A DNA stretch of 64,000 bases, taken from NCBI GenBank assembly GCA_025999455.1, contig AP024683.1:2978451-3042450 (forward strand), in the 5' to 3' direction. Position numbers and translations under genes: made by a program. Below the pieces are notes generated by a model. That model saw nothing but the letters and a program-made list of their open reading frames with translations. It ran no database searches and had not been told where the DNA came from. This DNA comes from Geminicoccaceae bacterium. Its GTDB lineage: Bacteria; Pseudomonadota; Alphaproteobacteria; Geminicoccales; Geminicoccaceae. Positions within the stretch are counted from its first letter, which is position 1. Each line of letters begins with the position of its first letter. Shown here one piece after another: positions 1 through 64,000 of this stretch.

Positions 1-1341
1 GGCACCCTCGTCGCGGTCAAAGGCAGCCCCGGGGCGGTGCTCGAGCGCTGCACCCGGGTCCGCGAGGGTGCCGCACTCCTCCCGGTCGATGCCGAGCGTC
101 GCCGGCGGATCCTCGCCATGAACGAATCGATGGCGGCGGAGGGGCTGCGGGTGCTGGGCTTCGCGATCGCCGAGCGGGCCGGTGACGGTGTCGACGCGAT
201 CGACGAGCTCGTTTGGCTCGGGCTCGTGGGCCTCGCCGATCCGCTCCGGCCCGGCATGAAAGAGCTGATCCGGACCTTCCACGCGGCCGGCATCCGCACG
301 GTCATGATCACCGGCGATCAGAGTGCCACGGCCTGGGCGATCGCCCGGGAGCTCGAGCTCGCGGGCGACGGCGAGATCGAGATCCTCGACAGCACCCACC
401 TCGACCGGCTGGAGCCGGCCATGCTCGAGGCCCTGGCAGCTCGGGTCCACGTCTTCGCCCGGGTCAACCCCTCGCACAAGCTCGCGATCGTCCGCGCCCT
501 GCAGCGCAAGGGCCTGGTCGTCGCGATGACCGGGGACGGGGTCAACGACGGTCCGGCGCTGAAGGCCGCCGACGTCGGCGTGGCGATGGGCAAGGGCGGC
601 ACCGAGGTCGCCCGCGAGATCGCCGACATCGTGCTCGCCGACGACGAGCTTTCGACCATGGCGACGGCGATCGCCGAGGGCCGCACCACCTACGCGAACA
701 TCAAGAAGACGGTGCACTATCTCTTGTCGACCAACCTCTCCGAGATCGCCGGGACGGCGGCCGGGGTGGCGCTCGGTGTCGCCGGGATCGTGAGCCCGAT
801 CCAGCTCTTGTGGCTCAACCTCGTCTCCGACGTGCTGCCGGCGCTCGCCCTCGCCCTCGAGCCCGCCGAGCCCGACGTCCTGAAACGGCCGCCGCGCGAT
901 CCGCGCCGGCCCTTCACCACGGGGCGCGAGCTCGCGAGCTGGGCCCGCGAAGGGGCGGTCATCGGCGCCGGTGCGCTCGCCGCCTGGGCCGGCGCGCGGG
1001 CGATCCACGGCCCGGCCTCGGCCGTGCCCGGGACCGTCGCGTTCCACACGCTCACGACGGCCCAGCTCCTCCACGCGCTCGCCTGCCGCAGCGAGCGCCG
1101 CAGCCTCTGGCCCGGCGCCCCGCGGCTCGCCCGCAACCCCTGGCTCGAGCTGGCCCTGCCGGCGAGCGGGGCGCTGCAGCTCGCGACGCTGCTCCTGCCG
1201 CCCTTGCGCCGACTTCTGCGGCTCGGCCCCGTGGGCCCGCTCGAGCTCGGCCTCGTGGCCGGCGGCAGCATCCTGCCACTCCTCCTCAACGACGCCCTCG
1301 AGCCGTCCGCCGCCGATCCCGGGGAAGGTGCGTCGCCATGA
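1..1341 (+). CDS. Cation-transporting P-type ATPase, C-terminal part (truncated by window edge)
   Basis: ATP-driven cation pump of the inner membrane; only the 3' part is present and the frame is open from base 1. The nucleotide-binding signature VKGSPGAVLE lies at the very start. It is followed by the HAD hinge motifs MITGD and TGDGVNDGPALKAADVGVAMG-type residues (about 535-595 in DNA coordinates), then several hydrophobic segments from about residue 240 of the visible part that match the C-terminal membrane helices. The phosphorylation site DKTGT lies upstream of the window. The layout resembles P2-type (Ca2+/Mg2+-like) pumps, but the ion cannot be read from this part. The TGA stop overlaps the start of the next gene, so the two are probably translationally coupled. 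Confidence 0.9.
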   Translation, partial: GTLVAVKGSPGAVLERCTRVREGAALLPVDAERRRRILAMNESMAAEGLRVLGFAIAERAGDGVDAIDELVWLGLVGLADPLRPGMKELIRTFHAAGIRTVMITGDQSATAWAIARELELAGDGEIEILDSTHLDRLEPAMLEALAARVHVFARVNPSHKLAIVRALQRKGLVVAMTGDGVNDGPALKAADVGVAMGKGGTEVAREIADIVLADDELSTMATAIAEGRTTYANIKKTVHYLLSTNLSEIAGTAAGVALGVAGIVSPIQLLWLNLVSDVLPALALALEPAEPDVLKRPPRDPRRPFTTGRELASWAREGAVIGAGALAAWAGARAIHGPASAVPGTVAFHTLTTAQLLHALACRSERRSLWPGAPRLARNPWLELALPASGALQLATLLLPPLRRLLRLGPVGPLELGLVAGGSILPLLLNDALEPSAADPGEGASP

Positions 1342-2522
1342 TGCGAGACTTCGTCTTCACCTCGGAATCCGTCACCGCCGGTCACCCGGACAAGCTCTGC
1401 GACCGGATCAGCGATGCGATCGTCGACCGGTTCGTGGCCCTCGACCCTTTCGCCCGGGTGGAGGCCGAATGCGCGGTCGCCACAGGCACGCTCTTCCTCG
1501 CCTGCCGCTTCGCGTCGCCCGTCCGGCTCGAGCTGCCCTCGATCGCGCGCGAGACGATCGCCCGGGTGGGCTACGTGGGCGGGGCCTTCGATGCCGCGAC
1601 CTGTTCGATCCTGACGAGCCTCGCCGAAACCACGACGGCAGCACGGCTCGAGGTGGACGAGGCCGACCTCGACGATGCCGGGCTCGAGGCCGTCGTGGCG
1701 ACCCATCAGGTGACGGCGTTCGGCTTCGCCTGCCGGCAGACGGCCGAGCTCGTACCCTTGCCGATCGCCCTCGCCCACCGCCTGGCGCGCGGGCTCGAGC
1801 GGGCGCGCGCGGAGCTCCCCTGGCTCATGCCCGACGGCAAGGTCCAGGTCGCGGTCGAATATCGCGACCGCCGGCCGGCCCGGATCCACGCTCTCGCGAT
1901 CGTCGCGGCCCTCGACCCCGATCGACGGCCGACGCCGGCGGCGCTCGAAGAGGCCTTGCGCGCCCGGGTGGTCGAGCCGAGCTTCGCCGATGCCGAGCTC
2001 CGGCCCGATGCGAAGACCCGGCTCCTGATCAATCCCGGGGGCCCGTTCCTGGTCGGCGGGCCGGCGCGGCACGCCGGGCTCACCGGCCGCAAGACCGCGA
2101 TCGACACCTACGGCGAGTACGCCCGGCACAGCGGGGCCGCGCTTTCCGGCAAGGATCCCGGCCGGATCGACCGGATCGGCGCCTACGCCGCCCGCTGGGC
2201 CGCCAAGAACGTCGTCGCCGCCGGCCTCGCCGAGAGCTGCGAGGTCCAGCTCTCCTGGACGATCGGCCTCGCCCGGCCCGTGAGCCTCGTCGTCGAGACC
2301 TTCGGTACCGGCCGGATCGCCGAAGAGGCCATCGCCGAGCGTCTCGCCCGCGCCTTCGATTTCCGCCCGGCGGCGATCGTCCGGGCCTTCGATCTGCGTC
2401 GACTCCCGGGCCGCCGGCCGGACGGCTTCTTCGAAGCCCTCGCGGCGTACGGGCAGGTCGGGCGGGCCGACCTCGACCTTCCCTGGGAGCGGCTGGACCG
2501 GGTCGAGGCCCTGGCCGACTGA
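1338..2522 (+). CDS. Divergent S-adenosylmethionine synthetase-like protein
   Basis: 394 aa, close to the usual MetK length, which makes S-adenosylmethionine from ATP and methionine. The N-terminal GHPDKLCDRISDAIVD is a good match to the MetK substrate motif, and the C-terminal half keeps AGLTGRKTAIDTYGEYARH and SGKDP. The second MetK signature, normally GAGDQGLMFGYA, reads VATHQVTAFGFA instead (around residues 119-130), so nucleotide or metal binding may be altered. Two consecutive ATG codons are possible starts (1338 and 1341), both overlapping the ATPase stop. The ATPase linkage and the sequence drift suggest a specialised paralogue rather than the housekeeping enzyme, but this is inference. 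Confidence 0.8.
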   Translation: MMRDFVFTSESVTAGHPDKLCDRISDAIVDRFVALDPFARVEAECAVATGTLFLACRFASPVRLELPSIARETIARVGYVGGAFDAATCSILTSLAETTTAARLEVDEADLDDAGLEAVVATHQVTAFGFACRQTAELVPLPIALAHRLARGLERARAELPWLMPDGKVQVAVEYRDRRPARIHALAIVAALDPDRRPTPAALEEALRARVVEPSFADAELRPDAKTRLLINPGGPFLVGGPARHAGLTGRKTAIDTYGEYARHSGAALSGKDPGRIDRIGAYAARWAAKNVVAAGLAESCEVQLSWTIGLARPVSLVVETFGTGRIAEEAIAERLARAFDFRPAAIVRAFDLRRLPGRRPDGFFEALAAYGQVGRADLDLPWERLDRVEALAD

Positions 2523-2552
2523 GCGATCGAGGCCCCGGCCGAGCGGGCCGGG

Positions 2553-3362
2553 TCAGCCTGCGTCCTTCGATCCGCCGCCCGGGACCTCGGCCGAGGCCGC
2601 CGGTGCCGCTTCGGGAGACGGTTCGGCCTCGCCCGCCGTCTCGACCTTGCGCCGACGGGCCGGCGCCTCGCGGACCGGCTTCGCCGTGGGCCCCGCGGCC
2701 TTCGCCACCGGCTTGGCCCGGCGCACCGGCTCCTCGGCCGCCGGCTCGGGCGCCGCGGGCGCCTCTTCGCCCGGCGTCACCCGGCGGACGATCAGGTCGC
2801 TCACCGAGCGGATCACGCCCGTGACGGTGCCCAACAGATCCTTGACCGCGCCCACCGCGGCACCGCCGATCCCGCCTGCCGCCTCGAGCGCGGCGTTGGC
2901 CGCGGCCTTGGCGATCTCGGCGGTCCGCCCGCCGGCCTGCGCGGCGGCATCCAGGGCGCCGTCGATCGCCCGCTTGGCGACGGTGGCCACGTCGGTCCCG
3001 GTCCGCACCGCCGCGTCGATCGCGGCGCGCACCGCCCCACCCGCCGCCCCGGCGACGTCGCCGCCCACGTCGGCCACGCCCAGGACCGCGCCCTTGGCGG
3101 CGGCCCGCGCGGTGATCAGCAAGCCGCCCGCCTCCTGCGCCGCGGCGAGCGCCGAGCGCACCGCCTCACGCGCGATGCCGAGAGCCTCGCTCGCCGCCCG
3201 TCCGGTCGCCCGCGCGCCCTCGCGGACGCGGGTCCGCACGAGCTCGGCGATCTGGTCTTCGGTTCGCGCGACCTTGGCGAGCTCGCCCGCCACCGCGGCC
3301 TCGAGCGAAACCTCGCCCGGCGGCGGGCCGGCCTGCGCCGTCCGTTCCTCGGTTTCCTGCAT
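2553..3362 (-). CDS. Alanine-rich amphipathic protein, phasin-like
   Basis: 269 aa. Residues about 20-190 are a long Ala/Gly/Val-rich stretch with regularly spaced charged residues and helix-like periodicity, with no clear transmembrane segment. The last 70 residues are a low-complexity tail rich in Ala, Pro, Glu and Lys. This resembles phasins and other granule- or membrane-surface helical proteins, but no family signature is decisive. It lies downstream of the HMA_2 and DUF5132 genes on the same strand with a 75-bp gap. The opposite strand also has a long open frame, a common artefact at this GC content; the composition favours the minus-strand reading. Confidence 0.6.
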   Translation of the reverse strand: MQETEERTAQAGPPPGEVSLEAAVAGELAKVARTEDQIAELVRTRVREGARATGRAASEALGIAREAVRSALAAAQEAGGLLITARAAAKGAVLGVADVGGDVAGAAGGAVRAAIDAAVRTGTDVATVAKRAIDGALDAAAQAGGRTAEIAKAAANAALEAAGGIGGAAVGAVKDLLGTVTGVIRSVSDLIVRRVTPGEEAPAAPEPAAEEPVRRAKPVAKAAGPTAKPVREAPARRRKVETAGEAEPSPEAAPAASAEVPGGGSKDAG

Positions 3363-3437
3363 CGGCGTCCCCTTTCCCCTGCTCGTCTTCCCACATAGGC
3401 GGTGACGCCAGCCGCGGAAGACACGGCGGGGCGGAAT

Positions 3438-3902
3438 TCAGCGGCCGCCGCGCGCGAGGCTCGAGGCGTACCAGAGCAAGCTCAGGGCCGGGCCCGCGAG
3501 CTGGCCGCGCGCCGCCTGGACGATCGCCAGGGCGAGCAGGCCGAGGAGTGCCGCACCCCGGAGGTCGAGCTCGCCGGCCGTGGCCCGCCGCAATCCGGCA
3601 TCGACGGCCGCCGCCCGCTCGGCGAGACGATGCGGCAGCGGCACTTCGCGCGGCTCGAGCTCCTCGACCCGCACGAGCCCGCGCCCGGCCAGCTCGTCCG
3701 AGAGCCGCTCGAGCGGTCCCTCGTGGTGGATCAGGAGGCTCCCCGTGCGCGGGTTGGCCTCGACGGAGCGGATCGTCTCGATCAGCGCCAGCTCGAGGGC
3801 GACGGCGTCGAACCAGGCGCGATCGCCCCGCCGGCCGTCGACCTTGAGCCGGACCCGGCCGGGCAGCCGGTGGACGAGCCGTGCCGGCTCCGCTTCAGCC
3901 AT
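3438..3902 (-). CDS. HMA_2-type metal-binding-domain protein
   Basis: 154 aa. The N-terminal 80 residues begin with LVHRLPGRVRLKV, the hallmark of the HMA_2 domain, a ferredoxin-like fold related to heavy-metal-associated domains but without the CxxC motif. The following sequence, SVEANPRTGSLLIHHEG, fits the second beta-alpha-beta half. The C-terminus has one or two hydrophobic stretches (LLGLLALAIVQAARG). Its start overlaps the end of the DUF5132 gene by 8 bp. HMA_2 and DUF5132 proteins often accompany P-type ATPases, and one lies 2 kb to the left. A regulatory or partner role for the pump is inference. Confidence 0.75.
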   Translation of the reverse strand: MAEAEPARLVHRLPGRVRLKVDGRRGDRAWFDAVALELALIETIRSVEANPRTGSLLIHHEGPLERLSDELAGRGLVRVEELEPREVPLPHRLAERAAAVDAGLRRATAGELDLRGAALLGLLALAIVQAARGQLAGPALSLLWYASSLARGGR

Positions 3903-4206
3903 CCACCGCGGCCTCGCCGGCTCCGCTCGCGGCCGCGACGCCGGCAGCTCTCGCGGCGGCGGTCTCCTCGGCGAGTTCGGCGCGCACCTCGGCGAGCATG
4001 TCCTCCGCCACCTCGGCGAGCTCGGCCACCGTCTCGCGCGTGGTCTCCCAAGCGAGGATCGCGCTCTTGATCGCCGCCTTGGCGATCGGCCGGCCGACGC
4101 GGGCGATCGTCGGCAAGAGCACGGGTGCGAGCGCCAGCGTGGCGACCCCCACGACGAGCCCGGTCAAGAGCACCTCGCCACGACCCTCGAGCGATCCGAG
4201 CGCCAT
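3895..4206 (-). CDS. DUF5132 family protein
   Basis: 103 aa from the ATG at 4206, which has an AAAGGA ribosome-binding site seven bases upstream; a longer in-frame start exists but adds only Arg/Ser-rich sequence. The N-terminus carries a hydrophobic segment (LLTGLVVGVATLALAPVLLPTI) followed by a Gly/Arg kink and a helical, Glu/Ala-rich tail with AILAWETTRETVAELAEV. This is the pattern of DUF5132, a small membrane-associated family of unknown function. It overlaps the HMA_2 gene by 8 bp and probably forms an operon with it. Confidence 0.7.
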   Translation of the reverse strand: MALGSLEGRGEVLLTGLVVGVATLALAPVLLPTIARVGRPIAKAAIKSAILAWETTRETVAELAEVAEDMLAEVRAELAEETAAARAAGVAAASGAGEAAVDG

Positions 4207-4371
4207 TCCCGTTCCTTTCGAACTCGTTCCCGTCGAGCCCCGTTTCTTTCCGGCAACGGCCCGGCGCCGGCAGGACATGCCATGCGCGACGCGGGGGCTG
4301 CAAGGCCGTCGCCCGGCTCTATGTTCGGTGCACGGCGCCCGAGCGGTGCTCGAACGCTGGGAGACGGCATC

Positions 4372-4587
4372 ATGGCGGTCGGCGAGCAGAAACCCGAGGA
4401 GCAGGCGCGGCTCGTCGTCGAAACGTCACAGGGACGCCACGAATTCGCCTTCGAACGGGCCGAGGTCGCGACCGTGACGTCGGCCCACGTCGTCGTCCTC
4501 CTGAGCAACGCCAAGGGCGAGAAGGCCCGTGCCGTCCTGCCCAAATCGATGCTCCGCAAGGTCGCGAGCCTGAAGCTCCTCTGGTGA
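4372..4587 (+). CDS. Small hypothetical protein
   Basis: 71 aa from an ATG at 4372. The middle of the protein (LVVETSQGRHEFAFERAEV...) looks like a compact beta fold with alternating hydrophobic residues, followed by a basic segment (KARAVLPKSMLRKV). No family recognised. Its TGA overlaps the GTG start of the EcsC gene (GTGA), which supports it as a real, co-transcribed gene. The ribosome-binding site is weak (GGGAGA about ten bases upstream). Confidence 0.55.
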   Translation: MAVGEQKPEEQARLVVETSQGRHEFAFERAEVATVTSAHVVVLLSNAKGEKARAVLPKSMLRKVASLKLLW

Positions 4588-5465
4588 TCGTCCCGCTTCC
4601 CGTACCCCACGGGTCGGCCGCCACCGTGGCCTCCCTCCCACGCGAGGCTCTGGACGAGCTCGAACGCGCCTGGCTCGCGCTCGAGCGGCCGAGCTTCGCG
4701 GCCCAGCTCTCGAGCATCCTCGGCACACCCATCGACCAGGTCCTCCGCCTGTTACCGGCCCAGGTCCACGACCGGATCCGGGCGGCCGCGGACGCGGCGA
4801 TCGTGCGGGCCTACGATCTGGCGGTGCCGACACTCGACCGGGGCGAGGTTTCGAGCGGACCCGCGACGCACCGGCTCGCCGCCGCGGCGACCGGGGCGCT
4901 CGGCGGCTTCTTCGGCCTGCCGGCGCTTCTCCTCGAGCTGCCGACCACCACGCTCCTGATGCTGCGGGCGATCGCCGACGTGGCACGCGCCAACGGCGAA
5001 GATCCCGCGCGGCCGCGCACCCGGCTCGCCTGCGTCAAGGTCTTCGCGTTCGGCGGCCGGTCGCGCGCCGACGACCATGCCGAGCTCGGCTATTACGAGC
5101 TCCGCCTCGGCCTCGCCTGGCAGTTCACGAGCGTACCCGCTCTCGAGGCGGGGGCCGGCCCGGCCCTGCCCCAGCCGATCGGCCTGTTGCGGGCGATCGG
5201 CGCCCGCTTCGGCGTGGTCGTGACCGACAAAGCCGCGGCCCAGGCCGTGCCGATCCTGGGTGCGGTCGCGGGGGCGGCGGTCAACGCGCTCTTCATGGAC
5301 CATTTCCTCACCGTGGCGGACGGGCATTTCACGGTTCGCCGGCTCGAGCGCACCTACGGCCGGGCGGCGGTCGAGGCCGCCTACCGCGCGATCGGTGCCC
5401 GCCACGGCAACCCGCGCGACTTCACGCGAACGCCACGACGCAGGCGAAATAGACGAGGAGCGTGA
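4584..5465 (+). CDS. EcsC family protein
   Basis: 293 aa. From about residue 60 the sequence shows the EcsC family pattern: AATGALGGFFGLPALLLELP, TTTLLMLRAIADVARANGED, ACVKVFAFGGRS and VPILGAVAGAAVNALFMDHF. These are membrane-apposed hydrophobic stretches typical of the family, whose exact role is unclear (named for a Bacillus ABC-transporter-linked protein). The GTG start at 4584 overlaps the preceding stop. The last 44 bp overlap the 3' end of the convergent MgtE-like gene, so the basic C-terminal tail ([11 protein letters not shown]) is constrained by both frames. Confidence 0.75.
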   Translation: MIVPLPVPHGSAATVASLPREALDELERAWLALERPSFAAQLSSILGTPIDQVLRLLPAQVHDRIRAAADAAIVRAYDLAVPTLDRGEVSSGPATHRLAAAATGALGGFFGLPALLLELPTTTLLMLRAIADVARANGEDPARPRTRLACVKVFAFGGRSRADDHAELGYYELRLGLAWQFTSVPALEAGAGPALPQPIGLLRAIGARFGVVVTDKAAAQAVPILGAVAGAAVNALFMDHFLTVADGHFTVRRLERTYGRAAVEAAYRAIGARHGNPRDFTRTPRRRRNRRGA

Positions 5466-6402
5466 GGAGGTCCTGGACGACGGTCGCGACCGGCCCGGAA
5501 CCGTAGGCCGGGTCGAGGCCGATGCGGGACAGGAGCCAGGGCAAAAGGAGGCCGATGCCGGAGGCCGTGGCGCCGGCGGCCAAGAGCGCCACCGCGACCG
5601 CGACCGCGAGGCCGATGCTCGCCCCGAGCCCGAGCGCGGCCGGGATCACGGCGAGGCCCAGGATCGTGCCGAGGATGGCGCCCGTGGCGAGTTCGCCCCA
5701 GAGCACCCGACCCAGAGGCGCGTGCTCGAGCGACAGCCCGCGGACGGCCACCGCCTCGCTCTGGGTCCCGATCGCATCGGCGAGATAGACGATCGCCGGC
5801 ACGAAGAAGGCGATCGCGACCTCGGCCTCGAGCCGCTCTTCGAAGCCGGCCATGACGGCCGCCGCGACGATACTGCCGGCGAGGCCCACGAGCAGCCAGG
5901 GCAGGCGGTTCGCGACCCGGCGCACGGGCGGCAGCGCGAGCGCCCCCGTCGCGTGGTTGGCCGAATCGAGGATGCCCGCGAACCGCCGCAGATCCTCTTC
6001 GTGCTCGCGCAGGAGCACGTCGACGAGCGCGGTCGGCGGCACGACGCCCAGGAACCGCCGTTCGTCGTCGACCACCGGCACGGTGGCGAGGCGATGCTGA
6101 TGCGCCACGATCGCGACCCGCTCCTGATCGGTCTCGACGTCGACCGTGGGCGGTGGCGGGCGCATCAGCGCGCCGAGCGGCAGGTCGCGCGCCGCGGCCA
6201 AGAGCTCCGCGGTCGGCACCATGCCCAGGAGCCGGCCGCCTTCGTCGACCACCCAGACCGGGTCCAAGAGCGCGTGATGTCCGGTCGAGAGCCGGGCCAC
6301 GATCTCGGCGACCGGCTCGTCCTCGCGGCCGATCGCGACCCGCGGCTCGAGATGAGCGCGGGCGGTCTCGGCGATCGGGCTCGACCGTCCGTCCGTGGGC
6401 AT
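5422..6402 (-). CDS. mgtE: MgtE-type magnesium transporter
   Basis: 326 aa from the ATG at 6402, preceded by GGAGAA at good spacing. Residues about 15-130 form a pair of CBS domains ([19 protein letters not shown] and [17 protein letters not shown]), the Mg2+-sensing module. From about residue 160 comes the MgtE membrane domain with [39 protein letters not shown] and [16 protein letters not shown], the last two being signature pore segments. The N-terminal helical domain of full-length MgtE is missing or very short, so this is a compact variant. It imports Mg2+ through the inner membrane. Confidence 0.88.
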
Positions 6403-6566
6403 GCTCGTTCTCCGCACCGGGCCGGCTCGGCCGGCGCCACCTGCGACCGCGGACCGCACCGGCTCGTACCGCGGCGCAGCAGAGGCTTCGCGACGCAGCA
6501 TGGCGAGCGCGTGACGGAAGTGCTATCCGACCTCTCGTTTCGGGCCATCGAAACGGGGAGACACCC

Positions 6567-8180
<1,614 letters not shown>

Positions 8181-8295
8181 ACGCCGCGCCCCCGCGAGCC
8201 GAGGCGCGCCCCCTGGACGCTCGGGCCCGCGCGGACGATCTCTCGCGCGGGCCGCATCTCTTCGTTCCGTGCGCGGCCCGAACGGAGCGCCCGGC

Positions 8296-8865
8296 ATGGT
8301 TGCGCGCCGCCTCCTGCGGACGGCGACGATCCTCTTCCTCGCGGTCGCGGCCCCGGTCGCGGCCCAGCCGCCGAGCTGGGCCGTCGATCCGGCGAAGAGC
8401 CGGCTCGGCTTCACCGCCCGCCAAGGCGCCCAGCCGATCGAGGGCGCCTTCACCCGCTGGACCGCCACGATCCGCTTCGATCCGGCCGATCTCGCGGCCT
8501 CCTCGGTCGAGGTCGTGGTCGACCTCGCGAGCGTCACGACCGGCGATCCGAACCGCGACAAGCAGGCGCAGGCGGCCGAGTTCTTCGACACCGCCCGGAC
8601 GCCGCAGGCCCGCTACCGGACCCTCGCCTTCGAGCCGAAGGGCGAGGACCTCTTCGAGGTGGCGGCCGAACTCACGCTCAAGGGGGTGACGAAGCCCTTG
8701 CGCCATCCCGTGCGGATCCGGATCGACGGGGACCGCGCCACCGCCTCGGGTGAGGTGACGCTGCGCCGGCGCGATTTCGGTTTCGGCTCGGGCGTGTTCG
8801 ACAGCGAGCAGATCCTCGGGCCCGAGATCCGGGTCCGCTTCCTCGTGGAGGCGAGCCGGTCGTGA
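8296..8865 (+). CDS. YceI family periplasmic protein (copy 1)
   Basis: 189 aa with an N-terminal signal peptide ending near AAPVAAQPP. The mature part has the YceI lipocalin-like barrel pattern: WAVDPAKSRLGFTARQG, FTRWTATIRFDPADL, and RRRDFGFGSG near the C-terminus. YceI proteins bind polyprenyl or quinone-like lipids in the periplasm. Its stop overlaps the start of the cytochrome b561 gene (GTGA), a pairing also seen for yceI-yceJ in enterobacteria, so both are probably one functional unit. A second, only distantly similar copy lies at 10,739. Confidence 0.88.
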   Translation: MVARRLLRTATILFLAVAAPVAAQPPSWAVDPAKSRLGFTARQGAQPIEGAFTRWTATIRFDPADLAASSVEVVVDLASVTTGDPNRDKQAQAAEFFDTARTPQARYRTLAFEPKGEDLFEVAAELTLKGVTKPLRHPVRIRIDGDRATASGEVTLRRRDFGFGSGVFDSEQILGPEIRVRFLVEASRS

Positions 8866-9422
8866 GCTGGCGCAGCGACCGCGAGCATTGGGGGCTCGGC
8901 ATCCGGCTCCTGCATTGGCTGACGGCGTTCCTCGTCCTCGGCCAGTGGCTCCTCGGCCTCTACATGACGAGCCTCGGGCCCGAAGCACTCGCCGAGAAAT
9001 TCGTCCTCTACCAGCGCCACAAGAGCCTGGGTCTCGTCGTCTTCGCGCTCACCCTCGTCCGGCTCGTCTGGCGGGCGAGCGAGCCCGCGCGACCCGACCT
9101 TCCGCCGACCGTGCCGGTCTGGCAGCGGCGCGCCGCTGCGGCGACCCACGCGCTCCTCTACCTCCTCCTCCTCGCCATGCCGATCACGGGGTTCCTCGCC
9201 GCAGCGGCCTCGCCGCTCGGCATCCCCACGCTCCTGTTCGGGGTGATCCCGATCCCCCACCCGATCGGCCCCGATGCCCGCCTCGAGGCACTCCTCTTGG
9301 CCGCGCACCGGACCCAGGGCTGGATCCTCGCGGCGTTGCTCGCCGTTCACACGGCTGCCGCGCTCAAGCACCATCTGATCGATCGGGACGGCGTTCTGCT
9401 GCGTATGGTGAGGGGACGGTGA
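8862..9422 (+). CDS. Cytochrome b561 family protein
   Basis: 186 aa with four hydrophobic segments. The first (GIRLLHWLTAFLVLGQWLLG) and second (YQRHKSLGLVVFALTLVRLVWR) carry the haem-ligand histidines usual for the bacterial b561 family, and further histidines occur at AAATHALLYL and LLAVHTAAALKHH. It moves electrons across or within the inner membrane, presumably via quinol. It starts at a GTG that overlaps the YceI stop by four bases. Confidence 0.88.
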   Translation: MSWRSDREHWGLGIRLLHWLTAFLVLGQWLLGLYMTSLGPEALAEKFVLYQRHKSLGLVVFALTLVRLVWRASEPARPDLPPTVPVWQRRAAAATHALLYLLLLAMPITGFLAAAASPLGIPTLLFGVIPIPHPIGPDARLEALLLAAHRTQGWILAALLAVHTAAALKHHLIDRDGVLLRMVRGR

Positions 9423-9571
9423 ACGCCACCGGCGAGACGAACCGGCACGTTACGCCGATCCTCGCGGCGTGCTAACAGCCGTGCCGGGCCGAGGAACGCC
9501 CAGGGCCGGTCGTCGGGTGTCGCCGGGAGGGAACGAGCGGTCATGACCATCATCCTGCCACGGAGCATCTC

Positions 9572-10702
9572 GTGACGCCGGCCGAACGCGGAACGCGGGC
9601 GCGCGTGGTGGCGGCCGAGCGCGTCTTGTCGGGGGGTGGCACCTGCCTCCTGCACGACGGCGGGACCGCGATCCTCGTCCACGCGGTGGAGCCTCTGGAC
9701 GAGCCCGGCCTCGCCGAGTGGCTGGCCGCGACACCACCTACCACGCTTCTTTTGACCGGGACGCGCGCCCAAGCCTTGGGGCTCGCCGTTCCGGCCGCGG
9801 CCTGTGCCGCGCTCGAGCTCGGCGCCGGCATCACCCCCGCAACGCTCGCGGCGTTGGTCGGACCCGGTTTGCCCAGCGCGCCGCGCGGCTTGCCCGAAGG
9901 CTGCACGCTCCGGCTCGGCACCCGGCTCGAAGAGGCGGCGGTCGACCTCGCCAAGCGGGCCGGCCTCATCCCGGCCGTGCTGGCCCGTTCGGCCGGATCC
10001 GAGGTGCGTGCCGACGTGAGCGTCGAGGCGGCGGCGATCCTCGCCCGCTCGCGCGACGATCTCGCCACCTTGCGGCCGCTCGTCGAGGCCCGGCTGCCGG
10101 TCGCCGCGACCGAGCACGGCCGGCTCGTCCTCTTCCGCTCGGCCTCCGGCGCCGTCGAGCACCTGGCCTTTCTCGTGGGCGATCCGGCGCGCGAGCCGGC
10201 GCCGCTCGTCCGGCTCCATTCCGAGTGCTTCACCGGCGACGTGTTCGGCTCGCTGCGCTGCGACTGCGGCGAGCAGCTCGACGGGGCGCTCGCCCGGATG
10301 GCCGAGGAGGGTGCCGGGGTCCTCGTCTATCTGCGCCAGGAGGGCCGCGGCATCGGCCTCTTGAACAAGCTCCGCGCCTACCGGCTGCAGGACCAGGGCC
10401 TCGACACGGTCGACGCCAACACGCATCTGGGCTTCTTGCCCGACGAGCGCGACTACGCCTTCGCCGCGGCGATGTTGCGCACGCTCGGGATCACCAGGCT
10501 GCGGCTCATCACGAACAACCCCGAGAAGCTCGAAGCCCTCGCCCGCCACGGGGTCGAGATCGTCGAGCGGGTGCCGTCGAGCGTCCCCGCAAACCGCCAC
10601 AATCTCTTCTATCTCGAGACCAAGGCGCGGCGCAGCGGCCACCTCTTGCGCAGCCTGGGTGCCGGGCTCGGCGGGCTGCCCGCGGGCCGCGGCACCGGCT
10701 GA
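9572..10702 (+). CDS. ribA: GTP cyclohydrolase II (RibA) with alphaproteobacterial N-terminal extension
   Basis: 376 aa. The C-terminal half (about residues 180-365) is GTP cyclohydrolase II. It has the zinc site HSECFTGDVFGSLRCDC, the active-site run YLRQEGRGIGLLNKLRAY, and LGFLPDERDYAFAAAMLRTLG. It opens GTP to the first riboflavin precursor. The N-terminal 180 residues are a divergent region without clear DHBP synthase active-site residues. The start is the GTG at 9572. It sits between two YceI genes and beside a RibD-like reductase, facing a PTPS-like gene set, so it may serve a dedicated pathway and not only riboflavin. Confidence 0.9.
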   Translation: MTPAERGTRARVVAAERVLSGGGTCLLHDGGTAILVHAVEPLDEPGLAEWLAATPPTTLLLTGTRAQALGLAVPAAACAALELGAGITPATLAALVGPGLPSAPRGLPEGCTLRLGTRLEEAAVDLAKRAGLIPAVLARSAGSEVRADVSVEAAAILARSRDDLATLRPLVEARLPVAATEHGRLVLFRSASGAVEHLAFLVGDPAREPAPLVRLHSECFTGDVFGSLRCDCGEQLDGALARMAEEGAGVLVYLRQEGRGIGLLNKLRAYRLQDQGLDTVDANTHLGFLPDERDYAFAAAMLRTLGITRLRLITNNPEKLEALARHGVEIVERVPSSVPANRHNLFYLETKARRSGHLLRSLGAGLGGLPAGRGTG

Positions 10703-10738
10703 GCGCCGTCGGTGCCGATCGCCAGGGAGGAAGGTCCC

Positions 10739-11335
10739 GTGAAGCTTCGCCCCACGCTCGCCGCTTTCTCCCTCCTCGCCCTCCTCGTCGGCCTCGTCGG
10801 GAGCCCGGCGCAAGCCGAACCGCGGCGCTGGCGCATCGACCCGGAACATTTCGCGATCGCCTTCGAGGCGATGCACATCGGCTATTCCAAGGTGCTCGGC
10901 CAGTTCTTGAAGGCCGAGGGGCATTTCGTGTTCGACGAGACGACCCGCACGCTCCACGAGGCCGAGATCCGGGTCGACGCCAAGAGCGTCTTCACGAACC
11001 ACGAGGCCCGCGACGGGCATCTGCGCGCCGCCGACTTCCTCGATGCCGAGGCGCACCCGACGATCACCTTCAAGATGACCCGGGCCATTCCGAAAGACGA
11101 GAAGACAGGCGTGGTCGAGGGTGAGCTCACCTTGCGCGGCAAGACGCTGCCGCTTTCGGTCGAGGTCACGCTCAACAAGATCGGCAAATATCCCTGGGGT
11201 GAGAACTACGTGATCGGGGTGAGCGCCCGCACCGTCGTCAAGCGCTCGCTCTGGGGCTCGACCTACGCGGTCGAGAACGGGTGGGTCGCGGACGAGATCC
11301 CGATCCAGATCGAGCTCGAGGCGATCCGCGAGTGA
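10739..11335 (+). CDS. YceI family periplasmic protein (copy 2)
   Basis: 198 aa from the GTG at 10739, directly after a strong GGGAGGAAGG ribosome-binding site. It has a signal peptide with a core near AAFSLLALLVGLVG, cleaved around AQAEP. The mature protein matches YceI: WRIDPEHFAIAFEAMHIGYS, a VLGQFLKAEGHFVFDE strand pair, and HLRAADFLDAEAHPTITFK. It is a periplasmic lipid- or quinone-binding barrel. Its stop overlaps the GTG of the RibD-like reductase gene (GTGA), which suggests coupled expression. Confidence 0.88.
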   Translation: MKLRPTLAAFSLLALLVGLVGSPAQAEPRRWRIDPEHFAIAFEAMHIGYSKVLGQFLKAEGHFVFDETTRTLHEAEIRVDAKSVFTNHEARDGHLRAADFLDAEAHPTITFKMTRAIPKDEKTGVVEGELTLRGKTLPLSVEVTLNKIGKYPWGENYVIGVSARTVVKRSLWGSTYAVENGWVADEIPIQIELEAIRE

Positions 11336-12558
11336 CGGCCGCCGGGCGCTCGCCGCCGCGCGGCGCGGAACCTGCGGCCGACCGCGTGGCGCGCGCCTGG
11401 GAGCGGCTCTTGGCCTGCGCCCACGGCACGGGCGATCTCTCGACCGTGCCGCTCGACGGGCTCGACCCCGACCGACGACGCCTCTTCGCGACCTATCGCG
11501 ACTTCCTCGCCCCCGCCCCCGACGGGCTCGTGGTCGTGGCCCATCTCGGCCAGAGCCTCGATGGCCGGATCGCAACCGAGCCCGGCCATTCGAGCTTCGT
11601 CACCGGCGCCGAGGACTTCGTCCACATGCACCGGCTGCGCGCGCTCGCCGACGCGGTGCTCGTGGGCGCCGGCACGGTCGCGGCCGACGATCCCCGCCTC
11701 ACCGTCCGCCTCGTGCCCGGCCCGAACCCGCTGCGGGTCGTGCTCGACCCGGACCGCCGGCTCGGCCCCGATCGCCACGTCTTCCGCGAGCCCGATCCGC
11801 CCACGCTCCTCCTCTGCCGTGCCGATCGCAAGGACCGCGACCGGCTGGGGACGGCCGAGGTCCTTGGGCTCCCCACGGCAGAGGGCCGGCTCGAGCCGCG
11901 CACCGTGCTCGCGGCGTTACGCGCCCGCGGGATCCGGCGGCTCTTCGTCGAGGGCGGGGGGATGACGGTTTCCCGCTTCCTCGCCGCGGGCTGCCTGGAC
12001 GCTCTCCATCTCTGCGTCGCGCCCGTGATCATCGGCTCGGGCCGCGACGCCTTGAGCTTGCCCGCGATCGCCCGGATGGACGAAGCGATCCGCCTCTCTC
12101 CCGAGGTCGTCCGGCTCGGCGAGGATTGGCTCTTCTATTGCCGGCTAAGGCGTGCGCCGCTCGCCACGCGGCAGCCGCAAGAGATCGACGTGGCCGACCC
12201 GGCAAGCGAGCTCGCCCGCCGCGACGTCGTCGAGCCGCTCCCGGCGCCACGAGGCGATCGCCTCGGCCCGTTCGGGAGCAATCTCGCACGCGGCGGCGCT
12301 CCAGCCCTCGATCAAGGCGGCCGTGAAGGCGCGCGCCTCGGGCCCGACGTTCCAATCGGAGAGCGCCAGGAGCGGCTGGTCGCCGGCCCCGTGCAGGGCG
12401 CGGGCGAGCGCGATACCGGCCTCGGGCCCGAGCGCCGGGCCGAAGCCCTTGTCGCAACGCTGATGGCGGTTGACGAGGGCGACGACCTCGCCGTCGAGGG
12501 GACGGGCGGGCTCGAGGGCGACGCGCCCGTCGTAGGTGAGCACGGCGAGCAACGCTAG
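11332..12558 (+). CDS. RibD C-terminal-domain reductase with antisense C-terminal extension
   Basis: 408 aa as the open frame stands. Residues about 60-270 are a RibD_C/dihydrofolate-reductase-like domain: VVVAHLGQSLDGRIAT, DFVHMHRLRALADAVLVGAG, VAADDPRLTVR, LFVEGGGMTVSRFL and APVIIGSGRDAL. This family reduces pyrimidine intermediates with NADPH. There is no deaminase domain. The domain ends near base 12,140, yet the frame stays open for another 410 bp entirely antisense to the methyltransferase gene, and that tail reads as low-information sequence. An out-of-frame TAA sits at 12,146, so a one-base indel there would restore a normal end. GTG start overlaps the YceI stop. Confidence 0.82.
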   Translation: MTAAGRSPPRGAEPAADRVARAWERLLACAHGTGDLSTVPLDGLDPDRRRLFATYRDFLAPAPDGLVVVAHLGQSLDGRIATEPGHSSFVTGAEDFVHMHRLRALADAVLVGAGTVAADDPRLTVRLVPGPNPLRVVLDPDRRLGPDRHVFREPDPPTLLLCRADRKDRDRLGTAEVLGLPTAEGRLEPRTVLAALRARGIRRLFVEGGGMTVSRFLAAGCLDALHLCVAPVIIGSGRDALSLPAIARMDEAIRLSPEVVRLGEDWLFYCRLRRAPLATRQPQEIDVADPASELARRDVVEPLPAPRGDRLGPFGSNLARGGAPALDQGGREGARLGPDVPIGERQERLVAGPVQGAGERDTGLGPERRAEALVATLMAVDEGDDLAVEGTGGLEGDAPVVGEHGEQR

Positions 12559-12969
12559 GTCGCGGGCCTGGACGATCCGCACGAGCCGGTCGAGCCACTC
12601 GGCCGAGACGAGGTCGAGGAGTGCGGAGCAGGTGACGAGGTCGACCGGCTCGGCCAGCACCGATTCGAGCTCGGCCACGAGATCGGCGCGCCGGTAGCGG
12701 GCGAGGACGGGGCCGGTCGTCGGCAGTCGCGGTTCGCCCGCGGCGATCAGCGCCGGGTCGTGCTCGACCAAGAGCCAGTCCTGCGCGACCGGCAGGAGCG
12801 GGGCGAGATGCCGGAGATTGGCGCCCGTGCCCGCACCGAGATCGACGATCCGGAGCGGCCCGCCCCGGTTCTGCACCCAAAGGGCCAAGCTCGCCTCCGC
12901 CGCCTTCGCCCGCGCCGCCGCATCGAAGGGCTCACGGAGCTCGAGCCACTGGGCCGAGAACCCGCTCAC
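12145..12969 (-). CDS. Class I SAM-dependent methyltransferase
   Basis: 274 aa. Motif I is clear (RIVDLGAGTGANLRHLAPLL, about residues 45-64), with DWLLVEHDPALIAAG as the acidic loop and VDLVTCSALLDLVSAEWLDR as the motif IV region. The target molecule is not evident. Its GTG start at 12,969 overlaps the glycosyltransferase stop (GTGA), so the two genes belong to one minus-strand operon with the PTPS-like and dehydrogenase genes. The 3' end abuts and is overlapped by the reductase frame on the other strand. Confidence 0.85.
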   Translation of the reverse strand: MSGFSAQWLELREPFDAAARAKAAEASLALWVQNRGGPLRIVDLGAGTGANLRHLAPLLPVAQDWLLVEHDPALIAAGEPRLPTTGPVLARYRRADLVAELESVLAEPVDLVTCSALLDLVSAEWLDRLVRIVQARDLALLAVLTYDGRVALEPARPLDGEVVALVNRHQRCDKGFGPALGPEAGIALARALHGAGDQPLLALSDWNVGPEARAFTAALIEGWSAAACEIAPERAEAIASWRRERLDDVAAGELACRVGHVDLLRLPRGERRTP

Positions 12970-14027
12970 GACACCGCCTCCGCGAGGAGGACCCGTTCGG
13001 CGCGCGCCACTTGCTCGTCCCAGCGTGGCAGCTCCGCCCGGGCAGCGATCGCCCCTTCGCGCAGGCGCGCGCGCAACGCCGGGTCGCCGATCGCCCGGGC
13101 GAGGGCCGAAGCGAGCCCGGCCTCGTCCTCGGGCGGGACGAGGAGTGCCGCTTCGCGCGGCAGCCAGTCGCGGACCGCCCCCCCGGCCACCGCGACGATC
13201 GGCAGCCCGTGTGCGAGCGCCTCGGCGAGCGCCATGCCGTAGCCCTCGTAGCCGGAGGCGGACACGAAGAGATCGGCCGCGTCGTAGGCCGCCTCGAGCG
13301 CCGGCCCGACGAGCTCGCCGCAGAGCTCCACGCGATCCCCGAGCCCGGTCTCGGCGAGGGCCGCGCGCAAGGTCGCCGTCGCTTCCGGTGAGCGGTCGAG
13401 GGCGCCCACGATCACGAGCCGCCAGCGCAGCGCGCGCAGCCCCGCGAGAGCGCGGACGAGCCGATCGAGCCGCTTGCGCGGGATCACCGAGCCCACCGCC
13501 AAGAGCCGGACCTCGCGCCCACCCGAGCCGCGGGCGAGCGGCGCCGAGTCGGTGCCGGGCTCGATCACGACGATCCGCTCGGGCGCGACCGCGAGATCGC
13601 GTTCGAGGGCCCGCGCGGTCGTCCGCGAGGTGCAGAGGATCTTGCGCGGCGCGCGCAGCGCGATCCGCTCGGCTTCGATCAGCCGGGCGGCCGTCGCCGG
13701 ATCGAGACCCTCCTCGTAGCCGAGCGGATGGTGGACGAGGCCCAGGAGCCGAAGCCGCCGGCTCTCGCGTGCGGCGAGCTCGCCGAGCACGCCGAGCGCC
13801 AACCCGTCGACCAGGAGGAGCGCGCCGTCGGGCAAGGCCGCGAAGGCCCGCGCGCTCGCTTCGACCGCGGCCGCATCCGGGAACGGGAAACCGTCCGGCA
13901 GCCGCAACCAGTCGACACGCCAACCGCGCGCCCGGAGGCCTTCGGCGAGGCGGCGGTCGTAGATCGTCCCGCCGGTGCGGAGATCCGGATCGCAGGGTAC
14001 GGCGAGCGCGAGCCGGCGGTCGGTCAC
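12966..14027 (-). CDS. Glycosyltransferase family 4 (GT-B fold)
   Basis: 353 aa from a GTG at 14,027; longer in-frame starts would run into the PTPS gene. The N-terminal half carries DLRTGGTIYDRRLAEGLRARG, typical of GT4 acceptor-binding domains. The C-terminal half has LLAVGSVIPRKRLDRLVRAL (nucleotide-sugar domain), DLFVSASGYEGYGMALAEAL and GLPIVAVAGGAVRDW, which includes the EGYGM catalytic-region variant of the usual EGFG. It transfers a sugar from an NDP- or UDP-sugar to an unknown acceptor. Its linkage to pterin-type genes suggests a glycosylated pteridine or flavin-like product, which is inference. Confidence 0.85.
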   Translation of the reverse strand: MTDRRLALAVPCDPDLRTGGTIYDRRLAEGLRARGWRVDWLRLPDGFPFPDAAAVEASARAFAALPDGALLLVDGLALGVLGELAARESRRLRLLGLVHHPLGYEEGLDPATAARLIEAERIALRAPRKILCTSRTTARALERDLAVAPERIVVIEPGTDSAPLARGSGGREVRLLAVGSVIPRKRLDRLVRALAGLRALRWRLVIVGALDRSPEATATLRAALAETGLGDRVELCGELVGPALEAAYDAADLFVSASGYEGYGMALAEALAHGLPIVAVAGGAVRDWLPREAALLVPPEDEAGLASALARAIGDPALRARLREGAIAARAELPRWDEQVARAERVLLAEAVS

Positions 14028-14043
14028 GGGTACGGGGACCGGC

Positions 14044-14445
14044 TCAGCCGAGCGGCGCGCGGTAGCCGGCCCAGGCGACGTCGCTCTCGGCGAGCTCGAC
14101 CGCGAGGCCCGTGAGCCCACCCGCGTGCGGCCCGAGCCTTCCCGCACGGATCGCCGCTCGGATCTCGTCCCAGATCCACTTGGCCATGAACTCGGTCGTC
14201 GTGTTGACGCCGCGGAACTCCTCCATCTCGTCGAGATTGCGGAAGGCGATCTTGCGCAGGGTCTCGGCGAGCACCTCGTGGGCGCGGCCGATGTCGACGA
14301 CGATCCCGTCCGGGTCGAGCGCCGGCCGCTCGAAGGTCACGTCGACGAGGTAGGTCGCCCCGTGCAGCCGCTGCGCCGGGCCGAACACCTCACCGCGAAA
14401 GCTGTGGGCGATCATCACCCGATCGCGCACCCGCACGCTGTACAT
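14044..14445 (-). CDS. 6-pyruvoyltetrahydropterin synthase/QueD-like protein with altered active site
   Basis: 133 aa. It shows the PTPS/QueD fold signatures MIAHSFRG near the N-terminus, LVDVTFE, VVDIGRAHEVL and NTTTEFMAKWIWDEI, the last being the family's conserved Glu/Trp helix. The usual zinc motif HGHxY reads HGATY, and no cysteine precedes it, so the catalytic Cys and one zinc ligand of classical PTPS and QueD are absent. The chemistry is therefore probably changed. The start overlaps the end of the dehydrogenase gene by 56 bp. Confidence 0.82.
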   Translation of the reverse strand: MYSVRVRDRVMIAHSFRGEVFGPAQRLHGATYLVDVTFERPALDPDGIVVDIGRAHEVLAETLRKIAFRNLDEMEEFRGVNTTTEFMAKWIWDEIRAAIRAGRLGPHAGGLTGLAVELAESDVAWAGYRAPLG

Positions 14446-15445
14446 TTCGTTCTCCCGGGACGTCGTAGCCGATACGCAGGCAGCCGCGGCGCGGTTCGCG
14501 CAAGAGGTCGGGAAGTCGCGCGGGCGCCTCGTCGAACGGGACGATCTCGTCGAGCAGCGCCGCGAAGGCCGGATCGGCCAGGAGCTCGAGCGCCTTGGCG
14601 AGCCGGCGCCGGTGTGGCCAGCGCGGCCGCATCGACGGTGCGACCTCGCCCACCTGCGAGGAGACGAGCCGCAGGCGGCGGGCGTGGAACGCGCCGCCGA
14701 GCGGCACCGGCGCCGCCCCCGCCCCGTACCAGGACAGGACGAGGACGGTCGCTTCCTTGCCGGCCGCCTCGAGGGCGGTCGCGAGCGCTTCGGACCGGCC
14801 CGTGGCCTCGATCACGAGATCCTGCTCGACCGGCGCCGCCTCGAGAGGGGCGAAGGCGCAGCCGAGTTCGGCGGCGAGCGGTGCCACGGCCGGGTCACGG
14901 TCGACGAGCGTGACTTCGGTGCCGGGTAGGCGGGCGCAGAGCCGGGCCGCACAGGCACCCACGACCCCACCACCCAGGACGAGGATCCGCATGCCGGGAA
15001 GGGCCGGTGCGTCCCAGAGCGCGTTCAAGGCGGTCTCGAGATTGGCCGCGAGCACCGCCCGCTCGGCCGGCACGTCCTCGGGCACCGGGAGCACCGCCTC
15101 GGCCGGCACGACGAAGGCCGTCTGGTGCGGGTGGAGGCAGAAGACGGTCCGACCGCGGAGCTCGTCCGGCCCCGCCTCGACCCGGCCGACCGCGCAATAG
15201 CCGTATTTGACCGGGAAGGGGAAAACGCCCGCCTGGTGGGGGCAGCGCATCCGCGTCCGCTCGGCAGCCGGGACGCGGCCCGCCGCGACCAGGGCCTCGG
15301 TGCCCCGGCTCACCCCGGAGACGAGCGTGCGGACCCGAACCTCGCCCGGGCCCGGCTCGGGCAGGCTCTCCTCGAGGAGTGCCGCCTCGAAGGGGCGCTT
15401 CCACCAGAGCGCGCGGGCGGTGCGGGCGGGATCGTTGGTCGGCAT
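14390..15445 (-). CDS. Zinc-type alcohol dehydrogenase-like (MDR) oxidoreductase
   Basis: 351 aa, first gene of the minus-strand set. Features of the medium-chain dehydrogenase superfamily are LVSGVSRGTEALVAAGRVP in the catalytic domain, VKYGYCAVGRVEAG, and the Rossmann fingerprint ILVLGGGVVGACAARL at about residue 153. The classical zinc-binding residues are not obvious. It has resemblance to BchC-type dehydrogenases, but the substrate is unknown. The last 25 codons overlap the PTPS-like gene, indicating tight coupling. Confidence 0.82.
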   Translation of the reverse strand: MPTNDPARTARALWWKRPFEAALLEESLPEPGPGEVRVRTLVSGVSRGTEALVAAGRVPAAERTRMRCPHQAGVFPFPVKYGYCAVGRVEAGPDELRGRTVFCLHPHQTAFVVPAEAVLPVPEDVPAERAVLAANLETALNALWDAPALPGMRILVLGGGVVGACAARLCARLPGTEVTLVDRDPAVAPLAAELGCAFAPLEAAPVEQDLVIEATGRSEALATALEAAGKEATVLVLSWYGAGAAPVPLGGAFHARRLRLVSSQVGEVAPSMRPRWPHRRRLAKALELLADPAFAALLDEIVPFDEAPARLPDLLREPRRGCLRIGYDVPGERNVQRAGARSGDDRPQLSR

Positions 15446-15497
15446 CGCGAGCCGCGGCTAGCATGCGGCGGCGGCGAGTGCCAGGGCGGAGGCGAGC

Positions 15498-15992
15498 TTG
15501 GCCCGCGAGGTCCGGACACGCGGCGGGACACCGGCCACGAGCTTCCTCGAGGCGCGTGGCATCCCGTTCCGCGCCCATGTCTACACGTTCGCGGCGAGCG
15601 AGGAGCCGATCGGCGAGGCGGCGGCCCGTGCCCTCGGGATCGAGCCGGCGCGGCTCTTGAAGTGTCTGATCGTCCGGACGCGCGAGGGCGCGCTCGCGGC
15701 CGTGCTGCTCGCCGCCGACCGGACGCTCGACCTCGACGCCGCGGCCCGGGCCTTCGGCACGAAGCGCGTGGAGCTCGCCCCGCTCGCCGAAGCCGAGCGC
15801 GCCACGGGCTACGTCAAGGGCGGGATCAGCCCCTTCGGCCAGCGGCGGCGCTTGCCGCTCCTCCTCGATCGGGCCGCGCTCGCCGAGCCCGCTTTGTTCG
15901 TGAACGGCGGCCGGCGCGGGCTGCAGCTCGAGCTCGCCACATCCGATCTCCTGGCCGCGACCGAGGCGCGGATCGCCGAGCTCGGCCGCTGA
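15498..15992 (+). CDS. ybaK: YbaK/EbsC-type aminoacyl-tRNA deacylase
   Basis: 164 aa. It has the YbaK/ProX editing fold: RGIPFRAHVYTF at the N-terminus, ALGIEPARLLKCLIVRT with the conserved lysine, and the diagnostic YVKGGISPFGQRRRLP at about residue 105. Such proteins hydrolyse mischarged Cys-tRNA(Pro) or related species in the cytosol. I take the TTG at 15,498 as start because GGAGG lies five bases upstream; no ATG or GTG fits better. Confidence 0.9.
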   Translation: MAREVRTRGGTPATSFLEARGIPFRAHVYTFAASEEPIGEAAARALGIEPARLLKCLIVRTREGALAAVLLAADRTLDLDAAARAFGTKRVELAPLAEAERATGYVKGGISPFGQRRRLPLLLDRAALAEPALFVNGGRRGLQLELATSDLLAATEARIAELGR

Positions 15993-16090
15993 GCCCGTGC
16001 TTGCGACCCCCCGAGCGCTCCGATAGCGTCGCGGCCGACGACGACAGGGGCGGGCCGAGGTCGGCCCCGTCCAAGAGCGGGAGGCTCTCG

Positions 16091-17080
16091 ATGCTGGCCA
16101 GACGTCTCGTCCTCGGCGCCGTGGCGGCCGGCGCGCTCGTGTTCGGCGGCTCGGCTCGGGCCGCGATCGAGCTCAAGATCAACGGGCTGCACGCGCCCGA
16201 CCACGCGCTTTCGATGACCCACGATTTCTTCGCCGAGCGCGTCGAGCAGCTCACCAACGGCGAGATCAAGCTCGACGTGCACCACGCCCGCGGGCTCGGC
16301 GACGCCGTGGAGTCCGTGCAGTCGATCCGCAACGGCACGATCGCCTTCTTCACCGTCTCGGCGGCCAATCTCTCGCAGGTCGATCCGCGGATCGACATGT
16401 TCTCGCTGCCGTTCCTCTTCAAGAACGCCAAGCATTATTGGTGGTACCTGACCTCGGAGCGCGGCCGGAACTTCGTGAAGCCGCTCGAGGAGAAGGGGAT
16501 CGTCGTCCTCGGCTTCATGGACAGCGGAGCCCGCAGCTTCTTCGCCAAAGAGGAGATCACCGATCCGGCCAAGCTCGCCGGCAAGAAGATCCGGACCATG
16601 GCGAGCCCGGTTCAGATCGCGATGATGGAGGCGTTCGGCGGCACGGGCGTGCCGGTCGCCTGGGGCGAGCTCTACAACGCCTTGCAGACCGGCGTGGTCG
16701 ACGGGGCGGAGAACAACCCGCCCTCGATCCGCTCGATGAAGTTCTACGAGGTCACCAAGGTCCTGGTGCTCAACGAGCACGCCCGCATCCCCGACATCCT
16801 GATCGCCTCCAAGCGGGTGATGGACCGGCTCACGCCCAAGCAGCGCGAGGCGATCTTCCAGGCCGGCCGCGAGGCGGAAGCCTTCATGCGCGGCGCCTGG
16901 GCGGCGGACGAGAAGGCCTCCTTGGCCTTCCTCAAGAGCCTGCCGAACTTCAAGGTCATCGAGAACGTCGACAAGAAGCCCTTCCTCGAGAAGGTCTCGG
17001 CCCTCCTCGACCGCGAGGCCAAGCGGCTCGGCGTCGAGGAGGAGGTCAAATATCTCCTCGAGACCCAGAAGAACTTCTGA
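16091..17080 (+). CDS. dctP: TRAP transporter solute-binding protein, DctP family
   Basis: 329 aa, secreted to the periplasm by a signal peptide that ends near SARAA. The DctP pattern follows: INGLHAPDHALSMTHDFFAE, GLGDAVESVQSIRNGTI, IDMFSLPFLFKNAKHYWWYL, KIRTMASPVQIAMMEAFGG and GELYNALQTGVVDGAENN, the last being the family's signature with the ligand-contact residues. It captures a carboxylate-like solute, whose identity cannot be told, and hands it to the membrane subunits encoded downstream. GGGAGG precedes the ATG by about six bases. Confidence 0.94.
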   Translation: MLARRLVLGAVAAGALVFGGSARAAIELKINGLHAPDHALSMTHDFFAERVEQLTNGEIKLDVHHARGLGDAVESVQSIRNGTIAFFTVSAANLSQVDPRIDMFSLPFLFKNAKHYWWYLTSERGRNFVKPLEEKGIVVLGFMDSGARSFFAKEEITDPAKLAGKKIRTMASPVQIAMMEAFGGTGVPVAWGELYNALQTGVVDGAENNPPSIRSMKFYEVTKVLVLNEHARIPDILIASKRVMDRLTPKQREAIFQAGREAEAFMRGAWAADEKASLAFLKSLPNFKVIENVDKKPFLEKVSALLDREAKRLGVEEEVKYLLETQKNF

Positions 17081-17151
17081 GATCCGAGCCGCACCCCTCG
17101 GTCGACGGCCGTCGGCCGAGGGGTGTCCGGTCCGCTCGAGCGGGGGCGTCC

Positions 17152-17667
17152 TTGCGCACCTTCAATCGTTTCTGTGACCTCGTGGGCCTTCTCGCACGAG
17201 CTTGGACGCTCCTCCTCGCGACCGCGCTCTTCGCCGTCGTGATCGCCACCGTCGTGCAGCGCGGCACGATCGGCAAAGTGCCCTCCTGGTCCGAAGAGGT
17301 GCCGCGCTACCTCTTGATCTGGGTGGGCTTCATGGCCGCCGCCTGCGGGGTCGACCTCAAGGAACACATCGCCCTCGAGCTTTTGATCGAGAAGGCCAAG
17401 GGTCGGCTCGCCACCGTCCTCGCTTCGCTCGTCGACCTCGCGATCCTGGCATTCGGCCTCGTCATGCTCGTCTACGGGATCGGCTTCGTGCGCGAGTTCG
17501 GCTCGGACTTCATGGAATCCATCCCCTACCGCAACGTCTGGTACTACAGCGCGCTGCCGATCGCGGGTGGGCTCGTCGTCCTCTTCGCGCTGCGCGACCT
17601 CTTGAACCTCTGGTTCGCGCCCGAGCTCCGCACCCGCCGCCTCGAGCTCGTCACGACGGCCGATTGA
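17152..17667 (+). CDS. dctQ: TRAP transporter small membrane subunit, DctQ family
   Basis: 171 aa with four hydrophobic helices. The conserved DctQ core is WSEEVPRYLLIWVGFMAAAC, followed by LKEHIALELLIEK and, near the end, VWYYSALPIAGGLVVLFAL. It forms the inner-membrane permease with DctM. The best start is the TTG at 17,152. It lies 71 bp after dctP and 6 bp before dctM. Confidence 0.92.
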   Translation: MRTFNRFCDLVGLLARAWTLLLATALFAVVIATVVQRGTIGKVPSWSEEVPRYLLIWVGFMAAACGVDLKEHIALELLIEKAKGRLATVLASLVDLAILAFGLVMLVYGIGFVREFGSDFMESIPYRNVWYYSALPIAGGLVVLFALRDLLNLWFAPELRTRRLELVTTAD

Positions 17668-17673
17668 CCCGCG

Positions 17674-18981
17674 ATGATCGTCCTCCTCCTGGTCGGCTCC
17701 TTCTTCGTCCTCATGCTCTTGGGCGTGCCGATCGCCTTCGCGATCGGCCTCGCCGCGGCCCTCGCGAGCTTCGCTTACGCCTGGATGGGCAATCCCTTCG
17801 TCATCGACGAGGTCACGCTCGTCCAGAAGATGCTCTTCGGGATCAACAGCTTCCCGCTCCTGGCCGTGATCTTCTTCGTCTTCACGGGCGCGCTCATGGC
17901 CCATGGCGGGGTGGCCAAGCGGCTCGTCGCCATGGCCGAGGTGCTGGTCGGCCGCTTCCCGGGGGGTCTCGCCCAGATCAACGTCCTCTCTTCGATGTTC
18001 TTCGGCGGCGTCTCGGGCTCGGCCGTGGCCGACGTCTCTTCGATCGGGCGGATGATGATCGGTGCGATGGTCGCGGACGGCTACTCCAAGGCCTTCGCCA
18101 CCGCGATCACGCTCACCTCCGCCACCATGGGGCCGATCATCCCACCCTCCATCGCGATGATCCTGTTCGCCTATCTGGCGGGCAACGTGTCGGTCGGTGC
18201 GCTGCTCCTGGGTGGGGTCGTCCCCGGCATCCTGATCGGGCTCGGCCAGCTCCTGGTGGCCTACGTGCACGGCAAGCTCTACCATCCGATGCGAACGGCC
18301 GCTCTCCCCACGGCGGAAAAGCTGCGCCGGATCGCCGCCGGGCTCGCCGGGCTCTTCACCCTCGTCATCATCCTGGGCGGGATCACGGCCGGCCTCACCA
18401 CCGCCACCGAAGCCGGCGCCATCGCCGCCCTCTACGCCCTCTTCCTGACCATGGTCGTCTACCGCGAGATCCGGCTGCGCGATCTGCCGGCCATCCTCTG
18501 GGAGACCTGCCTCACGACGGCGGTCGTCTTGTTCTTGATCGCCACGACCTCGGTCTTTTCTTTCATCCTCGCCTACGAGAAGGTGCCGGCCTGGATCGCC
18601 GAGAATTTCCTCGCGCTCGCCGACGACCGCTGGATGCTGCTGGTCCTCTTGAACCTCCTCCTGCTCGTGACCGGCATGTTCATCGACATGACGCCGGCCT
18701 TGATCATGATCGTGCCGATCATCCTGCCCTTGGCGCAGAAGCTCGGCATCGACCTCGTGCATCTGGGCGTCATCATGGTGATCAACCTCGCCTTCGGGCT
18801 CATCACCCCGCCGGTCGGGACCTCGCTCTTCGTGGGCTGCCGGATCGCGGGGCTGCCGATCACGGCCGTGATCAAGCCCATGCTGCCCTTGCTCGCGGTC
18901 ATGATCGCGACACTTTTCCTCGTGACCTTCGTGCCCGAACTCGTGCTCTGGCTGCCGCGCCAATTCGGCTTCGTGAGCTGA
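17674..18981 (+). CDS. dctM: TRAP transporter large membrane subunit, DctM family
   Basis: 435 aa, the usual length, with about twelve hydrophobic segments. Family signatures include LGVPIAFAIGLAAALASFAY, SSMFFGGVSGSAVADVSSIG, TLTSATMGPIIPPSIAMILF, GGITAGLTTATEAGAIAALY, LLLVTGMFIDMTPALIMIVP and INLAFGLITPPVGTSLFVG. It is the Na+-coupled transport channel of the TRAP system in the inner membrane. Start ATG at 17,674, immediately after dctQ. Confidence 0.95.
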   Translation: MIVLLLVGSFFVLMLLGVPIAFAIGLAAALASFAYAWMGNPFVIDEVTLVQKMLFGINSFPLLAVIFFVFTGALMAHGGVAKRLVAMAEVLVGRFPGGLAQINVLSSMFFGGVSGSAVADVSSIGRMMIGAMVADGYSKAFATAITLTSATMGPIIPPSIAMILFAYLAGNVSVGALLLGGVVPGILIGLGQLLVAYVHGKLYHPMRTAALPTAEKLRRIAAGLAGLFTLVIILGGITAGLTTATEAGAIAALYALFLTMVVYREIRLRDLPAILWETCLTTAVVLFLIATTSVFSFILAYEKVPAWIAENFLALADDRWMLLVLLNLLLLVTGMFIDMTPALIMIVPIILPLAQKLGIDLVHLGVIMVINLAFGLITPPVGTSLFVGCRIAGLPITAVIKPMLPLLAVMIATLFLVTFVPELVLWLPRQFGFVS

Positions 18982-19022
18982 GCGGAAAGGCCCGGGCCCG
19001 AGCCCCCGATCGGAGCCCGGCC

Positions 19023-19967
19023 GTGCCCCATCCGCTCGTCCCGCGCGCCCTCGCCCTCCTCGTCGCCCCCCTCGCGGCCGGCAGCTGGAGCCCACCCCCG
19101 GTGCACGCCGGCGAGCTCGGCCTGCCGGAGCTCTTCGCCTGCGGGTCACGGACGATCGAGACCGTGCCGACCGGCGACGGGCTCGAGCTCCGTGAAGGCT
19201 TCGACCGCCACGCGCTCCGCCCGGTCCCGACCGCCTCGGGCGCCCGCTTCGAGAAGCCCGGCGATCCCTCGACCTGGTTCTGGAGCAAGGGCCGGCGCGG
19301 CCGGGTGAGCCTCGCGGGCGAGACGCTGCCGGAATGTGTGCCGGCGGGCCCCTTTCGCGCGAGCGGCAACGAGCCCTTCTGGTCGCTCGCCCTCGACGAG
19401 GAGAGCCTGCGCGTCGACCGGCTCGGCGGCGAGCCCTGGGCACTCGCCCCACCGCCCGCCGTCCGGGTCGAGGGCGGTGCGCGACTCCTCGAGGGCGAAG
19501 CCGGCGGGCGACCGCTCCTCGTCCGGATCGAACCCGCGCCCTGCATCGACACGATGACCGGCGTGCCGCGGCCCGCGACCGTCACGCTCGAGCTCGGCGG
19601 CGAGCGGCTTTCGGGCTGCGGCGGCGATCCCGGCACCTTCTTGCGGCAGCGCGACTGGCGTGTCGCGAGCCTCGACGGCGAGCCCTTGCCCACGCTGCGA
19701 GCGCCCGTGACGCTCGCCTTCGCGACCGACGGGCGGTTCGCGGGCCAGGGCCCCTGCAACCGCCTGCTCGGCCCCTATCGTCTTTCCGGCGAGGTGCTCC
19801 GGCTCGGCCCCGTCGCCTCGACGATGATGGCCTGTCCGGAACCTCTGATGGCGGCCGAACGGCGCTGGATCGAGGCGCTCGAAGCGGTGCGCGGCTTTTC
19901 GCTGGCGGCCGAAGGGGGCCTCCGGCTTTCGACCGAGTCGGGTGGGACGATCGCGCTCCTGCCCTGA
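19023..19967 (+). CDS. Exported META-domain protein with MliC-like N-terminus
   Basis: 314 aa from a GTG with GGAG seven bases upstream. A signal peptide (ALALLVAPLAAGSW) precedes three modules. The first is an MliC/lysozyme-inhibitor-like region with paired cysteines (FACGSRTIET ... LPEC). The second is a COG3650-type segment around FRASGNEPFWSLALDEE. The third is a C-terminal META domain of about 100 residues (WRVASLDGEPLP, GRFAGQGPCNRLLGPY, STMMACPEPLMAAERRWIEAL). META proteins are stress-linked periplasmic or outer-membrane lipoproteins. No lipobox cysteine is obvious here, so a soluble periplasmic form is likely. Confidence 0.85.
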   Translation: MPHPLVPRALALLVAPLAAGSWSPPPVHAGELGLPELFACGSRTIETVPTGDGLELREGFDRHALRPVPTASGARFEKPGDPSTWFWSKGRRGRVSLAGETLPECVPAGPFRASGNEPFWSLALDEESLRVDRLGGEPWALAPPPAVRVEGGARLLEGEAGGRPLLVRIEPAPCIDTMTGVPRPATVTLELGGERLSGCGGDPGTFLRQRDWRVASLDGEPLPTLRAPVTLAFATDGRFAGQGPCNRLLGPYRLSGEVLRLGPVASTMMACPEPLMAAERRWIEALEAVRGFSLAAEGGLRLSTESGGTIALLP

Positions 19968-20098
19968 CTCGCCTGCCGCTTAGGCGGGCTCGGCATCCTT
20001 TTTGCGAGCCTGCGCGTTGCCGGACGGCCGGCGCCGCTGTATATCAGCGAACGACGTCGGGCATTCATCAACCTTTAGTAGCGGACCGCGTGCGGGCG

Positions 20099-20314
20099 AT
20101 GCAAGCGACCTTGACCCTCGTCCTTTGTCTTTTGAGCGCTCCCGATCAGTGCGAGGTGCGGCAGAAGCGGGTGGACGCGCAGGCCTGTTTCTACGCAGGG
20201 GCTAACGTCGTCGCCGCGGAGACACCACCCGGTTTTCGCGCCGTGCACGCCCGCTGCGACCCGGATCACCGCGGCAGCCTCGTGCCGTCGACCGACCGCC
20301 ACCGCACGGGCTGA
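20099..20314 (+). CDS. Small cysteine-containing hypothetical protein
   Basis: 71 aa. The N-terminus is hydrophobic (MQATLTLVLCLLSAP), and three further cysteines follow at about residues 18, 30 and 53, suggesting an exported, disulphide-containing peptide. No family recognised, and there is no strong ribosome-binding site. It could be a chance frame, but the cysteine spacing and signal-like start argue for a gene. The 131 bp between it and the META gene holds only a weak inverted repeat (about 19,971-19,990). Confidence 0.45.
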   Translation: MQATLTLVLCLLSAPDQCEVRQKRVDAQACFYAGANVVAAETPPGFRAVHARCDPDHRGSLVPSTDRHRTG

Positions 20315-21209
20315 ACGTCGCGAGGGGGTCGCGGGTACCGAGGCCGGGGCGCCGCGTCCGCCGGGCCGCGAGCGGTGGAGGCGACCATCGGCCCGGTGCG
20401 GCCACCTTCGGGTTCGACAGGACCTTCGTCTCGCGTGAAGAAGTCCCGATTTTCGCCCGAGACGGGGGTGCGGTTGGCGAGCGGTGGCGACAAGTTCGGA
20501 TCGTGGTCGCGCTCGAGGCGGGTTCGGTCGTCGCTCGGCGGGCTCACCGACCTTCTCGGTCTCGCCGGTCGTGCCACGGTCGAGAGCGGCACGTCGCAAA
20601 CGCTCCTCGTCGAAACGCCGGGTGTCACCGCTGCCGCCTGCCGGCTCGCCGACAACAGGCAGGGCGTCTGGTGTCGGCCCGCGACCCCGGGTGCCGTCAC
20701 GGTGCACCGAGGCGACGGGCCCGTGCACGTCGTCTGCGAGAAGGAAGGCTACGAGACGACCGCCGTCACGGTCGAGGAGGAGTTCGCGGCCGCCACCTTG
20801 GGGAACGTGATCCTGGGCGGGGCGGTCGGGATCTTCGTCGACGCGGTGTCCGGTGCCGCGCAACGCTATCCGGACAAGCTCGTCGGGTGGATGAAGCCGA
20901 CGCAATTCGCCTCGCCCGAAGACGCGGCCGCCCGGGAAGCGGCGAAGAAGGCCTACGAGGAGTCCGCGGCGGCCGCCGCCGCGCACCGCGCCGAGCCCCC
21001 GCCCACGAACCGAACGCCCGGCCTCGCAAGCCGGCGCCGCCCCGGCGCGCCCGCCGATCCGCCCGCGCCGCCGGCGACGCCTGCTCCCTCGCATCCCGCG
21101 CGCCTCGCCTACACCTCGACCCGACACGCGCTTTTTTCTTCACGTTCGAGTCACCTTGCCGAGCTGCACCCTTCGACTTGCTCCCTTTTTTTCAGAGCAC
21201 GCTCGCACG

Positions 21210-31296
<10,087 letters not shown>

Positions 31297-31454
31297 GGGA
31301 CCCCCCTCGAAAAACCGAGACGGGACAAAGTGTTCCGATACACGATTCCAAAATCCACAGCGGGCGAGAAAGTTGGCTGCCATGCAACCTCCCCGCGAGA
31401 CCGCTCGGCCACCACCGGTGATTCTAAGCGCCGCCTCCGACCGCGCAAGCCCGC
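31297..31454 (-). promoter_or_regulatory. Probable CRISPR leader
   Basis: 158 bp between the intact right-end repeat and the stop codon of holC. It is less GC-rich than its surroundings, with A/T-rich patches (TCGAAAAACCGAG, a small hairpin close to the array, and ACACGATTCCAAAATCC). It lies upstream of the array in the inferred minus-strand direction, where a leader should be. No other gene is seen in it. The array is co-directional with pepA-holC, so readthrough transcription from that operon is also possible. A promoter cannot be assigned with confidence. Confidence 0.55.
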
Positions 31455-31910
31455 TCAACCCTCGCGCGCCTTCACCCACCGACCCGTCTCGTCCTGCTGC
31501 CAATGGACGAGCCGATGCCCCGCCGCCCGGAACGCCCGCCAGCGCCCGCGCGCCCGCTCCACCGCCACGGGATCGCCACCGTCGAACGGCACGAGCACCC
31601 GCTCGAACGCCTCGACCCCCTCCTCGGGCGCGTCCTCGACGAGCACGAGCACCTCCGCCCCGTTCGGCCGCTCGGTCCCGTCCGTGAGATAGATCGGCTG
31701 ACGGTCCGAAAAACCGTCGGCCGCCGTGCCGTGCGGCAGGAAGGAATCCGGCGCCCAGGTCCAGAGCGCCCGATCGAGCGCCTCGACCCGCTCCGGCCCG
31801 GGGCAGCGCACGACCGCGCGCCGGCCACTTTCGAGAACCTTCTCCAGGAGCCGCGGCAGGACCTGCTCGAGCGTGCCGCGCGACAGTTGGTAGAAGGCGA
31901 TCTCGCTCAC
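31455..31910 (-). CDS. holC: DNA polymerase III chi subunit
   Basis: 151 aa. HolC family features: AFYQLSRGTLEQVLPRLLEK at the N-terminus, RRAVVRCPGPERVEALDRAL, then TWAPDSFLPHGTAADGF, QPIYLTDG and PNGAEVLVLVEDAP. Chi links the clamp loader to single-strand-binding protein at the replication fork. Its GTG at 31,910 overlaps the pepA stop (GTGA), the usual pepA-holC operon. The CRISPR leader begins directly after its stop. Confidence 0.93.
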   Translation of the reverse strand: MSEIAFYQLSRGTLEQVLPRLLEKVLESGRRAVVRCPGPERVEALDRALWTWAPDSFLPHGTAADGFSDRQPIYLTDGTERPNGAEVLVLVEDAPEEGVEAFERVLVPFDGGDPVAVERARGRWRAFRAAGHRLVHWQQDETGRWVKAREG

Positions 31911-33418
31911 CCGACCGGGCCGCCCCCCTCGTGGTGCTCGGCCACGAAGCGGTCGAGCAAGCGGACGCCGAAGCCGGTCGCCCCCTTGGCGCAGAGCGGC
32001 AGGTCGCGGCTCGTCCAGGCGGTGCCGGCGATGTCGAGATGCGCCCAGGGCACGCCGTTCGTGAACTGCTGGATGAAGACCGCCCCGGCCGTGGCCCCGG
32101 CCTCGCGGGCCCGGCCGACGTTCTTGAAGTCCGCGACGTCGGATTTGATGTGCTGCTCGTAGGCCTTGCCGAGCGGCAGCCGCCAGAGGAGCTCGCCGGT
32201 CGCCTCGCCGGCCGCGAAGAGCCGCTCGGCGAGCCGGTCGTCGCTCGCGAAGAGCCCGGCCCGCTCGTGGCCGAGGGCGACGATGCAGGCGCCGGTCAAG
32301 GTGGCGAGATCGATCATCGCCTCGGGGGCGAAGCGGTCCTGCGTGTACCAGCAGACGTCGGCCAGGACGAGCCGGCCCTCGGCGTCGGTGTTGACGACCT
32401 CGATCGTCTTGCCGGACATCGAGCGGACGACGTCGCCCGGCCGCTGGGCGGTGCCCGAGGGCATGTTCTCGACGAGGCCCACCACGCCCACGACGTCGGC
32501 CGCGGCCTTGCGCGCGGCGAGCGCGTGGAGCGTGCCGACCACGGCCGCGGCCCCGGCCATGTCGAACTTCATCTCCTCCATGCCCTGGGCGGGCTTGATC
32601 GAGATGCCGCCGGTGTCGAAGCAGACACCTTTGCCGACGAGCGCCAGAGGTTTCTCGCGGACCGCGCCGCGCCAGCGCATGACGACCACGAAGGGCGGCT
32701 TGGCACTGCCCTGGGCGACGCCCAGGAGCGCCCGCATGCCGAGCGCCTCGAGCCGGTCGCGATCGAGGATCTCGACCTCCACGCCGAGCCGCTCGAGCCG
32801 CTTGCAGGCCTGCGCGAAGGTCGGCGGGTCGAGGACGTTGGCGGGCTCGCTCACGAGCTCGCGCGCCTCGAGCACGCCCGCGATCCGCGCCGCCTCGGCG
32901 GGCCAGCGGGCGCGCGCCGCTTCGGCCGCCTCGCCGTCGAGATGGAGGACGAGCTCCTCGAGCTTGGCCGTGGGCTCGTCGGGCCGCTCGTGTTGGTACT
33001 TGGTGAAGCGCCAGGCGCGCAGCCGGCAGCCCGTGGCGAGGGCGAGCGCCACCTCGGCGGGCGGCGCGCCGAGCTCGAGCCCGGCCGGGGAGGCGAGATG
33101 GGCGCGGCTCACCTTGAGCGCGAGGAGCTTCTGGGCGAGCGCGCCGCCCGCCTCCTCGAGGTCGAGCCGTCGGGTCCCCTCGGGCTTGCCGAGCGCCAGG
33201 ATCAGGAGCCGCTCGCAGCCGAGCCCGGCCGGCAGGAGGAGCTCCACGAGCTGGCCGTGCTTGGGCGGCCCGCCGCCCGTGGCGAGCGCCCGGCGCAAGA
33301 GCCCGTCCGATCGGGCGTCGAGCTCGGCGGCGGCGGTCGAGAGCGCCCCTTCGCGACCGACCGGAACGACGAGGACGCCCGTCTCGGGCAGCGGGGCCGT
33401 GACGATCTCGACGCGCAT
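31907..33418 (-). CDS. pepA: Leucyl aminopeptidase (family M17)
   Basis: 503 aa, normal for PepA. The catalytic domain has the substrate and metal motifs LALVGKGVCFDTGGISIKPA and the M17 signature NTDAEGRLVLAD, with MEEMKFDMAGAAAVVGTLHA between them and DIAGTAW near the end. It is a cytosolic di-metal exopeptidase that removes N-terminal residues from peptides. ATG at 33,418 with GAGGAG upstream. Divergent from lptD. Confidence 0.96.
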   Translation of the reverse strand: MRVEIVTAPLPETGVLVVPVGREGALSTAAAELDARSDGLLRRALATGGGPPKHGQLVELLLPAGLGCERLLILALGKPEGTRRLDLEEAGGALAQKLLALKVSRAHLASPAGLELGAPPAEVALALATGCRLRAWRFTKYQHERPDEPTAKLEELVLHLDGEAAEAARARWPAEAARIAGVLEARELVSEPANVLDPPTFAQACKRLERLGVEVEILDRDRLEALGMRALLGVAQGSAKPPFVVVMRWRGAVREKPLALVGKGVCFDTGGISIKPAQGMEEMKFDMAGAAAVVGTLHALAARKAAADVVGVVGLVENMPSGTAQRPGDVVRSMSGKTIEVVNTDAEGRLVLADVCWYTQDRFAPEAMIDLATLTGACIVALGHERAGLFASDDRLAERLFAAGEATGELLWRLPLGKAYEQHIKSDVADFKNVGRAREAGATAGAVFIQQFTNGVPWAHLDIAGTAWTSRDLPLCAKGATGFGVRLLDRFVAEHHEGGGPVG

Positions 33419-33569
33419 GCGGCACTCCTCGTGAGCGACGATCGGCTTTCCACCTGTCGGCCGGCGCGCCGGCTTGTCAACGGCCGCGCACGGGTCCCGG
33501 TCGCGTGGACGTCGGCGGTGCCGCTCGTTAGAAGGCGGCGCACCAGGAGCCGGGAGACGAGCTCGCACG

Positions 33570-35774
33570 ATGCGCCCGCCCGCCGCCGCGTCCGCCGCGC
33601 GCCGCCGCCCGGGTCCGAGGCTCGCCGCTCTCTTGCTCCTCGCGACCGTCGCGCTCGCGGGCGGCGCCGCGGCCGAGGCGCCCGGGCCGTCGAGCGAGCC
33701 CGTCCTCCTGACCGCCGACGAGATCGTCTACGATCCGGACACGGGCGTCGTCACGGCGCGCGGCGAGGTCGAGCTCTCGCGCGGCAAGCGCCGGCTGCTC
33801 GCGCGCGAGGTGAGCTGGAGCGAGCGCGAAGGCAAGGTCCGGGCCGTGGGCGAGGTCGTCTTGATCGAGCCCGGCGGCGACGCCTTCTTCGGCGACTCCC
33901 TCGAGGTCACGGGCGATCTCGCGACCGGCGCGGTCGAGCGGTTCCGCGCGCTCCTGCGCGGCGGGGCGCGGATCGCGAGCCGGCGCGGCACGCGCGAGGG
34001 TGGGACGCTCACCACGCTCGAAGACGCGGTCTACAGCCCCTGCCCGCTCTGCGCCGACGGCGAGCGACCGCCCGTCTGGCAGATCCGCGCCGATCGGGTC
34101 CGCCACGATCGCACGACGCGCGACGTCACCTACGAGAACGCCCGGCTCGAGGTCCTGGGCGTGCCGGTCCTGTGGACGCCCTGGTTCCGCCACCCGGACC
34201 CCACGGTCGAGCGACGCTCGGGCTTCCTCGTGCCGACCGTGGGCACGAACTCGACGCTCGGCCTCACCCTCGAAGTCCCCTATCACTGGGTGTTGGGACC
34301 GAACCGGGACGTCACCTTCTCGCCGCTCTTCACGACCCGGCAGGGGGTCGTCCTGGGCGGCGAATATCGCGAGCTCCGCGAGATCGGCGAGAGCCGGGTG
34401 AGCGGGAGCTTCACCTACACCGACGCCTATGCGCGGGCCGGGCGCGCGCCCGAGGGCAAGGAGTTACGCGGCCATCTCGACGCGCGCGGACGTTATCGGC
34501 CGGCCGAGCTCTGGGACGCGGGCTTCGATCTGCGCCTTTCTTCCGACAACACCTACCGCAAGCGCTACGGCTTCGGCAGCGAGGACGTGCTCGAGAACCG
34601 GGTCTATCTGCAGAAGGTCGTGGGCCGCGATTTTCTCGGGCTCTCGGGCTACGCCTTCCAAGGCCTGCGCGAGGACGACCGGCAGGGCACGTTCCCGATC
34701 GTCCTGCCGCTCGCCGAGGCGCGGCTCGTGAGCTCGCCGCAGCGCTGGGGCTCGATCTGGACCTTCGATTCGAGCCTCGTCGCCTTGACCCGCCGAAGCG
34801 GCCTCGACACCCGCCGCGTCTCGACCACGGTCGGCTGGGAATTGCCGCGGGTGGGCCCCTTGGGCGATCTCTGGCGGCTCCGGCTCGACGGGCGGGTCGA
34901 CGGCTATCTCTACGACGGCGATCCCGCGGACTTCGCGAGCGAGGGCGGCACACGCGCAAAGGGCCGCGCGCTGCCGCGGCTGTTGCTCGACGGGAGTTGG
35001 CCACTCGTCGGCACGACCGGCGAGTGGACGCACGTGCTCGAGCCCACCTTGGCCTTGAAGGTGAGCCCGGACAGCGGCGACGACGACGAGATTCCGAACG
35101 AGGACAGCCAGGTCTTCGAGTTCGACGAGACCAACCTCTTCGAGCCCTCGCGCTTCACCGGGCTCGACCGGGTCGACGGCGGGACCCGGCTCGCCTACGG
35201 GCTGCGTTTCGATTCGCGGGGGCCCGAAGGGATCGAGCTCGCCGGGCTCGTGGGCCAGAGCTTCCAGGTCCGCCGCAACGACGCGGTGCCGGCCGATTCC
35301 GGCGTCAACAAGAACTTCTCGGACTACGTGGGCCGGATCGATCTGCGGCCCAACGAATTCTTGGACCTCTCCTACCGCTTCCGGATCGACCGCCAGGACT
35401 TCGAGTTCCGCCGGAGCGACCTCTTCGCGAGCTTCGGACCACCCCGGCTGCGCTTCGACGTGGGCTGGCTCCGACTCTCGGACGAGCCGACCGGGCTCGC
35501 GCCGCGCTCGCGCGAGGAGCTCCGCGCCGGGGTTCGGCTGCAGATGACGGAAAATCTCGCGATCGCGGCGCGCACGCGGCGCGACCTCAACGAGGGGCGG
35601 ACGGTGTCCAACTTGTTCGGGCTCCTCTATACGCACCCCTGCTTCGTGCTGGTGGCCGGGCTCGAACAGCGCTTCACCGAGACCGGCGACCTGGACGAGG
35701 AGACGAGCTTCAAGATCCGCTTGAGCTTGACCAATCTCGGCGGGCCGGCGACGGCGGCACCGGTCGAGGAGTGA
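33570..35774 (+). CDS. lptD: LPS-assembly outer-membrane protein LptD
   Basis: 734 aa with a signal peptide (LAALLLLATVALAGGAAAEA). Residues about 45-190 form the N-terminal OstA-like beta-jellyroll (EPVLLTADEIVYDPDTG, GVVTARGEVEL, AVYSPCPLCADGERP). The remainder is the C-terminal beta-barrel, with many alternating strands and the family's VPYHWVLGPNRDVTFSPLF segment. It inserts lipopolysaccharide into the outer membrane. A second cysteine-bearing strand (YTHPCFVLVAG) near the C-terminus could pair with the CPLC cysteines. In relatives lptF and lptG often lie nearby; they are absent here. Confidence 0.95.
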   Translation: MRPPAAASAARRRPGPRLAALLLLATVALAGGAAAEAPGPSSEPVLLTADEIVYDPDTGVVTARGEVELSRGKRRLLAREVSWSEREGKVRAVGEVVLIEPGGDAFFGDSLEVTGDLATGAVERFRALLRGGARIASRRGTREGGTLTTLEDAVYSPCPLCADGERPPVWQIRADRVRHDRTTRDVTYENARLEVLGVPVLWTPWFRHPDPTVERRSGFLVPTVGTNSTLGLTLEVPYHWVLGPNRDVTFSPLFTTRQGVVLGGEYRELREIGESRVSGSFTYTDAYARAGRAPEGKELRGHLDARGRYRPAELWDAGFDLRLSSDNTYRKRYGFGSEDVLENRVYLQKVVGRDFLGLSGYAFQGLREDDRQGTFPIVLPLAEARLVSSPQRWGSIWTFDSSLVALTRRSGLDTRRVSTTVGWELPRVGPLGDLWRLRLDGRVDGYLYDGDPADFASEGGTRAKGRALPRLLLDGSWPLVGTTGEWTHVLEPTLALKVSPDSGDDDEIPNEDSQVFEFDETNLFEPSRFTGLDRVDGGTRLAYGLRFDSRGPEGIELAGLVGQSFQVRRNDAVPADSGVNKNFSDYVGRIDLRPNEFLDLSYRFRIDRQDFEFRRSDLFASFGPPRLRFDVGWLRLSDEPTGLAPRSREELRAGVRLQMTENLAIAARTRRDLNEGRTVSNLFGLLYTHPCFVLVAGLEQRFTETGDLDEETSFKIRLSLTNLGGPATAAPVEE

Positions 35775-35775
35775 G

Positions 35776-36735
35776 GTGGAGAGCGCTTTGGTGCGAGGTC
35801 GTCCGGACCGGCGAGCATTCTTGACGGGCGCGGCCGTCGCCCTCCTGGCCCCGCCCGCCCGGGCCCAGGGCAGCCGGATCGTCGCGGTCGTCAACGAGGA
35901 GGCGATCACGAGCCAGGACGTGGCCGACCGGGTGCGCCTTTCGATCGTTTCGAGCGGCCTGCCCGACAACCCCGAGACGCAGCGCCGGCTCGCCCCGCAG
36001 GTGCTGCGCGGGCTGATCGACGAGCGGCTGCAGATCCAAGAAGCCCGCCGGCTCCGACTCGCCGCGACCGAGGCGGAGATCGACCGGGCCTTCGCCGCGG
36101 TGGCCGAGCGCAACCGGCTCGATCCCTCCGGGCTCGCCCGCACGCTCGAAAGTCTGGGCGTGCCGCCCGCCACCTTCCGCCAGCAGATCGCCGCCCAGAT
36201 CTCCTGGGCCAAGATCGTCGAGCGCGAGCTCCGGCCGCGGGTCGCGGTCGGCCGCGAGCAGATCGAGCAGGCGATGGCGGCGCAGCGCGAGGCCGAGGAA
36301 GAGGTTCTCTTGAGCGAGATCCTCTTGCCGGTCTACGCCCGCGAGCAGGAGGCCGAGGTCCTGGCCGAGGCCGAAGGGATCGTCCGCCAGATCGGCGGCG
36401 ACGTCGATTTCGCGGCCCTCGCCCGGCAGATCTCCGCCGCCCCCTCGGCGGCCGAAGGGGGCGATCTCGGCTGGGTCCGGCTCGGCACGCTCCGGCCCGA
36501 GGTGCAGGCGGCCCTCGCCGGCGTCCCGAAGGGCGGGGTCGCACCGCCCGTGCGGGGCTCCCAAGGGGTCCACATCCTGCTCGTCCGCGACCGCCGGGCG
36601 GCCGGCTCGGGCGGCGATCCGGCGGCGCGCGAGGCCGAGGTCCGCCGTCGGCTCGAGGCCGAGCAACTCGAGCGGCTCGCCGACCGCCGGTTGCGCGAGC
36701 TGCGTCGTCGGGCGTTCATCGATATCCGCGCCTGA
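35776..36735 (+). CDS. surA: SurA-like periplasmic peptidyl-prolyl isomerase/chaperone
   Basis: 319 aa, starting at a GTG one base after lptD, with a Tat-like or Sec signal (RRAFLTGAAVALLAPPARAQ). Residues about 30-180 are the SurA N-terminal helical domain (IVAVVNEEAITSQDVADRVR, VLRGLIDERLQIQEARRL). Residues about 185-290 form one parvulin domain (LSEILLPV, FAALARQISAAPSAAEGGDL, GWVRLGTL, GGVAPPVRGSQGVHILLV). E. coli SurA has two parvulin domains; only one is seen here, as is common in alphaproteobacteria. It helps fold outer-membrane proteins such as LptD. Confidence 0.93.
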   Translation: MESALVRGRPDRRAFLTGAAVALLAPPARAQGSRIVAVVNEEAITSQDVADRVRLSIVSSGLPDNPETQRRLAPQVLRGLIDERLQIQEARRLRLAATEAEIDRAFAAVAERNRLDPSGLARTLESLGVPPATFRQQIAAQISWAKIVERELRPRVAVGREQIEQAMAAQREAEEEVLLSEILLPVYAREQEAEVLAEAEGIVRQIGGDVDFAALARQISAAPSAAEGGDLGWVRLGTLRPEVQAALAGVPKGGVAPPVRGSQGVHILLVRDRRAAGSGGDPAAREAEVRRRLEAEQLERLADRRLRELRRRAFIDIRA

Positions 36736-36763
36736 TCCCGGCCGAGCCGCGGCCCTCGACCGG

Positions 36764-37582
36764 CTGCCGCCTCTGCGCGAGGTCATCCGCCGGGCCGGGC
36801 TCGCGGCGGACAAGCGGCTCGGTCAGCATTTCCTGCTCGACCCCGCGATCCTGCGGCGGATCGCCCTCGCTGCGGGGCCGCTCGAGGGAGCGACCGTGCT
36901 CGAGGTCGGGCCCGGCCCGGGCGGGCTCACCCGCGCGCTCCTCGCGGCCGGTGTGGCGCGCCTCGTCGCGGTCGAGCGCGACCCGCGCTGCATCGCGGCC
37001 CTCGCCGACCTCGTCGCCGCGGCGGCCGGCCGGCTCGAGCTCGTCGAGGCCGATGCGCTCCGCTTCCCGATCGAGGGGCTGGCACCGCCCGGGGCGCTCG
37101 TGATCGTCGCCAACCTGCCCTACAACATCGGCACCGAGCTCTTGATCGGGTGGCTCGAGCGGGCGGAGGCGATCGCCCGCATGGTCCTCCTCTTCCAGAA
37201 GGAGGTGGCGTTGCGGCTCACGGCCGAGCCGGGCGGGCCCGATTACGGCCGGCTCTCGGTGCTGGCGCAGCTCGTCTGCCGGGTCGAGCGGCTCTTCGAC
37301 CTGCCGCCCGGCGCCTTCGTGCCGCCGCCCAAGGTCCGCTCGAGCCTGGTCCGGCTCGTGCCGCGGCCCGACCGGCCGAGCGCCGAAGAGCTCGCCCGGA
37401 TCGAGCGGCTCACGGCCGCGGCATTCGCCGGCCGCCGCAAGATGCTCAGGCGCAGCCTTTCGGGCCTCTTCGCCGACTCGGTGGCCACGCTTTCCGCCCT
37501 CGGCCTCGACCCCGAAGCCCGCGCCGAGACGCTCGCCCCGGCCGACTTCCGCCGCCTCGCGGCGGCGCTCGGGACGGCGTGA
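36764..37582 (+). CDS. ksgA: 16S rRNA dimethyladenosine transferase, apparent CTG start
   Basis: About 272 aa. KsgA dimethylates A1518 and A1519 of 16S rRNA. Signatures: PPLREVIRRAGLAADKRLGQ, HFLLDPAILRRIA, the SAM motif VLEVGPGPGGLTRALL, VEADALRFP, the catalytic NLPYNIGTELL, and FVPPPKVRSSLVRLVP. The conserved N-terminus lies upstream of the first possible GTG (36,896), and no ATG, GTG or TTG occurs in this frame for well over 150 bp before it. The CTG at 36,764 would give a normal N-terminus (M-PPLREVI). An ATA or ATC start is the alternative. The gene follows surA in the usual order, but pdxA, commonly between them, is missing. Confidence 0.9.
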   Translation: MPPLREVIRRAGLAADKRLGQHFLLDPAILRRIALAAGPLEGATVLEVGPGPGGLTRALLAAGVARLVAVERDPRCIAALADLVAAAAGRLELVEADALRFPIEGLAPPGALVIVANLPYNIGTELLIGWLERAEAIARMVLLFQKEVALRLTAEPGGPDYGRLSVLAQLVCRVERLFDLPPGAFVPPPKVRSSLVRLVPRPDRPSAEELARIERLTAAAFAGRRKMLRRSLSGLFADSVATLSALGLDPEARAETLAPADFRRLAAALGTA

Positions 37583-37591
37583 GGAGCGGGC

Positions 37592-38251
37592 TCAGCCCTC
37601 GCCGGGTGCCGTGCGGAAGCGCTGGACGAACTCGGAAAGGAAGGGTTGGCGGCGACGCTTGAGCCGTTCCGCGGCGAGGATCGCGCGCACCGCGGCGACG
37701 CTTTTGTCGAGCTCCTCGTTGATGATGACGTACTCGTACTCGGCCCAGTGGGTCACGTCGGCCGCGACCCGGGCGAGGCGGTAGCGCACGACCTCCTCGC
37801 TGTCCTGGGCGCGGGCGCGCAGCCGTTCGGCCAAGGCCTCGAGCGAGGGGGCGAGGATGAACACGCCGACCACGTCGTCGGCCGCCGCCTCGCGGAGCTG
37901 CTGGGCGCCCTGCCAGTCGATGTCGAACAGCACGTCGCGGCCGGCGGCGAGCGCCTCCTCCACGGCCTTGCGCGGCGTACCGTAATGGTGGCCGTAGACG
38001 AGCGCGTGCTCGAGCAGCTCGCCCGCCTCGACCATCGCGGAAAAGCGCGCCTCGTCGATGAAGTGATAGTCGATCCCGTCGCGCTCGCCCGGCCGCTTGG
38101 GCCGGGTCGTGACCGAGACCGACATGGTGACCTCGGGCTCGAGCTCGAGCACGCGGCGCGAGATCGAGGTCTTGCCCGCCCCCGAGGGCGAGGAGAGGAC
38201 GAGCATCAGGCCGCGCCGCTTGGGGCGCGGGGGGCTGGCCGGCTCGAGCAT
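37592..38251 (-). CDS. gmk: Guanylate kinase
   Basis: 219 aa from the ATG at 38,251. The P-loop SSPSGAGKTSISRRVLE, the GMP-binding stretch VSVTTRPKRPGERDGIDYHF and DVLFDIDWQGAQQLR are diagnostic. It phosphorylates GMP and dGMP in the cytosol. Convergent with ksgA (10-bp gap) and downstream of mltG on the same strand. YicC, usual between them in alphaproteobacteria, is absent. Confidence 0.96.
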   Translation of the reverse strand: MLEPASPPRPKRRGLMLVLSSPSGAGKTSISRRVLELEPEVTMSVSVTTRPKRPGERDGIDYHFIDEARFSAMVEAGELLEHALVYGHHYGTPRKAVEEALAAGRDVLFDIDWQGAQQLREAAADDVVGVFILAPSLEALAERLRARAQDSEEVVRYRLARVAADVTHWAEYEYVIINEELDKSVAAVRAILAAERLKRRRQPFLSEFVQRFRTAPGEG

Positions 38252-38326
38252 CGGGGCGGGACTCCGAACGTCACGCCGCGGCCTTGTACAGCCGTGCGTC
38301 GTCTCTACCAAGGCGCGATCCGCCGC

Positions 38327-39325
38327 TCACTCCTCGGCTCGCTCAGCGCCGTCCCGGATCCGCCGCCAGCGCGCGACGTTGCGGTTGTGCTCGGCGAGGG
38401 TCCGGGCGAAGGCGTGGCCGCCCGTCCCGTCCGCCACGAAGTAGAGATAGTCGACATCCGCCGGGTCGAGCGCCGCCTCGAGGGCGCTGCGGCCGGGATT
38501 GGCGATCGGCGCCGGCGGCAGCCCCGCGATCCGATAGGTGTTGAAGGGGTGGTCGATCTCGAGGTCGCGCCGGGTCAAGGGCCGCTCGAGACTGTTGCGG
38601 CCGCCCGCGAGCGCGAAGATCACGGTCGGATCGCTCTGCAGCCGCATGCCGCGCTTCAAGCGGTTCACGAACACCGCGGCGACGAGCGGCTGCTCCTCTT
38701 TCTTGGGCGTTTCGCGCTCGACGAGGGAGGCGAGGATCACCGCCTCCTCGGGCCGGGTGTAGGGCAGATCGGGGGCCCGCCGCTCCCAGAGCTCGGCGAG
38801 GGTCGCCCGCATCGCCTCCCGCATCCGCTCGAGGAGCCGGGCGCGCGGTTCGCCCCGCGGCACGAGCCAGGTCTCGGGCAGGAGCGTTCCGTCCGGGCCG
38901 GGTTCGGGCAGCGTCCCGTCGAGGACGTCCGAGGCCTCGAGCAGCGCGTGCACCTCGGCCGTGGTCAGGCCCTCGGGGATCGTGATCCGGTGGAGGACGA
39001 CCCGCCCGCTCTCCAAAAGATCGAGCACCGCGCGCGGCGTGATCCCGGCCGCGAAACGGTACTCACCCGCCTTGAGCGTACGCTCGCGCCCCTGCAGCCG
39101 GGCGGCGAGGACGAACGCCCAGCCCGGCTCGACGATCCCGGTTTCCTCGAGGCGGGCGGCGATCGAATCGAGGCCGCCGCGCGGCAGGACGAGCACGGTC
39201 TCGGCGGCGAGCGGACCGGGGCGGTCGAGCCAGTGCTCCAGCCAGCGCCAGCCGACCACGGCCGCGATCGCGAGGAGGAGTGCCGTGGCCGCGAGCCCGC
39301 CCGCGAGCCGGGCCAAAAGGCGCAT
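38327..39325 (-). CDS. mltG: Endolytic murein transglycosylase MltG
   Basis: 332 aa with one N-terminal membrane helix (LAATALLLAIAAVVGWRW). A LysM-like segment (VLVLPRGGLDSIAARLEETG) precedes the YceG catalytic domain with EAVILASLVERET, which contains the catalytic Glu, VFVNRLKRGMRLQSDPTVIF, and AGLPPAPIANPGRSALEAAL. It cleaves nascent peptidoglycan strands at the inner membrane. Seven bases separate it from fabF, as in many alphaproteobacterial fab clusters. Confidence 0.95.
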   Translation of the reverse strand: MRLLARLAGGLAATALLLAIAAVVGWRWLEHWLDRPGPLAAETVLVLPRGGLDSIAARLEETGIVEPGWAFVLAARLQGRERTLKAGEYRFAAGITPRAVLDLLESGRVVLHRITIPEGLTTAEVHALLEASDVLDGTLPEPGPDGTLLPETWLVPRGEPRARLLERMREAMRATLAELWERRAPDLPYTRPEEAVILASLVERETPKKEEQPLVAAVFVNRLKRGMRLQSDPTVIFALAGGRNSLERPLTRRDLEIDHPFNTYRIAGLPPAPIANPGRSALEAALDPADVDYLYFVADGTGGHAFARTLAEHNRNVARWRRIRDGAERAEE

Positions 39326-39331
39326 CGCCGT

Positions 39332-40603
39332 TCAGCCGAGCTCCGGCCGGGTGACGATCAAGGTTGCGTTCGTGCCACCGAAGCCGAAGGAATTCGAGAG
39401 GGCGGCGCGGACCTCGCGTGGGCGCGCCCGATGCGGCACGAGGTCCATACCCTCCGCGCCCTCGCAGGGATTGTCGAGGTTGAGGGTCGGCGGGACGATC
39501 TGGTCGCGGATCGCGAGGATCGAGAAGATCGCCTCGACCGCGCCGGCGGCACCCAAGAGATGGCCGATCGCCGACTTGGTCGAGGACATCGAGAGCTTGG
39601 TGGCCGCCTCGCCGAACAGCCGCCGCACCGCCCCGAGCTCGATCTCGTCACCCAGAGGCGTGCTCGTGCCGTGGGCGTTGATGTAGTCGATGTCCTCGGG
39701 CCCGAGGCCGGCGTTCTTCAAGGCCGCCCGCATCGAACGGAAGCCGCCGTCGCCGTCCGGAGCCGGGGCGGTCACGTGGTGGGCGTCGCCGGAGAGGCCG
39801 TAACCCTTGATCTCGGCGTAGATCTTGGCGCCGCGCCGGCGGGCGTGCTCGAGCTCCTCGAGCACGACGATGCCCGCCCCTTCGGCCATGACGAAGCCGT
39901 CGCGGTCGCGGTCCCAGGGCCGAGAGGCCTTCTCGGGCGTGTCGTTGAAGCGGGTCGAGAGCGCCCGGGCGGCCGCGAAGCCGGCGATCCCGAGCCGGCA
40001 GACCGCGGCCTCGGTGCCACCCGCCACCATGAGGTCGGCATCGCCGAACGCGATGAGCCGGGCGGCGTCGCCGATCGCGTGCGCGCCCGTCGAGCAGGCG
40101 GTGACGACCGAATGATTGGGGCCCTTGAGGCCGAAGCGGATCGAGACCTGGCCCGAGACGAGGTTGATGAGGCAGGCCGGGATGAAGAAGGGGCTCACCC
40201 GGCGCGGGCCCTTGGTCTCGAGCTCGACCGCCGTTTCGGCGATCGTCTTGAGCCCGCCGATCCCCGAGCCGATGAGCACCCCGGCCCGCTCGCGCTCCTC
40301 TTCGCTCTTCGGCTCCCAGCCCGAGTCGGCGAGCGCCTCCTTCGCGGCGGCGATGCCGTAGACGATGAAGAGGTCGTTCTTCCGCAGGTCCTTGGGCTCG
40401 ACGACGTCGGTCGCGCGGAAGGCGCCCGGCCCGTCCCCCGTCGGCACGAGGCCCGCGATCTTGGCGGGCAGGTCGGAGGTGTCGAACTGGTCGATCCGGC
40501 GGATCCCGCTCTCGCCCGCGAGAAGCCGCCGCCAGCTCGTCTCGACCCCGGCGCCGAGCGGCGTGACGAGGCCGAGGCCGGTGACCACCACCCTGCGCAG
40601 CAC
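39332..40603 (-). CDS. fabF: 3-oxoacyl-ACP synthase II
   Basis: 423 aa from a GTG at 40,603 with GGGGAGGG upstream. The catalytic triad is visible: Cys in TACSTGAHAIGDAARLI, His in INAHGTSTPLGDEIE and His in KSAIGHLLGAAGAVEAIF, followed by NSFGFGGTNATL. It condenses malonyl-ACP with acyl-ACP in fatty-acid elongation. It lies directly downstream of acpP. Confidence 0.97.
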   Translation of the reverse strand: MLRRVVVTGLGLVTPLGAGVETSWRRLLAGESGIRRIDQFDTSDLPAKIAGLVPTGDGPGAFRATDVVEPKDLRKNDLFIVYGIAAAKEALADSGWEPKSEEERERAGVLIGSGIGGLKTIAETAVELETKGPRRVSPFFIPACLINLVSGQVSIRFGLKGPNHSVVTACSTGAHAIGDAARLIAFGDADLMVAGGTEAAVCRLGIAGFAAARALSTRFNDTPEKASRPWDRDRDGFVMAEGAGIVVLEELEHARRRGAKIYAEIKGYGLSGDAHHVTAPAPDGDGGFRSMRAALKNAGLGPEDIDYINAHGTSTPLGDEIELGAVRRLFGEAATKLSMSSTKSAIGHLLGAAGAVEAIFSILAIRDQIVPPTLNLDNPCEGAEGMDLVPHRARPREVRAALSNSFGFGGTNATLIVTRPELG

Positions 40604-40635
40604 GACGTCGCCCTCCCCGGACCGGGTGCGGCCGC

Positions 40636-40872
40636 TCAGGCGCTGTGTTCTTGGATGTAGGTGATGGCGTCCTTGACGGTCTGGATCTTCTCCGCCGCGT
40701 CGTCCGGGATCTCGACCCCGAACTCCTCCTCGAAGGCCATCACGAGCTCGACCGTGTCGAGGCTGTCGGCACCCAGATCGTCGACGAACTTGGCGTTCTC
40801 GACGACCTTCGATTCGTCCACTCCGAGATGCTCGACGACGATCTTCTTCACGCGCTCGGCAATGTCGCTCAT
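40636..40872 (-). CDS. acpP: Acyl carrier protein
   Basis: 78 aa, acidic and helical. The phosphopantetheine-attachment serine lies in [20 protein letters not shown], and the N-terminus [20 protein letters not shown] is typical. It carries acyl chains for the Fab enzymes encoded on either side. A 121-bp gap separates it from fabG and may hold its own promoter; a perfect 12-bp palindrome (GGAAGCGCTTCC, 40,887-40,898) lies just upstream of the start but may be chance. Confidence 0.98.
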
Positions 40873-40993
40873 GATGGGCTCTCCGTGGAAGCGCTTCCGC
40901 TCTCGGCCCGGGCCGTTCGGGACGGCCGGGCTTGTACACGAGGGTGGGGGGGCTTGGCCAGCGCGGGGCCGGCTCGTCGCCCGGGCCCGCCCC

Positions 40994-41728
40994 TCAGATC
41001 ATGGCCATCCCGCCGTTGACGTGGAGGGTGTGGCCGGTGACCCAGCCGGCTTCGTTCGAAGCCAGGTAGAGGACCGCGGCGGCGACGTCTTCGGGCGTCC
41101 CGAGCCGACCGGTCGGGATCCGCTCGACGAGTGCCGCGCGCTGCTTCTCGCCCAGGGCGTCGGTCATCGCCGTGACGACGAAGCCCGGGGCCACGCAATT
41201 GACGGTGATGCCGCGGCTCGCGACTTCGGCCGCGAGTGCTTTGGTGAGGCCCACGAGGCCGGCCTTGGCGGCGGCGTAGTTGGCCTGGCCGGGATTGCCC
41301 GTGGCACCCACGATCGAGCCGATGTTGACGATCCGCCCCCAGCGGCGCCGCATCATACCCTTGAGCGCCGCCCGGCAGAGACGGAAGCAGGCGCCGAGAT
41401 CGGTGTCGATCACGGTCTGCCAGTCCTCGTCCTTCATGCGGACCGCGAGCTGGTCGCGGGTGATCCCGGCATTGTTGACGAGGATGTCGAGCCCGCCCGC
41501 CTGCTCGGCCACCGCGACGAGGGAATCGGCAGCGCCCGGCTCGGAAAGATCGGCCAAAGCGACGAGCGCCCGCTCGCCGAGTTCGCCCGCGAGGAGGTCG
41601 AGGACGTCGCGCCGGCGACCGGCGAGCACGACCTTGGCACCCGCCCGGTGCAGCGTGCGCGCGACCGCCCCGCCGATCCCACCCGAGGCGCCGGTGACGA
41701 GCGCGGTCTTGCCGGAAAGGTCGAACAT
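40994..41728 (-). CDS. fabG: 3-oxoacyl-ACP reductase
   Basis: 244 aa. Classical SDR features: [31 protein letters not shown], the catalytic Ser in [16 protein letters not shown] and YAAAK, and the C-terminal [14 protein letters not shown]. It reduces 3-oxoacyl-ACP with NADPH. I choose the ATG at 41,728, which has GAGGTG six bases upstream; a GTG three codons earlier is also possible. It follows fabD with a 10-bp gap. Confidence 0.96.
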
Positions 41729-41738
41729 CCGGGTCACC

Positions 41739-42689
41739 TCAACCGGCGAGCGCCGCGACCGCGGCGTCGAGCTCGGCCGGCTCGCCCACGGCCAACACCC
41801 GGGCCCCGGGGAGGCCGCGCTTGGCGAGCCCCGAGAGAACCTTGCCCGCGCCGAGCTCGAGGACGAGGTCGACGCCCATCCGCGCCATCGTCGCCATGCT
41901 CTCGCGCCAGCGCACCCGGCCCGTCACCTGGCGGACGAGGAGCTCCGGGAGGAGCGTCGGATCGCGGACCGGCTCGGCCGTCACGTTGGCGACGAGCGGC
42001 ACGGCCGGCTCGGCGAAGCGGGTCCGGGCGAGTGCCGGCGCCAGCTCGTCGGCCGCCGGAGCCATGAGCGCGCAATGGAAGGGGGCCGAGACCTGGAGCA
42101 TGACGGCGCGCTTGGCTCCCCGCTCCTTGGCGAGCGCCACGGCCCGCTCGACCGCCGCGACGTGGCCGCTCACGACCGCTTGGCCGTCGGCATTGTCGTT
42201 GGCGAGCTGGCAGACCTGGTCCTGCGCCGCCTCGGCCGCGATCGCGACGACGACCGCCGCCTCGAGGCCGAGGATCGCCGCCATCGCCCCGGTGCCGGGT
42301 GGCGTGGCGCGCTGCATCGCCGCCCCGCGCAGCCGCAGGAGCCGGGCGGCGTCGGCGAGGCCGAGGGCCCCGGCGGCGACGAGCGCGCTGTACTCGCCCA
42401 GCGAATGGCCGGCCACGCAGTGCAGCCGATCGGCGAGCGGCCGACCGAGCCGCTCCTCGAGCGCCCGCACCGCCGCGATCGAGGTCGCGAGCAGCGCCGG
42501 CTGCGCGTTCTCGGTGAGCGTGAGGGTTTCCTGCGGGCCCTCGAAGACGACCCGGGAGAGGCGCTCGCCCAAGGCGTCGTCGACTTCGGCGAAGACGGCA
42601 CGCGCCGCCGGCGAGGCGTCGGCCAAGGCCCGACCCATGCCGACGATTTGCGAGCCCTGGCCGGGGAACACGGCGGCGGGTCGTGTCAC
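41739..42689 (-). CDS. fabD: Malonyl-CoA:ACP transacylase
   Basis: 316 aa from a GTG at 42,689. The oxyanion motif FPGQGSQIVGMGRAL, the nucleophile elbow AGHSLGEYSAL (Ser) and the catalytic His region SAPFHCALM are clear. It loads malonyl groups onto AcpP. It is the first gene of the minus-strand fab cluster, divergent from rpsF across a 242-bp intergenic region. Confidence 0.96.
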   Translation of the reverse strand: MTRPAAVFPGQGSQIVGMGRALADASPAARAVFAEVDDALGERLSRVVFEGPQETLTLTENAQPALLATSIAAVRALEERLGRPLADRLHCVAGHSLGEYSALVAAGALGLADAARLLRLRGAAMQRATPPGTGAMAAILGLEAAVVVAIAAEAAQDQVCQLANDNADGQAVVSGHVAAVERAVALAKERGAKRAVMLQVSAPFHCALMAPAADELAPALARTRFAEPAVPLVANVTAEPVRDPTLLPELLVRQVTGRVRWRESMATMARMGVDLVLELGAGKVLSGLAKRGLPGARVLAVGEPAELDAAVAALAG

Positions 42690-42780
42690 GGAACTGTTCC
42701 AAAGGGAGCGGCGCCGCGCCGGCTCATAAGGCGCGGCCCCGGCCTGTCAAGCGCGATGCGGCCACAGCGCCGCGCGAGCC

Positions 42781-42808
42781 TTGCGCCGCCCGCCGCCCTC
42801 GCTATAGT
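42781..42808 (+). promoter_or_regulatory. Putative sigma-70-type promoter of the rpsF operon
   Basis: TTGCGC at 42,781 and TATAGT at 42,803 with a 16-bp spacer, in the 242-bp region between fabD and rpsF. This predicts a 5' leader of about 115 nt, which contains an inverted repeat (GCTCCGATCGGACGGAGC, about 42,860). Leaders of rpsF operons are often bound by the S6:S18 complex. Whether this one is cannot be judged by eye. Confidence 0.45.
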
Positions 42809-42931
42809 GCGACGGCCACCGCGTGGGGCGGGTCCACCTGCCACGGCCTCGAGGCGCGGTGCTCCGATCGGACGGAGCGGCGACGTCGTCGGCGCTCCGT
42901 TCGTGCGTTTTCGAGACCATCTGGAGCTTTC

Positions 42932-43351
42932 ATGCCCTTCTACGAGCACACGCTGATCGCGCGTCCCGACCTCACCTCCCAGCAGGCCCAGACGCTCGGC
43001 GAGACGATCGCCCAGTTGATCGCCGACCAGGGCGGCAAAGTCACGAAGACCGAGTATTGGGGACTGCGCAACCTGGCCTACCGGGTCAAGAAGAACCGCA
43101 AGGGCCACTATCTCCACTTCAACATCGACGCGCCGGCCGCGGCGATCCAGGAGCTCGAGCGGACCGAGCGGATCAACGAGGACGTGCTGCGCTACCTCAC
43201 GGTCCGGGTCGACGCGCTCGACGACGGCCCCTCGCCCGTGATGCTCGCGAAGGCGAGCCGCGACGAGCGGTCGCGCCGCGACCGCGAGTTCCGCGGCGAG
43301 CGCGAGGCCAAGGGCGAACGCGAAGAGCCGCGCCGCGAGGACCGGGTCTGA
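42932..43351 (+). CDS. rpsF: 30S ribosomal protein S6
   Basis: 139 aa. Typical S6 start (MPFYEHTLIARPDLTSQQAQ), then KTEYWGLRNLAYRVKKNRKG and HYLHFNIDAPAAAIQELER. The last 40 residues are a charged Arg/Glu/Asp tail, common in alphaproteobacterial S6. It binds S18 in the small subunit. First gene of rpsF-rpsR-DUF2232-rplI. Confidence 0.98.
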   Translation: MPFYEHTLIARPDLTSQQAQTLGETIAQLIADQGGKVTKTEYWGLRNLAYRVKKNRKGHYLHFNIDAPAAAIQELERTERINEDVLRYLTVRVDALDDGPSPVMLAKASRDERSRRDREFRGEREAKGEREEPRREDRV

Positions 43352-43368
43352 GATCGGGAGAGTAGAAG

Positions 43369-43665
43369 ATGACCGAAGATCTCGAGGGCGGTGAGGGCCG
43401 CGGCGAGCGGCGCCGGCCCGTCGAGCCGCCGAACATCACGATCCGCCGGCCCTTCTTCCGGCGGCGCAAGGCGAGCCCCTTCGCCCATCCCGACGCGCCG
43501 AAGATCGACTACAAGGACGTGAAGCTCCTGCAGCGCTTCATCTCCGAGCGCGGCAAGATCGTCCCGCGGCGGATCACGGCGGTCACCGCCAAGGAGCAGC
43601 GGGCCCTGGCCCTCGCCATCAAGCGGGCGCGCGAGCTCGCGCTCCTGCCCTACGTGGCGCGCTGA
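43369..43665 (+). CDS. rpsR: 30S ribosomal protein S18
   Basis: 98 aa with an extended, charged N-terminus. The core is [20 protein letters not shown], then [20 protein letters not shown] and [20 protein letters not shown], which is diagnostic of S18. It starts 17 bp after rpsF. Confidence 0.98.
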
Positions 43666-43685
43666 GGACGTCGAGGCCGACGGCG

Positions 43686-44603
43686 ATGGGTGGGCGGGCC
43701 GTGGCGATCACGGCGCTGGCCGGGGTCGCCAGCGGCCTCCTCTTCTTGTCGATGATCCAGGGTGGCGGGCTCCTGCCGGTGGCGGGCTATTTCGTCCAGC
43801 TGCCGATCCTGCTCTGCGGGCTCGGTCTGGGCCCGCTTTCCGGCGCCCTCGCCTCGGCCGGCGCGCTCGGCACCGTGCTCCTCGCCTCGGGGATCGTGGC
43901 GGGGATGGTGCTCCTCGTCGTGCAGCTCGCCCCGGCCGTGCTCGTGACGCACCGCGCGCTCCTCTGGCGCGGTGAAGGCGAGCGGGTCGAATGGTACCCG
44001 CTCGGTCGGCTCGCGGCGGACACGGCGCTGTACGTCGGGGCCGTCTCGCTCGCCGCGCTCGCCTGGCTCGAGACCACCGGCGCCGGCGTCGAGGGTCTCG
44101 CCCGCTTCCTCGCCGCGCATCTCGCGGCCCAACTCGGCGGGCCCGGCGCCGGGCCGGCCCTCGAGGCCTGGCTCGCCCCCTGGCTCGTCTGGCTGCCCGG
44201 GATCGTGGCCCTCTCCTGGCTCGCGATGATCTGGACCAACGCCGCCCTCGCCCAGGGGCTCTTGGCCCGCTCGGGGCACGCCCGCCGACCGAGCCCCGCG
44301 CTCGCCACGCTCGTGCTGCCGAGCTGGGTCGTGCCGGTGACCTTGGGTGCCCTCGTCGCCGGCCGGCTCCTCGGCGGCGCGCCGGCCTTCGCCGCCAACC
44401 TCGTGCTGCTCCTGGGTGGCGCGCTCCTCTTCCTCGCGGGGCTCGCCGTCCTGCACGCGCTCGTCGCCGCGCGCCGCCTCGGCCGAGCGCCGCTCCTCGT
44501 CCTGTACGTCTTGCTCGTGCTGTTCAGCTGGCCGCTCGTGTTGGTCGTCGCAGCGCTCGGTCTCGCCGAGGAGCTCGTCGGCCTGCGGCGCCGGCTCGCC
44601 TGA
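43686..44603 (+). CDS. DUF2232 integral membrane protein
   Basis: 305 aa with about eight hydrophobic segments (for example [40 protein letters not shown] and [18 protein letters not shown]). It belongs to the DUF2232/YybS-like family regularly found between rpsR and rplI in alphaproteobacteria. Function unknown; its place in a ribosomal-protein operon is conserved. An opposite-strand frame over the same region is a shadow. Confidence 0.85.
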
Positions 44604-44620
44604 ATCGGAGGACCTCGACC

Positions 44621-45148
44621 ATGCAGATCATCCTACTCGAGCGGGTGCCGAAGCTCGGCCAGATGGGCGACGTCGTGAAGGTCAAGGACGGCTACGCCCG
44701 CAACTTCCTGATCCCCAAGGGCAAGGCGCTGCGCGCCACGGAGCAGGCGCTCGCCGAGTTCGCCAAGCGCCGGGTCGAGCTCGAGGCGCGCAACCTGCAG
44801 CGCAAGCAGGAGGCCCAGCAGGTGGCGGCTCGGGTCGACGGCCAGAGCGTCACCGTGCTCCGCCAGGCGAGCGAGACCGGCCAGCTCTACGGCTCGGTGA
44901 ACGCCCGCAACATCGCCGAAGCCTTCGGTGCCGTCGGGATCAAGCTCGAGCGCCAGCAGATCCGGCTCGACCAGCCGATCAAGACGTTGGGTCTCCACAG
45001 CGTGACCGTGGCGCTCCATCCCGAGGTCGAGGTCACGGTCACCGTGAACGTCGCCCGCTCGCAGGAGGAGGCCGATATCCAGGCGGGCAAGCTGCCGCCA
45101 CCGTCGCCCGGCGAGGGCGAGGAGGTCGAAGAGGGCGCGGCGGCCTGA
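44621..45148 (+). CDS. rplI: 50S ribosomal protein L9
   Basis: 175 aa. The L9 signature is [20 protein letters not shown], followed by [21 protein letters not shown] long connecting helix ([15 protein letters not shown]) leads to the C-terminal domain with [14 protein letters not shown]. It has an acidic C-terminal tail of about 20 residues. GGAGG lies in front of the ATG. Confidence 0.98.
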
Positions 45149-45172
45149 GCCGCCCGCGCGCGGAGGGATCGC

Positions 45173-45832
45173 ATGGCCAAGGCGCGCCCGGCCGAAGGGG
45201 AAGGCGAGAAGCCCGTCGCGGTCGTCAAGAAGTACGCCAACCGGCGGCTCTACAACACCGCGACGAGCTCCTACGTCACGCTCGACGAGCTCGCCCAGAT
45301 GGTGCGCGCCGGCCAGGATTTCGTCGTCTACGACGCCAAGACGGGCGACGACATCACCCGCTCCGTCCTGACCCAGATCATCCTCGAGGAAGACGCCAAG
45401 GGACGGAACCTCTTGCCGATCGGCTTTTTGCGCCAATTGATCGGCTTCTACGACGATCACCTCCAAGCCTTCCTGCCGCGCTACCTCGAGATGAGTATGG
45501 AGAATTTCGCGCGGCACCAGGACCAGATCCGGGCCTACATGGAGCAGACCTTCGGCCGGTTCTTCCCCTTCGGCCAGCTCGAGGACATGGCCCGGCAGAA
45601 CCTCGCCATGTTCCAGCGCGCCGCCTCGATGTTCGGGCCGTTCCCCGGATCGCCGGGCGGTGCGCCGCCGGCCGACCGGAACGAGAGCCCGCCGGAGCCC
45701 GCCTCTCCGCCACCGCCACGAGACGATCTCGGGACCCAGATGAAGGAACTCGAGAGTCGGCTCGAGGCGATGCAGCGCCAGCTCGAGCAGCTCGCCCGCG
45801 CCGCCGCCAAGGGCGGCTCGGAGCCGTCCTGA
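45173..45832 (+). CDS. phaR: Polyhydroxyalkanoate synthesis repressor PhaR
   Basis: 219 aa. The PHB/PHA DNA-binding N-domain is plain: VVKKYANRRLYNTATSSYVT, LDELAQMVRAGQDFVVYDAK and TGDDITRSVLTQIILEE, then two accumulation-regulator repeats (LPIGFLRQLIGFYDDHLQAF). The C-terminus is Pro-rich, ending in a coiled coil (LESRLEAMQRQLEQLARA). It represses phasin and PHA genes and binds PHA granules, so the cell probably makes polyhydroxyalkanoate. No pha genes lie beside it. Confidence 0.95.
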   Translation: MAKARPAEGEGEKPVAVVKKYANRRLYNTATSSYVTLDELAQMVRAGQDFVVYDAKTGDDITRSVLTQIILEEDAKGRNLLPIGFLRQLIGFYDDHLQAFLPRYLEMSMENFARHQDQIRAYMEQTFGRFFPFGQLEDMARQNLAMFQRAASMFGPFPGSPGGAPPADRNESPPEPASPPPPRDDLGTQMKELESRLEAMQRQLEQLARAAAKGGSEPS

Positions 45833-45851
45833 CGCGGAGCCGGGTCGGAGG

Positions 45852-46304
45852 CTAGAGGGCGAAGCTCACGAGGTTGCTCCAGTAGCGCTCGAGGCTCTGG
45901 AGCGTCTTGTTGAGCTGCTTGAGCTCCTCTTCGGTGGCGATCTTCCCTTCGATCTGCGCGGCGTTGCGGGCGTAGAGCTCGTCGATCTTGGCGGTGAGCT
46001 CGAGCCCTTTTTGCGAGAGCCGCACCCGCGTCATCCGCCGGTCGTGCGCCGAGCGCTCCTGCAACAGATAGCCGTTCTCGACGAGCTTCTTGACGTTGTA
46101 GGAGACGTTCGAGCCGAGATAGTAGCCGCGCGCCGTGAGTTCGCCCACGGTCAGCTGATCGACGTTGATGTTGAACAGGATCAGCGTCTGGACGTTGTTG
46201 ATGTCCTCGATGCCGAGCCGGTCGAGCTCGGCCTTGATCACGTCGAGGAAGCGGCGATGGAGGCGCTCGATGAGCCTCGTGGTCTGGACGTAATGCTCTT
46301 TCAC
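45852..46304 (-). CDS. MarR-family winged-helix regulator, LdtR-like
   Basis: 150 aa from the GTG at 46,304. The winged-helix region spans INNVQTLILFNINVDQLTVG, ELTARGYYLGSNVSYNVKKL, VENGYLLQERSAHDRRMTRV and RLSQKGLELTAKIDELY. The residues around GYYLGSNVSYNVKKLVE match the LdtR subgroup of alphaproteobacteria, which controls an L,D-transpeptidase and cell-envelope genes. A 60-bp gap separates it from mmsB, so its targets may be elsewhere. Confidence 0.88.
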   Translation of the reverse strand: MKEHYVQTTRLIERLHRRFLDVIKAELDRLGIEDINNVQTLILFNINVDQLTVGELTARGYYLGSNVSYNVKKLVENGYLLQERSAHDRRMTRVRLSQKGLELTAKIDELYARNAAQIEGKIATEEELKQLNKTLQSLERYWSNLVSFAL

Positions 46305-46364
46305 GGGTCGCCCTCGGCGAGGCTGCGGCGCGGCGCGGGGCCGCACCCGACCTAGCGCATACGT

Positions 46365-47258
46365 TTAGTCAACCTTTGCACCGATCATCGTCATGATTGC
46401 TGAAAAATCCAGTCCCCGTGTCGCTTCGGAGGCGAACAAGTTGTAGAGCTGATACGCTTCCGCGCCGAGTGGGGTGCGCGCGCCCACGCTCTGCGCGGCC
46501 TCCTGGGCGAGCTTCAGGTCCTTGAGCATCATCGCCACGGTGAACCCGGGCTTGTAGCCGCGGTTGGCCGGCGAAGCGGGGACCGGCCCCGGCACCGGGC
46601 AATAGCTCGTCAAGGACCAGCACTGGCCCGAGCTCTTCGACGCGATCTCGAACAAGGTCTGGTGCGAGAGCCCGAGCTTCTCGGCGAGCGCCATGGCCTC
46701 GCACACCGAGATCATCTGGATGCCGAGCATCATGTTGTTGCAGATCTTGGCGGCTTGGCCGTTGCCGGAAGGCCCGGCGTGGATCACCGCCTTGCCCATG
46801 GCTTCGAGGATCGGCCGGGCACGGTCGAACGCGGCCTCGTCGCCGCCCACCATGAAGGTGAGCGTCGCCGCGGTGGCGCCGGCGACCCCGCCCGAGACCG
46901 GCGCGTCGAGCATGGACAAGCCGCGCTCGGCGGCGGCGGCCGCCACCGCCCGGGCGGTGGCGACGTCGATCGTCGAACAGTCGATCAAGAGCGTGCCGGG
47001 TGCGGCGGCGTCCAGGACCCCGCCCGTGCCGAGATAGGCCTCCCGCACGTGGCGGCCCTCGGGAAGCATCGAAAGGACGATCTCGGCACCCGCCACCGCC
47101 TCGGCGATCGTGCCCGCGGCCTCGCCGCCGGCGCTTTCGAGCCGGGCGCGAGCCTCCGGCACGGGATCGAAGCCGGCGACCACGTGCCCCGCCTTGACGA
47201 GGTTGGCGGCCATCGGACCGCCCATGTTGCCGAGCCCCAGGAAGCCGATCCGGGCCAT
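46365..47258 (-). CDS. mmsB: 3-hydroxyisobutyrate dehydrogenase
   Basis: 297 aa. The NAD-binding N-terminus is FLGLGNMGGPMAANLVKAGH, the substrate motif is DAPVSGGVAGATAATLTFMV, and the catalytic lysine lies in GPSGNGQAAKICNNMMLGI. It oxidises 3-hydroxyisobutyrate to methylmalonate semialdehyde in valine breakdown. It follows the hydrolase and dehydrogenase genes on the same strand, completing most of the pathway; mmsA is not in the window. Confidence 0.95.
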   Translation of the reverse strand: MARIGFLGLGNMGGPMAANLVKAGHVVAGFDPVPEARARLESAGGEAAGTIAEAVAGAEIVLSMLPEGRHVREAYLGTGGVLDAAAPGTLLIDCSTIDVATARAVAAAAAERGLSMLDAPVSGGVAGATAATLTFMVGGDEAAFDRARPILEAMGKAVIHAGPSGNGQAAKICNNMMLGIQMISVCEAMALAEKLGLSHQTLFEIASKSSGQCWSLTSYCPVPGPVPASPANRGYKPGFTVAMMLKDLKLAQEAAQSVGARTPLGAEAYQLYNLFASEATRGLDFSAIMTMIGAKVD

Positions 47259-47289
47259 CCTCCCCTCCCCGGCCGCCCGATGCGACCCC

Positions 47290-48366
47290 TCAGATCCCTT
47301 CCCAGTCGAAGACGAGATCGCCTTCCGGGATCGGCGCGAAGAACCGCTCGATCTCGGCCTCGTCGACCTCGTCGAAGCTGCGGTGGCGCCAGCGCGGCGT
47401 CTTGTCCTTGTCGATCAGGAGCGCGCGCACCCCTTCGGCGAACTCGCCCGATTCGAGGACGTGGCGGACCATCCGGTACTCCATCCGCAAGGCCTCCTCG
47501 AGCGAGGCCCCGCGGCCGCGGCGGAGCTGGGCGAAGGTGAGCCGCACGGCGAGCGGCGAGCCCTCGCGCATCTTGGCGAGCTGGGCCCGGCCCCAGCCCG
47601 TGGGCTCGCGTTCGAGCCGCCCGACGAGCTCGGCGAAGCTCTCGGCCTCGAAGATCGCGCGGATGGTCGCGAGCCGCTCCTCAAGCGTACCGGGTTCCGG
47701 CGGTGCGGCGGCGAAATCGCCGAGCGCTTCGGCGAGCGCGCTCGCCACCTCGCCCGGGCCGGCCGCGACGAGACGTGCTTCGAGCTCGAGCAGGCGTGCG
47801 GCCGGTACGACGTGCGTCGCGAGGCCGGCGCCGAGGGCATCGGCCGCGCCGAGCCGGGTCCCGGTGAGGCCCAAGAACATCCCGACCCCGGGCGGGCAGG
47901 CGTTCAAAAAGAAGGTGGCACCGATGTCGGGGAAGAAGCCGATCGCCGTCTCCGGCATCGCGAGGAGCGTGTGCTCGGTGGCGATCCGGTGCGAGCCGTG
48001 GATCGAGATCCCGCATCCACCGCCCATGGTGACGCCGTTCAGGAGTGCCACGTAGGGCTTGGGGAAGCGGGCGATCCGCCAGTTGAGCCGGTACTCGTCG
48101 CGGAAGAACGGCAGCGCCGCGGCGACACCCTCGCGGCGGACCGTCTCGACGACCGCCCGCACGTCGCCGCCGGCGCAGAAGGCCCGGCCGGGGACGGCCT
48201 TGACGAGCACGGCCTCGACCTCGGGATCGTCCTTCCAGCGCCGGAGATGATCCGAAAGCTCGCGGACCATGCCGCGGGTGAGCGCGTTGAGCGCCTGCTG
48301 GCGGTCGAGGACGACGACGCCGAGCCGGCCCTCGCGCAAAAAGCGGATCGGCTCGCTCGCGCTCAT
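47290..48366 (-). CDS. 3-hydroxyisobutyryl-CoA hydrolase
   Basis: 358 aa, enoyl-CoA hydratase superfamily, HIBCH type. Key regions: RAFCAGGDVRAVVETVRREG, GVTMGGGCGISIHGSHRIAT, and MPETAIGFFPDIGATFFLN with the catalytic Glu and Asp. It removes CoA from 3-hydroxyisobutyryl-CoA. The ATG overlaps the stop of the acyl-CoA dehydrogenase gene (ATGA). Confidence 0.93.
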   Translation of the reverse strand: MSASEPIRFLREGRLGVVVLDRQQALNALTRGMVRELSDHLRRWKDDPEVEAVLVKAVPGRAFCAGGDVRAVVETVRREGVAAALPFFRDEYRLNWRIARFPKPYVALLNGVTMGGGCGISIHGSHRIATEHTLLAMPETAIGFFPDIGATFFLNACPPGVGMFLGLTGTRLGAADALGAGLATHVVPAARLLELEARLVAAGPGEVASALAEALGDFAAAPPEPGTLEERLATIRAIFEAESFAELVGRLEREPTGWGRAQLAKMREGSPLAVRLTFAQLRRGRGASLEEALRMEYRMVRHVLESGEFAEGVRALLIDKDKTPRWRHRSFDEVDEAEIERFFAPIPEGDLVFDWEGI

Positions 48367-49514
48367 GTCCCCTCGGCCAGCAGGCGGCGGGCGACGATCA
48401 ACCGCATGATCTCGTTCGTCCCCTCGAGGATCCGGTGGACCCGGCAGTCGCGCAGGAAGCGCTCGATTCCGTAGTCGCGGATGTAGCCGTAGCCGCCGAA
48501 GAGCTGGAGCGCCCGATCGACGATCGAAAAGCCGAGGTCGGTGGCGAGCCGCTTGGCCATCGCCGCGGCCACCGTCGCATCCGGCGCCGCGCGGTCGAGC
48601 TTCGTCGCCGCCCGCCAGACCATGAGCCGCGCGGCTTCGAGCTCGGTCGCCATGTCGGCGAGGGTGAACTGGGTGTGCTGGAACTCGGCGATCGCCCGGC
48701 CGAACTGCCGCCGCTCCTTGGTGTAGGCGATCGCCCGGTCGAGACACTCGGCAGCGGCCCCGAGCGAGCAGGCGGCGATGTTGATCCGCCCCCCGTCGAG
48801 CCCGCGCATCGCGATCTTGAACCCTTCGCCCTCGGCGCCGAGCCGGTTGCGCACCGGCACCCGGCACCCCTCGAAGATCACCGCGGCGGTCGGCTGGCTG
48901 TGCCAACCGAGTTTTTCTTCCGGCTTGCCGAAGGACAGACCGCGCGTGCCCTTCTCGACCAGGATCGCGCTGATCCCGCCCGGCCCGGGGCCGCCCGTGC
49001 GGCACATGACGAGGTAGAGATCGGACGCCCCGGCGCCGCTGATGAAGGCCTTGGCCCCGTCGAGGACGTAATCGTCCCCGTCGCGGCGGGCGATGGTCCG
49101 GAGCGAGGCGGCGTCCGAGCCGCTGCCCGGCTCGGTGAGGCAATAGGAGGCGAAGCGCGCCATGCGGCAGAGATCGGGCAGGAGCGCACGGCGCTGCTCG
49201 AGGTCGCCGTGGGCGTCGATCATCCAGGCGACCATGTTGTGGATCGAAAGGTAGGCGGCGGTGGAGGGACAGGCGCGGGCGAGCTCCTCGAAGACCATCG
49301 CCGCCTCGAGCCGGCCGAGACCGGCGCCGCCGACCTCCTCGGCCACGTAGATCGCGGCGAGACCCAAGCTCGCGGCCTTCCGCAACGTCTCGACCGGGAA
49401 GGTGTGGTCGCGGTCCCAGGCGTCGGCGTGGGGCGCCAACTCTTCGCGGGCGAAATCGCGGGCGAGCTCGGCGATCGCCCGCTGGTCCTCGCTCGGTTCG
49501 AGCTCGATCGCCAC
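48363..49514 (-). CDS. Acyl-CoA dehydrogenase, probably isobutyryl-CoA dehydrogenase
   Basis: 383 aa flavoprotein. Signatures: YCLTEPGSGSDAASLRTIAR (flavin contact), KLGWHSQPTAAVIFEGCRVP, QLFGGYGYIRDYGIERFLRD and HRILEGTNEIMRLIVARRLL, with the catalytic-region Glu in EGTNEI. The operon with HIBCH and MmsB points to isobutyryl-CoA as substrate; 2-methylbutyryl-CoA is an alternative. Confidence 0.92.
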   Translation of the reverse strand: MAIELEPSEDQRAIAELARDFAREELAPHADAWDRDHTFPVETLRKAASLGLAAIYVAEEVGGAGLGRLEAAMVFEELARACPSTAAYLSIHNMVAWMIDAHGDLEQRRALLPDLCRMARFASYCLTEPGSGSDAASLRTIARRDGDDYVLDGAKAFISGAGASDLYLVMCRTGGPGPGGISAILVEKGTRGLSFGKPEEKLGWHSQPTAAVIFEGCRVPVRNRLGAEGEGFKIAMRGLDGGRINIAACSLGAAAECLDRAIAYTKERRQFGRAIAEFQHTQFTLADMATELEAARLMVWRAATKLDRAAPDATVAAAMAKRLATDLGFSIVDRALQLFGGYGYIRDYGIERFLRDCRVHRILEGTNEIMRLIVARRLLAEGT

Positions 49515-49600
49515 GAGATCCTCCGCTCTGCTCGCGCCCGCCTAACGAGCCCCGCCCGTGCGGTCAACCGCGCCGCGTGCCGCTCGATTGCCAGGGCTCG

Positions 49601-51072
<1,472 letters not shown>

Positions 51073-51076
<4 letters not shown>

Positions 51077-51297
51077 CGGGCCAGCGCGCGGAACGTCTCG
51101 CGATATTCCTTCATGAACTCGCGACCGAGCTCGATCTGCTCCTCGAGCGTCGGATCGTGCGCGGTCAGCCGGATGCCGCCCGGCACCTCGGTCAAGAACA
51201 GCTCGTCGCCTTTGTCGACCTTGAGGCGGGCGAGCACCTCCTTGGGCAGGATCACCCCCACCGAGGTGCCGATCTGGCGGAGCTTGAGGCGGACCAT
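51073..51297 (-). CDS. AbrB/SpoVT-type antitoxin
   Basis: 74 aa. The swapped-hairpin DNA-binding pattern is LKLRQIGTSVGVILPKEVLA, followed by RLKVDKGDELFLTEVPGGIR, and the C-terminal half (LEEQIELGREFMKEYRETF) would bind and silence Doc. It precedes the toxin gene and probably autoregulates the pair. A short A/T-rich patch (ATACTCATTATAATGAG, about 51,315-51,331), partly palindromic, lies directly upstream and is a likely promoter-operator. Confidence 0.9.
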
Positions 51298-51351
51298 CGG
51301 GCGTCTCCCATTGCCATACTCATTATAATGAGCCCGGCGCCGCGCGCAAGC

Positions 51352-51663
51352 TCAGCGCACGCCCTCGACCGCCTCGAAGGTCTCGAGCTGCGGCGGACCC
51401 AGATAGAGCCCCTTGTGCTCGCCCGCCCCACGATGCGCGGCGCGGAACGCCTCCGAGCGCGTCCAAGCCTCGAAGGCGGCGCGCGACTGCCATACCGAAT
51501 GCGAGGCGTAGAGCGTGTGGTCGGCGCTGGACGGGCCGCGCAGGAGGTGGAAGGAAACGAAACCGGGTACGCGGTCGAGATGGCTCTCGCGCTGCCGCCA
51601 GACCTCCTCGAACTCGGCCTCGCGGCCGGGTCGGATCTTGAACCGGTTCATGGCCACGAACAT
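51352..51663 (-). CDS. Antibiotic-biosynthesis-monooxygenase (HmoA/IsdG-like) family protein
   Basis: 103 aa from the ATG at 51,663. The ABM fold pattern is MFVAMNRFKIRPGREAEFEE, VPGFVSFHLLRG, TLYASHSVWQSRAAFEAW and RSEAFRAAH. Members with Asn near the N-terminus and a conserved Trp and His degrade haem; those residues (N6, W58-type, H77-type) appear present. Haem turnover would fit the nearby hemB, but the family has other roles. Confidence 0.8.
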   Translation of the reverse strand: MFVAMNRFKIRPGREAEFEEVWRQRESHLDRVPGFVSFHLLRGPSSADHTLYASHSVWQSRAAFEAWTRSEAFRAAHRGAGEHKGLYLGPPQLETFEAVEGVR

Positions 51664-51768
51664 CGCTCGGTCTCCGAACACGCCCTCGGCGCCTCGACAT
51701 AAGCGCGCCCGCCCCGGCCGACCAGTCGGCACGGGGTGCACGGTGCCGGACCGCTCGGGCCGGAGCTC

Positions 51769-52611
51769 TTGAGCGCCACCGTCTTCGCCGTCGTGCTCGG
51801 GGCGGCCGTCCTGCACGCCGCCTGGAACGCGCTCGTCAAGCAGGGTGGCGATCCCTTCCTCCGCCTCGCCATCGTGATCCTCACGGGATCGCTCGTCTGC
51901 CTGCCGCTCCTCCCTCTCGTCGAGCCACCGCCCGCCGCCGCCTGGCCCTGGCTCTTGACCTCGGTCGCCGTGCACGTCGGCTACGACTGGCTCTTGTGCC
52001 TCGGCTATCTGCGCGGCGACCTCTCGCTCGTCTATCCGGTGGCGCGTGGCGTCGCCCCGCCGCTCGTGGCACTCTTGGGTGCGCTCGTCGCGGGCGAGCA
52101 TCTCTCGGCCACGGCGCTCGCCGCCGTCGCCGTGGTCTCGATCGGGATCGTGCTCCTCGTGGGTCTCGGCCGGGTCGCCCGGGCGCAGCGCCGGAGCGTG
52201 CTCTACGCCCTGGGCTGCGGGGCGACGATCGCCCTCTACACCCTCGCCGACGGCCAGGGCGTACGCGCCGCGGGCGAGCCCTGGGGCTACATCCTCTGGC
52301 TCTTCGCCCTCGACGGCCTGCCCTTCGGGCTGCCCGTCCTCTGGCTGCAGCGCCATCGCCTCCAGGGTTTGGCGACCCCGGGCCTCGGGCCGGCCGTCCT
52401 CGGCGGGCTCCTCTCCTTCACCGCCTACGCGCTCGTGATCTGGGCGATGGCGACCACACCCATGGCGCTCGTCTCGGCCTTGCGCGAGACCTCGGTCGTC
52501 CTCGCCGCCTGGATCGGCACGCGCCTCTTGGCCGAGCCCTTCGGCGGCCGGCGAGTGGCCGCCGCCTCGCTCGTCGCCGCCGGCATCGTCCTCTTGAAGC
52601 TCGCCGACTGA
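51769..52611 (+). CDS. EamA/DMT-family membrane transporter
   Basis: 280 aa with about ten hydrophobic helices in two EamA repeats. The first is LGAAVLHAAWNALVKQGGDP to VSIGIVLLVGLGR; the second is YALGCGATIALYTLADGQGV to SLVAAGIVLLKLAD, with LRETSVVLAAWIGTRLLAEP typical of the family. It probably exports a metabolite. I prefer the TTG at 51,769 because of CGGAG just upstream; a GTG at 51,736 is possible. Confidence 0.85.
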   Translation: MSATVFAVVLGAAVLHAAWNALVKQGGDPFLRLAIVILTGSLVCLPLLPLVEPPPAAAWPWLLTSVAVHVGYDWLLCLGYLRGDLSLVYPVARGVAPPLVALLGALVAGEHLSATALAAVAVVSIGIVLLVGLGRVARAQRRSVLYALGCGATIALYTLADGQGVRAAGEPWGYILWLFALDGLPFGLPVLWLQRHRLQGLATPGLGPAVLGGLLSFTAYALVIWAMATTPMALVSALRETSVVLAAWIGTRLLAEPFGGRRVAAASLVAAGIVLLKLAD

Positions 52612-52701
52612 GCGCTTTTCTGCGAGCGTACCGGCTCGCCCGCTCGACGAGGTTCACCCTTGCGCCAGCCTTTTCCCGCTCGCCTCCGCTCGCCCCCGGC
52701 G

Positions 52702-53445
52702 ATGCGCGATCCCGCGCGCGAGCCCCCGCCCGAGGCGATCGACCTTGAGCGCCGGGTCCTCTATCGCGACGGGCTCGTCCTCGTCATCGACAAGCCGGCC
52801 GGGCTGCCGGTCCATGCCGGGCCCAAGGGCGGGCCGAACCTCGAGCAGTTCCTGGACGCGCTCCGCTACGGCTATCCGCGCCGGCCGGCCCTCGCCCACC
52901 GGCTCGACCGCGACACCTCGGGCTGCCTCGTGCTCGGCCGCCACCCCTCGGCCCTGCGCCGCTTGGGCCGCCTCTTCGCCACGGGCGCGGTCGAGAAGAC
53001 CTATTGGGCGGTCGCGATCGGCCGGCCCGAGGCCGAGCAAGGCCGGATCGACCTGCCGCTCGCCAAACGGTCCGAGCTCCGCGGCTGGTGGATGAAGGTC
53101 GACCCGGCGGGCCAGCCGGCTTCGACCCTCTGGCGCCTGCTCGGCACGGCCGACGGCCTCTCCTGGCTCGAGCTCCGGCCCTTGACCGGCCGGACCCACC
53201 AGATCCGCGTCCACCTCGAAGCGCTCGGCTGTCCGGTCCTGGGCGATCCGATCTACGGGCGCGACCGCCAGCCGAGCCCGCTCCCGGCCCTGCATCTGCA
53301 CGCCCGGGCGATCCTCCTGCCGCTTCACGAGAAGAAGCCGCCGATCCGGGTCGAGGCCCCGCCGCCTCCGCACATGCACGAAGCGCTCCGCGCCTGCGGC
53401 TGGCGGCCGGAGCCGCCCGGCGACGCGCCGGACCCGAGGGCGTAG
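52702..53445 (+). CDS. RluA-family pseudouridine synthase
   Basis: 247 aa. The catalytic aspartate is in ALAHRLDRDTSGCLVLGRHP, preceded by LVLVIDKPAGLPVHAGPKGG and followed by EKTYWAVAIGR and LRPLTGRTHQIRVHLEALG. It converts a uridine of rRNA or tRNA to pseudouridine; no S4 domain is present, so it is a short RluA type and the exact target is unknown. The ATG at 52,702 is chosen; upstream in-frame starts exist. Confidence 0.9.
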   Translation: MRDPAREPPPEAIDLERRVLYRDGLVLVIDKPAGLPVHAGPKGGPNLEQFLDALRYGYPRRPALAHRLDRDTSGCLVLGRHPSALRRLGRLFATGAVEKTYWAVAIGRPEAEQGRIDLPLAKRSELRGWWMKVDPAGQPASTLWRLLGTADGLSWLELRPLTGRTHQIRVHLEALGCPVLGDPIYGRDRQPSPLPALHLHARAILLPLHEKKPPIRVEAPPPPHMHEALRACGWRPEPPGDAPDPRA

Positions 53446-53529
53446 CCTGCGCCGGTTTCACTTGTCGGGGCGGGCCCGATGGGTTAGCGCCTTTCGGTAA
53501 AGACGAGGGCCTTTTCGGGCGGGCCTGCC

Positions 53530-55365
53530 GTGAGCGAGATCGGGGAGCTGCGCGTCGCGGACCGGAACCATCAGGCGGCCGTCACCGGGATGCCGCCGAC
53601 CGACATCGAGGATCCGCGCTACTTCCACAAAGTCGTCGACTGCCAATGGGCCTGTCCGGCTCACACACCGGTACCGGAATACATCCGCCTGATCGCCGCC
53701 GGCCGGTACGCCGATGCCTACATGGTGAATTGGTGGTCGAACGTCTTCCCGGGCATCCTCGGGCGGACCTGCGACCGCCCCTGCGAGCCGGCCTGCCGCC
53801 GCGCCCGGGTCGAGCGCGAGCCCGTGGCGATCTGCCGGCTGAAGCGGGTCGCCGCCGACTACAAGGACGACATCCGCGATCGCCTGCCACGGCCGGCGGC
53901 GGTGAAGAACGGCTTCCGCGTGGCCTTGGTCGGCGCCGGACCCGCCTCCTTGACCGTCGCGCGCGATCTCCTGCCGCTCGGCTATCACTGCGTCCTGTTC
54001 GACCAGGACCGCCGGGCGGGCGGCATGATCCGCACCCAGATCCCGCGCTTCCGCCTTCCCGAGGAGGTGATCGACGAGGAGGTGGGCTACATCTTGGGCC
54101 TCGAGCCCGAACTCCGATTGGGCGAGCGGGTCGAGAGCCTGAAGGCGCTCTTGGACCAAGGGTTCGATGCGGTCTTCGTCGGCACGGGTGCCCCCAAGGG
54201 CCGCGACCTCGACGTGCCCGGTCGGCGCGAAGCCGCTGCGCATGTCCACATCGGCATCGAATGGCTCGCCTCGGTCTCGTTCGGGCACGTCAAGCGCATC
54301 GCCGAGCGGGTCGTCGTGCTCGGCGGCGGCAACACCGCGATGGATTGCTGCCGGACGGCGCGCCGGCTCGGCGGCAAGGAGGTCACGGTGGCGGTCCGCT
54401 CGGCCTTCGCCGAGATGAAGGCGAGCCCCTGGGAGATCGAGGACGCGCTCGCCGAGGACATCCCGATCCTCGACCATCTCGTGCCGCTCGAGTTCCTCCA
54501 CGAGAACGGCAAGCTCACGGGCGTGCGGTTCCGGAAGGTCCGCACCGAACGCGACGCGCTGGGCCGCCGTTCGCTCGTGCCGACCGGTGAGCCCGACCTC
54601 GTCATTCCTTGCGACGTGGTCCTCGTGGCGATCGGCCAGGAACCGGCCTTTCCCTGGATCGAGCGCGACATCGGCGTGGCCTTCGACCGGCACGGCCTGC
54701 CGGTCGTCGATCCGCTCACCTTCCGCTCGACCCATCCCAAGGTCTTCTTCGGCGGTGATGCCGCGTTCGGGCCCAAGAACGTCATCACCGCCGTGGCGCA
54801 CGGCCACGAAGCGGCGATCTCGATCGACCTCGTCCTGCGCGGGCGCGACCCGCGCGACCGGCCGCCGCCCTCCACCCGGCTCACGAGCCAGAAGATGGGC
54901 CTGCACGAATGGGCCTACGACAACGAGGTCTCGCTCGAGGCGCGGCGGCGGGTGCCGCATCTGCCGCGTTCGCGGGCCCTCGCCTCGCTCGAGGCCGAGG
55001 TCGAGCTCGGCTTCGACCCCGAGCAAGCCTGGCACGAGGCCGAACGCTGCCTCAATTGCGACGTCCAGACCGTCTTCACCCGTAGTCTCTGCATCGAGTG
55101 CGACGCCTGCGTCGACATCTGCCCGATGGACTGCATCACCTTCACGGTGAACGGGCCCGAGGCGGAGCTGCGCGGCCGGCTCAAGGCCCCGGCTCGCAAT
55201 CTCGACCAGCCGCTCTACGTCTCCGCCCCGCTCCCGACCGGGCGGGTCATGGTCAAGGACGAGGACGTCTGTCTCCATTGCGGGCTGTGCGCCGAGCGCT
55301 GCCCGACCGGAGCTTGGGACATGCAGAAGTTCCTGCTCGAGACCGCACGGGCCGGTTGCCGATGA
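53530..55365 (+). CDS. FAD/NAD(P)-dependent oxidoreductase with GltD-like and double [4Fe-4S] domains
   Basis: 611 aa. The N-terminus has the GltD-type cysteine set (CQWACPAHTPVPEY, GRTCDRPCEPACRR). FAD- and NAD(P)H-binding Rossmann motifs follow (VALVGAGPASLTVARDLLPL and RVVVLGGGNTAMDCCRTARR), then FFGGDAAFGPKNVITAVAHG. The C-terminus has two four-cysteine clusters, CIECDACVDICPMDC and CLHCGLCAERCPTG. It likely passes electrons between ferredoxin and NAD(P)H for the oxidoreductase encoded immediately downstream (ATGA overlap). Confidence 0.9.
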   Translation: MSEIGELRVADRNHQAAVTGMPPTDIEDPRYFHKVVDCQWACPAHTPVPEYIRLIAAGRYADAYMVNWWSNVFPGILGRTCDRPCEPACRRARVEREPVAICRLKRVAADYKDDIRDRLPRPAAVKNGFRVALVGAGPASLTVARDLLPLGYHCVLFDQDRRAGGMIRTQIPRFRLPEEVIDEEVGYILGLEPELRLGERVESLKALLDQGFDAVFVGTGAPKGRDLDVPGRREAAAHVHIGIEWLASVSFGHVKRIAERVVVLGGGNTAMDCCRTARRLGGKEVTVAVRSAFAEMKASPWEIEDALAEDIPILDHLVPLEFLHENGKLTGVRFRKVRTERDALGRRSLVPTGEPDLVIPCDVVLVAIGQEPAFPWIERDIGVAFDRHGLPVVDPLTFRSTHPKVFFGGDAAFGPKNVITAVAHGHEAAISIDLVLRGRDPRDRPPPSTRLTSQKMGLHEWAYDNEVSLEARRRVPHLPRSRALASLEAEVELGFDPEQAWHEAERCLNCDVQTVFTRSLCIECDACVDICPMDCITFTVNGPEAELRGRLKAPARNLDQPLYVSAPLPTGRVMVKDEDVCLHCGLCAERCPTGAWDMQKFLLETARAGCR

Positions 55366-57203
55366 CCACGCCCTTGCGCGCCGTCAACGACTTCGTCGTC
55401 AAGTTCGCGAACGTCAACGGCTCCGGCTCGGCCTCCGCCAATCGTCTGTTCGCGAAAGCCATTCTGCGGATGGGCGTGCCCGTCGCGACGCGCAACATCT
55501 TCCCCTCCAACATCCAGGGCCTGCCGACCTGGTACGAGGTGCGGGTGAGCGAGCGCGGCTGGATCGGCAGGCGCGGCGGGGTCGACCTCGCGGTCGCGAT
55601 GAACCCGCAGACCTTCGAGAAGGACCAGGCCGAGCTCGAGCCCGGCGGCTATCTCTTCTACGACAGCACCCGGCCCCTGCCCGACAGCCGCTTCCGCCGC
55701 GACATCGTCCGGCTCGGGCTGCCGCTCACCACGCTCTGCAACGAGCGCTGGGCCGATCCGCGCCAGCGCCAGCTCATGAAGAACATCGTCTACGTGGGCG
55801 CGCTCGCCCGGCTGCTCGGGATCGAGATGGCCGAGCTCGAGCGGCTCGTGGGCGAGCAGTTCAAGGGCAAGGAGAAGCTCATCGGGCCCAACGTCGAGGC
55901 GCTCCATCTGGGCTTCGAGGCGGCCGGGCGCGAACTCGCGGGGGCTTGCGGCCTCGAGGTCCGCCGGGCCGATGCGGTCGGCGATCGGATCTTCATCGAG
56001 GGCAACGCCGCCGCCGCGCTCGGCTGCGTCTACGGCGGCGCCACGGTCTGTGCCTGGTACCCGATCACGCCCTCGACCGGGCTCGCCGAAGCCTTCATGC
56101 GCTGGTGCGAGCGGTTCCGGATCGAGCCCGAGACCGGCAAGAAGCGCTTCGCCATCGTCCAGGCCGAGGACGAGCTCGCCGCCATCGGCATCGTCATCGG
56201 TGCCGCCTGGAACGGGGCGCGGGCTTTCACGGCCACCTCCGGGCCGGGCATCTCCTTGATGCAGGAATTCCTGGGCCTCGCCTATTTCGCCGAGATCCCG
56301 GCCGTCGTCTTCGACGTCCAGCGCGGCGGGCCCTCGACCGGCATGCCGACCCGCACCCAGCAATCCGACATCCTGGCCTGCGCCTATGCGAGCCACGGCG
56401 ACACCAAGCACGTCCTCCTCTTCCCGGAGGACCCGGCCGAATGCTTTTCCATGGCGGCCGACGCCTTCGATCTCGCCGACCGGCTGCAGACCCCGGTCTT
56501 CGTCATGATGGACCTCGACATCGGCATGAACGAGTGGCTCTGCCGGCCGCTCGCCTGGGACGATTCGCGCCGCTACGACCGCGGCAAGGTCATGACCTTC
56601 GCCGACCTCGAGGCGGGCCGCGAGTTCGGCCGCTATCTCGACGTCGACGGCGACGGCATCCCCTACCGCACCTATCCCGGCACCCACCCGACCCGGGGCG
56701 CCTTCTTCACCCGTGGCACCTCGCACGACCGCTACGCCCGCTACACCGAAGAGGGCCCCGCCTACGTCGACAACGTCCAGCGGCTCCTCAAGAAATTCGA
56801 GACCGCCAAGAAGCTCGTGCCGGCCCCCGAACTCCTGCCCGCCGCCGAGCCGACCCGCTTCGGGCTCCTGGCCTTCGGCTCGTCGATGCCGGCCGTGCGC
56901 GAGGCCCTGGCCGAGCTCGCCGCGCGCGGCGTCCATCTCGACACCTTGCGGATCCGTGCCTTTCCCTTCGGCCGCGCGGTCGAGGAGTTCGTCGCCGCCC
57001 ACGAGCGGGTCTTCGTCGTCGAGCAGAACCGCGACGGCCAGCTCCGCCAGCTGCTCGTCAACGAGTGCGGGATCGACCCGGCCCGGCTCTGGTCGGTCCT
57101 CCATTACGACGGCACGCCGATCACCGCCCGCTTCGTGATCGGCGCCGTGCTCGACCGTCTCTCGGAAGCCAAGATCGTGCCGTTCCGGAAGGCCGTGTCG
57201 TGA
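55362..57203 (+). CDS. korA: 2-oxoacid:ferredoxin oxidoreductase, fused gamma-alpha subunit
   Basis: 613 aa. Residues about 1-190 are the gamma domain (VNGSGSASANRLFAKAILRM, GLPTWYEVRVSERGWIG). From about 200 comes the alpha (pyrimidine-binding) domain with FIEGNAAAALGCVYGGATVC, AWYPITPSTGLAEAF, QAEDELAAIGIVIGAAWNGA and TATSGPGISLMQEFLGLAYF, followed by the C-terminal domain II. With KorB it oxidatively decarboxylates a 2-oxoacid, most likely 2-oxoglutarate, to the acyl-CoA while reducing ferredoxin. Coupled by 4-bp overlaps to both neighbours. Confidence 0.93.
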   Translation: MTTPLRAVNDFVVKFANVNGSGSASANRLFAKAILRMGVPVATRNIFPSNIQGLPTWYEVRVSERGWIGRRGGVDLAVAMNPQTFEKDQAELEPGGYLFYDSTRPLPDSRFRRDIVRLGLPLTTLCNERWADPRQRQLMKNIVYVGALARLLGIEMAELERLVGEQFKGKEKLIGPNVEALHLGFEAAGRELAGACGLEVRRADAVGDRIFIEGNAAAALGCVYGGATVCAWYPITPSTGLAEAFMRWCERFRIEPETGKKRFAIVQAEDELAAIGIVIGAAWNGARAFTATSGPGISLMQEFLGLAYFAEIPAVVFDVQRGGPSTGMPTRTQQSDILACAYASHGDTKHVLLFPEDPAECFSMAADAFDLADRLQTPVFVMMDLDIGMNEWLCRPLAWDDSRRYDRGKVMTFADLEAGREFGRYLDVDGDGIPYRTYPGTHPTRGAFFTRGTSHDRYARYTEEGPAYVDNVQRLLKKFETAKKLVPAPELLPAAEPTRFGLLAFGSSMPAVREALAELAARGVHLDTLRIRAFPFGRAVEEFVAAHERVFVVEQNRDGQLRQLLVNECGIDPARLWSVLHYDGTPITARFVIGAVLDRLSEAKIVPFRKAVS

Positions 57204-58255
57204 CCTACCTGCCCAAGCCCAAGCTGCACCACCCGGGCCTGCCCAAGAACGCGCTCGGGCTCACCCATCGCGACTACGAGGGGGCGATCTCGACGCTGTG
57301 TGCCGGCTGTGGCCACGATTCGATCTCGGCCGCCATCATCCAGGCCTGCTTCGAGCTCGACATCGAGCCGCACCGGATCGCCAAGCTCTCGGGCATCGGC
57401 TGCTCGAGCAAGACGCCCACCTACTTCCTCGGCACCGCGCACGGCTTCAACTCGGTGCACGGGCGCATGCCGTCGGTCTTGACCGGCGCCAACCTGGCCA
57501 ACCGCGACCTCATCTATCTCGGGGTCTCGGGAGACGGCGATTCGGCGAGCATCGGCCTCGGCCAGTTCGCCCATTGCATCCGCCGCGGCGTCGACATGGT
57601 CTACATCGTCGAGAACAACGGCGTCTACGGCCTCACCAAGGGCCAGTTCTCGGCGACCGCCGACAAGGGCACGAAGAGCAAGAAGGGCGTCGTCAATCCC
57701 GACAGCCCGATCGACCTCGTGGCGCTCGCCCTGCTCTTGGGGGCAACCTACGTGGGCCGCGGCTTCTCGGGCGACAAGGCGCAGCTCGTGCCGCTCATCA
57801 AAGGGGCGCTCCGCCACAAGGGGGCGGCCTTCCTCGACGTCATCAGCCCCTGCGTGACCTTCAACAACCACAAGGGCTCGACGAAGAGCTTCGACTTCGT
57901 CCGCGAGCACAACGACGCGGTGAACCGGCTCGACGTCATCCTGCCGCAGAAGCCGATCACCGCCGACTACGAGCCCGGCGAGGTCGTCGAGGTGCCGCAG
58001 CACGACGGCACGATCCTGCGCCTTTTGAAGCTCGACGCCGACTACGACCCGACCGATCGGGTCGCGGCCATGGACTATCTCTTCGAGCACCGGGCACGCG
58101 GCGAGATCGTGACGGGGCTCCTCTACGTCGAGCCGCATTCGACCGACCTGCACGACGAACTCGGCACGGTCGCGACCCCCTTGAACCGCCTGGCCGAGGC
58201 GGAGCTCTGCCCGGGCTCGGCGGCGCTCTCCAAGATCAACGCTGCGCACCGCTGA
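57200..58255 (+). CDS. korB: 2-oxoacid:ferredoxin oxidoreductase, beta subunit
   Basis: 351 aa from a GTG that overlaps the korA stop. It has the TPP site STLCAGCGHDSISAAIIQAC, SGIGCSSKTPTYFLGTAHGF, and GVSGDGDSASIGLGQFAHC with the GDGD Mg-TPP motif, followed by NNGVYGLTKGQFSAT. The cysteines needed for the [4Fe-4S] cluster of the beta subunit (CAGCGH, GIGC, SPCVTF) are present. Together with the two upstream genes it forms a complete operon. Its 3' end overlaps rlmJ by 20 bp. Confidence 0.95.
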   Translation: MTYLPKPKLHHPGLPKNALGLTHRDYEGAISTLCAGCGHDSISAAIIQACFELDIEPHRIAKLSGIGCSSKTPTYFLGTAHGFNSVHGRMPSVLTGANLANRDLIYLGVSGDGDSASIGLGQFAHCIRRGVDMVYIVENNGVYGLTKGQFSATADKGTKSKKGVVNPDSPIDLVALALLLGATYVGRGFSGDKAQLVPLIKGALRHKGAAFLDVISPCVTFNNHKGSTKSFDFVREHNDAVNRLDVILPQKPITADYEPGEVVEVPQHDGTILRLLKLDADYDPTDRVAAMDYLFEHRARGEIVTGLLYVEPHSTDLHDELGTVATPLNRLAEAELCPGSAALSKINAAHR

Positions 58256-59132
58256 CGAGAGCCGGCACGGGCGAACGCGGCCGCCGCGGCGCGGGCCGGC
58301 CGGGCAACCGCTCGACCCGGCACGCTCCTTCCGCGCCGAGTACTGCGGCGAGGATCGGGAGCTCTCGGGCGAACCAGCGGTCGAGCCCGCGCGGCGCGTT
58401 CGCGATCACCATCCCCGACGCCGTGAGCCCGCGCGCCGCCCCGTCCGGCAGCCGGCCGAGCTCGACCCGGAGCGCCCGGCCGAGCCCCGCCTCGGCGAGG
58501 GCCGCGAGGAACGCCTCGGTCCGCGCCCGCTCGAGCACCGGGTACCAGAGGAGGTAGACCGCCGAAGGCTGGCGGGCGAGCGCGCGGCCGAGGGCGGCGA
58601 CGAGGACGGTCTCCTCGCGCTCGAGCTCGTAGGCCGGGTCGATCAGGACGAGGGCCCGCCTGCCGGGCGGCGGCAGGCTGCGCGCGAGTAGTCGGAGCCC
58701 GTCCTCGCGCCGCACCTCGACCCCCTCGCAGCCGGCGTAGCGCGCCTCCAGATCGAGATCGGCATGGTCGCTCGGGTGCAGCTCGACGAGGACGAGCCGG
58801 TCGCCGGGCCGCAGCCGCGATCGGGCGAGCTCGGGCGAGCCGGGATAGCGCCGACCGGCCGGATCGAGGGCGCGGACCGCCGCGACGAGGGGTGCCGCGA
58901 GCGCCGGGGGCGGGCCCTCGGCCGACAAGAGGCGGCGGATCCCCGTCGCGGCTTCGCCGGTCTTGCGCGCCATCGGCCCGGCCAAATCGTACGCCCCGGC
59001 CCCGGCCATGAGATCGACCAGGAGGAGCGGCTCGGGCCGGGCCAGGAGGCGATCGAGGACCGCGAGCAGGACCGCGTGCTTGAGGACGTCGGCGAAGCCG
59101 CCGGCGTGGAAGGCGTGGCGGTAGGAGAGCAG
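58236..59132 (-). CDS. rlmJ: 23S rRNA A2030 N6-methyltransferase, apparent CTG start
   Basis: 298 aa if started at the CTG at 59,132, which encodes exactly the family's conserved N-terminus (M-LSYRHAFHAGGFADVLKHA). The nearest conventional start is 40 codons later and would delete this motif. There is no ATG, GTG or TTG in frame between the preceding gene's stop and this CTG. Other motifs: LLLVDLMAGAGAYDLAGPMA, YPGSPELARSRLRPGDRLVL, and the catalytic ALVLIDPAYELEREE (DPAY in place of the usual DPPY). It methylates 23S rRNA. Confidence 0.9.
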   Translation of the reverse strand: MLSYRHAFHAGGFADVLKHAVLLAVLDRLLARPEPLLLVDLMAGAGAYDLAGPMARKTGEAATGIRRLLSAEGPPPALAAPLVAAVRALDPAGRRYPGSPELARSRLRPGDRLVLVELHPSDHADLDLEARYAGCEGVEVRREDGLRLLARSLPPPGRRALVLIDPAYELEREETVLVAALGRALARQPSAVYLLWYPVLERARTEAFLAALAEAGLGRALRVELGRLPDGAARGLTASGMVIANAPRGLDRWFARELPILAAVLGAEGACRVERLPGRPAPRRPRSPVPALVSGAQR

Positions 59133-59151
59133 GGCCGTCCCGCCCGAGGGA

Positions 59152-59904
59152 TCAGCCGCGGCCGATGAACGGCATCTTGGTCGCCATGATCGTCATGAAC
59201 TGGACGTTCGTGTCGAGCGGGAAGCTCGCCATGAAGGCGACCGCGCGGCCCACGTGCTCGACCGGCATCAAGGGCTCGGGGCGGATCGAGCCGTCGGCCT
59301 GGGGCACGCCGTCCTTCATCCGCGAGGCCATCGGCGTCTCGGCGTTGCCGATGTCGATCTGGCCCACGGCGATGTCGTATTTGCGGCCGTCGAGCGAGGC
59401 GGAGCGGGTGAGCCCGGTGACACTGTGCTTGGTCGCGGTGTACGCGATCGAGTTCGGCCGCGGCGCGTAGGCCGAGATCGAGCCGTTGTTGATGATCCGT
59501 CCACCGCGCGGATCCTGCGCCTTCATGACCTTGAAGGCCTGCTGGATGCAGTAGAACATCCCGTTCAAATTGGTCTCGACGACCTTGCGCCACTCGGCGA
59601 GCGGCAGCTCCTCGAGCGGCACCCCAGGCGCCCCCACCCCGGCATTGTTGAACAAGAGATCGACCCGGCCGAATTGCCGGACGACCTCGGCGAAGAGCGC
59701 CTCGACCGAGGCCGGGTCGGTGACGTCGGTCGGCACGACGAGCGTCGTCGCCGCACCGGCGAGCTTCGCCGTCTCCTCGAGCTGGTCCTTGCGCCGACCG
59801 GCCAAGGCCACGCGCCAGCCGTCGGCCGCGAGGGCGAGGGCCGCCGCCCGCCCGACCCCACTTCCCGCCCCCGTCACGATCGCGATCCGCCACTGCCCCG
59901 CCAT
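59152..59904 (-). CDS. Short-chain dehydrogenase/reductase
   Basis: 250 aa classical SDR. Cofactor motif [20 protein letters not shown] with the basic GRRKDQ after it (NADP preference), [15 protein letters not shown], catalytic Ser in [21 protein letters not shown] with the YTATK motif, and a C-terminus [17 protein letters not shown]. Substrate unknown. It lies 19 bp upstream of rlmJ on the same strand. Confidence 0.88.
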
Positions 59905-60019
59905 CGTCTCCTCCTCCGCTCGCTGCGGGGCGCACTCTAGGCGGTGGCGTGCGGGCCGCCCAGCCGGCCGCGCGCAGCCCTCTCCGGCCGCCGCTGTGGA
60001 CCCGCCGCCGGCCCTCGGC

Positions 60020-61012
60020 TCAGAGCCCTTCGAAAAGCGCGGTCGTGATGTAACGCTCGGCGAAGGAGGGCGCGATCACGACGACGAGCTTGCCCTTCAT
60101 CTGCGGCCGGCGGCCGACCTCGACCGCGGCGGCGAGGTTGGCCCCGGTCGAGATCCCACCCGGGATCCCCTCGGTGCGGGCCAAGAGCCGCGCCGTCTGA
60201 AAGGCCGTCTCGGAAGCGACCTTGACGATCTCGTCGATCTCCTTGGTGTCGAGCACCGCCGGGACGAAGCCGGCGCCGATCCCCTGGATCGGATGCGGCC
60301 CGGGCTGGCCACCCGAAAGCACGGGGCTCGCCTCGGGCTCGACCGCGACCATGTGGAGCGAGGGCTTGCGCGGGCGGATCACCTGGGCGCAGCCGGTGAG
60401 CGTGCCGCCCGTGCCGACCCCGGCCACGATGACGTCGACCTTGCCCTCGGTGTCGCGCCAGATCTCCTCGGCCGTGGTCCGCCGGTGGATCGCGGGATTG
60501 GCCGGATTGTCGAACTGCCCGGCCATCACCGCCCCCGGGATCTCGCGCAACAGCTCCTCGGCCCGCGCGATGGCACCCCGCATCCCCTTCTCGCGCGGTG
60601 TGAGCTCGATCTCCGCCCCCAAGAAGCGGAGCATCTTGCGCCGCTCGATCGACATCGATTCGGGCATGGTGAGGATCAGCCGGTAGCCGCGCGCGGCGCA
60701 CACGAAGGCCAAGGCGATCCCGGTGTTGCCGGAGGTCGGCTCGACGATCGTCCCACCCGGCTTCAAGCGGCCCTCGGCCTCCATGGCCTCGATCATCGAG
60801 ACACCGATCCGGTCTTTGACCGAGGCCAAGGGGTTGAAGAATTCGAGCTTGAGGCAGAGGTCGGCCACCACCCCCGCCTCCTCGGCGAAGCGGCGGAGCC
60901 GGACGAGCGGCGTGTTGCCGATCGTCTCCATGATGCTCTCGTAGATCCGCCCGCGCCCCGGCGGGTCGAGCCGGACCGGCTTCGGGGTGGTCGTGGTCGG
61001 CTGGTCGGCCAT
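60020..61012 (-). CDS. cysK: Cysteine synthase A (O-acetylserine sulfhydrylase)
   Basis: 330 aa from the ATG at 61,012 with GAGGAG upstream. The PLP lysine is in [20 protein letters not shown], the substrate loop is [20 protein letters not shown], and [16 protein letters not shown] binds the phosphate. C-terminal [16 protein letters not shown] completes the active site. It makes cysteine from O-acetylserine and sulphide in the cytosol. Confidence 0.94.
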
Positions 61013-61202
61013 GGTCTCCTCCTCGGCGTCCGCTCGGGAGATGGGCCGCCTCTCTACGTAACGCAAGCGTTTTTTCTTTGATTTTACATGTTGTATTCGT
61101 ATTGGGCTCGGCCGGCGTCATCCGGTGGTCGAGAACCCGTCGCGACCCTGTCGAGGTCGAGGCGCAATCGGTAGAGCTGGTCCAATTCAGGAGGCCGAGC
61201 CC
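61013..61202. promoter_or_regulatory. Divergent promoter region of cysK and the PhoD-like gene
   Basis: 190 bp between two divergent genes containing the most A/T-rich patch of this region (about 61,065-61,105, with CGTTTTTTCTTTGATTTTAC and TGTTGTATTCGTATTGG). A plus-strand TTGATT at about 61,077 followed 16 bp later by TATTGG is a weak promoter candidate. No Pho box is evident by eye. Confidence 0.3.
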
Positions 61203-62804
61203 ATGCTCCACCGTCCTCGCACCTCGCCGATCCCGGTCCGCCGTCGCTTCCTGCTCGGCGGTGCCACGGCGAGCCTCGCCCTCGCCGCGACCCCGTTGCG
61301 CGCCGTCGCCCAAGCACCCGCCGTGATCGTGAGCGAGCGCACCCGGATCAAGCTCCCCTACGGCGTGCAGGTCGGCGATCTTTCCGGCGACCGCGCGATC
61401 CTCTGGGCCAAGGCCGATCGCGAAGCGCGGATGATCGTCGAGTGGGCGACGACCGAATCGATGAAGGATCCGCGCACCGTGATCGGCCCGAACGTCGCCG
61501 AGGACACGGATTTCTGCGCCAAGCTCGACCTTTCCGGTCTGCCGGCCGGCCAAAAGATCTTCTACCGCGTGCGCTTCCTCGACCTCGCCGACTTGAAGAC
61601 CCTCTCGGAGCCCGTGACCGGCAGCTTCGCGACCCCGCCCGCCGGCCGGCGCAACGTCCGCTTCGTCTGGTCGGGCGACACGGCGGGGCAAGGCTGGGGC
61701 ATCAACCCGGACTTCGGCGGCATGCGCATCTACGAGGCGATGCGCCGGGTGGAGCCCGACTTCTTCGTCCATTCCGGCGACACGGTCTATCCGGACAACC
61801 CGATCACCGCCGAAGTGAAGCTGCCGGACGGCACGATCTGGAAGAACGTGACGATCGAAGAGAAGCAGAAGGTCGCCGAGACCTTGCGCGAATTCCGCAT
61901 GAACTACGCCTACAACCTCATGGACGAGAACGTCCGGCGGTTCAACGCGGCGGTGCCGATGCTAGCCCAGTGGGACGATCACGAGGTCACGAACAATTGG
62001 TACTGGGAGAAGCGGCTCGACGCGGACAAACGCTACAAGGAAGGGTCGGTGGCGGTGCTCGCCGCCCGGGCGATGAAGGCCTTCCACGACTACATGCCGA
62101 CCCGACGGCACCCGCTCGAGCAGGATCGGATCTACGGCTCCTTCCGCTACGGCCCCTCGCTCGAGATCTTCCGGATCGACCTGCGCTCCTATCGCGGCCC
62201 CAACACGGACGGGCTCGAGACCGTCCTCGCCCCCGAGACCCGGATCCTGGGCGAGGCACAGAAGCGTTGGCTGAAGCAGGCGCTCCTGGCCTCGGACGCG
62301 ACCTGGAAGGTGATCGCCTCCGACATGCCGATCGGACTCGTCGTCTGGGACGATTTCCGCGCGCGGCGCGGGGCGGAGGCGGTGGCGCAGGGCGAGAACG
62401 GGCCGCCCAAGGGCCGCGAGCTCGAGATCGCCGAGCTCTTGCGCTTCATCCGCGACAACCGGATCCGGAACGTCGTCTGGCTCACCGCCGACGTCCACTA
62501 CACGGCGGCCCATTATTACGATCCGAACGAGGCGGTCTTCCAGGACTTCCACCCCTTCTGGGAGTTCGTCTCGGGGCCGCTCCATGCGGGCACCTTCGGC
62601 CCGAACGAGCTCGACCGCACCTTCGGACCGAAGGTCGTCTTCCAGAAGGCACCACCCGCCGGTCAGGTGAACCTGCCGCCCTCGGCCGGCCTCCAATTCT
62701 TCGGCCAGGTCGACATCGACGGGGCGAGCGAGGTCATGACCGTCCGGCTCAAGGACCTCGACGGCAACACCCTCTTCACGAAGGAACTCCTCCCTGAGGC
62801 CTGA
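61203..62804 (+). CDS. PhoD-like alkaline phosphatase/phosphodiesterase
   Basis: 533 aa. A Tat signal (RRRFLLGGATASLALAATPL) sends the folded, metal-bearing enzyme to the periplasm. An N-terminal Fn3-like PhoD domain (GVQVGDLSGDRAILWAKADR) precedes the catalytic domain with metal-ligand motifs VWSGDTAGQG, FVHSGDTVYPDN, AQWDDHEVTNNW and WLTADVHYTAAHYY. It releases phosphate from phosphoesters. AGGAGG sits seven bases before the ATG, and a rho-independent terminator follows the stop. Confidence 0.93.
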   Translation: MLHRPRTSPIPVRRRFLLGGATASLALAATPLRAVAQAPAVIVSERTRIKLPYGVQVGDLSGDRAILWAKADREARMIVEWATTESMKDPRTVIGPNVAEDTDFCAKLDLSGLPAGQKIFYRVRFLDLADLKTLSEPVTGSFATPPAGRRNVRFVWSGDTAGQGWGINPDFGGMRIYEAMRRVEPDFFVHSGDTVYPDNPITAEVKLPDGTIWKNVTIEEKQKVAETLREFRMNYAYNLMDENVRRFNAAVPMLAQWDDHEVTNNWYWEKRLDADKRYKEGSVAVLAARAMKAFHDYMPTRRHPLEQDRIYGSFRYGPSLEIFRIDLRSYRGPNTDGLETVLAPETRILGEAQKRWLKQALLASDATWKVIASDMPIGLVVWDDFRARRGAEAVAQGENGPPKGRELEIAELLRFIRDNRIRNVVWLTADVHYTAAHYYDPNEAVFQDFHPFWEFVSGPLHAGTFGPNELDRTFGPKVVFQKAPPAGQVNLPPSAGLQFFGQVDIDGASEVMTVRLKDLDGNTLFTKELLPEA

Positions 62805-62814
62805 TCACGCATCC

Positions 62815-62842
62815 CGCCCGGGCTCCGGCCCGGGCGTTTTTT
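62815..62842 (+). terminator. Rho-independent terminator after the PhoD-like gene
   Basis: A perfect 8-bp stem CGCCCGGG/CCCGGGCG with a 6-nt loop is followed directly by six T residues, 10 bp after the stop codon. It also separates this gene from the convergent PIN gene, whose stop lies 16 bp further on. Confidence 0.85.
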
Positions 62843-62857
62843 CTAGGTCGGTCGGTG

Positions 62858-63313
62858 TCAGGGTCGATGGTCGTAGGCGGCGAGCTGGCCGTCGAGCGAC
62901 CAGATCCGAACCGGGCGCTTCGGCCAACGACGTTTCTCCCGCTCCCCGATCGCGATCATCGAGGCATCGGCGAAGCCGATGCTGGACACGAGCCGATCGG
63001 CGAGACCGTCCAGCAGCTTCTCGAGATCCTCGCGCTCGGGGAAGGGAACGAGCACCCAAGGTGCCTCGCCGCGGAGCGCCTGGCGAACGATCTCGACGAG
63101 CCTTTGGCCGCGTGCGCGCCGGAGCTGCCCGTGGTCGAGCTGCGCGATGTGATTGCCGGTCTCCACCACGGCCACGAGCGGAAGGAGGAGCTCCGTCCGC
63201 TGGTCCTTGACCAGACTTGCGAACTCGCGACGGATCTCGTCTCGACGTTCGTTCTTCCCCGGAACGTCCAGGATGTTGAGAAGGATGGACGTGTCGACGA
63301 TGACGATCGTCAC
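62858..63313 (-). CDS. PIN-domain ribonuclease-like protein
   Basis: 151 aa from the GTG at 63,313, which overlaps the ATPase stop (GTGA). The PIN-fold acidic residues are visible: VIVDTSILLNIL (first Asp), AVVETGNHIAQ (Glu), SIGFADASMIAIGE (Asp) and RIWSLDGQLAAY (last Asp). Such domains cut RNA. It is not paired with a VapB-type antitoxin but with an AAA ATPase, so it may be the effector of a two-gene defence or abortive-infection module. Function inferred from context. Confidence 0.82.
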   Translation of the reverse strand: MTIVIVDTSILLNILDVPGKNERRDEIRREFASLVKDQRTELLLPLVAVVETGNHIAQLDHGQLRRARGQRLVEIVRQALRGEAPWVLVPFPEREDLEKLLDGLADRLVSSIGFADASMIAIGEREKRRWPKRPVRIWSLDGQLAAYDHRP

Positions 63314-64000
63314 TCGCCGGCCATCTCGAAAAGCTCGTCGACCCATTTCTCCGCGTCGCGAGCCCGCTCCTCGGCGCTTCGTCGTCGTGCCTTGACGAAG
63401 CGGTCCAGAACCCCCCGGGTCACGAGCCGGCCGAGCGGGCCCTGGGCGAGCAGGCTCGCGGACCGCTCGAGATCGCGGAGCCGAGCCAGACGGCTCGCCC
63501 CGCTCTCGGGATCACGCCAGCAGAACACGGTGTCCAAGAGTGCGGCGCTCGGCAGCGCATCCATCAACGCCGGATTGTGGGTCGTCAAAAGAACCTGGAG
63601 CTTGCGTGCTTTGGCGACCGTCTCGATGTTCCGCAGCAGCTCGTCCGCGCGGCTCGGATGGACCCCGTTGTCGATTTCCTCGATGACGACGAGCGACCCT
63701 TTCGGCGCCGAGAGGAGAACCACCGCGATCGCCAGGACGCGCAACGTACCGTCGGACAGGAGCGCCGCCTCGACCGCCTGCTCGCGCCCGCCGAACGTCT
63801 CGAAGAGCTGCAGCATCACGTCCCGCGGCGGCGTGGTCGTGATGAAGTCGATCCGCGTGATGTCCTGCTCGGGAAGGCTCTTCACGAAATCGAGCAGACG
63901 TCGCCGCGTCGCTTCGTTCCGACAAAGCGTATGGGCGACTCCGGAAAGGTTGCTGCCGTCGCCCCGCAGCTCCTCGGCGCCGATCGGGCTGTAGCTGCGC
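63310..64000 (-). CDS. AAA-family (AAA_21, SMC/ABC-like) ATPase, 3' part, truncated by window edge
   Basis: The frame is open to the right edge, so the N-terminus and Walker A lie outside. Visible motifs: GDGSNLSGVAHTLCRN, typical of AAA_21/RecF-like ATPases, an ABC-signature-like ALLSDGTLRVLAIAVVLL, Walker B with catalytic Glu in GSLVVIEEIDNGVHPSRADE, and the H-loop VLLTTHNPALMDALP. This is the layout of OLD/RloA/PtuA-type defence ATPases. It is translationally coupled to the PIN gene. Confidence 0.85.
   Translation of the reverse strand, partial: RSYSPIGAEELRGDGSNLSGVAHTLCRNEATRRRLLDFVKSLPEQDITRIDFITTTPPRDVMLQLFETFGGREQAVEAALLSDGTLRVLAIAVVLLSAPKGSLVVIEEIDNGVHPSRADELLRNIETVAKARKLQVLLTTHNPALMDALPSAALLDTVFCWRDPESGASRLARLRDLERSASLLAQGPLGRLVTRGVLDRFVKARRRSAEERARDAEKWVDELFEMAGE

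Follow-up and report, generated by a model that had tools for sequence, protein, structure and literature searches.

Organization of the gene pair

Does the coupled pair of genes for an ATPase and a PIN-domain protein at the end of a 64,000-nucleotide stretch of a Geminicoccaceae genome serve in defence against phages, and does it belong to a system of a known kind? The two genes form a unit on the minus strand at the end of this stretch (the window, to which all positions refer unless another contig or locus is named), and the window edge falls within the ATPase gene. The PIN-domain protein (PDC-M07B; 151 aa, GTG start) is encoded at 62858–63313, and the ATPase (PDC-M07A), predicted to be of the ABC type, at 63310–64000, so that the window includes just the last 229 codons of the latter, its C-terminal part. 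Recovering the rest of the ATPase gene, a step proposed in the earlier note on this DNA, gave a complete frame of 435 aa with an ATG start at C1:3041760-3043067 of the same genome, equivalent to 63310–64617 on the window scale. Its Walker A motif reads GANASGKSN. The genome consists of one contig of 3.76 Mb, and searching it with the PIN protein revealed a single PIN copy.

The features from which the pair had been recognized are all visible in the sequence. The two genes are coupled through GTGA at 63310–63313, a 4-base overlap in which the PIN start codon runs into the ATPase stop codon. The Walker B glutamates E313-E314 (63676–63681) and the H-loop histidine H347 (63577–63579), which the earlier note had reported as intact, are present, as is an ABC-type signature, S288-D-G, at 63748–63756. 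The acidic residues of the PIN protein are likewise in place, namely D7 (63293–63295), E51 within an ETGNH motif (63161–63163), D116 (62966–62968) and D141 (62891–62893), all encoded on the minus strand.

Family and predicted fold of the two proteins

The system is already catalogued in PADLOC-DB as the phage defence candidate PDC-M07. The M07A profile (PDLC04392) matches the ATPase with 557.6 bits, aligning residues 1–429 with profile positions 1–427 of 432, and the M07B profile (PDLC04394) matches the PIN protein with 150.2 bits, aligning residues 2–149 with positions 3–150 of 154; the A and B genes adjoin on the same strand. After M07A, the next PADLOC family on the ATPase is HEC-01A (119 bits), and AriA of PARIS is among the following matches (103.9 bits). 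Pfam assigns the ATPase to AAA_21 (E=4e-31), while its PIN model matches the partner with 21.4 bits, under the cut-off of 23.6. Of 28 NCBIfam models, 25 were listed, and none of these comes near its cut-off on the ATPase; the PIN protein has no NCBIfam match.

The AlphaFold2 model of the window PIN protein (pLDDT 95.7) has its best structural matches in archaeal PIN proteins and in FitB and VapC toxins, with VapC20, a sarcin-ricin-loop-cleaving toxin according to the title of its structure entry, among the highest TM-scores. The ATPase fold was read on a relative, L031 (M07A 664.8 bits; ~52% identical), modelled with a pLDDT of 89.7. Its best Foldseek matches are PtuA of Septu and retrons and the heads of Rad50 and SMC, with VIA-align Z values of ~18–21 over ~265–300 residues. 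To judge by this model, the ATPase domain is of the ABC type (Rad50/SMC-like) despite the Pfam name AAA_21, and the same fold rules out an AAA+ ATPase. The label "AAA_21-type" thus survives as a Pfam match and falls as a statement of class. Sequence searches of solved structures gave a weak best match for the ATPase (E 0.0016), the ATPase of retron Ec78; for the PIN protein the best E was 0.36, with no PIN proteins among the matches.

The Rad50/SMC/PtuA-like fold read on L031 would suit a pair that targets DNA, in which the ATPase would be a DNA clamp that places the PIN protein on invading DNA for cleavage. The solved structures nearest to the PIN protein in fold, however, are for the most part toxins of the VapC type, and these are RNases, which makes the DNA-targeting reading quite unlikely.

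Conservation of the pair among relatives

In a collection with one genome per species, an alignment-based scan with the PIN profile yielded 431 candidate stretches, 406 of them confirmed as PIN relatives; a single-sequence scan found none in the genome contigs. Eighty of the 406 were returned, and these 80 genome loci, which span many phyla, are the ones examined here. Together with viral, plasmid and class members they make up 93 loci, and in 92 of these the PIN gene is immediately preceded on the same strand by an M07A-type ATPase gene, according to profiles for which 11 of these loci had served as input; the single exception begins at a contig end. Left outside this count were damaged or weak matches in the class (L010, L011/L013, L012), an annotated pair on a plasmid (L023) and NC_016983 (hits H5/H15). 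The two relatives on viral contigs are both paired, and the ATPase matched no phage record at 1e-10.

Across the 92 loci with both genes, the PIN start nearest the ATPase stop, a choice that favours small overlaps, would give an overlap with the ATPase end of 4 bases in 42 loci, 8 bases in 10 and 1 base in 10. The functional residues are nearly invariant. In the PIN protein, D7 is kept in 91 of the 92 pairs and E51, D116 and D141 in every one; in the ATPase, K34, S288, G290, E314 and H347 are each found in 92 of 92, with the signature aspartate in 90 and E313 in 91. The window ATPase is at most 53% identical to aligned relatives and the window PIN protein at most 48%. Alignment A6 comprises the window PIN protein and all 79 PIN proteins from genome contigs that have a partner, and alignment A7 comprises 62 of the 79 ATPases, the other 17 having been dropped by hand because they were extended or distant, or were just not picked. 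ATPase and PIN distances over the 92 pairs correlate at 0.83, partly owing to shared descent, against a maximum of 0.20 in 1000 permutations. Because the ATPase is upstream in 92 of 93 loci, the residues are conserved and the distances are correlated, we conclude that the two genes are an inherited unit and not a chance neighbourhood.

Distribution in the class and the chromosomal slot

Within the class, the PIN profile matches 6 of 385 genomes, the host included. The pair is intact in three: the host, G033 and G262. In G162 (L011/L013) the ATPase frame is open and the PIN frame broken, in G035 (L010) there is a remnant resembling a deletion of most of the ATPase and the PIN start, and the weak PIN match in G251 has an internal stop codon. 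At 1e-30 the ATPase is found in 2 of 96 genomes, the host and G033, and in none of the five other genomes of the genus that were searched.

In the host genome, the pair is flanked by a Bmp-type ABC transporter and a PhoD-like phosphatase (61206–62804, plus strand), which lies outside the system. In the sister genome G387 both flanks of the slot, PhoD and the permease, are conserved, with the match ending ~20 bases past the PhoD stop codon, and 1.2 kb of other DNA with 59.4% GC lies between them (L120:3665-4860). This DNA carries a HEPN-like ORF just under the Pfam cut-off (20.5 versus 22 bits) and gave no PADLOC match, and small accessory genes seem to swap at this site. In the other congeners examined, the PhoD and permease flanks are not together. 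The one clear comparison, with G387, suggests that the site is variable and that the pair was gained as an accessory module. GC content between the breakpoints is 67.0%, compared with a mean of 71.8% (sd 2.5) over 167 overlapping stretches of the window with the CRISPR array left out. Of these stretches 6.6% are as low in GC, and the share is 23% with the array kept in, so the foreign base composition is suggestive only.

The CRISPR array itself, which the earlier note had cited as a sign of phage pressure, is indeed in the same genome: it starts at 21207, runs for ~10 kb with 142 repeat copies at a spacing of ~71, and ends some 30 kb from the pair, on which it has no bearing in particular. 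Elsewhere in the window, 50675–51076 (minus strand) encodes a protein of the Fic/Doc family (56.6 bits in Pfam, with a weak match to PDC-M59B in PADLOC), possibly the toxin of a toxin–antitoxin pair.

No hsd gene is among the identified genes flanking the window pair, and HSDR_N has no match in the host genome; partnership with a type I enzyme therefore cannot be general for PDC-M07. The ordinary flanks would fit a housekeeping pair for RNA processing or repair with no role against invaders, as would the many ordinary families among the first neighbours of relatives. Against such a role stand the patchy distribution, with none of five other genomes of the genus carrying the ATPase, the other DNA held by the same slot in G387, and the plasmid copies described below, and we regard it as very improbable.

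Restriction operons and other neighbours of relatives

Relatives of the pair recur inside type I restriction operons. On the two Vibrio and Photobacterium plasmids read, the gene order is hsdM, hsdS, ATPase, PIN, hsdR and a SprT-like protease, and the genes overlap or nearly touch. In seven of the 80 genome loci, hsdR lies no more than 1.1 kb downstream of the pair on the same strand; these loci come from Gammaproteobacteria, Bacteroidota, Verrucomicrobiota and Ozemobacter. At L066, hsdS is directly upstream of the pair. From 46 HSDR_N matches in 96 class genomes, such a placement of hsdR would be expected by chance in ~0.01 of 80 loci, a figure to be taken as an order of magnitude, as the ~268 Mb behind it was summed by hand and the taxa differ from those of the 80 loci. 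On the ATPase tree, a quick tree with several long branches, the hsd context changes six times, at least five of these by well-supported branches. The hsd label was given to 10 of 92 rows, among them L066, which has an hsdS match only, before a contig end; looser associations (L034, L036, L039, L074, L077, L078) were left unlabelled. HsdM or HsdR was detected in 13 of the 80 loci, a lower bound given that Vibrio Hsd queries were used and many loci are cut by contig ends; among the 38 loci of more than 20 kb it was detected in 6. Beside most copies, the window copy included, no restriction gene was detected. The earlier note had counted neighbourhoods dominated by housekeeping genes against a defence role; the flanks in the host are ordinary, and some relatives are embedded in hsd operons.

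Two further observations concern these operons. A SprT-like metalloprotease gene follows hsdR in type I operons containing the pair or lying near it (L016, L017, L053, L060, L074, L081, L089, L091, L094 and L098), and on the Vibrio plasmid genes for an AbiEii/AbiGii-type nucleotidyltransferase and a DUF6088 protein lie just upstream of hsdM (L016:5853-7200).

We then compared first neighbours by PADLOC at 1e-10, using 74 upstream proteins, 76 downstream proteins and 102 control genes more than 6 kb away; the counts are minima from the 25 commonest families of each set, the ORFs were called greedily by length, so that some are wrong, and the controls come from the same loci and are not independent. 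Upstream, type I specificity subunits account for at least 4 of 74 and the Pfam restriction-subunit domain EcoEI_R_C for at least 2 of 74. Downstream there are at least 5 of 76 type I restriction subunits, at least 3 of 76 type I methylases and at least 2–3 of 76 PglX/MmeI-like methylases. Among the controls, restriction subunits and mad3 each reach at least 2 of 102, and a methylase, a specificity subunit, BrxB, PD-T4-6 and PDC-M16A at least 1 of 102 each. Within the 25 commonest families of each set, none occurs in more than 5 of the 74 or 76 first-neighbour proteins, and many first neighbours are ordinary families. Beyond the hsd genes the neighbour signal is weak, and we do not claim general enrichment in defence islands. 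The search for defence islands that the earlier note had proposed returned embedding in type I operons of several phyla; the control genes match some defence families too.

Mobilizable and conjugative plasmids also carry the pair, plasmids of 9 and 11 kb among them, and further plasmid copies are cyanobacterial or come from Acinetobacter, Lactococcus and Segatella. Such carriage, together with the VapC-like fold of the PIN protein, would suit a toxin–antitoxin or addiction module in which the ATPase neutralises a PIN toxin and the pair is kept for plasmid or locus stability, not against phages. The broken PIN frame beside an open ATPase frame in G162 has the loss order of a toxin, and equally that of a defence effector. 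Addiction alone, however, leaves the embedding in hsd operons unexplained, and the partner is a 435-aa ATPase of predicted ABC type with no small antitoxin gene; we consider this explanation unlikely.

Defence reading and proposed mechanism

The matches to PDC-M07A and PDC-M07B, the repeated embedding in type I operons and the patchy presence are the grounds on which we regard the pair as a defence candidate; the copies on plasmids also support this. The reading we favour, as probable though far from assured, is a PDC-M07-type two-gene module in which an ABC ATPase would act as sensor and restraint and a PIN nuclease as the effector on infection. The proposal of a candidate defence module thus gains support, but not as a new find, since the system was already catalogued.

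In the favoured module, M07A would be the sensor and restraint, and the effector would be the PIN protein, a nuclease that depends on metal and is most likely a VapC-like RNase with tRNA or rRNA as its target. Before infection the ATPase, probably oligomeric, would keep the PIN protein inactive. Infection would alter the ATPase through a phage protein or, where the pair is embedded in an hsd operon, possibly through the state of the restriction enzyme. This would free the PIN enzyme or switch it on, and translation would stop, leaving the phage unable to multiply. Restraint followed by release or activation is proposed for M07A by analogy with AriA/AriB and PrrC. The gene pair, its linkage, the conserved motifs, the predicted folds and the operon context of relatives are observed; complex formation, an RNA target, the trigger and a suicidal outcome are inferred.

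The recurrent place in hsd operons offers a concrete idea of trigger and effector. PDC-M07 might be a PIN-based counterpart of PrrC, a second defence line that watches the restriction enzyme or phage anti-restriction proteins and frees the PIN RNase to stop translation when restriction is blocked, with stand-alone copies responding directly to the phage inhibitor, in the way that AriA responds to Ocr. We put this forward tentatively, as a possibility that is more doubtful than the general module. If true, this PIN family would join the effectors controlled by ABC-type sensor ATPases.

A literature search found no paper naming PDC-M07, nor did one by the domains of the two proteins. No tested PDC-M07 member was found in the literature, where surveys treat PDCs in general, even though the family counts 406 confirmed PIN relatives, with the 80 returned spread over many phyla. 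Payne et al. 2024 is reportedly the original PDC preprint. Because a passage of a citing paper states that a PIN domain was validated in at least one of four references that include Payne et al. 2024 (PMC13092281), that preprint may contain a test of some PIN system. Most PDCs are without experimental validation, according to a passage of a 2026 survey (PMC12988326).

Comparison with known systems

In OLD and in GajA of Gabija, a C-terminal TOPRIM domain is fused to the ATPase. A Pfam search of the 435-aa ATPase at E up to 1 gave ATPase-type matches only, with none to TOPRIM, which excludes these systems and leaves the kinship to them suggested earlier unsupported. Septu shares the design of an ABC-type ATPase with a separate nuclease, and PtuA is among the closest folds of the L031 model. 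Its nuclease PtuB, however, is an HNH enzyme, and the partner here is a PIN protein, so the pair is not a Septu system.

PARIS likewise consists of two genes, for an ABC-type ATPase and a nuclease, and its AriA model matches the ATPase at 103.9 bits. In the part of a published account that concerns it, AriA is a sensor that sequesters the TOPRIM tRNase AriB until a phage protein is sensed (PMC12409363). The pair nevertheless falls outside PARIS, as its effector is a PIN protein and not a TOPRIM enzyme, and its ATPase fits M07A far better than AriA.

PrrC, whose nuclease domain is of the HEPN type, is a single polypeptide, whereas the pair comprises two proteins on separate ORFs, one of them with a PIN domain; membership in PrrC/RloC is thereby rejected, and the earlier suggestion of a Septu- or Rlo-type system finds no support. 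The likeness to PrrC in EcoprrI lies in the embedding in hsd operons, found in relatives of the window pair. Passages from two papers describe PrrC as an RNase with ABC ATPase motifs embedded in the type I restriction operon EcoprrI, silent with the restriction enzyme and released when a phage blocks that enzyme (PMC3874165, PMC2610378). The type I linkage is seen in some relatives and is absent from the window copy, with no flanking hsd gene and no HSDR_N match.

VapBC shares the predicted PIN toxin fold with its conserved acidic residues, and differs in that the partner here is an ATPase in place of a small DNA-binding VapB antitoxin. PIN nucleases have been shown to be defence effectors in DS-3 and DS-5, the latter composed of a PIN protein, whose catalytic residues are needed, and a DUF5830/AcrIF4-like protein, as passages of one paper report (PMC13092281). 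DS-5, compared by description only, is thus a two-gene defence system with a PIN nuclease, but its described partner is not an ATPase. Excerpts of two other papers mention PIN nucleases next to ABC-type ATPases in a defence context, one pairing a PIN effector with an SMC-like RecN ATPase within a CARD-like operon from a Bacteroidetes MAG (PMC10924106) and the other placing PIN RNases near ABC-ATPase/DndE genes (PMC10853773); as described, these are larger operons of other kinds. The closest counterpart is PDC-M07 itself, with which the window pair shares both proteins at near full length, their gene order and their adjacency. No essential difference was seen, and the window pair is a divergent member of PDC-M07.
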